Positions 1 through 64,000 of a stretch of 64,000 nt of DNA are shown in pieces. A program made the position numbers and the translations under genes. Positions within the stretch are counted from its first letter, which is position 1. The number at the start of each line of letters is the position of its first letter. This stretch comes from an uncultured Acidobacteriaceae bacterium (GTDB lineage Bacteria > Acidobacteriota > Terriglobia > Terriglobales > Acidobacteriaceae). Location: assembly GCA_903828675.1 (NCBI GenBank), contig CAIKND010000182.1:1-64000 (forward strand), read 5' to 3'. The notes under the pieces were generated by a model that saw nothing but the letters and a program-made list of their open reading frames with translations, was not told the origin of the DNA and searched no databases.

Positions 1-148
1 AACACTTAGAGGTCTCGGAATGTGGCAAATATCGGAATACCAAAACCCTCACTGAGGCATTACCGATCGCTCTGCGGGCTTTGTAGGGCGATTCAGTTTT
101 TCAATCTGCGTGACGTCCGACGTTTTTCAACAAGTTCCTAAATTGCAA
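1..148. other. Left-edge non-coding stretch
   Basis: I see no open frame of gene length, no RNA gene and no strong terminator here. The stretch lies just downstream of the mutS2 stop codon and may hold that gene's 3' untranslated region or the end of a feature lying outside the window. Confidence 0.4.
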
Positions 149-2620
149 CTACTGCCTTAGTTCCACCAGCGTAGCCCCTTGCCCACCCTCATTCTGAGGA
201 GCCTCTTCAATCCCGGCCACGTGCGGATGCCCTTTCAAAAACTCCCTTACCCCGCGCCGCAAAATCCCCGCTCCATGCCCATGAATAATCCGCACCCGCG
301 GCAGCCCCGCCATGAAAGCGCGATCCAGATATTGCTCCAGCTCCCCTGTAGCCTCATCTACCGTGCGCCCAATGAGATTGATCTCCATGCGCATACCATC
401 GGTGTTCGCGCTCGATACAGTCACATGCACATTCTTCTGCCTGCGCGCCGCGGCCAGCGGATCGCTGCGCTCCGCACTCTGCAACTCTGCCGCACGCACC
501 ACTTCGGCAATATCGTCGCGCTTAACGCGCATCTTGATCGGCCCCAGCGCGACTTCAAACAGGTCCTTCTCCACCTCGCGCTGCACCACGGCAATCTTGC
601 CCATCGACTTCAGACGCACCTGGTCGCCCGCCGCAACGTGCTTCACCACATGCGGCTGCGCGTTCGCATCGCCTTGATCCGCGCCGCTCCGATGCGCCAC
701 CACTGTCTGATTAAAGCTCTCCTGAAACTCGCGCCGCAGGCGCAGCATACGCCTCTCTGCTTCCTTGGATAGCTTCTGCTGCGAGGCGCGATCTTCAATG
801 GCCCGCACCGTCTCCCGCATCTGAAACTCGAAATCCTTCAGAAGCGACGCCAGCTTTGTTTCCAACTCGCGCGTGCGTTTGCGCAGTTCGACATCGCCCT
901 CGCGCGCCAGTTTCGCCCGCTCCTGATTCAACGCATACTGCTGTTCGCGCGCCGCCTTGCGCTCCACTTCCAACTGCGTCAGCTCGTTGTGTAGCTTGTC
1001 TAGAAACCGCGCAATATCCACCTGCTGCGAACCCAGCCGCTGCCGCGCCGCAACAATGATCTCGTGATTCAGCCCCAGCCGCTCGGCAGTCTGTATGCCC
1101 GCCGAAGCCCCCGGCACACCCAGCCGCAGTTGATAATTCGGCGCCAGCGTCAGTTCATCCACACCCGCTGCCGCATTCAATACGCCATCCGTATTCGCAG
1201 CGTAGACCTTCAGCGAAGTGTGATGCGTCGAAATCAGCGACCACGCGCCCGCCGCAAGAAAATGGCTCGCAATGGCCACCGCCAGCGCAGATCCCTCTTC
1301 GGGATCTGTCGATGAACCAAGCTCGTCCAGCAGCACCAGTGAACGCGCCCCCGCCAGCCTCGACAGGCGGTCCAGATTCGTGATGTGCGCCGAAAATGTT
1401 GACAGCGCTGCCTCAATCGACTGCGCGTCGCCAATGTCCGCCAGGAACGCCGTGAACACCGGGAAACTCGCAGCCGTAGCGGCCACAGGCAACCCCGCCT
1501 GCGCCATCATCGCCAGCAGCGCGGTCGTCTTCAGTGTCACTGTCTTGCCGCCGGTGTTCGGTCCGCTGATAATCAGCTGCCGCTCCGCCGCCGTGAGTTC
1601 CAAAGCAAGAGGCACAATCCGCCCGCCTGTCACGCGCAGACGCTTCTCCAGCAGAGGATGCCGCGCGCCTTCCAGATGCAGCAGATCGTGCGCAATTGCC
1701 GGAGCTACGCAATCGTACTCGCGCGCAAAACGAGCCCGCGCCTGCAGGCTGTCCACCAGCGCCAGCACGCGCGCGCCCTCCACCAACCCTTGCGCATAGC
1801 CGCCCACCTGTCGCGTAAGCGCAACAAAGATGCGGTGAATCTCCGCCTGCTCTTCTTCGATCAGCCGCACCAGTTCGTTGTTCTGCTCGATGGTTTCCAG
1901 CGGCTCCACATACACCGTCTGCCCCGACGAACTCGCCCCGTGCACCACGCCGCTCACGCGCCTCTTCAGCTCCGCGCGCACCGGAATCACGAAACGCTCG
2001 CCGCGAATCGTGATCAGGTCTTCCTGCGTCGATCCATCGGCGGAAAGCTTGCGCAGGGCGGCGCGTAGGCTCTCTTCAATCAGCCGTTGTTGCCGCTCCT
2101 GCTCACGCCGTATGCGGCCCAGTTCCGGCGAAGCATTATCGGCCAGCGAGCCATCCGGCTGAATGGTCCGCTCGATGGTCTCGGCCAGCGGACGCAAGCT
2201 CGTTGTCAGTGCGGACGACAGCGCCGAGAGTCCCGGCAGCCTGCCCGCCAGCCGCGCAGGTGGCGACTGCAACAGCGCCTGCCACGAGGCCACATCGTTG
2301 GCCAGCCGCGCCACCGCCTGCAACTCCGTGGCTTCCAAAGCCGCGCCCGGAATCTGCGCCTTGGCCGCCAGTTGCGTCGGATCGAACAGCCCTCCCAGCG
2401 GAATGGAAACCTGTTCCTCCAGCGCCAGCCTTACCTCGCCGGTAAGCTGATGCTGGCGCGCAATCCACTCTTCATCGGTCGAGGGTTTGAGATCGAGAAT
2501 CGCGTGCCGCCCCACAGGCGAAGCCGCAAAGCCAGCCACCAGGGCCAGCAACGGCTCCCACTCAAGCGCAATAAAATCGGCGTTCAACACTACAGACGGA
2601 ATCGGATCAAGCAAACTCAT
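149..2620 (-). CDS. mutS2: Endonuclease MutS2 (Smr-domain MutS homologue)
   Basis: MutS2 is a cytoplasmic dimeric ATPase known to suppress homologous recombination and, in some bacteria, to rescue collided ribosomes. The protein of about 823 residues has the family's usual length and order: a clamp/lever region, a MutS-type ATPase with Walker A GPNTGGKTVTLKT near residue 355 and Walker B LLDELGSSTDPEEGSAL, a long charged coiled coil, and a C-terminal Smr nuclease domain with the IIHGHGAGILRRGV signature. The ORF track begins at a TTG (2629). I prefer the ATG at 2620 (MSLLDP), although neither start has a strong Shine-Dalgarno. No mutL or mutS1 lies nearby, which fits an anti-recombination or ribosome role rather than mismatch repair. 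Confidence 0.95.
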   Translation of the reverse strand: MSLLDPIPSVVLNADFIALEWEPLLALVAGFAASPVGRHAILDLKPSTDEEWIARQHQLTGEVRLALEEQVSIPLGGLFDPTQLAAKAQIPGAALEATELQAVARLANDVASWQALLQSPPARLAGRLPGLSALSSALTTSLRPLAETIERTIQPDGSLADNASPELGRIRREQERQQRLIEESLRAALRKLSADGSTQEDLITIRGERFVIPVRAELKRRVSGVVHGASSSGQTVYVEPLETIEQNNELVRLIEEEQAEIHRIFVALTRQVGGYAQGLVEGARVLALVDSLQARARFAREYDCVAPAIAHDLLHLEGARHPLLEKRLRVTGGRIVPLALELTAAERQLIISGPNTGGKTVTLKTTALLAMMAQAGLPVAATAASFPVFTAFLADIGDAQSIEAALSTFSAHITNLDRLSRLAGARSLVLLDELGSSTDPEEGSALAVAIASHFLAAGAWSLISTHHTSLKVYAANTDGVLNAAAGVDELTLAPNYQLRLGVPGASAGIQTAERLGLNHEIIVAARQRLGSQQVDIARFLDKLHNELTQLEVERKAAREQQYALNQERAKLAREGDVELRKRTRELETKLASLLKDFEFQMRETVRAIEDRASQQKLSKEAERRMLRLRREFQESFNQTVVAHRSGADQGDANAQPHVVKHVAAGDQVRLKSMGKIAVVQREVEKDLFEVALGPIKMRVKRDDIAEVVRAAELQSAERSDPLAAARRQKNVHVTVSSANTDGMRMEINLIGRTVDEATGELEQYLDRAFMAGLPRVRIIHGHGAGILRRGVREFLKGHPHVAGIEEAPQNEGGQGATLVELRQ

Positions 2621-2658
2621 ATAGATCAATTATCCCAGTGTCCTGCGCCTGAAGCCCC

Positions 2659-2754
2659 GTGCCCCACCCAAACCGCGCCTTTTGCGATTTGGGTGGGATA
2701 GCAAAACACTCAACCACGCAGCTTTTCTATTCCCTATTCCCTATTCCCTATTCC
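2659..2754. repeat. Composite 3'-end repeat: palindrome plus CTATTCC heptamers
   Basis: The palindromic part runs 2659-2700, with arms CCCACCCAAA and TTTGGGTGGG around the loop. A linker (agcaaaacactcaaccacgc) follows, then four perfect tandem CTATTCC units (2727-2754). The tract enters the 3' end of the symporter gene: its stop codon (TAG, minus strand, 2734-2736) begins one heptamer, and the last residues (GIGNRE) are translated from the repeat. The same palindrome-linker-heptamer order recurs at several other gene ends in the window. Confidence 0.85.
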
Positions 2755-4149
2755 CTGCACGCCTTCCCACTTCGCCACCACCGCCGCCGCCATGCAGTTC
2801 CCCACCACATTCAGCCCCGTCCGCCCCATATCCATCAGCGTGTCCACGCCAAGCAGCATCAGCACGGCAGCCGTGGGAATCTGAAACGACCCGGCCACCC
2901 CCATCAGCACCACCAGCGTTGCGCGCGGCACACCCGCAATGCCCTTGCTTGAAAGGGCAAGCGTGGCCAGCAGCACGATCTGCTGCATTACCGTCAGATG
3001 CAGCCCGCCGGCCTGCGCAGCAAACAGCGCCGCCATGGCGAGATAGAGCGTCGACCCCGTGAGATTGAAGCTATAGCCCATCGGAATCACAAACGACACA
3101 ATCCAGCGCGGCACGCCGAACTCTTCCATGCGTTCCATCGCCAGCGGTAGCGCCGCCTCCGACGAAGTAGTCGCAAACCCAATCGCCGCTGGCTCAGTCA
3201 CAGCCATGGCAAACTTCCACACCGGCACCCGCGCCACCATCAAAATCGGCACAAACACAAACACAACGAAAATCACCAGCGTCCCGTAGCAGGTAGCAGC
3301 CAGCTTCAGCAGCGGCAGCATCGTCGCCAGCCCCATGCTGCCAACGGTATAGGCCAGCGCCGCGCCCGCCGCAACCGGTGCGCAATACATGATGAAGCGC
3401 GTCAGCCGAAACATCGTCTCTGTCAGCGACTGCAGCACGCTCACCAGCGGCGCGCGCTTGGCCTCTGGCAGCGTAGCCAGCGCGGAGCCGAAGAGCAGCG
3501 CAAATACCGCCACTTGCAAAATCTGGTTCTGCGCCACCGCCTGCGCTATGTTCTCCGGGAAGATATTCAGCAGCACACCCTGCCACCCGGCCTGGTGCGC
3601 AATTGGGGCCGCAGCTTGAATCGAAGCAGGCAGCACCACGCCAACTCCAGCTTTCGTCAGATTGATGGCGACCGCGCCCAGAATCAGCCCCAGCGTCGTC
3701 ACCACTTCAAAGAACACGATCGACTTGATGGCGACCCGCCCCACGCCTTTCAATTCGCCATGTCCCGCAATCCCGGTCACGATGCCGCCAAAGATCAGCG
3801 GCGCAACGATCATGCGAATGAGACGTAGAAAGATTTCGGCAATAAAGTGGGTTTGCGTGGCCAACTGTGGCGCATCCACGCCCAGTTCCGCCCCGGCCAA
3901 CATGGCAAAGAAAGTCCACACCAGCAGCGAACGCCGCCGCCATGCAAAGGGAACAAATAGCCCAAAGCCGGTCCAGCGCAGCGCCACGCCGGCTTCCGCG
4001 CGTGTGTTCAACAGCCCGGCAAGCAGGCCGGCCGCAAACAGCAAACCCGCGGCAAATGTCAGAGCGCGCAACAACGCAGCACCGGATCGCGGATCAGGCG
4101 ACTCCGGTTTGCGCTGCAAAGATAGTTCTTGGTTGTTCAAGGCTTCCAT
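2734..4149 (-). CDS. Dicarboxylate/amino acid:cation symporter (DAACS family)
   Basis: This is a glutamate/dicarboxylate:H+ or Na+ symporter-like protein of the inner membrane, 471 residues with many hydrophobic segments. Family landmarks are visible: FATTSSEAALPLAMERM (the serine-rich re-entrant loop region), MGYSFNLTGSTLYLAMA (the position of the usual NMDGT motif) and SSKGIAGVPRATLVVL (second hairpin loop). The NMDGT position reads NLTGS, so the family's cation- and substrate-binding Asp appears to be replaced and substrate preference may differ from GltP or DctA. The N-terminus carries extra hydrophobic segments before the usual TM1. The C-terminal residues and stop come from a heptamer repeat. 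It stands alone, flanked by repeats on its 3' side. Confidence 0.88.
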   Translation of the reverse strand: MEALNNQELSLQRKPESPDPRSGAALLRALTFAAGLLFAAGLLAGLLNTRAEAGVALRWTGFGLFVPFAWRRRSLLVWTFFAMLAGAELGVDAPQLATQTHFIAEIFLRLIRMIVAPLIFGGIVTGIAGHGELKGVGRVAIKSIVFFEVVTTLGLILGAVAINLTKAGVGVVLPASIQAAAPIAHQAGWQGVLLNIFPENIAQAVAQNQILQVAVFALLFGSALATLPEAKRAPLVSVLQSLTETMFRLTRFIMYCAPVAAGAALAYTVGSMGLATMLPLLKLAATCYGTLVIFVVFVFVPILMVARVPVWKFAMAVTEPAAIGFATTSSEAALPLAMERMEEFGVPRWIVSFVIPMGYSFNLTGSTLYLAMAALFAAQAGGLHLTVMQQIVLLATLALSSKGIAGVPRATLVVLMGVAGSFQIPTAAVLMLLGVDTLMDMGRTGLNVVGNCMAAAVVAKWEGVQGIGNRE

Positions 4150-4227
4150 TATGCAAGGTCCGCGCCCAAAGCTGCATCTTGGTCGCCAGGCCGGGGAGGC
4201 CTGGATGCCATGCGGCGAATTGCAGAA

Positions 4228-4545
4228 CTAGTTCGTTGAGCCCGATGTTGCAGCAGGCGCAGACGCAGCTGCCGCGGCCGCCGGGCAAGCCGAGCAACCG
4301 CCTCCCCCGCAAGGCGCCGCCGCCGGAGCGGCTGTTGGCGCACTCTCTGAGGCAGCCACACTGCTCTTTGGTGCGTAGTCGTTCACATACCATCCGGCGC
4401 CCTTGAAGTGAAGTCCCGGCGCGGTCAAAGGCCGCTCCAGTACCCCCTGGCACATGGGACATTCGCTCTCCGGCTCGGCGCTGAAATTCTGGATCTTTTC
4501 AAATCTGTGGCCGCACTTGGTGCAGCGATACGCATACATTGGCAA
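4228..4545 (-). CDS. FmdB-family zinc ribbon protein
   Basis: This 105-residue protein opens with the FmdB-type ribbon MPMYAYRCTKCGHRFEK, followed by ECPMCQG, giving two CxxC knuckles that should bind one zinc. The C-terminal half is Ala- and Pro-rich and low in complexity, with a Cys-Gly-rich patch (CGGGGCSACP) typical of many members. The molecular role of this family is not established; a regulatory role was proposed for FmdB of the formamidase operon. The first codon appears to be TTG at 4545, spaced 8 nt from a GAGG. The family's MPxYxYxC start supports it over the ATG two codons later. Confidence 0.85.
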   Translation of the reverse strand: MPMYAYRCTKCGHRFEKIQNFSAEPESECPMCQGVLERPLTAPGLHFKGAGWYVNDYAPKSSVAASESAPTAAPAAAPCGGGGCSACPAAAAAASAPAATSGSTN

Positions 4546-4633
4546 CGGATTTACCTCTTCAGCAGAAAACTACCACTATGTACATTGTACCGGGAGTTTG
4601 GCAAATATATGCAAAACCCTTTGTTCCGGCTCG

Positions 4634-7072
4634 TTACCTTTTCGCATCCGGGCGCAACACAACCTCGTATTCTGGAAGCACCTCGACTTTCGTCACCTTG
4701 GCTGTCTGCCCCGTGGCATTCATTTCGGCCCAGGCGCGCGCATCAAGATAGATAGGCGCATTGGGCGGCAGCGGCTCTACCTCCACCTCCAGCTTTTGCC
4801 CGAAGGCATCGGGCAAATACCGTTTCAGCCCGATCTCCCATAGCCGTCCGTTATAGAAGTCGTCGTCCAGCAGATGCCCGTCGCGGCTCAGCCGGGCAAT
4901 ATCGCCGGCATAGTGGATGCGCAGAAAAATGTCGCTCAGCCCAACCATCGGCTGCGGCGGAATCTTCAGCGTCCACGCCGCTGCGCCATTAAAGTCGCTG
5001 TCCTCGGGAACTTGCGGCCGTTCCTTGTTGTGCGCTGAGGTCGCGATCGGCGGCCGGGCCGCGGCTTCGCGATTTTGCGTCCACTCAAACTCAATCTTGC
5101 GCGGAGCGATCTTCCACTCCCGCTCCTTCCAAAGCTTTTGACTAGGGCCTCGGCCACTCGGCGCAAAGAGCGAGGCTTCCAGCCGTGACGGATCAACAGA
5201 GCGCAAATGTACGCCTTCGCTATCCTCAAACACATCCGCTTGCGTCAAAAGCGCCGTTTCCACACCCTGCAGCTTCACCCGCCAGAAATCCTCCGCCTGC
5301 TTCTCGGTCAGTAATACGATCCGCGCCGTGTGCCCGTTTTCGCCCTCGACTTGTAGCACTGCCTGCTCTCCTGCCACCACAGCCGTGCCGCTGCGATGGC
5401 TCCATGTGACCTTCCCGCTTACAATTCGAACGACACCAATACTGCTGTTATCAAAAGCAAACTCGGGGATAACTCCCGGAACTGCAAAGAAGAAGTAAGT
5501 CGCTTCGCCGCCAATCTCCACCCACGACAACAACTGCGCCGTGCTGTATTTCAGCGTCCCAGCGCCCAGGTCGAGATTCACAGGCCAGATGAAGTGGCTA
5601 TTCGCCGGAACGTCAATCGGCAAGTGCGGCACCATCGCCGTCCCCTTCGCCAGCTTCACTTGCACCTGAAATTCCTTGCGCTCCGCCATCTCATGCTTGC
5701 GCACATAATTGTTCACAAACAGAAATCCGCGCTCTCCATTGGACCGCAGCATCACCCGAGCCATGCTCAGATCCGTCGCGTCCTTCGGCCTTCGCGCTGG
5801 CGCATAGGGCGCCATCAACGCCAGATCCGCTCCAAAAGACTGCAGAAAAAAGTGCAGGCTCTTGGTCTTGCGAAACGACTCCCGCTCCTGTCCGTACTCG
5901 CCCAGCGGCGCCTGAAAGTCATACGACACCACAGGCAGATCGTTCGGATAGCCGGTCGCGAGAGACTCCTGAAGCGTGCTCAGCTTGCCCTCGGGGTTCG
6001 CGCCGCCATGAAACATGTAGTACCCGTAGAGATTGGCGCCCGACCCTATGCCGGTAAGCGTCACCGCGGCAATATCGTCCGCATCGATCAGCGGCCGGCG
6101 CTGATACGAGGTCTCCATGCCGCCGCCCTGTTCAGCGGTTAAATAGGGGTAGTGGCGCAGATCCACCTTGCCCTTGCGGTCGCCGGCATTCATCGCGCCC
6201 ATATCGCCCACGGTGCGATTCGTCGCAAACAAATACACCTGGTTCGGCTCATGTTCCGTAGTTACGCCGCTCCAAAAGTCGTCCGGATACCCACCGAACA
6301 CAGGAATGAATTCGTGCTCGGCAAACGTGCGCTCCGGCCAGCCGGTAATCGAGAAAAGCGGCGGATGTATGCCCGCCGCCACCGCCAGCCGTTTCAGTTC
6401 AGTCAGGTGGTCGCTGCTCGCATCGGGATTGCTCTCGCCATACTCGTTCTCAATCTGGACGCCAACAATCGGCCCGCCATCCTGCCAAAGCTGACCTTTA
6501 ATCTGCTTCCCGATCTCGCCGAAATACCGGCTCACATATTTCATGTAATCGGGATCGTTGCGACGCAACCCAATCTTTTTGTTCACCAGCCAGTCCGGAA
6601 ATCCCCCATTGCGCGCCTCGCCGTGAGCCCACGGCCCCACGCGCAAATAGACTTTTAGCCCGCTCTTTCCGCAAAGCTCCACAAAATGCCGCAGGTCCCT
6701 CTGTCCCGTCCAGTCAAACTGGCCCTCTACCTCTTCATGATGAATCCAGAAGACGTAGGTATTCACAACGTCCAGGCCGCCGGCCTTCACCTTCTCCAGT
6801 TCTTCCTGCCAATACTTCTCCGGATAACGCGAAAAGTGGAACTCCCCCGCCACTGGCAGCCATGGCTTGCCGTCGAGCGTCAGATTCCGGCTGTTCACAT
6901 CGATCCGATGCCCCGAAGGCGACACCCCGCCCATGTGCAGGAACCCCGTCTCAGCAGCAGGCGCGGGCACGCTTGCATCAATCACAATCGCGGAAGCAAG
7001 CTCCTGTGCCGGCAAGGCGGAAGCCAGGCAAGCAAGAGCGCCAAGAGTCACTGCGGCCAACGATATTTTCAT
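4634..7072 (-). CDS. Secreted GH35 beta-galactosidase
   Basis: This is a glycoside hydrolase family 35 enzyme, predicted to release terminal beta-galactose from plant or microbial polysaccharides outside the cytoplasm. From the ATG at 7072 (GGAAAG about 6 nt upstream) the protein has about 812 residues and starts with a signal peptide (MKISLAAVTLGALACLASALPAQE). The N-terminal barrel carries GEFHFSRYPEKYWQEELEKV, VGPWAHGEARNGGFPDWL and GVQIENEYGE, whose Glu is the expected acid/base; TAEQGGGMETSY holds the likely nucleophile region. The C-terminal half is beta-rich and probably forms the usual jelly-roll modules. The ORF track starts seven codons earlier at a TTG, which I consider less likely. 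Neighbouring secreted DUF2911 and GH78 genes have the same orientation. Confidence 0.9.
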   Translation of the reverse strand: MKISLAAVTLGALACLASALPAQELASAIVIDASVPAPAAETGFLHMGGVSPSGHRIDVNSRNLTLDGKPWLPVAGEFHFSRYPEKYWQEELEKVKAGGLDVVNTYVFWIHHEEVEGQFDWTGQRDLRHFVELCGKSGLKVYLRVGPWAHGEARNGGFPDWLVNKKIGLRRNDPDYMKYVSRYFGEIGKQIKGQLWQDGGPIVGVQIENEYGESNPDASSDHLTELKRLAVAAGIHPPLFSITGWPERTFAEHEFIPVFGGYPDDFWSGVTTEHEPNQVYLFATNRTVGDMGAMNAGDRKGKVDLRHYPYLTAEQGGGMETSYQRRPLIDADDIAAVTLTGIGSGANLYGYYMFHGGANPEGKLSTLQESLATGYPNDLPVVSYDFQAPLGEYGQERESFRKTKSLHFFLQSFGADLALMAPYAPARRPKDATDLSMARVMLRSNGERGFLFVNNYVRKHEMAERKEFQVQVKLAKGTAMVPHLPIDVPANSHFIWPVNLDLGAGTLKYSTAQLLSWVEIGGEATYFFFAVPGVIPEFAFDNSSIGVVRIVSGKVTWSHRSGTAVVAGEQAVLQVEGENGHTARIVLLTEKQAEDFWRVKLQGVETALLTQADVFEDSEGVHLRSVDPSRLEASLFAPSGRGPSQKLWKEREWKIAPRKIEFEWTQNREAAARPPIATSAHNKERPQVPEDSDFNGAAAWTLKIPPQPMVGLSDIFLRIHYAGDIARLSRDGHLLDDDFYNGRLWEIGLKRYLPDAFGQKLEVEVEPLPPNAPIYLDARAWAEMNATGQTAKVTKVEVLPEYEVVLRPDAKR

Positions 7073-7226
7073 GGGGTCTTTCCGATCATCCAATCAGGCC
7101 CGTCAATCATAGAGTCTTGCGAGCGCCAAGGCCAAACACAAAGCCGGCAGCCCACCGTGGAGTTACCTCCACCGTATGCTGCCGGCTCATTCCTTCTTTA
7201 TGCGGTCCGAAATTCCCCGCCGTAAC

Positions 7227-7778
7227 TCAATGCACGTGGAGGGGAACCGATGCGCTCATGTTCTCCCACGACAGGTTCAGCGTGCCCCTGCCATCGCCGC
7301 GATCGGTGAGCGTGAACTTCAGGTTCTCCACCAGCGCTGGCGGCTTGCTCATCATCATCTTCACTTTTCCAAGGTCCTGCGCGCTGTCGTACGCCAGGCC
7401 CCATTGACCCACCTGCTTGTTCACGATCAAGACCCAATTGTCCGGGTCGGAAATATCGACGAATAGCGTGTAGTCGCCCTTGGGAACGGCGATTCCGTCT
7501 TGCCCGCCAATACGCAGGTCAGCGTCGGTGTGCAGCGCAGTGGCGGTATTGGCGCCCGCGCGCCACACCGGGTAGTGTGGATTGTGGCTGATCAGCCCAT
7601 CTTTGGTGAAGATCTTGCCCTCACGGCCTTTTACTGCGGGCGCGTTATAGGTGATGGTGATGGCCTTTCCGCCGATGGTAGCCGATTCTTTGGCGGCCGG
7701 GCTGGCTGGCGCCTTCTGTTGGGCAAACATGGTGGTGGCGGCAAGCAAAAGACCCGTACAGATGAAAAGACGCTTCAT
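7227..7778 (-). CDS. DUF2911 domain exported protein
   Basis: This is a small exported protein of the DUF2911 family, function unknown. The long ORF in the track begins upstream, but the ATG at 7778 has an excellent GGAGGAG about 9 nt before it and opens a clear signal peptide (MKRLFICTGLLLAATTMFAQ). The 183-residue product shows the conserved block ITITYNAPAVKGREGKIF followed by VWRAGANTATALHTDADL and YTLFVDISDPDNWVLIVNKQ. The family is abundant in Acidobacteria and Bacteroidetes and is generally predicted to be periplasmic. Its position between two secreted glycosidases may be coincidental. Confidence 0.88.
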   Translation of the reverse strand: MKRLFICTGLLLAATTMFAQQKAPASPAAKESATIGGKAITITYNAPAVKGREGKIFTKDGLISHNPHYPVWRAGANTATALHTDADLRIGGQDGIAVPKGDYTLFVDISDPDNWVLIVNKQVGQWGLAYDSAQDLGKVKMMMSKPPALVENLKFTLTDRGDGRGTLNLSWENMSASVPLHVH

Positions 7779-7904
7779 GGTGTTATTTCTCCTCCGGGCA
7801 GAGCCATTGTTTGGACCGTGCGGCCCCGACCCGACGATTGTCGCACCATCCGCCCCCGGTCGGGAAGCTGCTTTCTTTTCAACGGCCAGCGAATGCCGCA
7901 ACCT

Positions 7905-10706
7905 TTAGGGCCGCCTCTCCGCCGGATTTGCGGCAACCACGCGATAGTTGCCCGAGCCCAGCACCAGTTCGATCCTGTTTCCGTTCACCGCCGCGGTCTG
8001 AACCCCGGGTGCCTTGGCGGCCGCCAGCCCATTCACCTTCAACGCCCCCGGCGCGGCCGTTTCAAGCACCACCGTCGCCGTCGCATTGGCGGGAACCGCA
8101 AAGCTGTAGCTGGTCTTCGCAACGCCGCGCACCCAGTCGCTTTCAACCGGTCCCAAAGAGGACGCATAGCGGCAACGGACCCAACCGAGTTTGCCCACCG
8201 GGTTCGGAGCGATCACAATCCGGCGCGGTTCCGCAGCCGACATGTCCACTTGAATCCCGCCCAGGCCGCGATAAAACCACTCCTCGGCGTGCCCCAGCAT
8301 AAAGTGATCCTGCGAGCTTTCAGGATTCGCATCCCAAGCCTCGGTCAGAGCCGTCGCGCCCTGCGCCAGTTGGTATCCGTAGCTGGGCGTATCGGTGCGC
8401 TCCAGCATGTCCAGCAGCACATCGCTGCGGCCTCCTTCCATCAGCGCATCCACCACGTAGTGGTAACCCACGTCACCCGCCGTCACGTGATTGCCGTGAG
8501 CGCGAATGTCCGCCACCAGCGCCGCCAGCACTTGTGCGCGCTCCCCTTCAGGAACCATGTCCAGCGCCAGCGGCATGGCCTGCGCAGTCTGACTTCCCTT
8601 GTCGTACATGTGCCGGTCGGCGTCGAAGAAGCGCGCATTGAAATTCGCGCGCTCCGCCTCCGCCTTTTCCTTGTAGCTTTGGCTTTCGTCCGCCATGCCC
8701 AGCAGCGCCGTCGAATGTTCCAGCACGCGCAGATCCTGGTAGTAGATCGCCGTCCCTGTCACCCCTGCGGTCGTCAGTTTTGACAAGCCCGGTTCGCCGG
8801 GGCCGATATCGTACCAGTCGCCCAGCCCATAAGCGACAATGCCCTCTTTCGCGCGCCTGCCCAGGTAGCTGGTATAGCCGCGCATCACGCCCAGGTTGGC
8901 CTCAAGAAAATGCCGGTCGCCGGTGCGCTCAAACACATACCACGGAGCCAGCACCGCCGCGCTGCCCCACTCCGGCGAGTCGTCGAAGACGCCCTCGTGC
9001 CCCGGATCGAAAACCACGTACTGCGGCGCAATCTCCGCCACCATCCCCGCCTTCGGCCCGTCCTGCCTCTGCTCGTCGGCGATGTTTCGCGCCGTGGCCG
9101 CAAACAGTCCCGCATAGTCGAAGTCATACAGAATGGACGGCGCCATCAGGTGCGTCTCTTCCAGCCACCCCAACTTTTCGCGGTGCGGGCAGTCCGTAAA
9201 CAGGCTCACCGCATTGTTCTCAACCGACCGCACAATCAGCGTATGAATGCGGTTGAGCAAATGATCCGAGGACGCGAAGCTGCCCACCACCGCCGAGGAA
9301 GTATGCACGGCCTCGCCACGCAGCGTGAGCAGTTGCGCCTTGCCTGCGGACGATGTCGTCGCCGCGCCTTCCACCTGCACATATCTGAATCCGTAGTAAC
9401 TGAACCGCGGATGCCATTCTTCTGTACCGCCGCCCTTCAGCGTATAGCTGTACCACTGCGGAGCGCCGGAACTGCGCTGCGACACACTCCCGTCCTTGTC
9501 CAGCAACTCACCGGGAATCAGCTTCACCGTTGCGCCCGCTGCGCCGCTCACCGTAATCGCCGGCCATCCCGCGAAATTCTGGCCCAGGTCATACACCAGC
9601 ACGCCCGGCTTCGGTTGCGTGGTCTTCACGGGGATATAGGTGTGCATCACGCGAATCGGCGGCGCAGCCTCGGGTCGCAGCACGCCGCCAGGGCTCGCCG
9701 TCACCAGCGCCGCGCTCCATTTTGCGTCTTCAAAGCCCCCACGATCCCAACCGGCCGGTTCGCCCCGCGCATCAAAATCTTCGCCACCATACGTCGAAGA
9801 AAACGTAATCGGCCCCGGCGCGGTCTTCCAGCTTCCGTCGCTCGCAACCTCAACACGCGAACCATCGGCCAGCTCAACTGAAAGCTGCACCATGCACTTC
9901 GGCGGTCCATAGCTGCCTTCAAATTTCGTGTACCGCCCCGGCGTCTTCAGCACGCGATACATGCCGTTGCCCAGCATCACGCCCATCGCATTCGCGCCCC
10001 CATGCAGCAGCTCTGTCACGTCATAGCTGTCGTAGTAGACGGTCTTGCGATAGTCGCTCCATCCCGGAGTCAGTTCGTCGCTGCCCACCTTGTGCCCGTT
10101 GATGCGCAGCTCATCCTGCCCCAGCCCCGAGGCATAGATCACGGCCCGCTTCACTGGGCCAGCCAGCGCAAAACCCTTGCGGAAAAGCGGCAGAGGCTTC
10201 TGCCCCGCGTCTTCATCCGTCCCATCGGCGGCAATCCACTGCGCATGAAACACCGGAGCCTGCGTCCAGTGCGCCGGCCTGCTCCATGCAGTCGGATGGC
10301 CATTTTCATCCCAAAGCTTCACCTGCCAAGAGTATGTGTGTTGCGCTTCCAGGGCCGGCCCCGCATAAACCACGCCACTCGCAGCGCCGGACTCCGCCTT
10401 CCCACTGTCCCAACGCGGCGTTTGGCCTGCTGTAATCTCAGGTCCGGCAGCAGTTACGCGCACCTCGTACGCCGTTTGCCGCACCCCATGAAGAGTCGGC
10501 GACGCGGCTGCCACACTCCACGAAAACTCCGGCCGCGCTTCCGCCACCGCCAGCGGCTCGGTCCACCCGTTACACCGCAAACCGGAGGGCGCTGCGAGAT
10601 GGCTCGCAGCCTGCGCGGCCAATGAAATGGGCATGGAACACGCCAGCAAACACACCGGCGCAAGAAGCTGTAATCGCTGAACCAGAAAACCAGAACGCAT
10701 CGTCAT
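7905..10706 (-). CDS. Secreted GH78 alpha-L-rhamnosidase
   Basis: The 933-residue protein is an inverting alpha-L-rhamnosidase that should remove rhamnose from rhamnogalacturonan, flavonoid glycosides or exopolysaccharide. A signal peptide precedes QAASHLAAPSGLRCNGW. Family features in order: N-terminal beta-sandwich modules (ASGLGQDELRINGHKVG), DLGQNFAGWPAITV, and the (alpha/alpha)6 catalytic domain with TDCPHREKLGWLEETHLMAP, EWGSAAVLAPWYVFERTGD, GLGDWYDIG and ALTEAWDANPESSQDHFMLG, ending in a beta-sandwich. The acidic residues in the REKLGWLEE segment match the GH78 general-acid region. The ATG at 10706 lacks a strong Shine-Dalgarno; a second ATG lies two codons in. Confidence 0.92.
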   Translation of the reverse strand: MTMRSGFLVQRLQLLAPVCLLACSMPISLAAQAASHLAAPSGLRCNGWTEPLAVAEARPEFSWSVAAASPTLHGVRQTAYEVRVTAAGPEITAGQTPRWDSGKAESGAASGVVYAGPALEAQHTYSWQVKLWDENGHPTAWSRPAHWTQAPVFHAQWIAADGTDEDAGQKPLPLFRKGFALAGPVKRAVIYASGLGQDELRINGHKVGSDELTPGWSDYRKTVYYDSYDVTELLHGGANAMGVMLGNGMYRVLKTPGRYTKFEGSYGPPKCMVQLSVELADGSRVEVASDGSWKTAPGPITFSSTYGGEDFDARGEPAGWDRGGFEDAKWSAALVTASPGGVLRPEAAPPIRVMHTYIPVKTTQPKPGVLVYDLGQNFAGWPAITVSGAAGATVKLIPGELLDKDGSVSQRSSGAPQWYSYTLKGGGTEEWHPRFSYYGFRYVQVEGAATTSSAGKAQLLTLRGEAVHTSSAVVGSFASSDHLLNRIHTLIVRSVENNAVSLFTDCPHREKLGWLEETHLMAPSILYDFDYAGLFAATARNIADEQRQDGPKAGMVAEIAPQYVVFDPGHEGVFDDSPEWGSAAVLAPWYVFERTGDRHFLEANLGVMRGYTSYLGRRAKEGIVAYGLGDWYDIGPGEPGLSKLTTAGVTGTAIYYQDLRVLEHSTALLGMADESQSYKEKAEAERANFNARFFDADRHMYDKGSQTAQAMPLALDMVPEGERAQVLAALVADIRAHGNHVTAGDVGYHYVVDALMEGGRSDVLLDMLERTDTPSYGYQLAQGATALTEAWDANPESSQDHFMLGHAEEWFYRGLGGIQVDMSAAEPRRIVIAPNPVGKLGWVRCRYASSLGPVESDWVRGVAKTSYSFAVPANATATVVLETAAPGALKVNGLAAAKAPGVQTAAVNGNRIELVLGSGNYRVVAANPAERRP

Positions 10707-10726
10707 AGTGGACTTATCCAGACACG

Positions 10727-10738
10727 TTGATATATCAA
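10727..10738. promoter_or_regulatory. Palindrome TTGATATATCAA upstream of GH78
   Basis: A perfect 12-bp palindrome ends about 20 bp before the rhamnosidase start codon. Its position suits an operator or an AT-rich -10 region. I see no second copy in the window, so this is only a candidate. Confidence 0.25.
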
Positions 10739-10908
10739 GGGGCCGGACAATGGCAATATAGATACACGTTCAAATTGCTTCATCCTGCAATAGGGTTTGG
10801 AGTAGATTCAGTTATCACGCTCAAATTGAATTCGGGATGTCACAGCAAAATTCCCGGCCATGCACTATAGTTGTGCCACAAAAAGAACATGTTCTCGGAG
10901 GCTCTCCT

Positions 10909-13359
10909 GTGCAGTTGCGAGCTCGCGTCTTTATCTTTGCAATCCTCTTTCTTTTCCTGAATTGCCCTGCAATGTCCTACGCCCAGCGTCCCGGTAACTC
11001 CAATGCTTTCTATCAGCAGTTGCGCGCCCTCGTGCCGGGTGGGGGCGTTGTAGCCGTCAATAACCTCGAACTCAAGCGCGACGCGGCGACCTTTACCTTT
11101 CGCAGCGGGAGTATTGCCTTCTATGGCGAGGTCAACGGCAAGGTAACGGGTGCTGTGTTCAAAGGAGAGGGCCACATCCACCTTGTCCCGCCCACCGCTG
11201 AGGAGCGCCACAATCTAGCCATCACCAACCACAACGAGGAGTTCGAAGATGACTTCGACCAGGTTGTGATGCGCTTTACCGACGCAACCTCAGCGGAACT
11301 TCACAAGGCGGGGGCTGTACAGGGAACGGCAGATCACGGCTTTGCCGAGGCCGCCCAGCAGTTGCACAACTTCCAGCGCAACAAGCTCCTCTACAATTTC
11401 GACCTGCGGCTGCTCGCGGACGTATTGAGTCCCGCACAGGGTGGCTACTTCATGGCCGCAATCCACGGCAAAAAATACCACAACCTGTTCTTCACCGTGG
11501 ACCCGCATGGCGCACCCGAGGTTGAGCCCGAAGAAGTTGCCCTCATGGCCTGGAACGACTGGGGTCCGGCCTATCTCGCGGCCTTTCGACTCAAATCCAT
11601 TGCCGCCCCTGGCGCAGCCGTCGCAAATAGCCAAAACGATGCCTACCGGATCGAAAATGAAGACCTGGACGTCACCATCGAAAAAAACGGCTTTCTAACC
11701 GGTCTGGCTACGGTTCACATCGTTGCCTTGCAGGATGGCCTCTCCGTCGCCCCACTCACGCTCTATTCCACGCTCAGGGTGAGCAAAGTCGAAACCGACA
11801 AGGGTGACCCGCTCGACTTCGTACAGGAGAAGAAGGAAGAAGACTCCGATTTCGGCGTGGTGCTCGCCAAGCCCCTCAACAAGGGCGAAACCGCTAGCGT
11901 TCGCATTGCCTACGGCGGCAAGGACGTTGTCCAGAACGAGGGCGGCGCAAACTACTATCCCATCGCGCGCCAAAGCTGGTATCCCAACGCGTCCTCGGGC
12001 CTCGGCAATTACGCCACCTATCACATGCTCTTTCACGTCGCCAAAGGCCTCCAGCTCATCGCCACCGGGACCAAGGTCAGCGACACCACCGACGGCAGGA
12101 TAACCACCACCGAATGGAAAACAGACGTACCCCTTGCGGTGATCGGCTTCAACCTCGGCAAATTCACCATGAAGGAAGCGACGTTCAAGATTCCGCCAGC
12201 CGATAGCCTCACCATTGACGCATACGCCAATACCGAAACCCCGGATAGTCTAGCCCAGGCCTCCGAGGCCATGAGCGCCACGCCCAACGGCCGCGATGGA
12301 ATGCGCAGCCTGGAAGGCAGCGCAACCGGCAAGATCAACACCGCATCCATGCTGCCTGCGCAACTGAGCCAGGGGCAGGTCGCCGCGCAGATCTACAACA
12401 ACTTCTTCGGCCCCGTCCCCTTCACTAAAATAGCCCTGACACAGCAGTTTGCCTGCAACTATGGCCAGAGCTGGCCCATGCTCGTCTACCTTCCAATTTG
12501 CGGTTTCCTCGACACGACCCAGCAGAATGCCTTCGGCCTCGATCCCGCGAATATGTATTGGAAGACCGTGACGGCGCACGAGGTGGCGCACCAATGGTGG
12601 GGCCAGACCGTCGGCTTCAAGAGCTATCGCGACCAGTGGATGAGCGAGGGATTCGCGCAGGAGTCGGCATCTATCTTTCTGCTCGCCACCCGGCCCAAGC
12701 CCGACGACTTCCTCCAATTCTGGAAGCAGCAGCGCAAGCTCATCACCGAGAAGAACTCCATGGGCTTCCGTCCCATCGATGTCGGGCCCGTCACCATGGG
12801 CTTCCGCCTCAGTACCGAGAAGACCGGTTGGGGCGTTTATCAGAACCTCGTCTATCCCAAGGGCGGCTATATCCTGCACATGATCCGCATGATGATGTGG
12901 ACCCAGAAGGAAGGCGACACGCGATTCATCGCCACCATGCACGACTTTGTCTCGACCTACCGCCTCAAAGCCGCAACGACCGAGGACTTCAAAGCCATTG
13001 TCGAAAAGCACATGAGCCCCGGCATGGACCTCGAAGGCAACCAGAAGATGGATTGGTTCTTCCGCGAGTATGTGTACGGAACCGACCTGCCCAGCTACCA
13101 CTTCGAGAGCCAGGCCACGCAAAATGGCGACGCCACCACGCTGCACTACAAGCTGACCCAATCCGGCGTGAGTGCCGAATTCAGAAATACCGTCCCGCTC
13201 TATCTCGAACTCACCGACGGCAAGATTTTGCGCCTCGGCGCGGTGCGCATTACCGGCGCATCTACCGTCGACCAGACAGTACAATTGCCCAAACTGCCCG
13301 CCCCCGTGAAGCGCGCCGCCATCAATTACTATTACGACTTGCTCTGCACCGATAACTAG
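10909..13359 (+). CDS. M1-family (gluzincin) metallopeptidase, exported
   Basis: This is a zinc aminopeptidase-like protein of family M1. HEVAHQWWG followed 18 residues later by Glu (WMSEGFAQESA) forms the complete HExxH-x18-E zinc site. The track ORF starts at 10837, but the GTG at 10909 is preceded by CGGAGG at good spacing and leads straight into a signal peptide (QLRARVFIFAILFLFLNCPAMSYA), giving about 816 residues. The N-terminal half is beta-rich, as in M1 saddle domains. The GxMEN substrate motif of classical aminopeptidase N is not obvious; PICGFLDTTQ lies near where it would be, so specificity is uncertain. It probably acts in the periplasm or outside the cell on peptides. Confidence 0.85.
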   Translation: MQLRARVFIFAILFLFLNCPAMSYAQRPGNSNAFYQQLRALVPGGGVVAVNNLELKRDAATFTFRSGSIAFYGEVNGKVTGAVFKGEGHIHLVPPTAEERHNLAITNHNEEFEDDFDQVVMRFTDATSAELHKAGAVQGTADHGFAEAAQQLHNFQRNKLLYNFDLRLLADVLSPAQGGYFMAAIHGKKYHNLFFTVDPHGAPEVEPEEVALMAWNDWGPAYLAAFRLKSIAAPGAAVANSQNDAYRIENEDLDVTIEKNGFLTGLATVHIVALQDGLSVAPLTLYSTLRVSKVETDKGDPLDFVQEKKEEDSDFGVVLAKPLNKGETASVRIAYGGKDVVQNEGGANYYPIARQSWYPNASSGLGNYATYHMLFHVAKGLQLIATGTKVSDTTDGRITTTEWKTDVPLAVIGFNLGKFTMKEATFKIPPADSLTIDAYANTETPDSLAQASEAMSATPNGRDGMRSLEGSATGKINTASMLPAQLSQGQVAAQIYNNFFGPVPFTKIALTQQFACNYGQSWPMLVYLPICGFLDTTQQNAFGLDPANMYWKTVTAHEVAHQWWGQTVGFKSYRDQWMSEGFAQESASIFLLATRPKPDDFLQFWKQQRKLITEKNSMGFRPIDVGPVTMGFRLSTEKTGWGVYQNLVYPKGGYILHMIRMMMWTQKEGDTRFIATMHDFVSTYRLKAATTEDFKAIVEKHMSPGMDLEGNQKMDWFFREYVYGTDLPSYHFESQATQNGDATTLHYKLTQSGVSAEFRNTVPLYLELTDGKILRLGAVRITGASTVDQTVQLPKLPAPVKRAAINYYYDLLCTDN

Positions 13360-13380
13360 TTTGAGTGTCATCACCGCATT

Positions 13381-13425
13381 GCCCACCCACCCTTGAATCG
13401 CCGTTTGATTCAAGGGTGGGTGGGC
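13381..13425. repeat. Perfect 19-bp-arm hairpin (palindrome family member)
   Basis: GCCCACCCACCCTTGAATC and its exact reverse complement flank a 7-nt loop, 21 bp after the M1 peptidase stop. The GGGTGGG core relates it to the GTGCCCCATCC palindrome family. It lacks a T tract, but by position it probably acts as a transcript 3' end. Confidence 0.8.
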
Positions 13426-13482
13426 AACAATTCCGATCTCGACTCATTGCAAAAGCGACCAAGCGGGCGGATAATTCCACTC

Positions 13483-14427
13483 ATGTTCCGAGCAATCATA
13501 ACCAAGGGCGCTCTTGCGGTTTTCTGCGTCTTCGTCCTGGCTGCCGCTCACGGTGAACCGGCGTCTACCGATGCTTCATCCTTGACTGTCGGTAGATTTG
13601 TAACGCAGGCTTACGAAGGTGGAAACAGTCCACTTCTTCCAGATTCCATCATGACCACGTCGGAGGTCTGGGATCCGTCAGGCGAGATCTTCGTCTACGA
13701 TGCCCCAAAATTTCGCCCCAGAAAAGTCGCTCAGGGGATAGACCCGGCGCTGTCTCCGGATGGCGCCACAATCGCATCTTGCGGTTTCCTGCCAGGACAG
13801 GTCCGCTCGCAACTCATGATTGTGAAATCCGATGGCACCGGCCAAAAGGTTTTGACGAACATGGAGGGCTCGCCGTGTGCTCCCGCCTGGTCCCCCGATG
13901 AAAAGAGGATCGCGTTCAGCGTCCAGAGTGGTAAGGGGCAGACTGTAATGGTGCTGGATTTTGAACACAAAACGATCACCCCGGTCGCGCTCGGCACTCT
14001 TCCCCGCTGGTCACCGGATGGAAAGAAGCTTTTGTTCCTCCGCAAGCCTGAAGTTCATGGCGCCGTGGCGTCAATCTGGGTTGCCGATGCTGACGGAAAG
14101 CATGCAAGGATGGTTCTCGATACGTCTGCGCTGATTCCCGCCGCCGCTTGGGGCAGCGACGGAAAATCGATTGTGTACACGAACGACTACCACCACCGGT
14201 CGGCGATCTTCCGCGTGAACCTGGATGGAACCAATCCCGAGAAGGTCGCGGGAGACAAGAATCTGGAAATGTACTACCCCTCGATTTCAAAGGACGGAAA
14301 GAAACTCGCCGTCGAGATTGTGGACGGAAAAATGCTGATGTTGAAGGAGATTGACATCAGTACTCAGAAGTTGCGGTGGCTTGCGAATGCCGCGCGCGGT
14401 GACGTTGTTTGGAGCAGCGTTCACTGA
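13483..14427 (+). CDS. Exported TolB-like / PD40 beta-propeller protein
   Basis: About 314 residues with repeated WD40-like (PD40) blades: ALSPDGATIASCG, AWSPDEKRIAFSV, RWSPDGKKLLFLRK, AWGSDGKSIVYTND and SISKDGKKLAVEI. Such propellers mediate protein or glycan binding in the periplasm, as in TolB and the propeller of prolyl oligopeptidases. The true start is probably the ATG at 13483, which opens a signal peptide (MFRAIITKGALAVFCVFVLAAAHG). The upstream part of the track ORF is only the translated repeat hairpin. No Tol-Pal genes are adjacent, so this is a lone propeller and not TolB itself. Confidence 0.75.
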   Translation: MFRAIITKGALAVFCVFVLAAAHGEPASTDASSLTVGRFVTQAYEGGNSPLLPDSIMTTSEVWDPSGEIFVYDAPKFRPRKVAQGIDPALSPDGATIASCGFLPGQVRSQLMIVKSDGTGQKVLTNMEGSPCAPAWSPDEKRIAFSVQSGKGQTVMVLDFEHKTITPVALGTLPRWSPDGKKLLFLRKPEVHGAVASIWVADADGKHARMVLDTSALIPAAAWGSDGKSIVYTNDYHHRSAIFRVNLDGTNPEKVAGDKNLEMYYPSISKDGKKLAVEIVDGKMLMLKEIDISTQKLRWLANAARGDVVWSSVH

Positions 14428-14476
14428 GATAGCAGACGCTCTTCAGCAGTTGCTCATAAGCTGAACGCACACAATA

Positions 14477-14510
14477 ACAAAGACGCGGACCTTCAGGTCC
14501 ACGTCTTTGT
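14477..14510. terminator. Bidirectional terminator hairpin
   Basis: ACAAAGACG...GGACC-TTCA-GGTCC...CGTCTTTGT forms a long stem between two convergent genes (the PD40 protein on + and the GDSL esterase on -). A-rich and T-rich arm ends on both sides suit termination in both directions. Confidence 0.8.
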
Positions 14511-14532
14511 GGTAAGCATTGGATGCGAAGCG

Positions 14533-15204
14533 CTACCGCTTTGCCATCGCTTCACGAACCGTAAGCGCCACTTGTACCGCCTGCAAGGCGCTGCCCTCTG
14601 CCTTGTAATGCACGTCGTCGGAGTGCAAGTCGGTGTGAGGCAGCATCAGCCCATGCTGGTCGTCCGTTGAGATCCCCTCGCTGGCCATCAGCGTGGCCGC
14701 CAACTTGTTGCGCTCGTCAATGCGGGCGTTGGTGGCTCCGCCGGTCGTCGAATCCTCGCGAACCGGCGTGGTCGCCGTCCAGATCAGCTTTGCCTGCGGA
14801 GCCCCGCCGCGCAGCGCGGCAACCATAGCCGGAAGCCCGGCGGCGTATTGCTGCTCCGTGTAGCCCCACCCGTGCATCCCGCTATTGAAGTGCACAACGG
14901 CGAACTTCAACCCCATCGTGCTGAAATAGTCGCGCAGTTGTCCCGGCAGCCGCGAGTCACCACTCGACACAGAAGTAGCAAACAGATAAACATTCGCCAC
15001 GCCCTTCAACTGCTCGGCAACGGCCGGATAATACCCGCGCGTAATCGAGTCGCCCACCAGCAGCACATTGGGCAGTTTCGCATCTGGCTTGTCCGCCCGG
15101 TCTGTCCAGGTCCACTCTATCTTTTCCGTAATTGGAAGCCCCGCCTGCGCTGCCATGCCCAGCGTACAAGCAAAGATAGTCATCAACAAAACCATTCGTC
15201 GCAT
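14533..15204 (-). CDS. Exported SGNH/GDSL hydrolase
   Basis: The 223-residue protein has a signal peptide (MRRMVLLMTIFACTLGMAAQA) and SGNH-hydrolase landmarks: block I VLLVGDSITRGYYP with the nucleophile Ser, a central VVHFNSGMHGWG (block III-like Asn), and a C-terminal DDVHYKAEGSALQA carrying the Asp-x-x-His pair. It is predicted to be an extracytoplasmic esterase or acetylesterase acting on acylated carbohydrates, which would fit the surrounding glycosidases. The substrate cannot be deduced. Confidence 0.85.
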   Translation of the reverse strand: MRRMVLLMTIFACTLGMAAQAGLPITEKIEWTWTDRADKPDAKLPNVLLVGDSITRGYYPAVAEQLKGVANVYLFATSVSSGDSRLPGQLRDYFSTMGLKFAVVHFNSGMHGWGYTEQQYAAGLPAMVAALRGGAPQAKLIWTATTPVREDSTTGGATNARIDERNKLAATLMASEGISTDDQHGLMLPHTDLHSDDVHYKAEGSALQAVQVALTVREAMAKR

Positions 15205-15350
15205 ATCAATCCATCCTTTAGCCTTGCAGATTACAGATGAAACCGCGAAGCATGAACAATGTTCTTGCCGAAAGGTTACACCAGGGGCCGCATAAGCACA
15301 GAGAGCGCGAACCGAAGTCTGCGCTCGCTGTGTTTCTCACTCGAGTTGAC

Positions 15351-20051
<4,701 letters not shown>

Positions 20052-20544
20052 GAATCCCTCTCCGTGAGCCCTGGTTCGCTCTGTAACTGTCTGTTCGTGT
20101 GTCGATAAGGCCGCATGCGTCTGAAGCAATCGGCTGGGTGGGGCGCAGGCCGCAGCGCATTTGCGCAGCGACCTGCTCAAAACCGGCCAAAAGCCAACGC
20201 TCCATCTGGCCGCAATGCCAACAAAACTGATCGAATACCTCTGCCAAGTGTAAAGGCCGGAATCGAGTACAGGGAACCCAGGGGAAGATGCTCCTGCAAA
20301 ATCGGCCTATCTATCAGTATGCACCTATCCATGGGAGACAACGTCCCAAGAGGTGGGATTGGGAGCGCGCCCTGATCCCCGCACTTTACGCAATCCGCAC
20401 CCCGTCCCACCCTGAGCGAGTGCATTCCTGTGCGCTGTATAATTGCGCCGGTTCGCGAACAGGCTGGCAATGTAACCAAAGACTGATCCGCGAACTCGAC
20501 TCAAACACCATTAAACAAGCTGGCAAAGCCGGCAGGAGCAATCC
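20052..20544. other. Divergent intergenic region, no gene seen
   Basis: About 490 bp lie between nifJ (-) and the heparinase-like gene (+), so promoters for both should be here. The short ORFs in the track look random. A degraded GGTGGGA/TCCCACC palindrome (about 20355-20412) resembles a worn copy of the window's main repeat family. Confidence 0.5.
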
Positions 20545-22455
20545 ATGATCTCTCATTCCATTCGCCCTGAACGCCTGGGCTTTCTCGCCTTGATTCTTAT
20601 GCTTGCGGCCCCGGCCTTCACCTCCGCACAACCCGCCGCCCTCAAATACCCTGAGCTGCCTGAAGCCCGCCGCGCCGCCATCGCCCAAATGCTCCCGGCC
20701 CAACCCGCTGGGTTCGGCGTCCCCTGCTCTGACCGCGCCGTCTGGGCTTCTGCCGCCCAGTACTTCCAGAGCAGCGTCGAGCGCGCAAACACCCTCATCG
20801 CCAGCCCCTTGCCGCCTTGGGACGACCAGGCCTATCTTCGCTACTCCCGCGACGGCGACCGCAACGAGGGTCAGGCCATGCTCGGTCGCCACAACGGGCA
20901 ACTTACCCCGCTCGTCCTCGCCGAGTGCAGCCAATGGAATGGCAAATACCTGCCCCGTATCGCCGAGCAGCTCGACGCCATCTCCGCCGAAAAATCCTGG
21001 ACCCTGCCCGCCCACGATCCCAAGCTCCTTAACTTCAGCGGAACCCGTTATTACGTTGACCTCGCCGCCGCGGCCGAGGCTCATACAGTGGCTGAGGCCC
21101 TCTACCTGCTCGGCGACAAAATTCCCGCCGACACCCGCCAGCGCGCCATGGCCGCCCTTGAGCTACACGTCTTCGGCCCCATGCGCCGCGCCTATGCCGG
21201 GCAGGAAGATACCTACATCTCCTGGCTCACCGTAAAGCACAACTGGAACTCCGTCTGCCACAACGGCGTCACCGACGCGGCCCTCACCATCCTGCCCGAC
21301 CGCAACGACCGCGCCCTGTTCGCCGCCGCCGCCGAAAAGTGGGTTCCCAACTACCTCGACAGCTTCAGCGATAGCGGCTACGACAACGAAGGCATCGGCT
21401 ACTGGGTTTACGGCTTCTCCAACTACAACGAGCTTCGCGAGCACCTCTGGTACTCCACTGGCGGCAAAATCGACCTCTACAACGATCCCCATGCCCGCAA
21501 GTCCGCCCTATTCGGCTTCCAGTTCGCCATGCTGCCCGGCGTCTATGCCGACTTTGGCGACGCCCACTTCACCTACAAGCCCGACCAGACATTCCTCGCC
21601 GTCATCGACCGCACCTTTGGTCTCGGCGTCTACCCCAACGATCTCGACATCATCCGCGGCGAGCACTCCGAAGCTCTTCCCGCAGCCGTCTACGCCGCGT
21701 TCCCCAACAAGTCGCAGCGCCACGATCCCGGAGCCACCGCCGCCGATCTGCTCGGCCTGCGCGCCTGGTACCCCGAAAACGGCATCCTTGTGGACCGTCC
21801 CGCCCCCGGCGGCGATCTCGCCGTCACCATCAAGGCCGGCGGCAACGGCAACCACAGCCACAACGACGTCGGTTCCTATTCCATCGCCCTCAATTCCACC
21901 CAGATCGTCGGCGATCCCGGCGGCCCCAGCTTCTATATCGCTGACACCTTCAGCCCCAGGCGCTACACCTACCGCCTGCTCAACTCCTTCGGACACCCCG
22001 TTCCTCAGATCGACGGAAAGCTACAGCTTGAAGCCACCACCGTCCACCCCACCGTCGTCTCCACCAATTTCGCGCCGCAGGCAGACTCCATCGTTATGGA
22101 CATAACCTCCGCCTACGACGATTCCAACCTCAAGAAGGTGCTGCGCACCATGAAGTACGCTCGCGGCGTCGACTCATCCGTCGAGATCGCCGACAGCTTT
22201 AGCATTGCCGGCCCCGCCGAAATCGTCGAGTCCTTCCCAATCCACGGAACCTTGAAGCAGATCGACCCCAAAACCTTCCAGATCGACTATCAGGACGCCC
22301 ACATCCAAATCTCCATCGATGCCCCCGCCGCATTCACCCTCACCCAGGACAAGGTGGACGACATGGGCAACCCATTCACTAGAATCGGCGCCAAAATCCA
22401 CCTCGCAACCTCCGGCAAAGTAGTCATGCACTTCAAGAAAGTCGCCGCTAACTAA
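20545..22455 (+). CDS. Heparinase II/III-like polysaccharide lyase, exported
   Basis: The 636-residue protein starts at an ATG with AGGAG 6 nt upstream and a signal peptide ending near ALILMLAAPAFTSAQ. An alpha-helical toroid-like N-terminal half (HNWNSVCHNGVTDAAL, GYDNEGIGYWVYGFSNYNEL) is followed by the heparinase II/III beta-domain signature GGNGNHSHNDVGSYSIALN, the His-Asn-Asp cluster typical of this fold, and YRLLNSFGHPVPQIDGK. Members cleave uronic acid-containing polysaccharides (heparin, alginate, exopolysaccharide) by beta-elimination; the substrate is not determinable here. The downstream SDR and small ABM-like gene probably handle the unsaturated uronate product. Confidence 0.82.
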   Translation: MISHSIRPERLGFLALILMLAAPAFTSAQPAALKYPELPEARRAAIAQMLPAQPAGFGVPCSDRAVWASAAQYFQSSVERANTLIASPLPPWDDQAYLRYSRDGDRNEGQAMLGRHNGQLTPLVLAECSQWNGKYLPRIAEQLDAISAEKSWTLPAHDPKLLNFSGTRYYVDLAAAAEAHTVAEALYLLGDKIPADTRQRAMAALELHVFGPMRRAYAGQEDTYISWLTVKHNWNSVCHNGVTDAALTILPDRNDRALFAAAAEKWVPNYLDSFSDSGYDNEGIGYWVYGFSNYNELREHLWYSTGGKIDLYNDPHARKSALFGFQFAMLPGVYADFGDAHFTYKPDQTFLAVIDRTFGLGVYPNDLDIIRGEHSEALPAAVYAAFPNKSQRHDPGATAADLLGLRAWYPENGILVDRPAPGGDLAVTIKAGGNGNHSHNDVGSYSIALNSTQIVGDPGGPSFYIADTFSPRRYTYRLLNSFGHPVPQIDGKLQLEATTVHPTVVSTNFAPQADSIVMDITSAYDDSNLKKVLRTMKYARGVDSSVEIADSFSIAGPAEIVESFPIHGTLKQIDPKTFQIDYQDAHIQISIDAPAAFTLTQDKVDDMGNPFTRIGAKIHLATSGKVVMHFKKVAAN

Positions 22456-22469
22456 CGAAAAACACCGGG

Positions 22470-22510
22470 GTGCCCCATCCTTCCCGCGCACTTTGCAGGA
22501 AGGGTGGGAA
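22470..22510. repeat. GTGCCCCATCC-type palindrome
   Basis: CCCATCCTTCC and GGAAGGGTGGG flank CGCGCACTTTGCA in the gap between the lyase and SDR genes. It is the only clear copy lying inside a probable operon, and the track's longer SDR ORF starts within it. Confidence 0.8.
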
Positions 22511-22550
22511 AAGAAGAACCCAACCTTCCACTCATCGGGAGAAGCCAGAC

Positions 22551-23330
22551 ATGCAAGACACCACCCCGCAATACGCCAGCTATCCCAGCCTCAGCAACCG
22601 CGTAGTCATCGTCACCGGCGGCGCCACCGGCATCGGCGAATCCGTCGTCACCCACTTCGCCCGTAACGGCTCCCGCGTAGCCTTCCTCGACATTCAGGAC
22701 GCCCCCGCCCAGGCCCTCTCGGCCTCGCTAGCCGCCGAAGGATGCCCCGCCCCCCTCTACATCCACTGCGACCTCACCGATCTCGACGCCCTCAAGGCCG
22801 CTGTCGAGCAGGTCGTCTCGACATACGGCACTATCGATGTCCTGGTCAACAACGCCGCCAACGATCAGCGCCACAGCATCGAAGAAGTCACGCCCGAGTT
22901 CTGGGACCGTTCCATGGCCACCAACCTGCGTCCCCAGTTCTTCATGATCCAGGCCGTCCTGCCGGCCATGCGCGTCGCCGGCCGCGGCTCCATTATCAAC
23001 ATGAGTTCCATCGCCTGGATGATTCCCAACAAGCGCCTCCCCCTCTACGTCGCCGCCAAGGCCGCCATCGTCGGCCTCACCCGCACCGTTGCCCACGACC
23101 TCGGCCCCGACAACATCCGCGTCAACGCCGTCCTTCCCGGAGCCATCGCCACTGAGCGCCAAAAGCAACTTTGGTATACCCCCGAGTACCTCGCCGAGAT
23201 CCATCTCCGCCAGGCTCTCAAAATCCAGATTGAGCCCGCCGACGTGGCCCGCCTCGTCCTCTTCCTCGCCTCCGACGACTCCGGCGCCATCACCAACCAG
23301 AGCTACATCGTCGACGGCGGCTTCGTATAG
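22551..23330 (+). CDS. SDR-family oxidoreductase
   Basis: A classical short-chain dehydrogenase/reductase of 259 residues. It shows the nucleotide-binding TGGATGIG, NNAAN after strand 4, the catalytic Ser in INMSSIAWM, the YxxxK pair in YVAAKAAIVG and a C-terminal SYIVDGGFV. The start is the ATG at 22551 after CGGGAGAAG; the longer track ORF begins inside a repeat. Its place directly after a polysaccharide lyase suggests a sugar or uronate dehydrogenase, for example reduction of 4-deoxy-5-keto-uronate. The SDR fold alone does not fix the substrate. Confidence 0.85.
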   Translation: MQDTTPQYASYPSLSNRVVIVTGGATGIGESVVTHFARNGSRVAFLDIQDAPAQALSASLAAEGCPAPLYIHCDLTDLDALKAAVEQVVSTYGTIDVLVNNAANDQRHSIEEVTPEFWDRSMATNLRPQFFMIQAVLPAMRVAGRGSIINMSSIAWMIPNKRLPLYVAAKAAIVGLTRTVAHDLGPDNIRVNAVLPGAIATERQKQLWYTPEYLAEIHLRQALKIQIEPADVARLVLFLASDDSGAITNQSYIVDGGFV

Positions 23331-23371
23331 CCCCTGAATGCGCTACCATGAAGACAGGATTGAGGCTTCCC

Positions 23372-23668
23372 ATGTTTGTCGTGGTATGGCAATTTGAAAT
23401 CGCCGAAGAGATGATCGCCGGCTTTGAAGCCGCATACGGCCCCGAGGGCGCCTGGGCCCAGCTCTTCCGCATCTCTCCCAACTACCTCGGCACCGAGTTG
23501 CTGCGCGATGCCTACATTTCAGGCAACTACCTCACCATCGACCGCTGGACTAGCGAAGCCGACTTCCGCGCCTTCCGCAAGCAGCACGACCAGGAATACG
23601 AGGCCCTCGACCGCACCTGTGACGCCCTCACCAGCCGCGAAACCCGCATCGGTGCTTTCACCGTTTAA
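23372..23668 (+). CDS. Small ABM-fold (monooxygenase-like) protein
   Basis: A protein of about 98 residues beginning MFVVVWQFEIAEEMIAGFEAAYGPEGAW, with YLTIDRWTSEADFRAFRKQHDQEY in the second half. This beta-alpha-beta pattern and the W-x-S/D-x-x-D-F-R-A-F block match the antibiotic-biosynthesis-monooxygenase (ABM/dimeric alpha-beta barrel) superfamily, which includes enzymes and non-enzymatic members. I chose the ATG at 23372 because a GAGG sits 6 nt upstream; an ATG eight codons earlier is possible. It lies 41 bp after the SDR gene and probably shares its transcript. Confidence 0.65.
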   Translation: MFVVVWQFEIAEEMIAGFEAAYGPEGAWAQLFRISPNYLGTELLRDAYISGNYLTIDRWTSEADFRAFRKQHDQEYEALDRTCDALTSRETRIGAFTV

Positions 23669-23872
23669 GTTGTCTCGCCACGTACGCGTCGACCACCTCG
23701 GTGCGCACGTCCATAGACAACACCTCCCTTCTTCTCCATTTCTTCGCCATTATTTCCTGTCTTTGTGCTTCCAGCCCTGCTACAATCCCATCGAAAACCA
23801 ATTTAAGCCCAACGCTGTTTCCTGTCAGGAAAGCATGAGATGAGCAGGGCGACATTCTGAGGAGCCCTCCCG

Positions 23873-24949
23873 ATGGCCATCGCCGATGACCGCACCAAAG
23901 CCGTAGAACTGGCCCTTGCACAGATCGAAAAACAGTTTGGAAAAGGGTCCATTGTGCGGCTCGGCTCCAAAGAGGCGCTGATGCCCATCGCCGTCATCTC
24001 AACCGGCTCCATCAGCTTTGATGCCGCCCTCGGCGTCGGTGGCGTACCTCGCGGCCGTGTCATTGAGGTCTTCGGCCCCGAATCTTCGGGCAAGACCACC
24101 ATCACCCTCCAGATCATCGCCGAGGCCCAAAAACTCGGCGGTCTCGCGGCGTTCGTTGATGCCGAGCACGCCCTCGACCCCGCCTACGCCCGCAAGCTCG
24201 GCGTGGACATCGACAACCTGCTCGTTTCGCAGCCCGACTCCGGCGAACAGGCCCTCGAAATTACTGAGGCCCTCGTAAAGTCCGGCGCCATTGACGTGCT
24301 GGTCGTCGATTCGGTGGCCGCTCTCGTCCCCAAGGCCGAGCTTGACGGCGAAATGGGCGATTCCCACATGGGCCTCCAGGCCCGCCTCATGTCCCAGGCT
24401 CTCCGCAAGCTCACCGGTAGCGTCTCCAAATCCCGCACCGCACTCATCTTTATCAATCAGATTCGAGAGAAAATCGGCGTCATGTTCGGCAACCCTGAGA
24501 CCACCACCGGCGGGCGCGCCCTCAAGTTCTACTCCTCGGTCCGCGTCGACATCCGCCGCATCGCCGCCATCAAGGAAGGCGACGTCGTAACCGGAAACCG
24601 CACCAAGGTCAAAATCGTCAAAAACAAGGTAGCCGCGCCCTTCCGCGAGGCCGAGTTCGACATCCTTTACGGCGAGGGAATCAGCAAGGAAGGCGACGTC
24701 CTTGACCAGGCCGTGGCCAACAACATCGTTGAGAAGTCCGGCGCCTGGTACAGCTACGCCGGCGAGCGAATCGGCCAGGGCCGCGAAAACACCCGCTCCT
24801 TCCTCAAGGAAAACCGGGACATCTTCATCAAGATGGATGCCGAGCTTCGCAAGAAGCTCAACATCGGCGCCGTCAAGGCAGACGTTCCCGAAGTCCCCGC
24901 ATCCGGCCCCGCTGAAGCCAAGGAAGTTGTCCGCGGACGCAAGGGGTAG
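23873..24949 (+). CDS. recA: Recombinase RecA
   Basis: The central strand-exchange ATPase of homologous recombination and LexA co-protease. The 358-residue length is normal. Landmarks: [15 protein letters not shown] at the N-terminus, Walker [48 protein letters not shown] and [42 protein letters not shown], the L2 DNA-binding loop. The C-terminal tail is less acidic than in E. coli and ends VVRGRKG. It is monocistronic, with a strong hairpin after the stop. I could not identify a LexA box with confidence. Confidence 0.98.
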
Positions 24950-24975
24950 AGCCGGTTCCCATATCCTTCGACCCC

Positions 24976-25000
24976 AACGGCTGCCCCTGGGCAGCCGTTT
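24976..25000 (+). terminator. recA terminator
   Basis: AACGGCTGCC-CCTG-GGCAGCCGTT followed by TCTGCTTGACTTTT, beginning 27 bp after the recA stop. A strong GC stem with a weak T tract fits an intrinsic terminator that separates recA from the downstream module. Confidence 0.75.
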
Positions 25001-25004
25001 CTGC

Positions 25005-25054
25005 TTGACTTTTCATAGTAATGTATGTATGGTTATGAATGAATAACGGAGGGG
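25005..25054 (+). promoter_or_regulatory. Promoter and possible operator of the wHTH-PIN module
   Basis: TTGACT (25005-25010), a 17-bp spacer and TATGGT (25028-25033) form a plausible sigma-70 promoter. Repetitive ATGTATGTATG and ATGAATGAATA motifs overlap and follow the -10 and could be an autoregulatory operator. A strong GGAGGGG (25048-25054) sits 6 nt before the ATG at 25061. Confidence 0.45.
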
Positions 25055-25060
25055 CGACCA

Positions 25061-25510
25061 ATGAAACCCACTGAGCAAACAAAAGTGCATGTGATTTCTA
25101 CATACGTCAAGCCCGCACGCTTGAAAGGCGAGAAGACCATTCAAGTCAGAGTTGGAAATATCCAAAAAGAACTGGGGTGGACAAACAGGACTCCTTCAGT
25201 CTTTTCAACTTTGTTGTCAAAGGACTTTCAGCAGGAAGCCGGCGTCGAGTTGATTGAGAAGAGAGGCGGTCCACCTTCTGGCGGGCCGAGCACAACCTGG
25301 CAATTCGTGTTCCGGGTGCTGGGTGAAGACGAAAAAATTGATCCAGCAACAAAAGCGCCTGCATGTGGGGGCGGGCTATTGGCCCTTTATGGAATCTGCG
25401 CGAACATGTACCGGGAAGTTGGGGGCGCCGAAGCATTCATTCGCTCCGAGCGCGAAAACTTCGGCTCGATTGCCCCAGATCTTCCCGAGTCGATGGGGGC
25501 GCGCAGCTGA
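25061..25510 (+). CDS. Unknown protein with winged-helix-like N-terminus, partner of PIN protein
   Basis: A 149-residue soluble protein that I cannot assign to a named family. Residues about 30-85 read as helix (VRVGNIQKELGW), helix (TPSVFSTLLSKDFQQEAG) and a beta hairpin with a glycine/proline-rich turn (VELIEKRGGPPSGGPST, then WQFVFRV), which resembles a winged helix. The C-terminal part (ALYGICANMYREVGGAEAFI) looks helical and could bind a partner. Its TGA overlaps the ATG of the downstream PIN gene by one base, so the two are translationally coupled. By position and likely DNA binding it is a candidate antitoxin and repressor, although longer than typical VapB. Codon choice is less GC-biased than in recA, hinting at acquisition. 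Confidence 0.7.
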   Translation: MKPTEQTKVHVISTYVKPARLKGEKTIQVRVGNIQKELGWTNRTPSVFSTLLSKDFQQEAGVELIEKRGGPPSGGPSTTWQFVFRVLGEDEKIDPATKAPACGGGLLALYGICANMYREVGGAEAFIRSERENFGSIAPDLPESMGARS

Positions 25511-25935
25511 TGAGCCGCATCTATTGGGACACCATGCTGTTCGCCTACATCCTTGAAGGGAACCCTGTTTTCGGCCAACCGGCGCGGGAAGCATATAAAG
25601 CATTCTCGCAGCGCGGAGACACAATCTGTACCAGTGTATTTACGCTCGGGGAAATCCTTGTAAGGCCGAGAATGGTCAAGGATAATGCCGCCTATGAGAC
25701 GATACGTAAATTTATGCTCGGCGGTGAGGTCGAACTGCTGCCGTTTACCTTCGAGACAGCTGAACAATACAGTGCCGTCCGTGCCCAGACCAGACTAAAG
25801 GCCGCCGATGCAATTCATGCAGCAACGGCCATCTTGGCTAAGGTCAACTTGTTTGTCACAAACGATTTGGACATTAGGAAGCAGAAAATTCAGGGTCTTC
25901 CTTTTATTGCGGGCTTGGATGGGAAGATATTTTAG
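25510..25935 (+). CDS. PIN-domain protein (VapC-like ribonuclease)
   Basis: A 141-residue PIN domain starting MSRIYWDTMLFAYILEG at 25510, inside the longer track ORF. The four acidic positions of the PIN active site are visible: the first Asp in YWDT, Glu in FTLGEILV, Asp in AADAIHAATA and Asp in VTNDLDI. PIN proteins of this size are usually VapC-type toxins that cleave tRNA or rRNA using Mg2+. The start overlaps the stop of the preceding gene (TGATG), typical of toxin-antitoxin operons. No classical VapB (AbrB or RHH type) is present; the 149-residue wHTH-like protein occupies that place. Confidence 0.85.
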   Translation: MSRIYWDTMLFAYILEGNPVFGQPAREAYKAFSQRGDTICTSVFTLGEILVRPRMVKDNAAYETIRKFMLGGEVELLPFTFETAEQYSAVRAQTRLKAADAIHAATAILAKVNLFVTNDLDIRKQKIQGLPFIAGLDGKIF

Positions 25936-25964
25936 GCGGTGACTGAGCCTGTACAGAGGCCGCG

Positions 25965-26059
25965 AATTCCAGGTCTCGCTCCTGAAACCTGGAATTTGCA
26001 TGCGATACGGAATTCTGCACTTTTTCCCAGTGCCCCAGGTCCCAATTTCGGAACCTGGG
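25965..26059. repeat. Two CCAGGT(N12)ACCTGG hairpins
   Basis: AATTCCAGGT/ACCTGGAATT (25965-25996) and CCCAGGT/ACCTGGG (26034-26059) each enclose a 12-nt loop. They lie between the convergent PIN gene and the unknown minus-strand gene. A related copy with one arm mismatch occurs at 54291-54320. They may act as a bidirectional 3' end. Confidence 0.7.
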
Positions 26060-26076
26060 ATTCTTCCAGCCGGCTT

Positions 26077-27327
26077 CTACTTCGGCATCCACCCCAAAAA
26101 CTGCATCCGCTCCAGAATTCCCCTCGGAATGGGAATGTGCGGCGCGGGCCGGTTGGGCGGCGGGCCGTGCTGGAAGCCGTGCCCCGGAGGCGGCGGAAAG
26201 ACTCCGCCCGCCATGCCAGGCAGCGGTATGCCCCCCGGACGCGGTGGAAGCCCGGGCCGCGGAGGAAGCCCCGGGCGGGCCGGCGCAACCATTGAGGCCG
26301 CATACTGCTTGTACTTGCCCTGCAGATACTTCTTCATATCCTCGGCCCCGGTCTTGATCCCCTCAGCCATATCGCCGCTGTAAGCCAGGAAGAGCCCCGG
26401 CACCTGATCGATGCTGATGGTCTTGCTCTCTTCCCTGCCCAGAAAGCCCTTCACCATCACTTGAATCTGAGTGGGCAGAGTCCTTCCCGCAGCATCTTTG
26501 TCAGTCAGGTGCTCCTGCCATTCCTGGTGTAACTTCGTGCCAACCGAAGCGGTTGCCTTCCTGCCGAAAGCACTTTGCTTATTTTTGTCGATCAGGGGCA
26601 GCAGATAACTGTATTCGAGTCCAGGGTCGACCCGGGTAAGCTGCTCGGAGATCAACGACGCGGCGTTGCTCCCTTCAAAAGTATCCAGGCCGATCACCTT
26701 GGTGTCGCCCTTGTTCAGGAAGAGGAGATTGCCCTTGTTGATCCATTTCCCCGGATTATCGCTCTGGATCTCGAAACGATCATTGTTGGCTGTAAAAATA
26801 TCGACCGCCACGATCCGGCCCAGTTCGCGCCAGGCGCTGTGATGCATCAGCCGCATTACGGCGTTCTGCATCATCGTGAGGTTCAAACGATCGCCGGAAT
26901 CAACGGCCTCCGCATCGGTCAGGCCTTCGACAAACGGGATCTTCGTCCAGACATAGGGTGCGGTCATGGCATTGTTGTACTGCGGGGTGCCGGCGGCGAA
27001 GGTGGTTTGGACCTTGGCGCGAAACACGACCACCTCGCCTGGAGTCATGATCTTGGTGTTGACCAGCTCATTGTTGACGTTCTTCATCAGCTTTGAACCC
27101 CAATGAATGGAGTTCTCCGTCTGGCGCAACCGCTGGGCGTCCTGCACGCCGCCTCCGGGAGTTGCCGTCGCGGCAGAGGCGTATTCGCCCTTGAACACAA
27201 CATCCCACCTCTTCGTAGTTCGGCCCGGGTTTCCTAGAGCCATCTTCACGAAGAACACTGGTCGCTTGGTGAGCCCTGAAATCTCAGCTATGGAATTATT
27301 CACAATGATTGGCAAGGTACCTGCCAT
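26077..27327 (-). CDS. Unknown protein with proline-rich C-terminal tail
   Basis: About 416 residues from the ATG at 27327 (MAGTLPIIVNNSIAEI), chosen because GAGG lies 8 nt upstream; the track's longer start has no support. There is no signal peptide or membrane segment. Roughly 330 residues are mixed alpha/beta, containing WDVVFKGEYASAATATPGGG, LMHHSAWRELGRIVAVDIF and SEQLTRVDPGLEYSYLLPLI. A tail follows with two PPRPG-type repeats (RPGLPPRPGLPPRPGG) and further Pro/Gly/His runs. I do not recognise the family. The tail suggests a flexible linker or binding surface. Confidence 0.7.
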   Translation of the reverse strand: MAGTLPIIVNNSIAEISGLTKRPVFFVKMALGNPGRTTKRWDVVFKGEYASAATATPGGGVQDAQRLRQTENSIHWGSKLMKNVNNELVNTKIMTPGEVVVFRAKVQTTFAAGTPQYNNAMTAPYVWTKIPFVEGLTDAEAVDSGDRLNLTMMQNAVMRLMHHSAWRELGRIVAVDIFTANNDRFEIQSDNPGKWINKGNLLFLNKGDTKVIGLDTFEGSNAASLISEQLTRVDPGLEYSYLLPLIDKNKQSAFGRKATASVGTKLHQEWQEHLTDKDAAGRTLPTQIQVMVKGFLGREESKTISIDQVPGLFLAYSGDMAEGIKTGAEDMKKYLQGKYKQYAASMVAPARPGLPPRPGLPPRPGGIPLPGMAGGVFPPPPGHGFQHGPPPNRPAPHIPIPRGILERMQFLGWMPK

Positions 27328-27511
27328 GATGATTGCCTCATTTCTGAAATGAACGCGAAAAGATGCAGTTTTTTTTGTTGCGACCATACTCTCGCCGCAT
27401 TGTGCTTCTGTCAAGTAATTGAATTTACGGCAGATTCAGCGTCCGCGCTTCCATATTCGCGGCGAATTGCCTGGCCCCGTTTTATTGATCCGCCCGCAAA
27501 ACTCGAGATCC

Positions 27512-27605
27512 GTGCCCATCCATTCCGTGTTCTTTACGGAATGGGTGGGACAGCAACCAACTAAACCCCGCGCACTTCTGTCCACTGTCCGCCCTCCACT
27601 GCTTC
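27512..27605. repeat. Composite repeat: palindrome plus CTGTCCA heptamers, not at a gene end
   Basis: CCCATCCATTCCG/CGGAATGGGTGGG (27512-27551) is followed by the linker agcaaccaactaaaccccgcgc and four 7-bp units CTGTCCA, CTGTCCG, CCCTCCA, CTGCTTC (27578-27605). Unlike most copies it does not abut a recognisable stop codon. Confidence 0.8.
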
Positions 27606-27805
27606 CGGGCCGCCCCATCCAGAAATGAAAAAATACAACCAATTCTTATCCAACTCATTTTACACGACTTACACTCATTTCAAAATGCAGATAATTACCA
27701 CCTGAAAGCGCACAATTGAACTATGAAGTCCAAATTAGCCGCTGAGGAGCAAGCCGTCATGATCAAATCCGTCCAGATCCAAATCGCCCGGCCATCCTGC
27801 GGCCT

Positions 27806-27856
27806 ACCCCCACCCCCCTCCTACCTCCCCTCCCACCCCCCCTCCCCCTCTTTCCC
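27806..27856 (-). other. Potential G-quadruplex tract upstream of coaD
   Basis: The plus strand is almost pure C/T with many C runs (ACCCCCACCCCCCTCC...). The minus strand therefore carries more than four G runs of 3-7 with short loops, a canonical quadruplex pattern. It ends 88 bp before the coaD start codon. Confidence 0.5.
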
Positions 27857-27943
27857 GTGAAACCATCAGGCGGCTGCGCCCCGAATCCCGAGCCGTCTGG
27901 CCCGCGGCCCATTGGCTGCTAGAATCCGTGTAGAGTTCTCCCC

Positions 27944-28429
27944 ATGACCGTGAAAGCCCTCTATCCCGGCACCTTCGACCCGCCTACCAACGGCCACGTC
28001 GATCTCATCATGCGCGGAGCCCGCCTTTTCAGCCATCTCACGGTCGCCGTCCTCAACAATCCCGGCAAAAATCCGCTCTTCAATGTTGAAGAACGCGTCG
28101 AGATGCTCCGTGAGGTCACCAGTTCGCTCGATAACGTCTCCGTAGCCACCTTCAACGGCCTCATGGTCGAGTTTGCCCGCCGCGAGGGAGCCTCCGCCGT
28201 GCTGCGCGGCATCCGCGCCATCTCCGACTACGAATACGAGTTCCAGATGGCCCTGATGAATCGCCGACTGGCCCCGGAAATCGAGACCGTCTTCCTCCAG
28301 CCGGCCGGCCGCTATTCCTTCATCAGCTCGCGCATGTTGAAAGAAGTCTTCAGCTTCGGCGGCGAAGTCACCGGCCTGGTCCCGCCCAACGTCCTCAAGC
28401 GCCTCCGCGCCCGCATGAACAACGGCTGA
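27944..28429 (+). CDS. coaD: Pantetheine-phosphate adenylyltransferase
   Basis: Catalyses the penultimate step of coenzyme A synthesis, transferring AMP from ATP to 4'-phosphopantetheine in the cytoplasm. The 161 residues match the family length. YPGTFDPPTNGHVDLI carries the T/HxGH nucleotidyltransferase motif, LRGIRAISDYEYEFQMALMNR the conserved central block, and FISSRMLKEV the C-terminal ISSxxxRE-like motif. The ribosome site is weak (the nearby tract reads gtagagttctcccc). Confidence 0.96.
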   Translation: MTVKALYPGTFDPPTNGHVDLIMRGARLFSHLTVAVLNNPGKNPLFNVEERVEMLREVTSSLDNVSVATFNGLMVEFARREGASAVLRGIRAISDYEYEFQMALMNRRLAPEIETVFLQPAGRYSFISSRMLKEVFSFGGEVTGLVPPNVLKRLRARMNNG

Positions 28430-28450
28430 CGCCACCCGCGCAAAAACTCC

Positions 28451-28660
28451 GTGCCCCATCCATTTGTCATTCTGAGCAGCTTTGCTCGCGGCAGCGCGTT
28501 ACGTCCGGGGATGAGCGGCCGCCGTCCACCTCGCAAAAAAAGCTCCGTGCCCCATCCATTCCGCGCTCTTTGCGGAATGGGTGGGACAGATCAACACTCA
28601 ACCGGGCCGTTCATCAGGAGCGGAGCGTAGCGGAGTCGAAGAACCTGCTTCTTGCAATTC
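28451..28660. repeat. Cluster of palindromic repeats between coaD and aspC
   Basis: A half copy of the palindrome (GTGCCCCATCCATT, 28451-28464) runs into a different repeat (TCATTCTGAGCAGCTTTGCTC). A full copy follows at 28547-28587 (CCCATCCATTCCGCG / TGCGGAATGGGTGGG), then GGAGCGTAGCGGAGTCGAAG (28619-28638). The half copy looks interrupted by the second family, so repeats appear to have inserted into one another. Confidence 0.65.
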
Positions 28661-28737
28661 ATGGCTCAAGCGTGGGATAGCAACAATCCAACCCCGGATT
28701 TTGCGCTTCCCCCAAAATCTGTAAAGATAGAACTGCT

Positions 28738-29934
28738 ATGACAGTTTCTACTCCCGCAAAAGTATTCGCCGACCGCATTGGCCGGATCGAGGTCTCAGCA
28801 ACCATGGCCGTAGCCGCCGAGGCCGCCAAATTGCGCGCCCAGGGCGCCAACCTCGTGGATTTTGGTGCCGGAGAGCCCCATTTCCCCACGCCGCGACACA
28901 TCAAGGACGCGGCCATCGCCGCCATTGACGCCAACTTCACCCGCTATACCGTCGTTCCCGGCATTCCCGATGTGCGCAAGGCCATCGTCGAGCGCCACGC
29001 CACCGACTTCGGCTCCGACTACGACATCTCTGAAGCCATCTTCACCACCGGCGGCAAACTCGCCCTCTTCAACACCATTCAGGTGCTTATCGAGCATGGC
29101 GACGAAGTTATCCTGCCCGTGCCTTACTGGGTCAGCTTCAAAGACATCATCCAGTACGCTGGCGGCAAGGTGGTTTACCTCGAGACCAGCGAAGCCGAGA
29201 GCTTCCGCATCACGGCAGACGCCATCGAGAAGGCCATCACGCCCAAGACCAAGGCCATCATCCTCAACTCGCCGTCCAACCCCGCCGGATCGGTGGTGTC
29301 GGCTGAGGACCTCGAGCGCATCGTCCACCTGGCCCATGATCGCGGCATCTACCTGCTGCTGGACGAGTGCTACGTCTATCTCAACTACGCCGGCAAACCC
29401 GTCTCCGGCGGCTCATTCACCTGGGCCAAGGACCACATTGTGGTGCTCGGCTCGCTCTCCAAGACCTATGCCATGACCGGCTGGCGCGCTGGATTTGCCC
29501 TGGCGGCAAAGCCCATCATCGCCAACCTCAGCAAGCTCCAGTCGCAGTCCACCTCCAACGCCACCAGCTTCGTCCAGAAGGCCGCCATCGCTGCCCTGGC
29601 AGGTTCCCAGGAGTGTGTCACCGAGTTCCGCGCCGAATTCATCGACCTGCGGGACTACATGCTTGCCAGTCTGGCCCGCATTCCTGGAATCACCTGCACC
29701 AAGCCCGAAGGCGCTTTCTACGTTTACCCCAACATCTCCGCATACCTGGGCAAGGGCGGCATCAAGACCGCTACCGAGCTGGCCACACGCCTGCTCCACG
29801 AAGCTCATGTCGTCACCGTGCCCGGCGAAGCCTTCGGCACTGCCGAACACATTCGCATCTCCTACCCCGTCACAAAACAAAACATCGACGAAGGAACCCG
29901 CCGCATGGGCGAATTCCTCACACAGCTCAAGTAG
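28738..29934 (+). CDS. aspC: Pyridoxal-phosphate aminotransferase, aspartate aminotransferase type
   Basis: A class I/II aminotransferase of 398 residues, most like the short-form (subgroup Ib) aspartate aminotransferases: DFGAGEPHFPTPRHIKDAA, YTVVPGIPDVRKAI, ILNSPSNPAGSVV with the cofactor Asn, DECYVYLNYAG, the Schiff-base Lys in SLSKTYAMTGWRAGF, and the C-terminal Arg in HIRISYPVT. It should interconvert aspartate and oxaloacetate, possibly also prephenate. The downstream aspartate-family biosynthesis genes are 15 kb away. It ends at a strong terminator. Confidence 0.9.
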   Translation: MTVSTPAKVFADRIGRIEVSATMAVAAEAAKLRAQGANLVDFGAGEPHFPTPRHIKDAAIAAIDANFTRYTVVPGIPDVRKAIVERHATDFGSDYDISEAIFTTGGKLALFNTIQVLIEHGDEVILPVPYWVSFKDIIQYAGGKVVYLETSEAESFRITADAIEKAITPKTKAIILNSPSNPAGSVVSAEDLERIVHLAHDRGIYLLLDECYVYLNYAGKPVSGGSFTWAKDHIVVLGSLSKTYAMTGWRAGFALAAKPIIANLSKLQSQSTSNATSFVQKAAIAALAGSQECVTEFRAEFIDLRDYMLASLARIPGITCTKPEGAFYVYPNISAYLGKGGIKTATELATRLLHEAHVVTVPGEAFGTAEHIRISYPVTKQNIDEGTRRMGEFLTQLK

Positions 29935-30000
29935 AGCCGTTTCGAATCACACCGTTGCGCAGGCTGTTTTACGAAGCGGATCCGAAAATTAAACCATGTC

Positions 30001-30025
30001 GGGCCGCCCCAAGGGCGGCCCTTTT
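30001..30025 (+). terminator. aspC intrinsic terminator
   Basis: GGGCCGCCC-CAA-GGGCGGCCC followed by TTTT, 67 bp after the aspC stop. It is a textbook rho-independent terminator. Confidence 0.88.
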
Positions 30026-30086
30026 GGCGAAAAGTATCGTTCGTCACTGTGCAAACGTAGTGTCTGTCGAGTAGGATGTCTTTTCG

Positions 30087-31205
30087 ATGTCCAACCCGAT
30101 TGATTTTCGCCCTGTGATACTTGCCGGAGGAAGCGGTACTCGCTTCTGGCCCCGTTCTCGCCGCGCCCGCGCCAAGCAGGTTCTCGCGCTTGACGGCGAA
30201 CGCTCCATGATTCAGCAGACCGTGGAGCGGCTAAAGCCCCTGGCCGGACTGGACAAGACTTGGATCATTACCAACGAGTATCTGGCTCATGAAATCGCCG
30301 ACCAGTTGCCCGGCTTGCCCGCGGCGCAAATCGTACAGGAACCGGTGGCTCGTAATACCGCCCCAGCTTGCGGACTGGCAGCCTTCATCATTGAGAGGCA
30401 AAATCCCAACGCGGTACTTGGCATCTTTCCCTCTGACCATGTGATTGCGGACGAGCCCCGCTTCCTCAAGGCACTGCAAAAGAGCATTGCACTGGCCGCC
30501 GCCGGAGACAACATCGTGGTGCTTGGCATTGAACCGGTTCGTGCCGAAACAGGTTATGGCTATATCGAGACTGGCGACCTTACCAGCGACGATGCCGCCC
30601 TCCACGTCCGCCGCTTTATCGAAAAGCCCAACCAGAACCGCGCCGAGGAGTTCGTGGCAGCCGGCAACTATTACTGGAACTCAGGCATGTTCCTCTGGTC
30701 CGCGCGCACCCTGGCCAATGCCGTCAGAGAACACCTGCCAGAGACAGCTCCTCTGCTCGAGGGCATTGCCGCCGCCTACGGCACCCCCCAATTCGAAGAA
30801 GTCTTTCATTCCGCCTACCCAAAATGTGAAAACATCTCGGTGGATTACGCGGTGCTGGAACCGCGCTCGGCCAAGGGAGAGCACCTCTCCCACCTCTATT
30901 GCCTGCCCGCCGAGTTCAGTTGGAACGACCTAGGATCGTGGGCCTCGCTCTACGAGTACCAGGTTGAAACCAAGCTCCGTGGCGATGCCGAAGGCAATGT
31001 CGCCGACACCGGTGGTCACATGGCCATCGACGCGATCGACAATTACATCTTCAGCCCCAAAAAATTTGTGGCACTCGTAGGTGTTGAGAATCTGGTCATT
31101 GTCGATACTGAAGATGCGCTGCTCATTGTCCAGCGCGATCATTCGCAGGACGTGGGCAAGATCGTAAAGGAACTGGGCCTCATCGGCCGCACTGAGCTGA
31201 TCTAG
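30087..31205 (+). CDS. manC: Mannose-1-phosphate guanylyltransferase
   Basis: Forms GDP-mannose from mannose-1-phosphate and GTP, supplying polysaccharide and glycan synthesis. The 372-residue protein begins with the nucleotidyltransferase signature VILAGGSGTRFWPRSRRARAKQVL and continues with NTAPACGLAAF, LGIFPSDHVI, GYGYIETG, FIEKPN, YYWNSGMFLWSA and SWNDLGSWASLYEY. There is no fused phosphomannose isomerase domain, so it is the monofunctional form. It stands in front of a run of surface genes (acyltransferase, O-antigen ligase). Confidence 0.93.
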   Translation: MSNPIDFRPVILAGGSGTRFWPRSRRARAKQVLALDGERSMIQQTVERLKPLAGLDKTWIITNEYLAHEIADQLPGLPAAQIVQEPVARNTAPACGLAAFIIERQNPNAVLGIFPSDHVIADEPRFLKALQKSIALAAAGDNIVVLGIEPVRAETGYGYIETGDLTSDDAALHVRRFIEKPNQNRAEEFVAAGNYYWNSGMFLWSARTLANAVREHLPETAPLLEGIAAAYGTPQFEEVFHSAYPKCENISVDYAVLEPRSAKGEHLSHLYCLPAEFSWNDLGSWASLYEYQVETKLRGDAEGNVADTGGHMAIDAIDNYIFSPKKFVALVGVENLVIVDTEDALLIVQRDHSQDVGKIVKELGLIGRTELI

Positions 31206-31238
31206 GAAGATCGCTCAGTGCGCCCGGTCGGCGGGGTC

Positions 31239-34200
31239 TTATTGGTGGCTTGCTGCGCCCAGATGGCTCGCGTTCAGCTTGAGAGCCTGGTTGAATTCAC
31301 TACCTGCCTTGCCCTCGTCTCCCTTACCCAGATACGCCAGACCGATCAGATAATGCGCATCTGCATGCCGCAGATTAGTTGACCGCTCCTGACCGAACTT
31401 CGCGAAGAAGTCCGCCTCGGAAGTATTCAGAGCCTTTTTTCCCGCCGCTATCAGCCTGTCGAAAAACTCCGCTGCCTGCCCGCGTTGCCCAAGTGCGAGA
31501 GCTGCGCGGCCCTGGTAGTACAGCATTTCGGCTTGGCCGTGAGCGGTTTCTTTTTGGTCGCGGGCCTGCCGGTAGAACTCCTGCGCCTTCGCTTTATCTC
31601 CCAGGCTCGCATAAGCCTGGCCCATCAGATAGTTAATCTCTGCCAGCCTCGGTTCGCGATATGGCTGCGCCACTTCAAGATTCTCCGGATACTCCAGCGC
31701 AGCCTGGTAATCCTTGAGCCCATTCTCCGTGTGGCCTGCCTTGAACTCCTTCTGCCCCTGCAGAAGACAGGCGTCCATGTATACGTTATGGATGTCCTCC
31801 TCGCCTTCCCAGTTGTGAAAGCGATTCGTTTTGAGAACTTGAAGCGCTTGATCTGGTCGCCCCGTCAGCAGGTAGAGCCGCGCCTCCCGCGCCAGCACGT
31901 CCGACCGAAGCGCTGTAACCTCCGGATTGGCCTCAAGTGCAGCAAGCCGTTTGACGGGCGTCACGTTTCCGGCCTCGTAGAGCGTATCCAGCTCATAGAG
32001 AAAGCGCGCATCATTTTTGTCCAGAGCCACAGCCTTTTCCATTGCAACGATTGCCTTGCCGATTTCGTTTCCGGTTTGCTGGTAGCCCAGCGCCAGGTTA
32101 CGGTGCACCATGGCAAACGAGGGGTCCATCGCCGCCGACTTCTCCCACGCTCGCAGCGCCGCGGCTGGTTGCAGATCGTAAAGCAGATTCCCAAGGTAGT
32201 AAGGCGCACGCGCGTCAGCGGGATTGGCGCGCATGGCCGCCTGAAGAATCTCAATCTCCTCCAGACGGAACGGAAAAACATAGTCCGGAGGCATCTGCGC
32301 GGCCTGCTTGAAGTACTTGGCCGCTTCTTCGGGATGACTGTCTTGCGCTGCCAGGTAACCGAGGTAGTAGTCGATCAGTGGATTCACCTTGCTTGCGTCG
32401 GGAGCGGCGGCAAGCAGACTCTTCAGAATGTCCTCTGCCTCCCCGCTCATGCCGGCGTCCATGTAGTCGAGCGCCAGTTCCAGATTCGACTGCTCCGAGT
32501 TGCCCAGGTCGATTGCCGGTTGCGCGCCCGCGTTCAGCAGGCCAATTTCATGCGCGGCCCACAGGTCCAGAACATCCACCTTCTGCGCCTCGTGAGCAGC
32601 CTGCAGTGCCTCCCCCGTGTGTCCCAGTTTTCGCAGCAAGGCAGCCTTCAGGTCCAACGCTGCGGGGGCGTGCGCGGCATATGCGAGCGACTGGTCAACA
32701 TCAGCCAGCGCCTGCGCCCAGTCTCCCTTGCGGCCATCCAATTGCGATAGCTGCAGGAAACTTGCCGCTGTCCACGCCTCGCTCCATGCGGCGCGATGGA
32801 AGGCATCCTCCGCCTCCACCCTCTTGCCCTCGCCGTTCAGCGCGATGCCAAGGTAGTAATACGCCTCGCCATCTTTGGGCCGAGTGTAGCTATGGGTGGC
32901 GCGGTCCAGCGCTGCGTTCAACCGTTCCACGGCATCCTGCCAGAGTCCGCGCTCACAGTCGATGCGGCCCACCGCCGTATTTACGTCGTAGTTGCCCGGA
33001 TCTCTCCGCAGGGCCTCGTCAAAATAGGCGTCAGGTCGCAGTACGTTATGAAATTGCTCCAGCCTCAGGCCCACGCGATACAGCTCATCCACGGTCTTGA
33101 TCTCGCTGGGAGCCGCAGGCGCGATAACCACTGGAGGCATCGGCTGCGCCTCATGCTTGACTGGCTGGTAACTGACTAACTCTCTCCCCTTTGAATCCAG
33201 TACCTCAACCTTCAAATCGGTTTCCTGAACTCCCGCAGGTATCGAAATCTCCTGAACAAAAGGTGTGCCGGGAGAAAGATCAGCGGTCTGTTCGAGAACA
33301 ATCTTGCCCCGAGCGGCAAGAACCACTTTGGCCCCGGGAAACTCCTGCGTAGCCGAAAACCCGATGTGAGCCTTGCCGTGCGAATCCACTTCCAGGTTCA
33401 CCGCGCCATTCAGATTTGCGTTCTTCGCCCCGCCAATGCCGCGAATCGGAAACCAGTACTGAGTAGCGGTCTTGGTCTCCGTCGGCTCGATCCAACTGTA
33501 GTCCGGCTGGTTGTCTGAGAAGTTGCCGGCCATCAGCTCTAGATAGTCCCCCCGGCTGTCCAGAATCTTGTCCCACATCTTCCCCTGAGGACCATTGCCC
33601 CATTCGAAGAACTTCGCGCCGGGAGAAACATGATGATCCTGGATGCTGATGGTTCCAGCATCTTTCCCATGATCGTACCCGCCAAAGAAATTGCCCTTGA
33701 AGTTCCACGCAAAGAACGATACCGGAGTGGGATGGTTCTTCCACCAGCTCAGGTCCACCCCCCGCGTGTAATCCACGCCCTGGTAAACCTCACGAGACTC
33801 GGGCCAATGCGCGAACTGCACCTTCGCGTGGAATACCGCGAACTGCGTGTCCGGCGGAAAGATCACCTGGTAGTTCTCATTTGTGTGGACGCTGGTATTC
33901 GTGAAGTCCAGAAACGACTGCGCAAACGGCGTGCGATTCACCAGCGTCGTCGTAACCTTGATGTAGGATTTATCGGGATAGAGCGTAATCGCCACTGACC
34001 ACTCCATGCGATGGCGTAGTTCCAACTCTCCCACCCAGATCGTGCTGCTTCCATCGTCGTCCTTCATTAGCCGATGATCCACCGGAAGGTAACTCGTGGC
34101 TCTGTGATGATGGGGAATGTTCCACTCCATGCCCCCCGAGATCCAAGCTCCCAGCATGCCGATGAGCGCAGGCCTAATCTCGGTCTGGCGGTACACGTAG

Positions 34201-34553
34201 TCATAGCCGTCGGTCTTGTCGGTAGCCGAAAGCACGCGCCCACCTAGCTCCGGAAGCACCGCGATCTTCACGAATTTATTTTCAAGATTCACTACCTGAT
34301 AAGTCTTGTCCGTGCGCTTATCCAACAAATTGTCGTAGAGTCCGTAAGGATAGATCGCGCCCCAGGCGCCCTGATAATTCCGGCTGGGTAGAAACAGCAT
34401 CGGATCAGGATCCGGGGCGCCGATTTGGTAAGTCGGTATAGCCAGTGGCGCTTCCCAGGCATTCACCGCCGACTGAGTCCAAAGCAAAGAAGCCGATAGC
34501 GGCAATAAGCTCGCCAGCAGCATAAATCGTACAAAACTTGTGGGGCTTTTCAT
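31239..34553 (-). CDS. DUF5107 domain / TPR exported protein
   Basis: The 1104-residue protein has a signal peptide (MKSPTSFVRFMLLASLLPLSASLLW) and a DUF5107 carbohydrate-related beta-domain: LENKFVKIAVLPELGGRVLSATDK, GMEWNIPHHHRATSYLPVDHR and NTSVHTNENYQVIFPPDTQF. A beta-sandwich linker and then a long array of tetratricopeptide helices fill the C-terminal 600 residues (for example AYYYLGIALNGEGKRVEAEDAF and APYYLGNLLYDLQPAAALRAW). The DUF5107 fold resembles aldose-epimerase-like sugar-binding sandwiches, so a periplasmic glycan-binding or processing scaffold is plausible. ATG at 34553, with AGGAG 6 nt upstream. It is divergent from the UPF0182 gene. Confidence 0.85.
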   Translation of the reverse strand: MKSPTSFVRFMLLASLLPLSASLLWTQSAVNAWEAPLAIPTYQIGAPDPDPMLFLPSRNYQGAWGAIYPYGLYDNLLDKRTDKTYQVVNLENKFVKIAVLPELGGRVLSATDKTDGYDYVYRQTEIRPALIGMLGAWISGGMEWNIPHHHRATSYLPVDHRLMKDDDGSSTIWVGELELRHRMEWSVAITLYPDKSYIKVTTTLVNRTPFAQSFLDFTNTSVHTNENYQVIFPPDTQFAVFHAKVQFAHWPESREVYQGVDYTRGVDLSWWKNHPTPVSFFAWNFKGNFFGGYDHGKDAGTISIQDHHVSPGAKFFEWGNGPQGKMWDKILDSRGDYLELMAGNFSDNQPDYSWIEPTETKTATQYWFPIRGIGGAKNANLNGAVNLEVDSHGKAHIGFSATQEFPGAKVVLAARGKIVLEQTADLSPGTPFVQEISIPAGVQETDLKVEVLDSKGRELVSYQPVKHEAQPMPPVVIAPAAPSEIKTVDELYRVGLRLEQFHNVLRPDAYFDEALRRDPGNYDVNTAVGRIDCERGLWQDAVERLNAALDRATHSYTRPKDGEAYYYLGIALNGEGKRVEAEDAFHRAAWSEAWTAASFLQLSQLDGRKGDWAQALADVDQSLAYAAHAPAALDLKAALLRKLGHTGEALQAAHEAQKVDVLDLWAAHEIGLLNAGAQPAIDLGNSEQSNLELALDYMDAGMSGEAEDILKSLLAAAPDASKVNPLIDYYLGYLAAQDSHPEEAAKYFKQAAQMPPDYVFPFRLEEIEILQAAMRANPADARAPYYLGNLLYDLQPAAALRAWEKSAAMDPSFAMVHRNLALGYQQTGNEIGKAIVAMEKAVALDKNDARFLYELDTLYEAGNVTPVKRLAALEANPEVTALRSDVLAREARLYLLTGRPDQALQVLKTNRFHNWEGEEDIHNVYMDACLLQGQKEFKAGHTENGLKDYQAALEYPENLEVAQPYREPRLAEINYLMGQAYASLGDKAKAQEFYRQARDQKETAHGQAEMLYYQGRAALALGQRGQAAEFFDRLIAAGKKALNTSEADFFAKFGQERSTNLRHADAHYLIGLAYLGKGDEGKAGSEFNQALKLNASHLGAASHQ

Positions 34554-34884
34554 GTGTTGCTCCTGCCCGTCAAAGACTGGGCGAATGCGACAGAACTCAC
34601 GAGGAGACCTGCAAACCTCTGCATCAGATTAGGCTTTTTCGCTCCGCGCCATTATAGTCCTGACCACGCTTGCTCATCCCTGGCTTGGCATCTTTCCATT
34701 TGCCCTGTTCAAGCGCGCAGAAGCAAGCCATTTCCGTATGCAAAGCGGAGGTAAGAAGACTAAAGTGAATGTGGCGGCAATGCTCAACCCTGGGTCGCAG
34801 GAGCCACACGGGACCGCCCTTCCGCTATCGCCGTACAATTCCTGCATATCTCATCACGAAGCAACCCGTTAAGAGGGGTGGAAA
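34554..34884. other. Divergent promoter region
   Basis: This 330-bp gap lies between the divergent DUF5107-TPR and UPF0182 genes and must carry both promoters. A TACAAT (about 34835) could be the -10 for the plus-strand gene, but no convincing -35 is seen. There is no open frame with coding character. Confidence 0.4.
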
Positions 34885-37698
34885 ATGCCCGAAACTATCG
34901 ATTGGCCGTTGCACAAACAGCCGGCGCGGCCGCACCGCCACAAACTCATTTTCTTCGTCGCCTTCCTTGTAGTACTCGCTCTCGCAAGCCGACTTGCGCT
35001 CTCCTATTGGGTTGACATTCTATGGTTCCAATCGCTCGGCTACGGCGGTGTGTTCTGGAAGACCCGCGGCCTCGAATGGGGAATCTTCGCTGCTTTTGCG
35101 GCCATTACCTTCCTCTTTCTCTTCGGAGCGTTCTCCGCTCTCAAGCGCGCACATGCGGCTGACCTGCCCGAGAGCCATACGATCGTCTTTGCCGGCCAGT
35201 CCGTCGACCTGCCGGTCTCCACCGCTTTGCGCCTCATCGCCGGGGCCGTTTCGCTTCTCATCTCGCTTGCCACTGGCGCGGCGATGGGAGCACAATGGCC
35301 CGCGCTGGCGCTCTACTGGTATGCGCCGCAGGCGACCGGCTCCGTAGTAGATCCCATCTTCGGCAGGCCGCTCAATTTCTACTTCTTTACTTTGCCGGTC
35401 TGGCAACTTATCGTCGGCTGGCTGCTTACGCTGTCCGTGATTGCGTGCCTTCTCGCCGTCTTGTTCATTCTCGCCTCGGGCGGAGCGCGCGCACTTGGCG
35501 GTCGCCTCAGTGGCTCGGCCCCGTTGCCTTGGCGCGGACTCTCCGTTGCATTTGGATTCCTGCTGCTCGTTCTTTCGATGCGTGAATACGTTGGCCGCTT
35601 CGAGCTTCTGTTTGAACATCACACCATCTTTGACGGAGTCAGCTACACTGACGCCCACGTCACCATCACTGGTATGTTGTTCGTATGCGCAGCTCTGTTA
35701 CTCGGAGCAGTCATCGCCTTTGCCAGCGCTGTCTTCAGCCCGCGTGGGCGTTGGCTGGCCGCGTCTATCGTTCCATCGGTGGTTTGTTATGCTGCGGTCG
35801 CGGTCGCTGGGTGGTACGTCACCACCTTCCTCGTCAAGCCGAACCAGCTCGTTCGCGAACAGCCCTACATTACCAACAACATTCAGATGACCCGCCAGGC
35901 GTATGGGCTGGACCGTTTCACGCTGCGAGAATTTCCCGCCGAAACAACCGTCGGCGCAGCTGACCCAGCCAACAACCAGCCTACACTTCAAAACATCCGC
36001 CTTTGGGACGTGCAGGCGCTCAAGGATACGCTGCGGCAAGTTCAGGAGATTCGCACCTATTACGACTTCCCTGATATCGACATCGACCGCTACGAGATCG
36101 GCGGCTCCATGCGCGAGGTAATGCTGGCAGCGCGCGAACTCAATGTAGACAAACTCCCGGAGAGCAGCCGCAACTGGATCAACGACAAGCTCATTTACAC
36201 GCACGGCTACGGCATCACCATGAACCCTGTGAACGGGTTCACGCCTGAAGGCTTGCCGACGCTGCTGTTGAGCAATATGCCCGTCCAGAGCACCGTTCCC
36301 GGTCTCAGCGTGACGCGGCCTGAAATCTATTTCGGCGAGATGACCAACACAGACGTTTATGTTAAAACCCGTCAGCAGGAATTCAATTACCCTGAAGGTC
36401 AAACCAACAACCTCACTTCGTACAAAGGGAACGGCGGCATTGCCGTTGGCGGTTTTCTGCGCCGTATCCTGCTTGCTTTCGACCGCGACGACCTTGGAAA
36501 ACTTCCCTTCAGTGACGATGTGAATGCCGAGAGCCGGTTGCTTATGAGGCGCAACGTGCACGATCGGGTTTCGACGCTGGCGCCCTTTCTCACCTTTGAT
36601 AAGGACCCCTACATAGTCGTAGGAGACGATGGTCGACTCTCCTGGGTCCTCGATGCATTCACGTCATCAGACACCTACCCGTACTCCGCCCACTACAGCC
36701 TCGACAACCAAAACGTCAACTACATGCGAAACAGCGTCAAGGCGGTAGTCGATGCCTATGACGGCACCACCACGTTCTACGTGTTCGACAGCGAAGATCC
36801 CATCCTCGCCGCTTATCGCGGCATTTTTCCCAGCCTGTTCAAGGATGCGTCGGAGATGCCTGCCTGGATGCACAAGCACGTCCGCTATCCTGAGTTGCTG
36901 CTTAGCTTGCAGGCGGAAGTTTACGGTCTCTACCACATGACTAATCCCGCGGTCTTCTACAACCGCGAAGATCTGTGGACCGTCGCCACGCAAACCGGCT
37001 CGGGCGAAGCCGGAGAGCAAACGGCACAGGCCATGCAGCCGAATTTTGTGCTGATGAATTTGCCTGAAGAGACCGGCCTGGAGTTCGTCGAGATTCTCCC
37101 CTTTACGCCATCCAACCGAAACAATATGATCGGCTGGATTGCTGGACGTAGCGACGGCGCCCACTATGGCACCGCCGTTGTTTACGATTTTCCTAAAACC
37201 AGGCTCGTTGACGGCCCGCAGCAAATCGAGGCGCGCATCGATCAGAACGCGCAGCTATCAGGACAACTCACGCTGTGGAATCAGCAAGGCTCGCATGTTC
37301 GGCGCGGCAGTCTCCTCGTGATTCCGTGTGGGAAGGCTTTGCTCTATGCGGAGCCTATTTATCTGCAGGCCCAGCGCAGCCCCATGCCGGAGTTGCGCCT
37401 GGTCGTTCTCGCTCTGCAGGACCGCCTTGCCTATGCGCCGACTTTTGAAGCTGCGCTCGCTTCGCTCTTTGGCTCGCAGTCCTCATCGCTCAGTTCCGCT
37501 GAGGCTCCGCAGCAGGCCGCGGCTGAACCGGGTGCGCCAGCCCAACCGAAGGAGAGTCTCAATTCGCTGATTTCGCAGGCAGGCAAGAATTTCTCTGACT
37601 ATCAGCGCCTCACATCAGAGGGCAAGCTTGCTGAGGCTGGCCAGAAACTCGACGATCTGAAGCACGTGCTAGACAAACTGAACGCGCTTCCAAAATAG
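34885..37698 (+). CDS. UPF0182 family membrane protein
   Basis: A large integral membrane protein (937 residues) of the UPF0182/COG1615 family, biochemical role unknown. The first 330 residues carry about seven hydrophobic segments (for example LIFFVAFLVVLALASRLALSYWVDILWFQSLGY). A long extracytoplasmic domain follows with conserved family blocks YITNNIQMTRQAYGLDRF, RNWINDKLIYTHGYGITMNPVNGF, KDPYIVVGDDGRLSWVLDAFT and VRYPELLLSLQAEVYGLYHM, ending in an Ala/Pro-rich linker and a short helical tail. Length is normal for the family. A GAGGGGTGG lies just upstream of the ATG. Confidence 0.92.
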   Translation: MPETIDWPLHKQPARPHRHKLIFFVAFLVVLALASRLALSYWVDILWFQSLGYGGVFWKTRGLEWGIFAAFAAITFLFLFGAFSALKRAHAADLPESHTIVFAGQSVDLPVSTALRLIAGAVSLLISLATGAAMGAQWPALALYWYAPQATGSVVDPIFGRPLNFYFFTLPVWQLIVGWLLTLSVIACLLAVLFILASGGARALGGRLSGSAPLPWRGLSVAFGFLLLVLSMREYVGRFELLFEHHTIFDGVSYTDAHVTITGMLFVCAALLLGAVIAFASAVFSPRGRWLAASIVPSVVCYAAVAVAGWYVTTFLVKPNQLVREQPYITNNIQMTRQAYGLDRFTLREFPAETTVGAADPANNQPTLQNIRLWDVQALKDTLRQVQEIRTYYDFPDIDIDRYEIGGSMREVMLAARELNVDKLPESSRNWINDKLIYTHGYGITMNPVNGFTPEGLPTLLLSNMPVQSTVPGLSVTRPEIYFGEMTNTDVYVKTRQQEFNYPEGQTNNLTSYKGNGGIAVGGFLRRILLAFDRDDLGKLPFSDDVNAESRLLMRRNVHDRVSTLAPFLTFDKDPYIVVGDDGRLSWVLDAFTSSDTYPYSAHYSLDNQNVNYMRNSVKAVVDAYDGTTTFYVFDSEDPILAAYRGIFPSLFKDASEMPAWMHKHVRYPELLLSLQAEVYGLYHMTNPAVFYNREDLWTVATQTGSGEAGEQTAQAMQPNFVLMNLPEETGLEFVEILPFTPSNRNNMIGWIAGRSDGAHYGTAVVYDFPKTRLVDGPQQIEARIDQNAQLSGQLTLWNQQGSHVRRGSLLVIPCGKALLYAEPIYLQAQRSPMPELRLVVLALQDRLAYAPTFEAALASLFGSQSSSLSSAEAPQQAAAEPGAPAQPKESLNSLISQAGKNFSDYQRLTSEGKLAEAGQKLDDLKHVLDKLNALPK

Positions 37699-37773
37699 CT
37701 CCGGCGTACCTGCTTGCCTTCATGCTTTTCCGCGCGCCGACCGCACTGTAGTATTTCGTCTGAGGTTACTTCC

Positions 37774-39951
37774 GTGATTGATCGGCGCGTATTCTTGAAA
37801 TCTGCCGTAGTGGCCGTGCCACTGTCCCATGTGGGGGATACGTTTGCGCTGGCACCTGCACAGAAGACGGACGCGGAGTCCGCCGCGGTGCTTCACGCTG
37901 CAACAGAGGTGCCCTGGCAAAGGAACCTTCGACGCATCGGGCAGACAAACATGACTGAACACGATCCTGCGGTCCTGGACGTTGAGGCATGGGCCGATTA
38001 CTGGGCCAGCGCGAAGGTTGGGGCCGTGTTCATCAGCGTAACTGGCATCCTGGCCTTCTATCCAAGCACGGTTCCGTTTCACAGGCATGGAAAGTTCCTT
38101 GGCGGACGCGATTTTCTTGGCGAGTTGCACGACGCAGCTCGAAAGCGTGGCTTGCGAATTGTTGCACGTTACAGTCCCGACCTCAATTGGGTCGACGCCC
38201 TTGCCGCTCATCCCGAGTGGTTCATGCGCGACGAGCAGGGCCATCCGAAATCCACTGCGGACACACCGGATCTGTTTGAGACCTGCATGTTTTCCACCTA
38301 CATGACCGACTACATTCCTGCGGTGATGCGCGAGATCAACGCTCGGTACGATGTCGACGCGCACTATACAAATGGTTGGCCATCGTTCGCTCTGCCTGTT
38401 TGCTATTGCGACCAATGCCGGAAGCTTCCCCCGCCGAAAACGCCTGCCTACTGGGACAAGTTTAACGAGAGAGTGCTCGGACTGTGCAAGCTCTACGATT
38501 CGATCGCCAAAGAGAAGAAGGCAACCAGCTTTTACTTCGCCAACATGGGTGGTGGCATTCACGCCAGCCCCAATCTGGCGAGCCTGGGCGAGGTCTGCCC
38601 CTGGTTTCAAGCAGATAATCAGGGCCGCGGCGGACAGGACGAGCCTGTTTGGGGCTGCGCACAACAGGGGCGCGTGTGCAATGCCGTGCTCGACGGCAAG
38701 ATGGCTGCCAACGTTACGGGAGCTTGGTCCACTGGCCCCATCCGCTGGCGCGAAGTCTCCAAGTCGCCGGCCGAAGCACAGATGTGGTTTGGCGAAACGT
38801 TGGCCAGCGGTATGGTTCCCTACTTCCACAACGTCGGCGGCGAGAAAGGCTTTGGCGAGGATCTTCGCTGGAAGAACACCGGCCGCGATTACTTCCAGTG
38901 GATTGCCCGGCACGATGCGCATTTTGTGAACAAGCGTACCATCGCCACCATCGGCGTGGTCATCGGGCAGCGGACCCAGCTCTTCTACAAAGCACCGCAC
39001 AATGTCTCCATGCAGCAATCCATGGACGCCATTTACTATGCGCTCATTGAAGGGCGCTTCCTGTTCGACTATGTGCATGAAGACAAGCTGCAATTGGAAC
39101 GGCTCAGCAAATACTCTGCACTCATTCTGTCCAACACAGCGCTACTGAGCGACGAGCAATGCCAGCAGTTGCGTACCTACGTAGACCACGGCGGCTCGCT
39201 GCTGGTAACTTTTGAAACCAGCATGTTCACCAACGAGAACGAGCGCCGCAAAGATTTTGGCCTAGCCGATGTCTTTGATATTCATCTTGCCGGTGAAATG
39301 ATCGGCCGCCGCGGAAATTCCAATCCATATCTTGCTCGCATCGAGCGTTCACACCCGATTCTGGACGGTTTCGCTGATACCCATTGGCTGCCCGGAGCCG
39401 AGTACCGTTTGCCACTCAAGCCAATCGACAATCCGGTGCTCACCGTGGTGCCGGGCTATGTCGCCTATCCGCCGGAGTTATCTTATCCACCGCTTTCACG
39501 TACCAATGAGCCCGCGGTAGTCCTTCGTGAGCGCGGCAAAAGCCGGCTAGCCTATTTCCCAGGAGATATCGAGCCCACCATGTGGCTCTCCGGGCACACT
39601 GATCTCACCTGCCTTTTGCAAAACACAATTCGCTGGGTTTCAGGCGAAAGCTCTCCGGTCAACCTCACGGGCAAGGGCCTGATCGAGGCCTTCGCCTGGG
39701 AAACCGAGCCCGGCTTCGCGGTGCACATTTTGAATTACACCAACCCCAACGCGCACCGAGGCTGGATGCGCGACTTCTACCCCATTGGCGCCCAACAGGT
39801 TCGCTTCACTCTCCCAGCCGGCCGCCTTGTTTCTCGTATCGAATTACTGCGCGCGGAACGGGACATCCCCTTTCATATCGTTGGTGACAGCATCGAGTTC
39901 ACTATCCCTTCTGTGACCGACTATGAAGTTGCCGCACTCTATTCCGTTTAA
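37774..39951 (+). CDS. Tat-exported glycoside-hydrolase-like protein (GHL6-type)
   Basis: About 725 residues from a GTG at 37774 with GAGG 8 nt upstream; the track's ATG lies 20 codons earlier. The N-terminus DRRVFLKSAVVAVPLSH is a twin-arginine signal. The body resembles the hypothetical glycosyl hydrolase 6 barrel: DYWASAKVGAVFISVTGILAFYPS, ARKRGLRIVARYSPDLNW, HPEWFMRDEQGHP, YDVDAHYTNGWPSF and CYCDQCRKL. A later segment (RLSKYSALILSNTALLSDEQCQQLRTYVDHGGSLLVTFE) looks like the glutamine-amidotransferase-like trimerisation domain found behind GH42-type barrels. Probably an extracytoplasmic glycosidase; substrate unknown. Confidence 0.7.
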   Translation: MIDRRVFLKSAVVAVPLSHVGDTFALAPAQKTDAESAAVLHAATEVPWQRNLRRIGQTNMTEHDPAVLDVEAWADYWASAKVGAVFISVTGILAFYPSTVPFHRHGKFLGGRDFLGELHDAARKRGLRIVARYSPDLNWVDALAAHPEWFMRDEQGHPKSTADTPDLFETCMFSTYMTDYIPAVMREINARYDVDAHYTNGWPSFALPVCYCDQCRKLPPPKTPAYWDKFNERVLGLCKLYDSIAKEKKATSFYFANMGGGIHASPNLASLGEVCPWFQADNQGRGGQDEPVWGCAQQGRVCNAVLDGKMAANVTGAWSTGPIRWREVSKSPAEAQMWFGETLASGMVPYFHNVGGEKGFGEDLRWKNTGRDYFQWIARHDAHFVNKRTIATIGVVIGQRTQLFYKAPHNVSMQQSMDAIYYALIEGRFLFDYVHEDKLQLERLSKYSALILSNTALLSDEQCQQLRTYVDHGGSLLVTFETSMFTNENERRKDFGLADVFDIHLAGEMIGRRGNSNPYLARIERSHPILDGFADTHWLPGAEYRLPLKPIDNPVLTVVPGYVAYPPELSYPPLSRTNEPAVVLRERGKSRLAYFPGDIEPTMWLSGHTDLTCLLQNTIRWVSGESSPVNLTGKGLIEAFAWETEPGFAVHILNYTNPNAHRGWMRDFYPIGAQQVRFTLPAGRLVSRIELLRAERDIPFHIVGDSIEFTIPSVTDYEVAALYSV

Positions 39952-40239
39952 GAAACTTGACCGTCTTGCAGAATTGGCAAGGCACGCGGATCGCCCTGTT
40001 CCCCAGAAGTTGTATTGCACCGGGCTGCTGCTGCCAGGGTAGAGCAAGTCGATTGAGCCGATGGCAAAGCGCCTGGCTCCAGACAACGCCCGGTGCATGC
40101 ACCAGTCGTTGCACCATTTGTTGGCAGATGCTCAATGGCGCGACGACCCGACTTCCGCAAGAAATAGCCGGACAGTAGTGCTGTGCAGATATAATTGTCG
40201 TGAACCACATGATGGGCGAATAGAAGTGGAGACATTTCG
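39952..40239. other. Intergenic region ahead of the acyltransferase
   Basis: A 288-bp gap with no coding-like frame. A good -10 hexamer (TATAAT, about 40191) lies some 45 bp before the acyltransferase start and may belong to its promoter, but I see no matching -35. Confidence 0.4.
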
Positions 40240-41412
40240 ATGCCGCAAGATCAGATCCTCTCTCCCGCACAGCGAGAGGCACATCATGTTATACCAATCT
40301 ATTCGCTGCACCTTGATGTTATTCGAGGTTTAGCTGCGCTCCTCGTACTTGCCGCACATTTACACCTTGTCATCACCGGCCATTCCACCGCAACCGGCGA
40401 AGGAATCATCTCTCACCCTGCCCATGCAGCATCGATGGCCCGCGCCGCGGTCTTTATTTTTTTCATCCTGAGCGGCTATTTGGTCGGCGGAAGTGTCATT
40501 CGAGAGCTCAAACGCAATACCTTCTCATGGTCAAAATATGCTTTGCGGCGCCTCACCCGCCTCTGGACAGTTCTCATTCCAACGCTCATATTGGGGAGTA
40601 TTGCCGACACTGTTACCGCACACTTCTATTCCAAAACCAGCGTCTTCACCAACTGTGAATTCACCAGCGTGCTTCGCGCCCCATCTGGGGCGTTCCACTT
40701 TCTTCCCTATCTCAGCTTCTTGCAATCCATCAACCGATTCGCGTTTCACGATTTCGGAACTAATGCAGCGCTGTGGAGTCTCTCCAACGAATTCTGGTAT
40801 TACGCTCTCTTTCCGCTCATTGCGGTCAGCCTTTTTGGCGCCGGCACTCCCAAGTTCCTTCGCGTGGCATTTGCAATACTGGCGGCTTTTCTTCTCTGGT
40901 TCCTTGGCGTTCGCATCAGTGCTGGTTTTCCGTTGTGGCTTTGCGGCGTTCTAGCCTATTTGGTTCCAGCGAAAATCCCACAAAAATTCCTGCGCCCTGT
41001 CAATATCTCACTTACATTACAGTTCCTTGCCGTTCTGTATTTCCTGCGTTCGCATGCTGTCGGCGCTGTATCTTCAGATGTGTCCCTTGCTCTTTCGTTT
41101 ACCCTATTGCTTTACGGCATTCTTCATCAAGTCGACCCGGCAAAACCCTCGCTGTACTGGCACTTGGCACACTGTCTTTCCTTCCCTTCATACTCGCTCT
41201 ATGCGTGCCATATTCCTATTTGTATTCTGCTAACTGCCGCTTTTCAGGCTTCCTTCCCCGATCTCTTTTCTCAAACTCCGCTCGCTGCCACAATCATTCT
41301 CGTGCTCGTCCTCGCCTACGCCGGCCTTTTTTATCTGGTTTTTGAGCGCAACACTGAGCATTTACGCAAGTTCGCCGAGAGGCTTCTCTTCCATCAGCAG
41401 GCAGGACATTGA
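40240..41412 (+). CDS. Acyltransferase 3 family membrane protein
   Basis: This is an OafA/YrhL-type integral membrane O-acyltransferase (390 residues, about ten hydrophobic segments) that acetylates or acylates cell-surface sugars. Family motifs: YSLHLDVIRGLAALLVLAAHLH (the catalytic-site R and H region), FFILSGYLVGGSVI, RLTRLWTVLIPTLI and LWSLSNEFWYYALFPLIA. ATG at 40240, with GGAG 8 nt upstream. It is convergent with an O-antigen ligase-like gene 24 bp away, consistent with a shared surface-polysaccharide theme. Confidence 0.9.
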   Translation: MPQDQILSPAQREAHHVIPIYSLHLDVIRGLAALLVLAAHLHLVITGHSTATGEGIISHPAHAASMARAAVFIFFILSGYLVGGSVIRELKRNTFSWSKYALRRLTRLWTVLIPTLILGSIADTVTAHFYSKTSVFTNCEFTSVLRAPSGAFHFLPYLSFLQSINRFAFHDFGTNAALWSLSNEFWYYALFPLIAVSLFGAGTPKFLRVAFAILAAFLLWFLGVRISAGFPLWLCGVLAYLVPAKIPQKFLRPVNISLTLQFLAVLYFLRSHAVGAVSSDVSLALSFTLLLYGILHQVDPAKPSLYWHLAHCLSFPSYSLYACHIPICILLTAAFQASFPDLFSQTPLAATIILVLVLAYAGLFYLVFERNTEHLRKFAERLLFHQQAGH

Positions 41413-41436
41413 GCAGGCAAACCGGCCTAGGAGCGC

Positions 41437-42837
41437 TCAGATAGCACTTTGTCCCTGCTGAGCCGCAGTCAGACGAAGATATCTTCCGTAGCGGAGAACA
41501 ACTCCAAAAAACAGGTAGTAAGGAATCGCAAGAAAAGGCTTCTCAAATCCGTCCTCGCCGATCGCATAGGCAAGTACCTGGACACTATAGATCAAAAGCA
41601 AGAGCAGATTGTCCTGATCGCGCACCCACCGCATCCGTCTGCAAAGTTGAAAGCTTCGCCACCAGGACAAATAGAGTGATGCCTGCATTGCAACCCAGAC
41701 AAGCATCCCAGAGATGCCAAGGCGCGCGAGAACGGAGATGTAGCTGTTATGCGGTTCGCGGGCTGATGCCCCAAGAGCTCCATGAAAATCAGTCAGAGAA
41801 ACTCCGTAGCCGAGCCCGAATATCATTACTCGGTGCGATCCCTGCATCTGCTGATAAATGCGTCTCCACCAGCCAAGCCGCAGCGAAACCCCCGCAGCTG
41901 ATCCCTCAACATCTCCTGATCCCGAAGATCTAGTTATGCTCTGAAAATGTTGAGAGATGAAGTCTAGAGAAATCTTATGGCCACGCCCACCCTCAACATT
42001 AATGCCTGAAACAGAAATAGCCCCAATAGCGACTACGCCAAAGAGCAATATCGTTGCCCACTTTGTCGCCAGTCTTCTCTTGGTCAGAAACAATATTGCA
42101 CCCGTCATGAGAACAGCAAGATAAATAGTCCGCTGCTGCGCAAATGCCACTGAGAATGTCACCAGGAGGCATGCAAGCAGTATCCTGCCTTTGGTCAATT
42201 TGTCCTTCTGCTTACCATCGATCAATAGCCAGCAGGCCGCCCAGATTAGGATCACCGCCGTGTTTGTGACTGAAAAAATAAGGGGGGCACCTACACCTGC
42301 GACCCCAGGCAATCTGGGAGAAAAAGATTGGAGATAATGGTTCGCTGGCAGTAGCAGCCCATAGGCAATCGCAACGAGGAGTATCTTTCTTAACCATCTG
42401 AAGAAGTAGCTCAGATTTTCGACGCTATTCGCCAGCCAGAACCCAACAATCAGATAGAGGGATTCGATTGCCTGTGAGGCATCTCGGAACGACCAGGCTC
42501 CCCCCACGGTCGTGTCAATCAGACACCGGCTCAGACTCATGCCCCACCATAAGAGAATGGGGAACAGCCACGCCTCCTTCCCCATCTTAGGCAGCAAGAC
42601 CGGGAGACTGATGACGCAGAGACAACCAATCAGAACGACTTCGCCTATTGGGATTCCGACTCCCACAGGCGGAATACGAACCATCATGAAGCCACTGTTC
42701 AAGATAATATACGCGCCAGTTGCCCATAGCACTACCTTACGTAAAAAGGTAACTCGCAACGGAATAGAGCTCGCATCGATGCCGGAGATGCCGTTTCTTT
42801 GCCATGGGCTTACATCCGCAAAAGAGGGGTTGTTCAT
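41437..42837 (-). CDS. O-antigen ligase/polymerase (Wzy/WaaL-like) membrane protein
   Basis: A 466-residue polytopic membrane protein with about ten to twelve hydrophobic segments. A large periplasmic loop carries the conserved region GLGYGVSLTDFHGALGASAREPHNSYISVLARLGISGML, where the Arg and His of the H/R-rich block match the O-antigen ligase domain. It would polymerise or ligate exported glycan chains. There is no signal peptide beyond the first TM (VVLWATGAYIILNSGFMMV). ATG at 42837, with GGAG about 9 nt upstream. Its codon use is less GC-rich than in the housekeeping genes, common for surface-polysaccharide genes. Confidence 0.85.
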   Translation of the reverse strand: MNNPSFADVSPWQRNGISGIDASSIPLRVTFLRKVVLWATGAYIILNSGFMMVRIPPVGVGIPIGEVVLIGCLCVISLPVLLPKMGKEAWLFPILLWWGMSLSRCLIDTTVGGAWSFRDASQAIESLYLIVGFWLANSVENLSYFFRWLRKILLVAIAYGLLLPANHYLQSFSPRLPGVAGVGAPLIFSVTNTAVILIWAACWLLIDGKQKDKLTKGRILLACLLVTFSVAFAQQRTIYLAVLMTGAILFLTKRRLATKWATILLFGVVAIGAISVSGINVEGGRGHKISLDFISQHFQSITRSSGSGDVEGSAAGVSLRLGWWRRIYQQMQGSHRVMIFGLGYGVSLTDFHGALGASAREPHNSYISVLARLGISGMLVWVAMQASLYLSWWRSFQLCRRMRWVRDQDNLLLLLIYSVQVLAYAIGEDGFEKPFLAIPYYLFFGVVLRYGRYLRLTAAQQGQSAI

Positions 42838-44139
42838 TGCGAAATTCTCCAGACTGAATGGTGATACCCTGCAGATTCAAATTGGAGCAAGAAAATCCTG
42901 ACCTCTACGCATATCTTCGCAGTCTGCGCAGAAGAACTCGAAAAGCACTTTGCGAAAGAGGAACTACTCGCAGCAAAAACGCCGAAAGGGAAGCAGTGCT
43001 GGGATTTGCTGTGAAGGTCTAGATCCAATTTGCCAGTCGTCAAGAAAATCTGCACATCTGATTGGTTGCCCCACGGCTTAGAAACGTAACCATGAAAAGG
43101 CCCCACAGGTGCTTTCGGTTGAACTAATGCTTGCCAGAATGCGCGAGGATGTATCAATAGTGGCATCTTCCCGAGCAACCACAGTTGGCGTGCAAGGTAG
43201 CAGGTCGTAACCATAATGCCGAAGAGCACAAACTGAAGTGAGTCGAATACGATCAAGTCTGTCCTATATCTGTCGAGGATAGAGTTGGGGCAGCCGGCAT
43301 CAATTAAGTTGCAATTCATTGCGGTAAGGATCACGAAGCTTATGCGTCGGCGGAGTTTTTCAGATTCACCCGCGACCGAGAAAGACAGACGCAATCGCGC
43401 CGCCCTTCACAGTTTCTCCTAGTCATGGCGATTCTCCGTCGTGGTGCGACACAATCACCCGGAGAACCTTGTACCTGGTGCAAGGCGGCGAAATGGTATG
43501 GGGGAAGGCTGGCATATATCTGGATGGTCTTCCCGGTGATTAGCACCGTACGAGACTCGTAGTATAGCACGGTGGAGGATTCACCTAACTTTATAAGACC
43601 ATTGAAAATGTCCGGGCTAGGTATCGATCTGGGCGGCGTTTAGTGCATATCGAGTGCTATTGCCGGAACCCTTCGGAATCCAGTGAACTCCGGTGGGATA
43701 GTTTCAGTTCCTGAAGCTGAGCACCTTGGTTGGCTGTGGGTGACCGAGGCGCACGATGGCTAGGGACCATGCCCCGAAGTAGACCGTGGCGAAGGTGCAG
43801 CAAAGCGATAGATCACATTCTGTCCGCTAATTGAGTTGACGTGGCTTACCATCGAGCGCCAAAGTCGCGGTGCAGCGCGTAGGTCTGGTCCAGATCACTC
43901 GTACACGTTCCAATCGCTTTGGGAATAGACATCGACCGTCTTAATCGGCCCATTGAGTCTTGATCGTATCGCCTCTGCGCCCGCGAAGAACAACGACCCA
44001 AAAAAGAAGCCGGGCTTTAGCTCCTGCCACATTTCGAACCGCCTGTGGTGCCTTTTTCCACCTGTTCTGTGTCTTGCAAGCTGCTCTTCTTCCAAATCCA
44101 AACGCAAGCTCTTTCGAGTGCGATTCCCCGCCCTTGGTT
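42838..44139. other. 1.3-kb region without a convincing gene
   Basis: This is the largest gene-poor stretch in the window. The track offers a 186-codon minus-strand ORF (42834-43394) with low-complexity Ser/Phe runs, overlapping the start of the O-antigen ligase gene, and a 76-codon ORF. Neither has a ribosome site, a family motif or codon bias like its neighbours. Base composition is lower in GC than the flanks. It may be the remains of decayed genes or a transferred segment. Confidence 0.5.
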
Positions 44140-44156
44140 CTCTATTCTCTATCTCA
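44140..44156. repeat. Heptamer tract at the PAP2 gene end
   Basis: CTCTATT and CTCTATC units lead directly into the stop codon of the PAP2 gene (TCA on +, 44154-44156), which begins the next 7-bp unit. Confidence 0.6.
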
Positions 44157-45125
44157 GTCCACCGCTGCCCGCATCCGCCTCGCCAATCCAATTCTGGTAA
44201 ACAGCAGCGGAGCTAGAAATATGTTCACGACTCCCGCCGCCGTGAAGCGCACGTAAAGCAACACGATTCCGAGTACCGCCGACCCACTGGAAACCCCACC
44301 GAAAGCCATGCCGAGAATCTCCACCGTGCCTATTACCAGGCCAATGGTCAAAAAACAGCGCAATCCCTTCGCGACGAAATGCGAGCTTCCGGGATCGAAG
44401 TTCAGGTTCCTCAGTTCCAACGGGCGCGCAATTACGATGCCTGTCAAAAACCCGCCGTCCGCCAAAAATCCCACCGACTCGCCGCCAACGTGACCGCCAC
44501 TCACAGCCAGAGCCAGAACCCAAAGCGCCACGCTCCCCATAACCGCGATGCCGATTTGCGCCCCATATGAAAGCTTGTTCCACAGGTCGCCGACCGCTCC
44601 GGCGTACCGGATCGAAACCAGCGCGCAACCCAGTCCAAGCACCCAGCCCAGCAGAACATCCTCGACATAATGCACACCGAGGTAGGAGCGCGATAAACCA
44701 ACAAGAACGATAGCCAACACCGCAGCAACCCTTACGTACCCGTTCTTCATCGCCGCAAAGAGATACGAATAGAAGGCGGCCGCCGACATCGCGTGCCCTG
44801 AAGGTGTTGAATACTCCGTTGCCAGTCCGCGCGCGGTCTCCGGCGAAACGGCCCATTTCTTCAGATAGGTTCCATCACTCACAAACGGACGGGGATTCCT
44901 GATCGTCAACTTCAAAAGCCCATCCAGCGATGCAGTCACCAGCAGCAATACGGAGAGCCGGATAGCCAGTTGCTTGTTCCACGCGACATAGATCAGCGTG
45001 ATGATAAGGACATAAACATTGAATGTGCCGAAAGATGTGACGCCGAGGAAGAACTTTGTAAGGAGTGCGGTTCTGTGATCTGCCAAAGACTCCATCACAG
45101 TCATATTGAACAGTAGCGGAGACAT
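44154..45125 (-). CDS. PAP2-family phosphatase, integral membrane
   Basis: A 323-residue membrane phosphatase of the PAP2/vanadium haloperoxidase superfamily, acting on lipid phosphates such as phosphatidic acid or undecaprenyl pyrophosphate. The three signature blocks are present: KLTIRNPRP, STPSGHAMSAA and SRSYLGVHYVEDVLLGW. The C-terminal third adds several further hydrophobic segments, making it longer than typical single-domain PAP2 enzymes. ATG at 45125 after a GAGGGT. It may recycle the lipid carrier for the nearby polysaccharide genes. Confidence 0.88.
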   Translation of the reverse strand: MSPLLFNMTVMESLADHRTALLTKFFLGVTSFGTFNVYVLIITLIYVAWNKQLAIRLSVLLLVTASLDGLLKLTIRNPRPFVSDGTYLKKWAVSPETARGLATEYSTPSGHAMSAAAFYSYLFAAMKNGYVRVAAVLAIVLVGLSRSYLGVHYVEDVLLGWVLGLGCALVSIRYAGAVGDLWNKLSYGAQIGIAVMGSVALWVLALAVSGGHVGGESVGFLADGGFLTGIVIARPLELRNLNFDPGSSHFVAKGLRCFLTIGLVIGTVEILGMAFGGVSSGSAVLGIVLLYVRFTAAGVVNIFLAPLLFTRIGLARRMRAAVD

Positions 45126-45346
45126 TCTCTTACCCTCTTCTCACTACGCTTTTGCTGTAAACAAGGATCGTCACAGCCAATGAATTGGAAGACGCCGCAT
45201 CTCAAACTCCGGGCGCGGAACGTACTCGTTCCAGGACGCAAGAATCCCTTCAGGGCATCTTCGATTCAGGCGTAAACAGTATGGGAGGGCATGCAGTCCG
45301 GCAATGACTACAAACAGTAAGACTGATATTGATTTACACCCGGCCG

Positions 45347-46024
45347 CTAAAGCTCCCCAAAAATATCCCGAAATTCAAACGTCCCCGACTTCCCCGCCAG
45401 CCACTCGGCACCGCGCACCGCGCCCTGCGCAAACCCGCGCCGGCTCGACGCATCGTGCCGCAGTTCCAAGGTGTCGTATTCGCTCTTTGCCGTCACAATA
45501 TGCTCGCCCTTGGCGTCACCCAGCCGATGCGAAGTAATCGGAATCTCGATCCCCGGCCGCACTGCGAGAATAATCTCCTTCAACGTCAGCGCGGTTCCCG
45601 ACGGCGCATCCAGCTTCGACGTGTGGTGCGTCTCATCGATTGAAAAGCTGTAGCCATCCAGTCCCGCCAACTCCGCCGTCAGCCGGAAAAGCTTCTGTAC
45701 GCCGATTGAAAAATTCGTCCCGTACAGCAGCCCGCCGCCACTCCGCGCGGCCAGCGCCTTCATCTCATCCAGATGCGCATACCACCCCGTCGTGCCCACC
45801 ACGATGCGCGACCCAAGCCCCAGCACCGCGCGCATATTTTCCAGCGCCGCCGCAGGAGCGGTAAAGTCCACAACCGCGTCCACGTCCGCCAGGTTCGCCG
45901 CCGTCAGCGCCGACGCATGCTCGTTCTCGAAGATATCGAGCGTCCGCACCTCATGCCCGCGTTCCCGCGCAACATCGGCAACCAGACTCCCCGTCTTCCC
46001 CTTGCCCAGCACTAAAAACTGCAT
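45347..46024 (-). CDS. dapB: 4-hydroxy-tetrahydrodipicolinate reductase
   Basis: DapB reduces hydroxy-tetrahydrodipicolinate with NAD(P)H in the lysine/diaminopimelate pathway. From the ATG at 46024 the protein has 225 residues, shorter than the usual 240-270; the segment after the N-terminal GKGKTG nucleotide motif is condensed. The catalytic block DETHHTSKLDAPSGTALTLKE (His, Lys and the substrate-binding SGT) is intact, as are VVGTTGW and GTNFSIGVQKLF. It follows lysC and asd in the same orientation, giving an asd-lysC-dapB aspartate-family group separated by repeat-filled gaps. Confidence 0.93.
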   Translation of the reverse strand: MQFLVLGKGKTGSLVADVARERGHEVRTLDIFENEHASALTAANLADVDAVVDFTAPAAALENMRAVLGLGSRIVVGTTGWYAHLDEMKALAARSGGGLLYGTNFSIGVQKLFRLTAELAGLDGYSFSIDETHHTSKLDAPSGTALTLKEIILAVRPGIEIPITSHRLGDAKGEHIVTAKSEYDTLELRHDASSRRGFAQGAVRGAEWLAGKSGTFEFRDIFGEL

Positions 46025-46044
46025 TTCCAATGACCCTCTGTTTA

Positions 46045-46132
46045 AGTCGGTGCTTTGAAAGGGCACGACTTCAGTCGTGCCGCAAATGCTGCAAAATGAA
46101 TGAGGGCTTCAGCCCCTGAGGGAATGCTCGGC
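46045..46132. repeat. Double-hairpin repeat (copy 1)
   Basis: GGCACGACT-TCA-GTCGTGCC, a spacer CGCAAATGCTGCAAAATGAATG, then GGGCT-TCA-GCCC. The same two-hairpin element recurs at 54191-54262, with partial forms at 51462-51530 and 54061-54155. Confidence 0.8.
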
Positions 46133-46163
46133 GTGGAATAAGACCAAATCAGATGTTTCCTAA

Positions 46164-46187
46164 AGCTCCAAGCTTCTAGCTTCAAGC
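46164..46187. repeat. AGCTTCA-type heptamer tract
   Basis: AGCTCCA, AGCTTCT, AGCTTCA and AGC in tandem: the same 7-bp period as the CTATTCC and CTGTCCA tracts but a different unit, about 75 bp beyond the lysC stop. Confidence 0.6.
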
Positions 46188-46257
46188 AAAAATCCTAGAT
46201 CAAGACGCATGTCAATTTCTGGCCAGAAACCTGGAACTACGCCACCGCACACCACAA

Positions 46258-46290
46258 ACTGTTCACTGTGCACTGTCCACTGCCAACTGC
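46258..46290. repeat. Heptamer tract encoding the LysC C-terminus and stop
   Basis: ACTGTTC, ACTGTGC, ACTGTCC, ACTGCCA and ACTGC in tandem. Read on the minus strand, it encodes the final residues QLAVDSAQ and the TGA stop (46263-46265) of lysC. Confidence 0.8.
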
Positions 46291-47690
46291 TTCCTCGCTT
46301 CCACGTCGAAGATCGCCGGATCGGGCTCCTTGAAAAACGCCGCATGCAGTGACCGCACCGCCTCTTCCGCGTCGTCCTCTTCGATCATGAAGCTCATGTT
46401 GATTTCGCTCGCACCCTGCGAAATCATGCGCACATTCACGTGCCGCACGGCGTTGAACACCTGCGCGGCAATCCCGTGCTGTCCGCGGATATCTTCGCCC
46501 ACCATGCACACAAGCGCCTTCTTGCCCTCGTACTTCACGTCCGCCAGCTTGCCCAGATCCGCCGCGATGGCCGGCAGCTTGTCCGTCGAGTCCACGGTCA
46601 GGGACACGCTCACCTCTGAAGTCGAAACCATGTCCACCGGGCATTGGTGCTTGTCGAAAATCGCGAAGATTTGGCTCAGGTACCCGTGCGTCATCAGCAT
46701 GCGGCTCGCCACCACGTCGATGATGCTCAACTTCTTCTTTACTGAGATCGACTTGAACGGGCTCTTGCAGTGAGGGGCCAATGAAATGATCCGCGTCCCC
46801 TCGTTGCTCGCATTGCGGCTGTTCAGCACCAGTACCGGAATGTTCTTCTTCACGGCCGGCAAAATTGTCGCTGGGTGCAGTACCTTGGCCCCGAAGTAGG
46901 CCAATTCCGCCGCCTCTTCAAAGCTGATCACCTTCACCCGCAGCGCATCCGGACATACCCGCGGATCGGCCGTCATAATGCCGTCCACGTCCGTCCAGAT
47001 CTCGATCGCTTCGGCCGTCAGCGCCCCACCGATCAGTGCCCCCGTAAAGTCCGACCCCCCGCGCCCTAGCGTGGTCGTGATTCCGGCCTCGTTCGACGCG
47101 ATAAACCCGCCCATCACCGGCACCTTGCCCTGCGCCGCCAGAGGAAGCAGCTTCTCCTGGGCGCGCTTTTCGATCAGGTCGTCCTGCGGAATCGCCTTCT
47201 GGAACTGCGAGTCGGTAATGATAATGTCGCGCGCGTCCACGTGGACGCCCTCCATGCCTAACTCGCGAAACGCCTGGGCGACGATGCGGCTCGATACCCG
47301 CTCGCCATAACTCACAATCAGGTCGGAGATGCGCGGAGTCAGCTCCAGAATCGCCGCCAGCCCGCGCAGTACCTCATCCAGAGAATCGAATTTCTGGTCG
47401 ATGAAGTCCAGCAGAGCGGCGATATCGGAGGTATTCTTCACCAGCGCAATCGCCGTGTCCCGATGCCGTGCCCGCAGCCGCGAACTAATCGCCAGCGCGC
47501 CCGTCCGGTCCCCGACTGAGGCCGCGCCCGCAGCCCGCAGCAACTGGTCGGTCACCTTGGCCATGGCGCTCACCACCACCACCGGGCTCTTGCCCTGCGC
47601 CACACGCCCGGCCACAATCGCCGCAGTACGCCCAATCGCCGCCGGATCCTCCACCGACGTCCCGCCAAACTTCATCACTACCAGGTTCAT
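46263..47690 (-). CDS. lysC: Aspartate kinase
   Basis: This enzyme phosphorylates aspartate, the committed step toward lysine, threonine and methionine. The 475-residue protein is the monofunctional long form: VMKFGGTSVEDPAAI, GERVSSRIVAQAFRE, TTLGRGGSDFTGALIGGALTAEAIEIWTDVDGIMTADPRV and EAAELAYFGAKVLHPATILPA. Two ACT regulatory domains follow (from about residue 320: LSIIDVVASRMLMTHGYLSQIF and KKALVCMVGEDIRGQHGIAAQVF), implying feedback inhibition. The last residues and stop derive from a heptamer repeat. It lies between asd and dapB. Confidence 0.96.
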   Translation of the reverse strand: MNLVVMKFGGTSVEDPAAIGRTAAIVAGRVAQGKSPVVVVSAMAKVTDQLLRAAGAASVGDRTGALAISSRLRARHRDTAIALVKNTSDIAALLDFIDQKFDSLDEVLRGLAAILELTPRISDLIVSYGERVSSRIVAQAFRELGMEGVHVDARDIIITDSQFQKAIPQDDLIEKRAQEKLLPLAAQGKVPVMGGFIASNEAGITTTLGRGGSDFTGALIGGALTAEAIEIWTDVDGIMTADPRVCPDALRVKVISFEEAAELAYFGAKVLHPATILPAVKKNIPVLVLNSRNASNEGTRIISLAPHCKSPFKSISVKKKLSIIDVVASRMLMTHGYLSQIFAIFDKHQCPVDMVSTSEVSVSLTVDSTDKLPAIAADLGKLADVKYEGKKALVCMVGEDIRGQHGIAAQVFNAVRHVNVRMISQGASEINMSFMIEEDDAEEAVRSLHAAFFKEPDPAIFDVEARKQLAVDSAQ

Positions 47691-47721
47691 GCCGATTTTC
47701 CCATTCCTAGCGCAATGCTCA

Positions 47722-47763
47722 GTGCTCCATCCTTACGGCTCTTCTCTATCGCAAGCGTGGGAT
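47722..47763. repeat. Diverged GTGC(C/T)CCATCC palindrome
   Basis: GTGCTCCATCCTTACGG...CGCAAGCGTGGGATGG lies in the asd-lysC gap. The arms are imperfect, so this is an ageing copy. Confidence 0.55.
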
Positions 47764-47810
47764 GGAACGAACATGAGCGCCAAAACCCGCCAACTCACCG
47801 AAATCGCCCC

Positions 47811-47901
47811 GTGCCCCATCTTTGCGATTTTTCTCTATCGCAAGGGTGGGAAAGCATAAAGGCAACCCCGCGCTTTTCTATTCCCTGTTCCCTGCTCTCT
47901 A
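47811..47901. repeat. Composite repeat at the asd gene end
   Basis: Palindrome GTGCCCCATCTTTGCGA...TCGCAAGGGTGGGA, then the linker aagcataaaggcaaccccgcgctttt, then CTATTCC, CTGTTCC, CTGCTCT and CTA. The final CTA is the complement of the asd TAG stop. Confidence 0.8.
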
Positions 47902-48945
47902 AAGCTTGTTCATGCTCGCCAGCAATTCCGCGTTCAGAATGGTAGCCCCAGCCGCTCCGCGCACCGTATTGTGCGAGAGCAGCACAAACTTCCAGTCCAG
48001 CAGGTTGCACGGCCTCAGCCTTCCAACCGTCACCGCCATGCCGTTCCCGCGATTCCGGTCCAGGCGCGGCTGCGGACGGTCAGGCAACGCTGTCCATTGC
48101 ACCGGAACAGCAGGAGCAGTGGGCAAATCCCGCCCAGCCAGCGGCTGGAACTCGGCCCACGCCGCCAGAATTTCCTCCTGCGTGGCCTTCTTCCTTAGCT
48201 TCAGCGAAACGCACTCCGTATGCCCATCCACCACCGGAACCCGGTTGCAATGGGCGGTCATGCCCGCCGCCAGAGGCGTCACCGCATCCCCAGCCAGCTT
48301 GCCCAGCAGCTTCAGCGTCTCGGCTTCCATCTTCTCTTCTTCGCCGCCGATGTAAGGAACCACGTTGTCCAGAATGTCCATCGAAGCCACGCCCGGATAA
48401 CCCGCGCCGCTCACCGCCTGCATCGTGGTCACAAAAATCTGCTCAATGCCAAAGCGTTCCTCGATCGGCTTCAGCGCCATCACCAGCCCAATCGTCGAGC
48501 AGTTCGGATTGGTCACCATGTATCCGCCACCCTGCTGGCGCGACGGCTGGGCCTCGATCAGGTGCAGATGGTCCGCGTTCACCTCCGGAATCACCAGCGG
48601 CACATTCGGCGTCATGCGGAAGGCGCTCGAGTTCGACAGCACCGCACAGCCGGCATTGGCGAACTTCGGCTCCATCTCACGCGCAATGCCCGCGTCAATC
48701 GAGGCAAAGATCACCTTCGGCGCGCCCTCGGGCTCGGCGTCGGACACCATCATCTTGGCGATCCGCTCCGGCATCGGCGTATCCAGACGCCATTTGGCCG
48801 CCTCCCCGTAAGTCTTGCCGCTGGACCGGTCACTGGCCGCAAGCCACGCGACCTCGAACCACGGGTGGTTTTCAAGCAGTTGGATGTAACGTTGGCCGAC
48901 CATGCCAGTCGCGCCCAGGATGCCAATTGGTTGTTTGTTTTTCAT
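47899..48945 (-). CDS. asd: Aspartate-semialdehyde dehydrogenase
   Basis: Reduces aspartyl phosphate from LysC to aspartate semialdehyde with NADPH. From the ATG at 48945 the protein has about 348 residues; the track's first codon is a GTG four codons earlier and neither has a strong Shine-Dalgarno. PIGILGATGMVGQRYIQLLENHPWFEV and the catalytic Cys in TNPNCSTIGLVMALKP are clear, with TAHCNRVPVVDGHTECVSL near the substrate site. The long N-terminal motif and overall length resemble the archaeal/fungal-type enzymes rather than the E. coli type. The stop codon lies at the end of a heptamer repeat. Confidence 0.94.
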   Translation of the reverse strand: MKNKQPIGILGATGMVGQRYIQLLENHPWFEVAWLAASDRSSGKTYGEAAKWRLDTPMPERIAKMMVSDAEPEGAPKVIFASIDAGIAREMEPKFANAGCAVLSNSSAFRMTPNVPLVIPEVNADHLHLIEAQPSRQQGGGYMVTNPNCSTIGLVMALKPIEERFGIEQIFVTTMQAVSGAGYPGVASMDILDNVVPYIGGEEEKMEAETLKLLGKLAGDAVTPLAAGMTAHCNRVPVVDGHTECVSLKLRKKATQEEILAAWAEFQPLAGRDLPTAPAVPVQWTALPDRPQPRLDRNRGNGMAVTVGRLRPCNLLDWKFVLLSHNTVRGAAGATILNAELLASMNKL

Positions 48946-48978
48946 GGTAGTAGACACTTCAGTGTACAGGAGTGCGGC

Positions 48979-49359
48979 CTAGCGCTTCAGCCAGTACCCC
49001 AGCACCGTACCCAGGGTCGTATACCCCCAGTCCTTTTGCTGAGGTGTGAACTGGTTTGAAAAAACAATCCAGATTGCGAGCGCGGTAAGCGCGAGGCTCA
49101 GCAGCATGCGCATCATCTGGGGTGCCAGCTTCAGGAAAGCCGTCGTGAAAGATGGGTCAGGCCCCGCGCGCTTCCCGCCCTTCGTCGCGTAAAAGCTTAG
49201 GAATCCCAATCGCTCCTGAAAACCCAGCAACGCCGTTCCAAGCAGTTCCCTGACAGCCTCTTCCTCTCCCCCAAGGCTTGCCCTGATTTTTTTGCTGAAG
49301 ATGGCGCTCAGAGCCAGAACCACAGCGACGCCAAACGTGATTACGGGAATCAGGCCCAT
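48979..49359 (-). CDS. Small membrane protein of unknown function
   Basis: 126 residues with an N-terminal hydrophobic segment (LIPVITFGVAVVLALSAIF), a charged middle (KKIRASLGGEEEAVREL) and a second hydrophobic segment (MMRMLLSLALTALAIWIVFS), ending KDWGYTTLGTVLGYWLKR. A GGAGGG lies just before the ATG. I do not recognise a family. It lies upstream of asd in the same orientation with a 33-bp gap and may be co-transcribed. Confidence 0.65.
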   Translation of the reverse strand: MGLIPVITFGVAVVLALSAIFSKKIRASLGGEEEAVRELLGTALLGFQERLGFLSFYATKGGKRAGPDPSFTTAFLKLAPQMMRMLLSLALTALAIWIVFSNQFTPQQKDWGYTTLGTVLGYWLKR

Positions 49360-49545
49360 ATTTCCCTCCGTTTGCAGAAGATCACAGAAATTGTCTCACC
49401 GAAATCGGCAACCTGGAACAGGTTTTCATCCAATCTGCACGGGCTCAGCACCTCGCCAGTCGAGACAAGGAAACAGGACACACGACCGGGGTCAGCAGCA
49501 TCCTGCGCAAACTGAAAATCGCCAGTCGATTCCTGCCCCGCGCTC

Positions 49546-49767
49546 TCAGCTTTCCTTGCGGTAAAGCAGATCGCGAATCGCCTTCCGCCTGGCCTCGTTC
49601 ACTTCCGCCTCAGCCTTGCGCTCGTCCGCGCTCAGCTCAGGCTTGGCGCAGGGTTCCATGGCCTCCGGGGCACTGCACTCCGGACAGCGATTTGCGAAAC
49701 CGGGCTTGTCCGGCTTCAGTTCGAACTCTTCTTCGCAGACCACACAAATTTTGATCGGAAACGACAT
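49546..49767 (-). CDS. Small zinc-ribbon-like protein
   Basis: 73 residues with CVVCEEEFELKPDKPGFANRCPECS: two CxxC pairs spaced as in a zinc ribbon, followed by an acidic helical tail (LSADERKAEAEVNEARRKAIRDLL). Such proteins are often annotated as hypothetical or zinc-binding; function is unknown. It starts 35 bp after the isocitrate dehydrogenase stop in the same direction, so it is likely the last gene of an nrdR-idh-ribbon transcript. Confidence 0.7.
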   Translation of the reverse strand: MSFPIKICVVCEEEFELKPDKPGFANRCPECSAPEAMEPCAKPELSADERKAEAEVNEARRKAIRDLLYRKES

Positions 49768-49802
49768 TTCTTACCATCATAACGCCGCCGATTCCCGAGC
49801 CT

Positions 49803-50816
49803 CTAGCCCATCGCCGCCAGCATTGCGTCAGAAAATTGCGAAGTCCCCGCCGTCCCGCCCACATCCCGCGTCAGCGTCTTCCGCTCCGCATACACGGCTT
49901 CCAGCGCCTTCTGCACCTTGTCGGCTGCCGCTTCTTCATCCAGATACCGAAGCATCAGAATCGACGACTGCAACAGTGCCGTTGGATTCGCCACGTCCTT
50001 GCCCGCAATGTCCGGTGCCGACCCGTGTACTGCCTCGAAGATGGCGCAGTCCACTCCCAGGTTGGCTCCCGGCGCTAGTCCCAGCCCGCCCACAAGCCCC
50101 GCGCACAGGTCGCTCACGATGTCCCCGTAAAGGTTCTCAAGCAGCAGCGTGTCGTATTGGTACGGATTCATCACCAGTTGCATGCACGTGTTGTCAATCA
50201 GGTGTTCGGCGTAAAGCACGTCCGGAAACCCCTCGGCCACCTTGCGCGCGCAGGCCAGAAAAAGTCCGTCCGACAGCTTCATGATGTTCGCCTTGTGCAC
50301 CGAGTGGATCTTTTTGCGCCCGTGCTTGCGCGCATACTCGAACGCAAATTTCGCAATCCGCGTCGAGCCCTTCTCGGTAATCACCTTGATGCTCTCCACA
50401 ACCCCCGGAACCACCTCGTGCTCCAGGCCCACGTACTCCCCCTCGGTGTTTTCGCGAACAATCACAAGGTCCACGCCAGGCCAGTGCGTCTCCAGTCCGG
50501 GCAGGTTGCGGATCGGCCTCAGGTTGGCGAACAGGTCGAACTTCTTGCGCAGCGTCACGTTGATGCTCTTGAACCCGCCGCCAATCGGCGTCGTCACCGG
50601 CCCCTTCAACGCCACGCGATTCCGCTCGATCGACGCATACAGCGCCGCGGGAATGTACTCGCCGTAGATTTCGAAAGCTTCGGCCCCGGCCGCATACCGG
50701 TCCCATTCGAACTTCACCCCGGTGGCCTCAAGAATTCGCACCACCGCCAGCGTAACCTCCGGCCCAATCCCATCTCCCGGAATCAAAGTAACCTTGTGCG
50801 TCTTCGTCTCCGCCAT
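49803..50816 (-). CDS. NAD-dependent isocitrate dehydrogenase (isocitrate/isopropylmalate DH family)
   Basis: A beta-decarboxylating dehydrogenase of about 337 residues from the ATG at 50816 (AGGGAG 5 nt upstream). Landmarks: TLIPGDGIGPEV, FANLRPIRNLPGLE, VIVRENTEGEYVGLEHEVVPGVVESIKVIT, the catalytic Lys in VHKANIMKLSDGLF, NLYGDIVSDLCAGLVGGLGLAPGAN and AVHGSAPDIAGKDVANPTAL. The ENTEGEY/IKVIT pattern resembles NAD-dependent isocitrate (or homoisocitrate) dehydrogenases more than LeuB, whose RExxGGxY motif is absent. It would work in the TCA cycle. It follows nrdR in the same orientation. Confidence 0.88.
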   Translation of the reverse strand: MAETKTHKVTLIPGDGIGPEVTLAVVRILEATGVKFEWDRYAAGAEAFEIYGEYIPAALYASIERNRVALKGPVTTPIGGGFKSINVTLRKKFDLFANLRPIRNLPGLETHWPGVDLVIVRENTEGEYVGLEHEVVPGVVESIKVITEKGSTRIAKFAFEYARKHGRKKIHSVHKANIMKLSDGLFLACARKVAEGFPDVLYAEHLIDNTCMQLVMNPYQYDTLLLENLYGDIVSDLCAGLVGGLGLAPGANLGVDCAIFEAVHGSAPDIAGKDVANPTALLQSSILMLRYLDEEAAADKVQKALEAVYAERKTLTRDVGGTAGTSQFSDAMLAAMG

Positions 50817-50877
50817 CGCAACTCCCTTTCTCGATCCCCTAGCTGCCAACAATCAGTCGGGTGCCCAAGCAGTCTTA

Positions 50878-50901
50878 CTATTCCCTAGTCCCTATATCTC
50901 A
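50878..50901. repeat. Heptamer tract at the nrdR gene end
   Basis: CTATTCC, CTAGTCC, CTATATC and TCA: three 7-bp units ending exactly at the nrdR stop codon (TGA on the minus strand, 50899-50901). Confidence 0.75.
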
Positions 50902-51372
50902 CTTCTTCCCTTTACTCGCGCGACCACCCAACAACCCTTCCAGTTCTTCCTTGAACTCGCGTACGTCCTTGAAGTCCCTGTACACCGATGCAAACCGTAT
51001 ATACGCCACCGTATCAAGACCCTTCAAGTGGTTCATAATCAGTTCGCCAACCTCGCTCGTTGTCCGCTCCCGCTCCGGCGCATCCACCAGGTAACTCTCC
51101 GTGGCGTCCACTATCTTCTCCAGTTGGCTTGAAGAAACTGGCCTCTTCTCACACGCCCTCAGCAGCCCGCTCAATACCTTCTGCCGGTCAAACCGCTCCC
51201 GCCGCCCGTCTTTCTTCACCACCATGTAGGGAATCTCGTCGATGCGCTCATAGGTGGTGAACCGCCTGTTGCAGCGCTCGCACTCCCGCCGCCGCCGGAT
51301 CGAGTCGGCCTCTTTGCTCTCGCGCGAGTCCACCACGCGATCCTGCCCGAAACCACAATAGGGACACTTCAT
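50899..51372 (-). CDS. nrdR: Transcriptional repressor NrdR
   Basis: NrdR senses ATP/dATP and represses ribonucleotide reductase genes. The 157-residue protein starts with the zinc ribbon MKCPYCGFGQDRVVDSRESKEADSIRRRRECERCNRRFTTYE and continues with the ATP-cone (IPYMVVKKDGRRERFDRQKVLSGLLRACEKRPVS). The C-terminus, RDFKDVREFKEELEGLLGG, is standard. No nrd genes are in the window. Confidence 0.96.
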   Translation of the reverse strand: MKCPYCGFGQDRVVDSRESKEADSIRRRRECERCNRRFTTYERIDEIPYMVVKKDGRRERFDRQKVLSGLLRACEKRPVSSSQLEKIVDATESYLVDAPERERTTSEVGELIMNHLKGLDTVAYIRFASVYRDFKDVREFKEELEGLLGGRASKGKK

Positions 51373-51461
51373 ATGATGTGGATTTTAGACGATGCGACTC
51401 ACGCCTGTTTCCATCCGCCGGAGAACTCAGCAGGCTGAAGGAACACTCAATCTGGAGGGAG

Positions 51462-51530
51462 GCGGGGGTTTCAACCCCCGCATAAAGCCAGCAAAATGAA
51501 CGTGGGCTTCAGCCCCGGAGGTATGCTTCT
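51462..51530. repeat. Double-hairpin repeat (variant copy)
   Basis: GCGGGGGTT-TC-AACCCCCGC, the spacer ataaagccagcaaaatgaacg, then GGGCT-TCA-GCCCC. It shares the spacer and second hairpin with the copies at 46045 and 54191 but has a different first hairpin. Confidence 0.7.
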
Positions 51531-51580
51531 CAGGCTCTTCGCTCCAAACGCCTGCTTTATTCCGCTGCCGGCTCAGCCCC

Positions 51581-52303
51581 TCAAACGACCGGCACAAGCA
51601 GCGCCTTGCCTGCAACCGTGGTCAGCCCATCCAGCATGTCGATAAATGTTGCGGAAATCTCCGGCGCCGCCGCCAGATGCGCCAGCAACTCCGCATTGTT
51701 CCACGCCGATTCGCGCGCCGCACACATGCTCCACGCCGCCAGCGTATCTTCCAGCTTCGACATCGGCGGCAGCGCATCGCCCAGCAGCCTCACCTGCAAA
51801 GCCTCTTTAGCAGCATCGATCAAACTGTCCAGTGTTGTATTCAGAGCCGTGAAGTCGTCGTAATGCGTAGTGCCGTGTCGCGGCGCAATCCCCGTCGTAC
51901 CGCACACATCAAGCACTGCCAGCGCGAGGTCATGGTTGATATGCGCGTTCATCCCCGCCAGCGCAAATTGGATGCGCGCTACAGCAGCCTGGCCGCGCAC
52001 CGCAAACAGCGCCTGCCAGCAACCCGCCGTCGCGCCTCCTGTCAGCGCCGTTTTCAACGCGTCAAAGTAGTAGCGCGCAAACCGCACGTCCAGCGCCGCC
52101 ATCCACGCGGGATCGGCAAATCCTGCTCCGTCCACCCGCGCCTGTACTGCCCGAGTCACGTCAAGATAAAGTCCGTTAAACCACTTCAGGCCATCGCCAG
52201 CGGCGCAGGTAGACTCAATTTTCTCTAGCACCCGCACCACATCCGCAACGTTCTGTGGTGTGCTTTGGACAGCCGTAAATAGCATGGTGTCATAGGGGAA
52301 CAT
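51581..52303 (-). CDS. DUF5995 family protein
   Basis: A 240-residue, helix-rich soluble protein matching the DUF5995 family, function unknown. The conserved central block is RIQFALAGMNAHINHDLALAVLDVCG, with LKWFNGLYLDVTRAVQ and FADPAWMAALDVRFARYYFDAL before it. The HINHD segment could bind a metal. Alternative starts at 52303 and 52285 both lack a strong Shine-Dalgarno. Directly upstream on the same strand lies a possible 380-nt leader ending in an intrinsic terminator, so expression may be controlled by attenuation. Confidence 0.82.
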   Translation of the reverse strand: MFPYDTMLFTAVQSTPQNVADVVRVLEKIESTCAAGDGLKWFNGLYLDVTRAVQARVDGAGFADPAWMAALDVRFARYYFDALKTALTGGATAGCWQALFAVRGQAAVARIQFALAGMNAHINHDLALAVLDVCGTTGIAPRHGTTHYDDFTALNTTLDSLIDAAKEALQVRLLGDALPPMSKLEDTLAAWSMCAARESAWNNAELLAHLAAAPEISATFIDMLDGLTTVAGKALLVPVV

Positions 52304-52360
52304 GGACGGCTATCATAACCCGTGCCGTATGCGGTTGCAAACAGCAACGATCAATTAGCC

Positions 52361-52397
52361 CAAACAAAACAACGGCCTGGGCGCATTACCCAGGCCG
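52361..52397 (-). terminator. Intrinsic terminator before DUF5995
   Basis: On the minus strand, CGGCCTGGG-TAATGCG-CCCAGGCCG is followed by TTGTTTTGTTTG. The T-rich side exists only in this direction. It lies 58 bp before the DUF5995 start codon. Confidence 0.8.
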
Positions 52398-52739
52398 CTG
52401 CCGGTGATCTGTGGGTATTGGACTAAGGCCATCGCGCTGCCGCGAGTGCCCGGGATCTTCGCTTCTGCTCTCTTCCTGCGCCGTGTCTGCTTTGTGGAGA
52501 TACCCGTTAAGCCGGGCTTTCCGGCGACGGCTTGCGTCGCACATGTGGAAATATCGCCATCCTGCTCAACACTGCCGGAAATGGATCTGAAGTGAAGGTG
52601 CCGTGGTGCCCCTGCAAAAACCTCTTCGCCGAAGCTAACCTCTGGTCTGGGGCGCGATGCCCTAGGCCTCAGTCACCTCACGTACCAAACATCTCGAACA
52701 GTCATTTTGCATTAGCTGGACCTACCTCCTTTCCCGTGT
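52361..52739 (-). ncRNA. Candidate structured RNA or attenuator leader upstream of DUF5995
   Basis: On the minus strand a promoter-like pair precedes about 380 nt that end in an intrinsic terminator. Internal hairpins are visible: GCGACG-CAAGC-CGTCGC inside an outer TTTCCGGC/GCCGGAAA stem, and CCCG-GCTTAA-CGGG just after it. Short frames sit near the 5' end after AGGAGG (MQNDCSRCLVREVTEA; MTVRDVWYVR, which ends in TGA). One reading frame stays open from that TGA to a TAA at 52355 (105 codons), but other frames are also partly open and its codon bias does not match the neighbours. I favour a non-coding RNA or regulatory leader over a protein. It does not show the hallmarks I know for tmRNA, RNase P RNA, SRP RNA or 6S RNA. 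Confidence 0.4.
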
Positions 52740-52745
52740 ATGCAC

Positions 52746-52775
52746 AAGCTACCCCCAACCTCACCGCCAAGTCAA
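52746..52775 (-). promoter_or_regulatory. Candidate promoter of the DUF5995 leader/RNA
   Basis: Minus strand TTGACT (52775-52770), an 18-bp spacer and TAGCTT (52751-52746). The -35 is good and the -10 is weak. Transcription would begin near 52739. Confidence 0.35.
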
Positions 52776-52943
52776 GGGCTGTTTTGCTCCTTGCCAATTC
52801 ATTTTGTATCCCATGTCCCTTTTTTGAAATCCCGCCAGGTGAACAAACAATCGCCCATCCAAACCGTCATCCTGCGCATCGCGATTCACCGCACCGATTT
52901 ACATCCAGAAATGAGCCAACCCGAATTGCCGCATATAGGCTCC

Positions 52944-53040
52944 GTGCCCCATCCATTAGCCTTCTTCCTGGCGAATGGGTGGGAAGGCATGAACCGCGCC
53001 CTCGCAGCTTTTCCTGTTCACTGCCCACTGTCCACTGCCG
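52944..53040. repeat. Composite repeat at the aldo/keto reductase gene end
   Basis: Palindrome CCCATCCATTAGCC/GGCGAATGGGTGGG (52944-52984), the linker aaggcatgaaccgcgccctcgcagctttt, then CTGTTCA, CTGCCCA, CTGTCCA, CTGCCG (53014-53040). The tract ends at the complement of the TAA stop codon (53041-53043). Confidence 0.82.
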
Positions 53041-53919
53041 TTACGCCAGCGCCAGGTTCAGATTGTCGATCGCCTCGTCAATCTCCGCCGTACTCTTGTA
53101 ACCCACCGTCACCGAATCCACGCCCGCATTCTTGAACGCGAACCGCATCGCCCTCTGCCGGTCCTCGTGATTGAATGTGCCTTCTCCAACCAGCTTCATG
53201 CTGATCACGCCCATTCCCTCTTTGCGAACCTGCTTCACATGCGCGACAACCTCATCCACATTGCCCGGATCTCTGCTGTCGTACTGTTCGGCGTCCATGA
53301 TCGTGCCTTTGTGGTTCATGCGAATCATCGCCACTTGCAGCCAGTCATTGCCCGGCATCAGGCGCAACGCCGGAAGACCATGCACGCTGGCGCCGCGACT
53401 CCTGATCGTCTTCTTCTGCTCGGCTTCCAGGATCGCGTCCTGCCACCGCGCCGTATCTTTCACCCACGTCCCCGTGTGCTGGTAGTGCAGCAGCATAATG
53501 TCGAAGTAATCCGTGTCCGAGTTCTTGTGCAACTCTGCCAGTTTCGCCGCCGGGTCAATGCCATCGGCCGTCGTCACCTTCGACATCAGCGTGTAACTCT
53601 CCCGCGGAATTCCCTTCAGCGCCACCGCCAGCATCTTCTGCGATGCGCCATACCCCTCCGCTGTCTCAAAGAAGCGGATGCCGCGGTCATAGGCATGATG
53701 CACAAGCCGCGTTAGCCCCTCCTGCCCAAGTTGCTGTTGGATTTCGCCGCTAAAGCTCCCCGTGCCCAGGGCCAGCCGCGTCACCTTGATGTTTGATCGT
53801 CCCAGCGTCACCCAATCGGTCGCCGTCGCGCGTTCCGCATGCAGCAGGTTTCCCGCGCCCGCCAGCGCGCCCGCAGCAACGCCAGCCTTCAGAAAATTTC
53901 GTCTTGAAAGATTTGACAT
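53041..53919 (-). CDS. Tat-exported aldo/keto reductase
   Basis: A 292-residue aldo/keto reductase-fold protein with a twin-arginine signal (MSNLSRRNFLKAGVAAGALAGAGNLLHA) and a strong GGAGG 4 nt before the ATG at 53919. Barrel features: VTLGRSNIKVTRLALGTGSF, the tyrosine-containing FETAEGYGASQKMLAVALKG, ESYTLMSKVTTADG with the catalytic Lys, and DYFDIMLLHYQHTG. In DTAEGYG-like motifs the Tyr is the proton donor. The shortened C-terminus (CFKN-type barrel end, GVDSVTVGYKSTAEIDEAI) is normal for this periplasmic subfamily. Substrate unknown. Confidence 0.87.
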   Translation of the reverse strand: MSNLSRRNFLKAGVAAGALAGAGNLLHAERATATDWVTLGRSNIKVTRLALGTGSFSGEIQQQLGQEGLTRLVHHAYDRGIRFFETAEGYGASQKMLAVALKGIPRESYTLMSKVTTADGIDPAAKLAELHKNSDTDYFDIMLLHYQHTGTWVKDTARWQDAILEAEQKKTIRSRGASVHGLPALRLMPGNDWLQVAMIRMNHKGTIMDAEQYDSRDPGNVDEVVAHVKQVRKEGMGVISMKLVGEGTFNHEDRQRAMRFAFKNAGVDSVTVGYKSTAEIDEAIDNLNLALA

Positions 53920-54060
53920 AGAACCTCCGTTTGGCAAGGGGATGCCAATTGCCCGAATCCTAACACAGATCATGTATCGCATTCATCGATCATTTATCGC
54001 ATTCATCCGCGCCGCCGTCAGGCGCAACCTTGCCCTTTACGCCTGGGGAACTTCTGAACA

Positions 54061-54155
54061 GGTCGGCGTTTTGAAAGGACGTGGCTTTAAAGCCTGCGCT
54101 GGGCGAGGTCGAAGTGTGCCGTGAATCCTACAAAACGAACGTGGGATTCACAGGC
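54061..54155. repeat. Diverged double-hairpin repeat
   Basis: TCGGCGTTTTGAAAGGAC, GTGGCTTTAAAGCC, then TGTGCCGTGAATCCTACAAAACGAACGTGGGATTCACAGG. The flanking words match the 46045 and 54191 copies while the hairpins themselves have diverged. Confidence 0.55.
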
Positions 54156-54190
54156 TGCGAAAAAACTCATACGGAGCCGCGATAAGTGTC

Positions 54191-54262
54191 AGGGCACGAC
54201 TTCAGTCGTGCCGCAAGTGGTTGAAAATATATGAGGGCTTTAGCCCCTGAGGGAATGTTCGT
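54191..54262. repeat. Double-hairpin repeat (copy 2)
   Basis: GGCACGACT-TCA-GTCGTGCC, a spacer GCAAGTGGTTGAAAATATATG, then GGGCT-TTA-GCCC and TGAGGGAATG. It is a close match to the copy in the dapB-lysC gap. Confidence 0.8.
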
Positions 54263-54290
54263 TCCAAAGGAATGACCCTCCGGATGCCGT

Positions 54291-54358
54291 GTGCCCCTGG
54301 TCTCGCTATTGAGACCTGGGAAATCAACAGCTGTTCACTGTCCATTGTTCACTTTTCA
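54291..54358. repeat. CCAGGTCTC-type hairpin plus heptamers at a permease gene end
   Basis: GTGCCCCTGGTCTC-GCTATT-GAGACCTGGG (one arm mismatch), then CTGTTCA, CTGTCCA, TTGTTCA, CTTTTCA (54331-54358). The final TCA is the complement of the permease TGA stop. Here the heptamers follow a different palindrome family that begins with the same GTGCCCC. Confidence 0.75.
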
Positions 54359-55594
54359 CTCGTACCGCAGCGCCTCAATCGGGTCCAGGTTCGCCGCGCG
54401 TATCGCCGGAATCATCCCGCTCACCAGCCCGGTTATAGCGAGAATCACCGTTGCCACAATCACCGAAGTTGGCGAAATCAGCAGTTGTATATCCGCGTCC
54501 GACGCATTCTTGGCCAGCGCGCTATAAAAAGGAATGCGCCCCACCAGCGCGGAGATCACGTACGCCAACGAGATTCCGCACACCCCGCCAACCCCTGTTA
54601 TCGCCATCGCTTCGGCCAGAAACTGCAACAGGATATGGTGTCTCTGCGCGCCCAGCGCCTTCTCTATGCCGATCTCTCGCGTGCGCTGCTGCACCGCCAC
54701 CAGCATGATGTTCATCAGCCCAATGCCCGCAATCCCCAGCGTCAGCGCGCCCACCAGAGACAGCAGGACCTGGAGTGCGATGGAGACGATGCTGAATTGA
54801 TGAAGTTGGGATTGCAGGTTGGCCACAAAGATGGCGCGATGGTCGGAGGGACGGAAATGATGGGCTGCGCCGAGCGTATTTCGGAGGTCTTTCTCAATGA
54901 CTTCGTTATCGCCGCGATAGTTGAACCAGATACCGTCCAGGTACGTTGTGTCCCTGAGATCGCCCATGGTCGAGAACGGTATCCAAATCGAGGTGTTGAT
55001 GTTGTTTTCGCCTTCGACCATCTTGGGGCGCAGAACTCCTACCACGGTAAACATGATTCCGTTGATACGAATGGACTCTCCAATCGCATAGCCACCAGAG
55101 AAGAGCTTGGTTTTGGCTTCACTCCCAATGACGCAGACGTGGGCTCGCTGCCGCTCTTCCTGTCCGTTGTACAGGCGGCCTTCGACCGGGTCGAGGACGA
55201 GGATATCCAAGCCTTCAGGGCGCACACCGTTCACCGACCACGTGTAGGAGTGGAGGTCGTTCTGGATAGTTGAGTCCCGAAACATGACGGGGCTGATCGA
55301 GGAAATGCCGGGGAGCGAATTCCAGATGCGATCGACATCATCGTACGTCAGGCGCACGCGAACTCCGGCTTTGTCAGCGCCGGCCTGCTCGGAAGTGCGA
55401 CCGCCGTACACTTCCATGTGGTTGACGCCCCACTGGGCAAAGATGCTCTCGATGGCGCGCGAGAAACCCGCACCATACGCCAGCAGCAACACGACCGTGG
55501 CAATGCCCCAGGCCATGCCGATCATGGTGATGGCTGTGCGCCGGCGGTTGTATATCATCGCCTCCCAGGCCTGGCCGAGAATGTCTCTCAACAT
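54356..55594 (-). CDS. MacB-like ABC transporter permease (second gene)
   Basis: A 412-residue FtsX/MacB-type permease: an N-terminal transmembrane helix (TAITMIGMAWGIATVVLLLAYGAGF), a large periplasmic MacB_PCD domain, and three C-terminal helices around VGALTLGIAGIGLMNIMLVAVQQRTREIGIEKALGAQRHHIL, ending DPIEALRYE, the family's C-terminal signature. No ATPase domain is fused and none adjoins it. It starts 83 bp after the first permease and should form a heterodimer with it or act as an alternative partner. Confidence 0.9.
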   Translation of the reverse strand: MLRDILGQAWEAMIYNRRRTAITMIGMAWGIATVVLLLAYGAGFSRAIESIFAQWGVNHMEVYGGRTSEQAGADKAGVRVRLTYDDVDRIWNSLPGISSISPVMFRDSTIQNDLHSYTWSVNGVRPEGLDILVLDPVEGRLYNGQEERQRAHVCVIGSEAKTKLFSGGYAIGESIRINGIMFTVVGVLRPKMVEGENNINTSIWIPFSTMGDLRDTTYLDGIWFNYRGDNEVIEKDLRNTLGAAHHFRPSDHRAIFVANLQSQLHQFSIVSIALQVLLSLVGALTLGIAGIGLMNIMLVAVQQRTREIGIEKALGAQRHHILLQFLAEAMAITGVGGVCGISLAYVISALVGRIPFYSALAKNASDADIQLLISPTSVIVATVILAITGLVSGMIPAIRAANLDPIEALRYE

Positions 55595-55677
55595 GAGTCC
55601 ACCTATGGCTTGCGGCCTGCAGCGATTGGCCGGGGGTTGAAAGTACGGACAAGACTTGTAGCTGCGAACTTCAAGGC

Positions 55678-56931
55678 CTACTCCTTCCGCAGGGCTTCAA
55701 TCGGGTCGAGTGCGGCTGCCTTGCTGGCTGGATAGAGGCCGGAGGCAATGCCGCAGAGGGTCAGCGAACCAATGGCCAGAGCGGCAGACCAGGGAACCAG
55801 TTGCGGAGGATCGAAGCCGGGAACCTTGCCGGTAAAAAAGTGGTCGAGCACCCACATGAATGCCCCGGAAAGGGCAATTCCAATCAGGCCGCTGATGCCG
55901 GTAAGAAAAAGACCCTCCCAAAAGAACTGGGCGAGGATGGCGCTCCGTGTTGCCCCGATGGCTTTCAGGATGCCGATTTCGTGGGTGCGCTCGGTAACCG
56001 ATACCAGCATGATGTTGATGATGCCAACGGCGCCCAGTCCCAGCGTAACAACACCGACGCCTCCAAGAAAGATGTCCATGGCATTGAAGATGGCGCCGAT
56101 CATGTGCTCTTCCTGAATCGTATCGAACTCCTCAAAAGCTTCCTTGTTGGATGCGTCGAAGCCGTGATTGCGGGCGATGACGTGACGGGTGGCTGGCCCG
56201 GATTCAGAGGTGTCTCCCTTGAGAGCAGGTTGGTACTGAATGGAACTGACAGCATCGCGGGCGATGTTCTGCCCCTTCATCGCAAATAGTTCCTGCATCG
56301 TGCTGAGCGGGACGTAGAACTTCTGGTTGTCTGAGTCGTTGTTGCCGCGGGAGATGGAACCGACCTTGCCAATAACGCGGAAAGAGATGTCGTTGATGGT
56401 AATGGTCTCGCCAAGAATCGGGCGGCCCGGAAAAAGCAGTTGCGCGGTTTTGAAACCAAGAACCACGACGCGGCGCTGCTCTAGAGCATCGTTGGCGTCG
56501 ATGAAGCGGCCTTCACTCATGGGAACAAAGCGAACGATGGGATAGTTCGGCTCAACGCCCATCACCTGTCCAGACGCATTGGAGAATGCGCTGACAGCGT
56601 AGAGATCCCCGCGGTTAAGCATGGCAGTGACGGTGCGGAACTGGGGGAGGGCGCGGATATCAGCCTCGTCGCGAAGGGTCAGCTGATAAGGGCGCATACC
56701 GGTGTGCTGATTCGCAACAGCCGGGATGGTGCCATTGAACATCATGACGACGTCGTTGCCGAGAGTAGAGAGGTTGCGATGCTGCCCACTGCGAAAACCC
56801 TCGCCCAGCCCTACCAGCACCAGCAGCGAACCCACCCCCCACGCAATCCCGAACATGGTCAGAAACGTGCGCAGCTTGTTCGCCATCATGGCGCGGTATA
56901 CCTGGCCGAGCGTGTCTGAAAAACTCTGCAT
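55678..56931 (-). CDS. MacB-like ABC transporter permease (first gene)
   Basis: About 417 residues from the ATG at 56931 (MQSFSDTLGQVYRAMMANKLRTFLTMFGIAWGVGSLLVLVGLGEGF); the longer track start is unsupported. It has the same architecture as its downstream neighbour: one N-terminal helix, a MacB_PCD periplasmic domain, then GLGAVGIINIMLVSVTERTHEIGILKAIGATRSAIL and the ending DPIEALRKE. These mechanotransmission-type permeases export antibiotics, lipids or peptides, or drive lipoprotein processes. It is divergent from the adaptor gene, with a 224-bp shared promoter region. Confidence 0.9.
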   Translation of the reverse strand: MQSFSDTLGQVYRAMMANKLRTFLTMFGIAWGVGSLLVLVGLGEGFRSGQHRNLSTLGNDVVMMFNGTIPAVANQHTGMRPYQLTLRDEADIRALPQFRTVTAMLNRGDLYAVSAFSNASGQVMGVEPNYPIVRFVPMSEGRFIDANDALEQRRVVVLGFKTAQLLFPGRPILGETITINDISFRVIGKVGSISRGNNDSDNQKFYVPLSTMQELFAMKGQNIARDAVSSIQYQPALKGDTSESGPATRHVIARNHGFDASNKEAFEEFDTIQEEHMIGAIFNAMDIFLGGVGVVTLGLGAVGIINIMLVSVTERTHEIGILKAIGATRSAILAQFFWEGLFLTGISGLIGIALSGAFMWVLDHFFTGKVPGFDPPQLVPWSAALAIGSLTLCGIASGLYPASKAAALDPIEALRKE

Positions 56932-57155
56932 GGCGATTAGACGTCCTGAAAAGGTGCTCTCGGTCAGTATTACGCGCCGGCCCGCCCCACGGTTCCCCAC
57001 TTTCAGCCCAGCATCTGGAACCATCGGCGGGCAACTTGCGTAGGATGCAATAAGTGACTGCAAGTTGCTGAAGCCGTCTCGTTTCTTATCGCCATCTCAT
57101 TCATTTAGCTGCGCCGGACAGCGCTCTGGCTCTTTTCACCACCTGGGAGGTTTCT
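56932..57155. promoter_or_regulatory. Shared divergent control region of permease and adaptor genes
   Basis: A 224-bp gap between start codons of opposite direction, so both promoters must lie here. I see no clear operator palindrome. The GGGAGG at 57145-57150 is the adaptor gene's ribosome site. Confidence 0.45.
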
Positions 57156-58361
57156 GTGGCTGCATCGCGAAAGAGCAAAAAATTCTGGATCTGGCTGGGC
57201 ATCGGTGCCTTTTTCGTTGTGGTAATTGCTGGCTTTGGGCTGATGCGTCTCGCCAAGGGAACCACCATTGATCCCAACAAACTCGCCAAAGTCACCCGCG
57301 GCGACGTAGCCCAATCCGTCGTGGCCACCGGGAAAATCCATCCCATCACCCAGGTCGAGGTCAAGAGCAAGGCCTCCGGCATCGTGGAAAAGCTCTATGT
57401 CGATATCAACAACGAGGTTAAGAAGGGCCAACAGCTCGCCCAGCTCGATCAGGAGGAGATTCAGGCCCAGGTTTCCGCGCAGCGCGCTCAACTCGCCGGG
57501 GCTGAGGCCAACGTCTCCACATTGCAGGCCAATATCGATCAGGACAAGGTCAACGCCGCCGCCCCCGATCTGCCCATGTACAAGGCCACGCTCGACCGCA
57601 ACCTCGAAATGCAAAAAGAAGGCATCGTCAGCCGTCAGGCTCTCGACGACGCCAACAAGGACTACCTCGCCGCGCTCACCCGCCGCGATTCCGCCAAAGC
57701 CCAGATCGGCGTCGACTCGGCCAAGCTCAAGCAGGCTCGCGCCCAGGTCATGCAAAGCCAGGCCAGCCTCAAGCAGCTTGAGGAGCAGCTCGGCTACACT
57801 ACCATCCTTGCTCCCATGGATGGCGTCATCCTCTCCCGCGATGTCGAAATCGGTGACGCCGTCAGTTCCATCCTCATCCTCGGCTCCACCGCCACCCTCG
57901 TTATGACAGAAGGCGACACCACCGAGGTTTATGTACAAGGCAAGGTCGACGAGGCAGACATCGCCCACGTCTACATGAACCAGCCCGCGCGCATCAAGGT
58001 TGAGAGTTTCCGCGACCGCCTCTTCTACGGCAAGGTCACCAAGATCGCTCCCATGGGCGTCGAAAAGGACAACGTAACCACCTTCGAGGTCCGTGTCTCC
58101 ATCAACAACCCCGGAGGCGAGCTCAAATCCCAGATGACCGCCAACGCCGAAATTATGCTCGACGAGCACAAGGGCGTCCTCACTGTCCCTGAAAACGCCG
58201 TCATGTACGACAACAAGAAGAACGCCTCCGTTGCCGTCCCTGACAAGCACGAGAAAGACGGCACCCGCAAGGTCCCCGTCAAAGTCGGCCTCTCCAACGG
58301 CTCCGTAACCGAAATCCTCAGCGGCCTCAAAGAGGGCGATCAGGTAGTGCTGCAGCAGTAA
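57156..58361 (+). CDS. MacA/HlyD-like periplasmic adaptor protein
   Basis: A membrane-fusion protein of 401 residues anchored by one N-terminal helix (FWIWLGIGAFFVVVIAGFGLM). It has the biotinyl-lipoyl-like half-motifs (GDVAQSVVATGKIHPITQVEVKSKASGIVEKLYVDINNEVKKGQQLAQLD), a long coiled-coil hairpin rich in Ala and Gln (AQVSAQRAQLAGAEANVSTLQANI to AQVMQSQASLKQLEEQL), TTILAPMDGVILSRDVEIGD closing the lipoyl domain, and a beta-barrel (VKVGLSNGSVTEILSGLKEGDQVVLQ). A GTG start at 57156 sits 5 nt after GGGAGG. It should link the divergent MacB-like permeases to an outer-membrane channel. Confidence 0.92.
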   Translation: MAASRKSKKFWIWLGIGAFFVVVIAGFGLMRLAKGTTIDPNKLAKVTRGDVAQSVVATGKIHPITQVEVKSKASGIVEKLYVDINNEVKKGQQLAQLDQEEIQAQVSAQRAQLAGAEANVSTLQANIDQDKVNAAAPDLPMYKATLDRNLEMQKEGIVSRQALDDANKDYLAALTRRDSAKAQIGVDSAKLKQARAQVMQSQASLKQLEEQLGYTTILAPMDGVILSRDVEIGDAVSSILILGSTATLVMTEGDTTEVYVQGKVDEADIAHVYMNQPARIKVESFRDRLFYGKVTKIAPMGVEKDNVTTFEVRVSINNPGGELKSQMTANAEIMLDEHKGVLTVPENAVMYDNKKNASVAVPDKHEKDGTRKVPVKVGLSNGSVTEILSGLKEGDQVVLQQ

Positions 58362-58362
58362 G

Positions 58363-58434
58363 AGAGCAGTTGTCAGTGGTCAGTGAACAGCCGGGTGCCC
58401 CATCCTCGCCACGCTTTTGTGGCTAGGGTGGGGA
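58363..58434. repeat. Heptamer tract plus palindrome after the adaptor gene
   Basis: AGAGCAG, TTGTCAG, TGGTCAG, TGAACAG (58363-58390) begin 2 nt after the TAA stop of this plus-strand gene. The palindrome GTGCCCCATCCTCGCCAC...GTGGCTAGGGTGGGG (58395-58434) follows. The order stop-heptamer-palindrome mirrors the minus-strand genes. Confidence 0.8.
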
Positions 58435-58479
58435 AGCATGAACCCCAATCTCAAAACTGAACCTCGCGACCAAAGCCCC

Positions 58480-58570
58480 GTGCCCCATCCATTCCGCGCC
58501 TTTTGCGGAATGGGTGGGACAGCAAAACACTCAACCGGGTTGGTCTTTCACTGTCCACTGCCCACTGTCG
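58480..58570. repeat. Composite repeat at the ABC ATPase gene end
   Basis: Palindrome CCCATCCATTCCGCG/TGCGGAATGGGTGGG (58480-58520), the linker agcaaaacactcaaccgggttggt, then CTTTCA, CTGTCCA, CTGCCCA, CTGTCG leading into the TCA complement of the stop codon (58571-58573). The linker is nearly identical to that at 2701. Confidence 0.85.
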
Positions 58571-59407
58571 TCACCAGCTATGCAGCCACTCCTCGTCCCT
58601 GCCAATCCTCACCGGAGCATTGAACAGCTCGCTTAGCCGCTTCTCGGTCAGCAGTTCCTCCCGCGCTCCATCCCCCACAATCCGTCCGTCCCGCATCAGA
58701 ATGATCCGCTCTATCTCGGGCAGAATATCTCCCAGGTGATGCGTCACCAGCACCAGCCCTGTTCCCTCCTGCGCCAGCCTCCTCAGCGTCTCCCGCAGTT
58801 CCCTCTGCGCCGCCAGGTCCAGCGCATTCGACGGCTCGTCCAGCAGCAGTTGCTTTGGCCTGTGCACCAGCGCCCGCGCAATCAGAATCCGCCGCCTCTC
58901 CCCCGCTGACATCGTGCCCACCATCTGTTTGCTCAGGTGCGTCGCCTCCATGCGCTCTAGCGCCTCGCGGGCCCGCGCTCGCATCTCTGCGGTCACATGC
59001 AGATTCGGCCACAGCGTCGACGCAGAAAAGAAACCCGCCGTCACCGCATCCAGCCCGGAAGTCACGGCCGTGCGCTCTCCCGGCAACTCCGCGCCCATCA
59101 GCCCGGCGCCAACCACGCCAAAGTGCTGCCTTAACTGTGTAAGGTCCCACCGCTCGCGCCCAAAAATCCGCACCTGCATCCCCGGCCGCACCACCGGATA
59201 CACCTGGCAAGTCATCGCCAGAATCAGCGTCGACTTCCCGCACCCGTTCGGCCCCAGGATCGCCACGTGCTCCCCGGCGCGAATCGTCAGGTTTACGTCG
59301 TGCAACACCACGCGGTCGCCGCGCGCTACGTTCACCACGCGCAGTTCCAAAAATTCAGCTTCTTTTTCGATTGTCTTCGCCCGGCCTTGCTGATCGCTGT
59401 CCATCAT
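58571..59407 (-). CDS. ABC transporter ATP-binding protein
   Basis: A stand-alone ABC ATPase of 278 residues. Walker A is ILGPNGCGKSTLIL, the signature is MSAGERRRILIARALVHRP, Walker B is QLLLDEPSNALD, and the switch His is in VLVTHHLGDI. The central TCQVYPVVRPGMQVRIFGRERWDLTQLR resembles ATPases of the iron/molybdate uptake type (YlmA/ModF-like) rather than LolD/MacB. No permease is adjacent in the same operon, and the MacB-like permeases 1.6 kb away belong to another class, so its partner is unknown. Confidence 0.88.
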   Translation of the reverse strand: MMDSDQQGRAKTIEKEAEFLELRVVNVARGDRVVLHDVNLTIRAGEHVAILGPNGCGKSTLILAMTCQVYPVVRPGMQVRIFGRERWDLTQLRQHFGVVGAGLMGAELPGERTAVTSGLDAVTAGFFSASTLWPNLHVTAEMRARAREALERMEATHLSKQMVGTMSAGERRRILIARALVHRPKQLLLDEPSNALDLAAQRELRETLRRLAQEGTGLVLVTHHLGDILPEIERIILMRDGRIVGDGAREELLTEKRLSELFNAPVRIGRDEEWLHSW

Positions 59408-59453
59408 TGTGTCCGCAGATTCCAGCTTATCCGAATAGATTCGGTGTTTCCGC

Positions 59454-60407
59454 CTACTCCGTCGTTGACCGGTTCCGGCCTCCGGCCTTACTTTGATACA
59501 TCAGCGCATCGGCCCGCTGAATCAGATCTTCCGCCGTGTCTCCAGCGTGAACCAAGGCCGCGCCTGCGGAAATCGACGGCAAAACCGTCCGCCCGTCGTC
59601 GCTGACGATCACCGTCTGCTCCACCAGAACCACGCATCGGTGCACCAGCATATGCAGGATCTTCCGGTCTACGTTGCCTACGATTGCCACAAACTCGTCG
59701 CCACCCCAGCGCCCGACTACATCCGTGGGTCGCAGCGCTCCCAACAAGGTCTTCGACACTTCCTGCATGGCGCGATCCCCGCAGCTGTGACCGAATGTGT
59801 CGTTGATTTCCTTGAATCCATCGATATCGAACATCACTACCCCAAACGGGTCTTTGTGCTCATCGAACTCGCTCAGAGCCGTACGCAGTGACATCTCCAG
59901 AAATCGCCGGTTCGGCAACTGCGTAATATGGTCCAGAAACGCCATCCGCTTCATGGCATTGGCCTTGCGCTCCGCTTCGTAGTGCGCGGAGGCGTCGCTG
60001 AAGATCTCCACGGCGCCAATGATCGTCCCGTCCGCGCCGCGCATCGGCTGCACACGCACATCCACCGGAACCCGCCGCCCCTGCTTATGGCGCAGAAACA
60101 CATGGGCCTCATGCAGGTGGCCGTCGTCTATGCTTGCCGACAGAGGGCAAGCCTCCTGGCATAAGTGGGTACCCAGCGCATCGACGTGGCAGAGTATGTC
60201 GTCCTGGCAGTGACGACCAAGAATCTCTTCGGCCGTATAGCCGGTGAGCCGCGTCGCGCCTTCATTCCAGTAGAGGATGCGGCGCTCGCGGTCGACAAAG
60301 TACACGCCATCGCCCATGTGATCCAAAAGCTCTTTGTAGAAGGCTGGATCGGTAGGGGCGGTCGCATGCTGCTCTTCAGGTTTCATCTGGGGCCTTTTCC
60401 GCTCCAT
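59454..60407 (-). CDS. PAS-GGDEF diguanylate cyclase
   Basis: A 317-residue cytoplasmic signalling protein. An N-terminal PAS domain (FYKELLDHMGDGVYFVDRERRILYWNEGATRLTGYTAEEIL) includes three cysteines in CQDDILCHVDALGTHLCQEACP that could bind a metal or sense redox. A GGDEF domain follows (DHITQLPNRRFLEMSL, VVMFDIDGFKEINDTFGHSCGDRAM, GRWGGDEFVAIVG). The GGDEF active-site loop is intact, so it should make c-di-GMP. An RxxD inhibitory site upstream of GGDEF (expected near LLGALRPTDVVG) appears as RPTD, suggesting product inhibition. No membrane segment. Confidence 0.93.
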   Translation of the reverse strand: MERKRPQMKPEEQHATAPTDPAFYKELLDHMGDGVYFVDRERRILYWNEGATRLTGYTAEEILGRHCQDDILCHVDALGTHLCQEACPLSASIDDGHLHEAHVFLRHKQGRRVPVDVRVQPMRGADGTIIGAVEIFSDASAHYEAERKANAMKRMAFLDHITQLPNRRFLEMSLRTALSEFDEHKDPFGVVMFDIDGFKEINDTFGHSCGDRAMQEVSKTLLGALRPTDVVGRWGGDEFVAIVGNVDRKILHMLVHRCVVLVEQTVIVSDDGRTVLPSISAGAALVHAGDTAEDLIQRADALMYQSKAGGRNRSTTE

Positions 60408-60555
60408 TCATTATTTCATCCAGACGAATTTCCTGCACTTCATCCGCGCCTGGCAAAGAACAAGCCCGGAGCCGGCCGTGCTCACCGCTCGGCCAGAACG
60501 TCGATTATTTCCTCGTTCACCTGCTAGATTAGATGGGGTTGAGCCAAATACCAAC

Positions 60556-61782
60556 ATGAGCGACCTCTCCAGATTCATCATTCCCCGCGGATTCCGCTTC
60601 GGCGCCACCAAGGCCGGCCTCAAAGCCAGTGGCCGCCCGGACTTCGCCCTTATCGTCGCCGACGCCCCGGCCAGCGCCGCCGCCGCCTTCACTGCCAACC
60701 GTGTCACCGCCGCGCCCCTCATCGTGGACAAGCTCCACCTCAGCGCCACTGCCGGAAAGGTGCGCGTTGTCGCCATCAACGCCGGCAATGCAAACTGCGC
60801 CGCCGGGCAGCCCGGACTCGATGCCGCCTACGCCACGTGCGACGCCGCCGCCAAAATCTTCGACTGCGCTCCCCAGCAGGTTTTCCCCTCCTCTACCGGC
60901 GTCATCGGCGTCCCTCTCCCTGCCGAAAAACTCATCGACGTCATGCCCTCCCTGGCAGAAGCGCTCGGGGCCGAATCCGACCATTTCCTCGAGGTCGCCC
61001 AGGCCATCCTCACCACCGACACCCTTGAAAAAACCGCCTTCGCCCGGCTTGAAGTCGCCGGCCCCTCCGGCGAACCCCTGGAGATCCGCATCGCCGCCCT
61101 GGGCAAGGGCTCCGGCATGATTCATCCCCAACTCGTGCCTCACGCCACCATGCTCGTCTACATCCTCACTGACGCGGCCATCGAACCCGCCGTCCTGTTG
61201 AGCTATCTCACGCCCGCCGTCGAAGTCAGCTTCAACCGCATCTCCGTCGATGGAGACACCTCCACCAACGACACCGTCCTGCTGCTTGCCTCAGGAGCCA
61301 GCGGCGCCGCCATCGGCCCCGGCAATTCGGCCTTCGCCGTCGCTCTCACTCAGGTCTGCGCATCCCTCGCCCATCAGGTCGTTGCTGACGGTGAAGGCAT
61401 CACGCACGTCGTCGAACTCCGCATTGAAGGCGCAGCCTCTGACGCCGACGCCCTTCGCGTCGCCAAGGCCATCGCCCACTCGCCCCTGGTCAAAACCGCC
61501 TGGGCCGGATGCGATCCCAACTGGGGCCGCCTCGCTGCCGCCATCGGATATTCCGGCGCTCAAGTTGATCCCGACCGCATCGACATTACCTTCGGCGATC
61601 AGCCCATCTGCCGCAACGGCGGACGCGCCCCTGAATTCGACGAGGCCACGGCCCACACCTATATCGCCCAGACTGAGTTTTCCATCACCATCCAGCTCCA
61701 TCAGGGCCAGGGCACTTGCATCTTTTGGACCACCGACCTCACCACCCAATACATTCACATCAACGCCGACTACTCCACCTAG
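60556..61782 (+). CDS. argJ: Bifunctional ornithine acetyltransferase / N-acetylglutamate synthase ArgJ
   Basis: ArgJ recycles the acetyl group in arginine synthesis and can also acetylate glutamate. About 408 residues from the ATG at 60556; the upstream part of the track ORF is not ArgJ-like. Landmarks: FGATKAGLKASGRPDFALI, FTANRVTAAPLIV, VVAINAGNANCAAG and the KGSGMIHPQ...HATMLVYILTD segment containing the Ala-Thr autocleavage site, where Thr becomes the nucleophile. Also ISVDGDTSTNDTVLLLASG and GCDPNWGRLAAAIGYSG. No other arg genes are visible in the window. Confidence 0.95.
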   Translation: MSDLSRFIIPRGFRFGATKAGLKASGRPDFALIVADAPASAAAAFTANRVTAAPLIVDKLHLSATAGKVRVVAINAGNANCAAGQPGLDAAYATCDAAAKIFDCAPQQVFPSSTGVIGVPLPAEKLIDVMPSLAEALGAESDHFLEVAQAILTTDTLEKTAFARLEVAGPSGEPLEIRIAALGKGSGMIHPQLVPHATMLVYILTDAAIEPAVLLSYLTPAVEVSFNRISVDGDTSTNDTVLLLASGASGAAIGPGNSAFAVALTQVCASLAHQVVADGEGITHVVELRIEGAASDADALRVAKAIAHSPLVKTAWAGCDPNWGRLAAAIGYSGAQVDPDRIDITFGDQPICRNGGRAPEFDEATAHTYIAQTEFSITIQLHQGQGTCIFWTTDLTTQYIHINADYST

Positions 61783-61814
61783 CCTCCACCCCGTCCGTCA
61801 AACACAAGCACTGG

Positions 61815-61860
61815 GTGCCCCATCCTTGCCACGCTCTTGTTCTTGTGGCTAGGGTGGGAT
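61815..61860. repeat. GTGCCCCATCC-type palindrome after argJ
   Basis: GTGCCCCATCCTTGCCACGC...GTGGCTAGGGTGGGA with a longer loop (tcttgttctt), 33 bp after the argJ stop. No heptamer tract follows. Confidence 0.78.
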
Positions 61861-61942
61861 AGCACAACCTCAAGCCATCACCACCACCAGGTGCCCGCTC
61901 TCCGTTTACAATCGCAACAACCCCTTGAGGCCTCTCTACCCG

Positions 61943-62818
61943 ATGATGATCGCCAGCAGGAAAGTCGCCAGCCCCGCCGCAGTTTCACCCATTCAGAACG
62001 GATTCTCGCTCATCTCCAACGAGAAGTTGCTCCAGCTCTACGCCACCATGCTCAAGTGCCGCTTGGTCGAGCAGCGCCTGCGCGGCCTCGCTAAAAAGAA
62101 CAAATTGGAGAAGCCTGCTGACATCCCAGGCCAGGAAGCGGCCATCGTCGGCATCACCATTGATCTGCTCCCCGGCGACACCCTCGCCCCCTCCCACGGC
62201 GCCCTCGTTCCCTGCTTCGCCAAAGGCCTGCCTCTCCGTTCGGTCCTGGCCTCGCTCTTTCCCCGCCCCGCCGGTTCCAGGTCCCCCTTTGGCGTCCGCC
62301 ACCTTCTCTCTCCTGCCCTCAGCAATGCTGCCCAAATCAACAAAATCGTCAGCGTGGCCATAGCCAACAAAACCCGCAAAAACGGCAAGATCGCCGTAGC
62401 TTTTTGCGGCGATCTGTCTACTTCTCCCAGCCTCTTGCATCAGTCCATGAAGCTCGCCGCCGCGCGAAAGCTGCCCATCCTCTTTGTCGGCCATTCCGGT
62501 CATGATGCCGACGCCGCCTCGCACAACGGAATTGCCCCCAGCCTTCCCATCGCCACCGTGGACTCCAATGACGTAGTGGCCGTCTACCGCGTCGCCACCG
62601 AGGCCGTTACCCATGCCCGCCGTGGCAGCGGTCCCACCCTCATCGAGTGCAAGCCCTGGTGTCTTCCCAGCCAGCCCCTGCAGACGGAAGATCCTCTCCT
62701 CAACATGGAGAAATACCTCACCCGCAAGGGCCTCTTCACCTCAAAGCTCTATTCCGAAACCACCACGGGATTCAAGCGCGAACTGAACGCCGCCACAAAG
62801 CTCATCCCAGGCCGCTGA
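61943..62818 (+). CDS. Degenerate E1-alpha-like (2-oxoacid dehydrogenase) protein
   Basis: About 292 residues (ATG 61943; the track starts at an upstream TTG) with the fold of the alpha subunit of pyruvate/branched-chain 2-oxoacid dehydrogenase E1: LLQLYATMLKCRLVEQRL, ADIPGQEAAIVGITIDLLPGD and LKLPILFV-like AARKLPILFVGHSG. The thiamine-diphosphate motif normally reading GDGxxxEGxxHEALNxA is instead GDLSTSPSLLHQSMKLA, so the Gly and the metal-binding Asn are missing. No E1-beta, E2 or E3 gene is adjacent. It is likely either a catalytically inactive paralogue with another role or a decaying gene, although the frame is intact. Confidence 0.75.
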   Translation: MMIASRKVASPAAVSPIQNGFSLISNEKLLQLYATMLKCRLVEQRLRGLAKKNKLEKPADIPGQEAAIVGITIDLLPGDTLAPSHGALVPCFAKGLPLRSVLASLFPRPAGSRSPFGVRHLLSPALSNAAQINKIVSVAIANKTRKNGKIAVAFCGDLSTSPSLLHQSMKLAAARKLPILFVGHSGHDADAASHNGIAPSLPIATVDSNDVVAVYRVATEAVTHARRGSGPTLIECKPWCLPSQPLQTEDPLLNMEKYLTRKGLFTSKLYSETTTGFKRELNAATKLIPGR

Positions 62819-63004
62819 ACTCGTGCAACCCAACCCCGGCCCGTTTCTTCCCCGTTCCCAGCCGGGCAATCCCGCCGCCGGAACACCAAGTTGTTGAATC
62901 ATCAGTCCAAATCACATCGGGAAACATCCCCGGGGTTTGTTCCACTACACGCCTTTTCTGGCACCGGATGGAACCGTGCAAATGATAGAGTGAGGGGTAT
63001 GAAC

Positions 63005-64000
63005 GTGAGCAGACGAGTGTCCATGACTCCTGTTTTCCAATGCGCAACCGTATTGGCGGGACTTCTCCTTGTCACTGCCTGTGCGCTAGCGGCTGAACAG
63101 CCCGCTTCGCCTGAAGCCGCGGGACAATTGGGCCGCGATCCCAGCCGCCCTGCCTCCGTCTGCGCGCCATCCACCCTGGGCTCGCCCTACATCCCCGTCG
63201 ACAGTTGGGTTTACCCCGCCGTCCTGCGCCTCTATTCTTTGGGCTTTGTCGACAATGTCTTTCTGGGAATGCGGCCCTGGACCCGCGCCAGCCTCAGCCA
63301 CATGCTTGAAGAAGTCGGCGCGCGCATCGAGGATGCGAATTCAGGACCAGCTATGGAAGAAGCGCAGGACCTCTACGAGGCGCTCAACCACGAGTTGCAC
63401 TACGACGTGCAGGGCCCCTGCCGGGCCCATGAGGGCAACACCCGCATCGAGTCGGTTTACACCATCGCGCGCGGCATCAGCGGCCCCCCTCTGCGGGACA
63501 GCTTCCACCTCGGCTCCACCGTCATCAACGACTACGGCCGCCCCTATTCCAACGGATTCAATAACTACTCCGGCTTCAGCGGCTACGCCTCCGCCGGACG
63601 GTTCCTCGTCTATGCGCGCGGCGAGTTCCATGCCGCGCCTTCGGCCACAGGCTATTCGCAATCACTGGCCCAAACCCTCTCTGCGGTCGACGCTACAACT
63701 TTCCTCAACCTCTCCACCAACACCCCGTACAACCAGGCCACCATCCCCATGGGGCCCATCGCCGCCACCACCAATTTCCGGTTCATCGAGGCTTATGCCT
63801 CCGCCCAGGTTCTCAACCACGTCATCTCCTTCGGCAAGCAGGACGACTGGCTTGGACCCGGCCTCGGTGGCGGCATGGCCTACTCCAACAACGCTGAAAA
63901 CATCTACTCGTTCCGCATCAACCGCACCGAGCCGTTGTCCATCCCCTTGCTTTCCCGCCTCACCGGCCCCTTCCGCTACGAGTTCCTCGTCGGCGCGCTC
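63005..64000 (+). CDS. Capsule assembly Wzi-like outer-membrane protein (partial, runs off window)
   Basis: The frame is open to the window's last base, so the gene is truncated at its 3' end here. I chose the GTG at 63005 because GAGGGG lies 7 nt upstream; ATGs at 62999 and 63023 are alternatives. A signal peptide (MTPVFQCATVLAGLLLVTACALA) precedes LGSPYIPVDSWVYPAVLRLYSLGFVDNVFLGMRPWTR, a helical periplasmic start typical of the Wzi/capsule-assembly family. Alternating strands follow, such as FIEAYASAQVLNHVISFGKQDDWLGPGLGGGMAYSNNAENIYSFRI. It would be an outer-membrane beta-barrel anchoring or handling polysaccharide. Confidence 0.8.
   Translation, partial: MSRRVSMTPVFQCATVLAGLLLVTACALAAEQPASPEAAGQLGRDPSRPASVCAPSTLGSPYIPVDSWVYPAVLRLYSLGFVDNVFLGMRPWTRASLSHMLEEVGARIEDANSGPAMEEAQDLYEALNHELHYDVQGPCRAHEGNTRIESVYTIARGISGPPLRDSFHLGSTVINDYGRPYSNGFNNYSGFSGYASAGRFLVYARGEFHAAPSATGYSQSLAQTLSAVDATTFLNLSTNTPYNQATIPMGPIAATTNFRFIEAYASAQVLNHVISFGKQDDWLGPGLGGGMAYSNNAENIYSFRINRTEPLSIPLLSRLTGPFRYEFLVGAL

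Follow-up and report, generated by a model that had tools for sequence, protein, structure and literature searches.

Repeats at gene ends in the window

The window, by which we mean the whole 64,000-nucleotide stretch of DNA analyzed here (contig C182), belongs to an acidobacterial genome of 6.39 Mb in 241 contigs. It contains short palindromes, whose head is variable (GTGCCCCACCC at 2659, GTGCCCATCC at 27512 and GTGCCCCATCTTT at 47811), and arrays of tandem heptamers, distributed as follows:

2659-2698, + strand: GTGCCCC-headed palindrome
2722-2760, - strand: heptamer array (GGGAATA)n, whose third TAG is the stop codon of an SDF-family gene (2734-4149, - strand)
22470-22509, + strand: palindrome without heptamers, 14 nt past a + strand gene
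27512-27550, + strand: palindrome, then a degenerate heptamer-like tract (27580-27605) with no called stop codon adjoining
28547-28586, + strand: palindrome without heptamers, similar to sub-family A (below)
46257-46290, - strand: heptamer array (CAGTGnn)n that overlaps the end of an aspartate-kinase-like gene (46263-47690, - strand) and has no palindrome
47722-47763 (approximate), + strand: degenerate second palindrome, GTGCTCCATCC...GCGTGGGATGG, read from the sequence, in the semialdehyde dehydrogenase-aspartate kinase spacer
47811-47851, + strand: palindrome in the same spacer
47874-47901, - strand: heptamer array TAGAGAG-CAGGGAA-CAGGGAA-TAG, starting within the semialdehyde dehydrogenase stop codon (gene 47899-48945, - strand)
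52944-52984, + strand: palindrome
53014-53040, - strand: heptamer array (CAGTGGA)n, immediately past the stop of an aldo/keto reductase gene (53041-53919, - strand)
54330-54360, - strand (polarity unclear by script): heptamer-like array without a GTGCCCCATCC palindrome, at the end of a MacB-like gene (54356-55594, - strand)
58365-58390, + strand: heptamer array past the stop of an HlyD-family gene (57156-58361, + strand), with the palindrome after the array
58395-58433, + strand: palindrome
58480-58519, + strand: palindrome
58546-58570, - strand: heptamer array past the stop of an ABC-transporter gene (58571-59407, - strand), forming an inverted pair with 58365-58390
61815-61859, + strand: long-loop palindrome without heptamers

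Because the SDF-family gene terminates inside its own heptamer array, repeat sequence may encode its final residues. The original prediction held that palindrome, linker and heptamer tract occur together at five sites and always in that order. Palindromes do lie at all five, and clear arrays accompany four of them (2722-2760, 47874-47901, 53014-53040 and 58546-58570), the fifth being the degenerate tract at 27580-27605, which failed every threshold for period-7 arrays. The order is not constant, as the array at 58365-58390 precedes the palindrome at 58395-58433.

The statistics below were gathered from a 1.60 Mb sample of the genome sequence, in which a home-made hexamer-scored ORF finder called 1187 genes (85% coding). 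Part of this sample was picked because heptamers were present, so densities in it should not be taken as typical; the choice has less effect on distances and orientations given an array. Palindrome stem arms were assessed by direct pair counts, and a complete genome of the same genus (G061) was used for comparison.

Dispersal and polarity of the palindromes

The exact pattern GTGCCCCATCC-N(8-30)-GGGTGGGA has 187 matches in the 6.39 Mb genome (93 forward and 94 reverse), which supplies the copy count that the original prediction had proposed as a check; the reverse of this pattern, used as a control over the whole genome, has none. Among 28 distinct 40-mers the seven variable pairs of the stem are standard in 181 of 196 cells, a value that never exceeded 129 in shuffles, and one T-G pair within the stem is conserved. 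The copies fall into several sub-families whose arms co-vary. In sub-family A some 90 nt surrounding the stem are conserved, and sub-families B and D have terminal words that read as inverted repeats (e.g., ATCCGGCAA...TTGCCGGAT in B). Such conserved flanks on dispersed copies indicate that the palindromes have been copied. The palindromes are mostly extragenic (only 6 of 121 copies lie inside called genes), many of them 25-60 nt past stops, and just 3' of them is a CAGCA/TAGCA-like sequence. Where two lie close together they are head-to-tail, as at 58395/58480 in the window and at 64305/64438/64571 in contig C128.

The B and D palindromes sit in MITE-like modules of about 100 bp with ends that look like inverted repeats (ATCCGGC...GCCGGAT), near ATA/ATAA; examples are on the minus strand near 38538 in contig C95 and near 31591 in C53.

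A search for a Y1/REP transposase gene, also proposed in the original prediction, found five Y1 transposase genes (L001-L005) in the genome. Two of them are each bracketed by inverted GTGCCCC-headed palindromes with arms that differ from the ATCC type (at 1317-1348 and 1889-1920 for L003, and at 1217-1250 and 1833-1861 for L005), and the L005-type palindrome has at least four dispersed copies (one in C213, two in C237 and one in C29). L001, L002 and L004 are flanked instead by a second palindrome family with CTTCAG/CTTTAG loops, and in the fragmented assembly of this genome a Y1 gene with palindromes of the dominant ATCC sub-family on either side was not found. REP sequences are known with RAYT genes, and Y1/HUH genes bracketed by inverted palindromes are known as TIRYT/TIRtrons (PMC3733652; PMC6006769); TIRYT genes have already been reported from Acidobacteria (PMC3733652; PMC6006769). 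The palindromes described here resemble REP sequences in being short (20-40 bp), imperfect and present in many extragenic copies, and the L005 sub-family, but only that one, has the TIRYT/TIRtron arrangement of a Y1 gene between terminal inverted palindromes that are also dispersed. They differ from REP/RAYT systems in having no GTAG tag at the stem foot, the conserved head here being GTGCCCC; from REPINs and BIMEs in being solitary or head-to-tail and not in inverted pairs; and from REP/TIRYT systems in that their orientation tracks GC skew and their dominant ATCC sub-family has no identified Y1 partner here. They are thus a variant of REP-like repeats, probably of the TIRYT/RAYT type and moved by Y1 enzymes. 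The REP-type mobility proposed in the original prediction is supported in the case of the palindromes, given their dispersed sub-families, conserved flanks, Y1 genes and strand polarity (below), but not for the composite.

The palindromes are strongly polar. Neighbors at least 300 bp apart lie on the same strand in 75 cases and on opposite strands in 7 (p=1.7e-15), and 97 of 110 copies are oriented according to the sign of the local GC skew (p=1.5e-16); there is no correlation between orientation and gene strand (rho 0.03). Where the skew reverses inside contigs C213 and C199, the palindromes reverse too. In G061, 29 of 30 palindromes are concordant with the skew of their own 20-kb segment. 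The TTCA-loop palindromes, the kind that flanks the other Y1 genes, are skew-concordant in 20 of 21 cases. Y1 transposases act on single-stranded DNA, and one important supplier of it is the lagging-strand template (PMC6006769). This polarity is therefore most naturally read as strand-polar insertion. The best reading is that the palindromes spread on single-stranded DNA, using one exposed strand; TIRYT/RAYT-type Y1 (HUH) transposases would probably mobilize them, and the strand exposed in DNA replication would fix their direction, with the result that orientation follows GC skew. The strong polarity along GC skew, seen for solitary REP-like palindromes in two congeneric genomes, would be expected from spread on one exposed strand.

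The skew domains themselves change sign many times around the complete chromosome of G061 (C1; L231-L250, L271-L290), and similar domains occur in contigs C213, C199 and C36 of the present genome, with no correlation with gene strand (rho about 0). Near dnaA (5.32 Mb) the G061 skew has the sense opposite to that of a G-rich leading strand. Given these sign changes and the mismatch at dnaA, the connection between skew and replication direction is one that we infer only.

Heptamer arrays at gene boundaries

In noncoding DNA close to gene ends a lag of 7 stands far above the neighboring lags and is the only one in strong excess, and so the heptamer arrays are not chance occurrences. Their unit has the consensus [CT]AGnnnn, with classes that include [CT]AGGGAA, CAGTGGA, CAGTTCT and CAGCTTT, and the usual layout is a stop codon, 2-5 mostly purine bases ending in G, and then CAGnnnn repeats. 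Among 61 polarized arrays, 52 are nearer the ORF they point away from (p=1.8e-8) and 44 lean to the G-rich strand (p=7e-4). The distance to stop codons, which the original prediction proposed to measure, is sharply limited: 30 of 35 stop-side arrays begin no more than 15 nt from the stop, where uniform placement within the same gaps gives an expectation of 7.8 and a maximum of 18 in 20,000 simulations, and 33 of the 35 lie within 60 nt. On the start side 15 of 26 arrays are within 60 nt, mostly 10-60 nt upstream and on the antisense strand. Facing pairs of arrays are present in 15 intergenic regions (14 simple and one with extra arrays) and outward-facing pairs in none. Duplexes between facing arms are more stable than those that arms of different loci form (mean -34.3 versus -22.4 kcal/mol, p=5e-5), although arm pairing alone is no proof of an RNA role.

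The arrays differ at orthologous sites. Most congeners lack an array in the semialdehyde dehydrogenase-aspartate kinase spacer; the arrays that do occur there are built of CAGGGAA units here, CTAGCTA in L095 and CAGCTTT in L098; all three begin directly past the stop, and those of L095 and L098 have a facing partner before the downstream start. At another orthologous spacer the arms are AGTTC in this genome and AGCT in G061, and seven array-bearing spacers are all longer than the array-free ortholog, by 26 to 292 nt. Since both the presence of arrays and their units differ at orthologous spacers, arrays have been gained and units replaced at the same sites. Farther afield, at least 115 stretches of the GTDB genome set contain three exact GGGAA(C/T)A units; they come mostly from Cyanobacteria but also from Acidobacteriaceae, Nitrospiraceae, Clostridia, Lentisphaerota, Gemmatimonas, Bacteroidetes and an archaeon. 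In cyanobacterial and other loci, too, these arrays point outward and lie close to stops (within 20 nt in 28 of 55 cases); in the phylum of the present genome this unit is patchy (10 of 297 genomes).

Heptamers of this kind at stop codons have so far been described mainly in cyanobacteria and Xanthomonas. The G-rich heptameric repeats GGGAATC of Xanthomonas and GGGGAYT of Nostoc (Rehm et al. 2015, PMC4692102) are intergenic; those on the coding strand lie within 50 bp of a stop, and those on the antisense strand upstream of ORFs (PMC4692102). The arrays here have this same placement and, like the G-rich heptamers and the STRR described earlier in Calothrix/Nostoc, they are short intergenic 7-nt arrays that read away from the nearest ORF. 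We therefore take them to be the repeat kind of Rehm et al. (2015) in a new host with added features, the differences being the acidobacterial host, facing arms that pair, and unit classes that switch at orthologous sites. The GGGAAYA arrays here have GGG tracts that might form G-quadruplexes, whereas the CAGTGGA, CAGTTCT and CAGCTTT arrays have none, so that a G-quadruplex would not be a general feature. The TAACTGA direct repeats of Beggiatoaceae, Cyanobacteria and Bacteroidetes (PMC4679880) are likewise heptameric, tandem, intergenic and patchy across phyla, but they have a single fixed unit and lie mostly just upstream of start codons. With the terms tried, our literature search found no paper on such heptamers in Acidobacteria, and the present arrays extend this little-studied group to that phylum, with a sharp positional rule, paired arms and turnover of units at orthologous sites.

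Co-residence of the two repeats and its probable explanation

Are the palindrome and the heptamer array parts of one element? The original prediction, which treated them as a single non-autonomous composite, largely fails here under the refuting condition that it set itself: the parts occur independently and their adjacency is little enriched. Within the window, the palindromes at 22470, 28547 and 61815 have no array, and the arrays at 46257-46290 and 54330-54360 have no GTGCCCCATCC palindrome; in the 1.60 Mb sample, 29 of 40 array-bearing intergenic regions lack a palindrome and 74 of 85 palindrome-bearing regions lack an array. Counted per intergenic region, the association has an odds ratio of 3.0 (p=0.005), which drops to 1.9 (p=0.17) when the window is left out. 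The heptamers are tied to the edges of genes, are mostly free of palindromes, lie on either side of a palindrome where there is one, and belong to a repeat class also found in cyanobacteria. The apparent constant order arises without a joint element from the strand asymmetry that orients both parts: where the skew is negative the palindromes are on the + strand, and the arrays, at the ends of minus-strand genes, are mostly on the - strand, so that the array must lie to the right of the palindrome. The apparent composite is therefore the co-residence of two separate repeats at gene ends, and two systems that resemble one can now be told apart.

Our favored explanation, which we consider likely, is that two independent repeat systems, REP-like palindromes and heptamers of the STRR/G-rich type, share the free space at gene ends. 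The heptamer arrays start no more than a few nt from a stop codon, or else some 10-60 nt ahead of a start codon, and point away from the gene; often they form facing arms that are able to pair into a long imperfect hairpin. After insertion into the only free spacer they would persist as tolerated or mildly useful mRNA-end hairpins. That palindrome, linker and heptamer tail make up a single non-autonomous mobile element moved as a unit seems to us quite unlikely, and we set it aside on the grounds of independent occurrence and reverse order. The palindrome-linker-heptamer order is seen in the four clear cases in the window and again at C114 9948, C104 2206 and C213 1280, linker words recur, and, with the window counted, antisense palindromes near stops are enriched beside arrays (6 of 30 stops with an array versus 19 of 721 without, p=2.5e-4). 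However, most copies of each part stand alone, the enrichment is not significant without the window (2 of 25 versus 19 of 691, p=0.16, and p=0.17 per region as above), the order is reversed at 58365-58433 and at C21 26016, the heptamer classes that follow palindromes differ, and the heptamers start at the stop codon and have no fixed position relative to the palindrome. One linker word, CCCCGCGCTTTTC, does recur between some palindromes and heptamers, and a small joint sub-family sharing this linker may exist.

The covarying stems, the many palindromes 25-60 nt past stops, the complementary facing arrays that lie between stop and start in the semialdehyde dehydrogenase-aspartate kinase spacer of relatives (with facing arms elsewhere too), and the finding that most similar repeats in Xanthomonas are transcribed (PMC4692102) would all suit selected RNA 3'-end or intercistronic structures such as terminators or mRNA stabilizers. 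We nevertheless regard this as unlikely, because palindrome direction tracks skew and not gene strand, most orthologous spacers have no arrays, and the repeats match no known RNA family in Rfam; an intrinsic terminator is rejected, since the GC hairpin of the palindrome is followed by no T-run. Strong polarity along skew domains in two genomes might also mean that the palindromes are polar chromosome-organizing signals of the KOPS/AIMS kind, their orientation being held by selection and not by insertion bias, but the long conserved flanks in sub-families point to recent copying, G061 has few copies (30 by the pattern used), and another family of palindromes, polar in the same sense, looks like Y1 ends; we consider this highly improbable. 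For the heptamers, some repeat-adding or templated end-repair activity might write units outward from gene edges, much as in telomere addition, on the 3' ends at both sides of a break or gap. We rate this as distinctly improbable; if true, it would explain the outward polarity on both sides, the matched facing arms, the spread across phyla and the replacement of units at orthologous sites. The positional rule, the paired arms and the turnover of units make the unexplained origin of the heptamers testable.

Several simpler accounts of the heptamers were rejected. A three-frame stop-codon module suits the TAGGGAA arrays (the stop at 2734 is inside one), but the CAGTGGA and CAGTTCT arrays contain no stop codons and follow the same rule; GGA binding sites of the CsrA type are absent from the CAGTTCT and CAGCTTT classes; and simple slippage of a single unit does not fit arrays that mix related units (e.g., C221 152526). 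The longest array in the sample (C234:5962-6037) has about ten GGGAATA units and no called stop beside it.

Follow-up and report, generated by a model that had tools for sequence, protein, structure and literature searches.

Seven-base tandem repeats at gene ends of an Acidobacteriaceae genome: placement, polarity and possible hairpins at gene junctions

The aspartate kinase gene lysC of an uncultured Acidobacteriaceae bacterium ends within a tandem repeat of seven bases, from which it takes its stop codon and its last residues. Are such repeats kept at gene ends because they stop translation, or do they stand there for another reason? The locus lies in a stretch of 64,000 nucleotides (hereafter the window), which is contig C182 of a genome of 6.39 Mb in 241 contigs. 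A first-pass annotation had described heptamer tracts at the stop codons of at least nine genes in this window, and had proposed that they could act as all-frame translation stoppers or change gene ends by gaining and losing units. The tracts, together with lysC and its neighbor dapB, are listed below.

2727 to 2756, minus strand: perfect GGGAATA heptad tract of 4.3 copies, from which the symporter takes its end GIGNRE and its TAG stop.
44138 to 44152, minus strand: two-unit tract, 1 nt past the PAP2 stop.
45347 to 46024, minus strand: dapB, downstream of lysC (Pfam DapB_N, DapB_C).
46163 to 46187, minus strand: second heptad tract, in the lysC-dapB gap, of the AGCTTNN type, which differs from the type of the lysC-end tract.
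46258 to 46290, minus strand: CAGTGNN-type heptad tract of about 4.5 units through the lysC end; supplies AVDSAQ, the final residues, together with the TGA stop.
46263 to 47690, minus strand: lysC, aspartate kinase (Pfam AA_kinase, ACT).
47881 to 47894, minus strand: weak tract, CAGGGAA twice, past the asd stop (score 7, under the cut of 8).
50878 to 50894, minus strand: weak tract, TAGGGAC/TAGGGAA, past the nrdR stop (score 7, under the cut of 8).
53019 to 53037, minus strand: CAGTGGN tract, 3 nt past the aldo/keto reductase stop.
54331 to 54360, minus strand: imperfect tract over the stop of the MacB-like permease.
58367 to 58385, plus strand: 5-prime arm of the CAGTNNN type, 5 nt past the stop of the HlyD-like adaptor.
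58549 to 58567, minus strand: matching arm, 3 nt past the convergent ABC ATPase stop; pairs with 58367 to 58385.

The gene names given in the first-pass annotation agreed with Pfam (SDF symporter, PAP2, LysC, Asd, NrdR, aldo/keto reductase, MacB-like permease, HlyD-like adaptor and ABC ATPase). Its claim that tracts touch all nine stop codons held for three genes, the symporter, lysC and the MacB-like permease, where the tract overlaps the stop. In four others, the tract begins 1 to 5 nt past the stop (PAP2, 1 nt; aldo/keto reductase and ABC ATPase, 3 nt each; adaptor, 5 nt, where 2 nt had been stated), and the two tracts at asd and nrdR are short and fall under the cut. The description of a translated tract that includes the stop was correct for both LysC (QLAVDSAQ and TGA) and the symporter (GIGNRE and TAG). 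The two arms between the adaptor and the ABC ATPase form the outer stem of this convergent gap, with a fold z of -6.4.

Palindromes of other kinds also occur in the window. Those of the GGCACGACTTCAGTCGTGCC and GGGGCTTCAGCCCC kinds lie at positions 46040 to 46160 of the lysC-dapB gap, and the forms searched have 5 and 4 copies, respectively, in 1.45 Mb. Another family of palindromes between genes, GTGCCCCATCC...GGGTGGG, was seen at positions 58362 to 58570, in the lysC-dapB gaps of two relatives (L046 and L093) and in the sample of the own genome. GTGCCCCATCC has 60 exact copies, counting both strands, in 1.45 Mb, and is REP-like.

Runs were scored with +1 for each match at lag 7 and -2 for each mismatch, and a score of at least 9 was taken for the tract count of the window. 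Eight period-7 tracts were counted, whereas 100 simulated windows that kept the dinucleotide steps (first-order Markov) had a mean of 0.44 and a maximum of 3. With the same cut applied to periods 4 to 24 of the window, periods that are not multiples of 7 gave 0 to 3 tracts, period 14 gave 2 and period 21 gave 6. A wider sample of 1,460,953 bases was taken from the same genome; it consists mostly of pattern-bearing contigs, with 20 further contigs at mostly round numbers, and omits L144 (700 bases) and L001-L005. This sample of 1.46 Mb contained 60 period-7 tracts, as compared with 9 to 23 for periods 4, 5, 8, 10, 11 and 13. Tandem units of 7 bases thus exceed other unit lengths, as in the STRR repeats. 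Since the sample was drawn mostly from pattern-bearing contigs, the tract density may be inflated; the tests of position should be unaffected.

The tracts are found mainly between genes, again as in STRR: 49 of the 60 in the 1.46 Mb touch non-coding DNA. Within 20 bp of a stop codon were 24 of these 49, whereas 1000 random placements gave 5.4 (sd 2.2, maximum 14). The enrichment near stops on which the first-pass annotation had staked its proposal is therefore present in this sample. The genes were called by our own script from codon bias and stop positions, and the start positions are uncertain. An analysis of lag-7 matching, which uses no tract threshold, was performed on a subset of 864 kb. 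The match at 0 to 15 nt past stops was 0.294 at lag 7 and 0.258 (sd 0.005) at lags that are not multiples of 7; matching at lags 14 and 21 was weaker than at lag 7. By gap type, tracts were detected in 136 of 1028 tandem gaps, 22 of 213 convergent gaps and 12 of 260 divergent gaps, so that they are rarer in the divergent ones. They edge start codons as well as stops, and their outward polarity is alike at both.

This polarity was analyzed for 239 tracts lying within 60 nt of an ORF edge, taken from the own genome, the loci of 80 relatives, and G305, G063 and G327. Outward from the ORF edge the units carry AG in phase (CAG, TAG or GAG followed by four bases), and toward the next start they read CTG or CTA. 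Among the 239 tracts, 121 had AG outward, 22 had CT, 73 had both and 23 had neither. The ratio of AG to CT, from which the 73 and the 23 are omitted, was 20:3 at convergent stops, 9:0 at divergent starts, 39:6 at tandem starts and 53:13 at tandem stops. The pooled P is about 1e-17, with the reservation that the two arms of one gap are not independent. A general purine polarity was considered and rejected: the outward purine fraction is just 0.49 to 0.63 by edge class, and thus the polarity belongs to the AG motif. In sum, the repeats stand on the sense strand past stops and on the antisense strand before starts and avoid divergent gaps, which is the placement rule of Rehm et al. 2015.

The starts, which have no need of a stop codon, provide a control for the proposed stopping of translation. 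At stops, 42 of 92 consensus units stop all three frames, and so do 32 of 70 at starts when read in the outward direction (Fisher P = 1). Because all-frame-stop units are no commoner at stops than at starts, the tracts were not selected as translation stoppers, and on this control the supply of stop codons was rejected as the selected function. Furthermore, stop-side units such as CAGTGGA, CAGTTCA and CAGCTTC have no stop in any frame. Of the 92 stop-side tracts, a count that reaches no further than 10 nt into the gene, 77 start past the stop codon and only 15 start within or ahead of it. Tracts that start past the stop did not extend into it, with the extended unit matching over the stop codon at 0.277, which is about chance.

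To what degree, then, do the repeats write gene ends? LysC proteins of relatives were compared by using the best 80 of 312 matching stretches, all from Acidobacteria by their titles, the top one being 90% identical; these matches put the window in the Acidobacteriaceae. The window lysC was taken together with 79 relative loci; the remaining one, L084, was left out of the count of ends because it runs off its contig. After a conserved FDVEARK, the LysC tail follows the repeat type. The stop was TAG in 11 of 12 genes with AGCT-type tails (for example AAVSS and ASSS) and TGA in 10 of 17 with CAGTG-type tails (for example VNSGQ and VDSAQ). The three AGTT-type tails had two TAG and one TAA, and the 48 loci with no tract had 18 TAG, 12 TGA and 18 TAA. 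For stop codon against repeat type, the Fisher P values were 0.0009 and 0.017, uncorrected for relatedness. These results show that the type of a repeat can determine the last residues of a core enzyme.

Change in unit number was seen in the two closest species pairs, which differ by about whole units. Between L084 and L087, the alignment gaps in the two arms of one gap are exactly 7 and 14, and between L052 and L053 there is an alignment difference of 20 nt past lysC, which by eye is about three units. When all aligned orthologous gaps are taken together, lengths in multiples of 7 show no excess, with 338 of 4076 where tracts are present and 275 of 3506 where they are absent. Most of these orthologous pairs are too diverged to align well, and the signal comes from the closest pairs only. 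Among the pieces of G327 and G328 that were compared, no overlapping orthologous stretch was found. At the lysC-dapB junction, some relatives have 2 to 20 nt between the genes and others 60 to 676 nt, often filled with repeats; the length of this gap itself turns over fast.

At many gene junctions, an AG tract stands just past the upstream stop and an inverted CT tract stands just before the downstream start or ribosome-binding region. We compared the match of the two arms of one gap with that of arms swapped between gaps. For 22 junctions of one genome, the scores were 11.6 for same-gap arms and 8.6 for swapped arms (3 of 5000 permutations), and for 38 junctions of relatives they were 13.0 and 8.7 (0 of 5000). 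The comparison was also made at a single orthologous junction. In the 18 lysC-dapB gaps with tracts, the arms matched at 13.2 with their own partner and at 9.0 when swapped (0 of 10000), even as the unit type has changed repeatedly among the relatives (AGCT, CAGTG, AGTTC, CAGCAAA, CAGTTAT). The arms were matched, at 7.6 against 6.1, also in the lysC-dapB gaps counted as tract-free.

Among 120 tract-bearing tandem gaps, 42 had a strong stem (score of at least 12) and 78 did not; single arms are common. In the gaps with such a stem, 85 to 304 nt long, the stem foot has a median distance of 4.5 nt from the preceding stop and of 16 nt from the following start. Convergent gaps had a strong stem in 8 of 21 cases, about 5 nt from both stops, and divergent gaps in 2 of 13. 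The mean fold z was -4.3 for the strong tandem stems, whereas it was -1.3 for 100 tract-free gaps. The mismatches in the stems comprised 50 G-U and 43 A-C pairs (P = 0.53), with no excess of G-U on the sense strand. Since the stem mismatches carry no bias toward the RNA strand, selection on an RNA hairpin is not established.

The ATP synthase operon (L034-L035, on contig C97 of G000, at about 18.4 to 25.1 kb) gives a further example. Three of its gaps (delta-alpha, alpha-gamma and beta-epsilon) form heptad hairpins whose unit types differ, and no heptad hairpin was found in its gamma-beta gap. Relatives often have the lysC-dapB junction at 2 to 20 nt with no repeat, and thus the hairpin is not required at such junctions. 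The lysC-dapB and atp junctions represent hairpin sequence exchanged at a fixed place, which makes the role of the hairpin directly testable there.

The repeats are not confined to this genome. Arrays of four ACTG-phase units were found, once or more, in 86 of 297 genomes of the phylum, with a very uneven distribution. A genome of another family (G063) had 55 period-7 tracts in 177 kb, against 0 to 5 for other periods; AGGACTG and AGGGTTC are among the units at its stops. In G172, 6 tracts were counted in 59.5 kb, a sample that is too small. Very long heptad arrays were also observed at stops of G063 (L186-L195), for example AGGGTTC repeated well over 15 times, a unit close to the plant telomere heptamer.

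We consider it somewhat more probable than not that the tracts are repeats grown by slippage and retained as hairpins at gene junctions. The repeats would lengthen when strands slip or misalign by about 7 bases; arms that gain or lose units in steps of seven were observed in the few close pairs only. The second arm may be kept matched by selection for the hairpin, or may be copied from the first arm via template switching. The hairpin would act where two genes of a polycistronic transcript meet, and there it may protect the end of the upstream message, limit read-through, or bring the stop close to the next ribosome-binding site. The supply of stop codons and C-terminal residues would then be a side effect at those places where a tract ran into a gene end. 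The geometry favors a hairpin in the transcript; a purely DNA-level origin by slippage and template switching is also possible. CTG is the start site of the E. coli primase. A far bolder and improbable extension is that one 7-base writing process, common to Acidobacteriota, cyanobacteria, Xanthomonas and Beggiatoaceae, builds junction hairpins with fixed polarity (AG out, CT(G/A) in), possibly linked to a replication enzyme with a start or slip site at CTG or CTA, and in doing so rewrites stops and C-termini and staples the stop to the next ribosome-binding site.

Could the same repeats be a neutral by-product? The polymerase would slip in 7-base steps, the repeats would persist where they harm no coding sequence, promoter or ribosome-binding site, and the hairpins would come from template switching and have no function. 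This explanation is possible, if on the unlikely side. It is consistent with the excess of period 7 alone, with the range from 1 to 354 matches of one pattern among genomes of the same genus, with stems that have no G-U excess and with the polymerase-footprint idea, which PMC4692102 and PMC4679880 report second-hand. However, slippage alone leaves two results unexplained, namely the outward AG polarity, seen at edges of all kinds, and the better match of arms from the same junction than of swapped arms. All-frame stoppers, or contingency switches of gene ends, would account for the stop codons and C-termini that LysC and the symporter take from the tract, and for LysC tails that vary with repeat type among relatives; TAACTGA repeats, according to MacGregor 2015 (PMC4679880), stop all frames and overlap stop codons. 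Yet the equal frequency of all-frame-stop units at starts and stops, the many units with no stop at all and the stop-side tracts that begin past the stop make this reading very unlikely. A G-quadruplex element, as proposed for the GGGNATC heptamers of Xanthomonas and Nostoc, would suit the GGGAATA and GGGAACA units present here and a strand preference that is the same as in Rehm et al. 2015 (PMC4692102). Four GGG runs, however, occur in just 6 of 50 intergenic tracts, and thus quadruplexes are not the general cause; four GG runs occur in 19 of 50, and the CAGTTCA, CAGCTTC and AGCT types keep position and polarity with no G runs, so that we regard this proposal as doubtful in the extreme.

The fixed polarity and the edge position would also be expected of predicted DNA or RNA sites for a protein of the S1, Csp or CsrA kind, with the hairpins secondary, and PMC4679880 proposes that a post-transcriptional regulator acts on the TAACTGA repeats. 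A single sequence reader nevertheless fits poorly with units that vary among junctions and species and share only AG in phase, and we hold such sites to be unlikely. REP-like palindromes mobilized by a Y1 (RAYT) transposase are the least credible source. The palindromes do stand in gaps adjoining genes, and Y1_Tnp genes are present in 189 of 297 genomes of the phylum, five of them in this genome. But the heptad-rich G116, G261 and G142 (146, 46 and 42 pattern matches) are absent among the 189, and the unit sequence differs between junctions of one genome. This candidate was rejected, there being neither a conserved palindrome sequence nor a dependence on the Y1_Tnp gene. Heptamer repeats of unrelated phyla have variously been explained by G-quadruplexes, protein sites and slippage. 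Position and polarity hold here even though most units are free of G runs and many have no stop; therefore, quadruplex and stopper are weakened, and hairpin and slippage are left.

The repeats of this genome belong to a kind that is already known, the heptamer or STRR repeats of cyanobacteria, Xanthomonas and Beggiatoaceae; here they stand in Acidobacteriota, with varied and mostly non-G-rich units. Among the papers listed in a literature search, judged by titles and abstract openings, none was seen to describe heptamer repeats in Acidobacteria, and the variant with the paired, polarised layout did not turn up there. REP and BIME elements are intergenic palindromes just past genes, and each REP family has one conserved sequence. 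The tracts resemble them as intergenic palindromes just past genes; unlike them, the tracts share only the 7-base period and AG in phase.

The TAACTGA direct repeats are reported by MacGregor 2015 (PMC4679880) from marine Beggiatoaceae, some cyanobacteria and Bacteroidetes. Most stand upstream of starts in the CTG orientation, and some overlap the upstream stop codon. According to the same paper, they have one fixed unit, related heptamers being rare as repeats, and inverted pairs occur in 1 of 170 sets. In contrast, many units in one genome and many inverted pairs were found here, and a fixed unit was not.

The Xanthomonas and Nostoc heptamers, GGGNATC (GGGAATC) and GGGGA(C/T)T, are described by Rehm et al. 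2015 (PMC4692102) as intergenic repeats of few copies, mostly between genes of the same direction, within 50 bp of a stop on the sense strand or of a start on the antisense strand. Some form inverted pairs in Xanthomonas, some overlap stop codons, their length varies between species, and a G-quadruplex is proposed. The present tracts are alike in the 7-base units, the intergenic placement, the strand preference, and the inverted pairs and stop overlap of some members. They differ in having many unit types per genome, mostly not G-rich, in paired arms that match by type, and in lacking a general G-quadruplex capacity.

PMC4692102 also cites heptanucleotides of Calothrix, and a paper on the Nostoc hydrogenase (PMC2670836) suggests for STRR hairpins a possible role in transcript stability or in the coupling of translation. 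The STRR of heterocyst-forming cyanobacteria are like the present tracts in being hairpin-capable 7-bp repeats between genes. The present tracts differ from them in belonging to another phylum, and in the polarity rule and the arm-swap test that extend here across many junctions.
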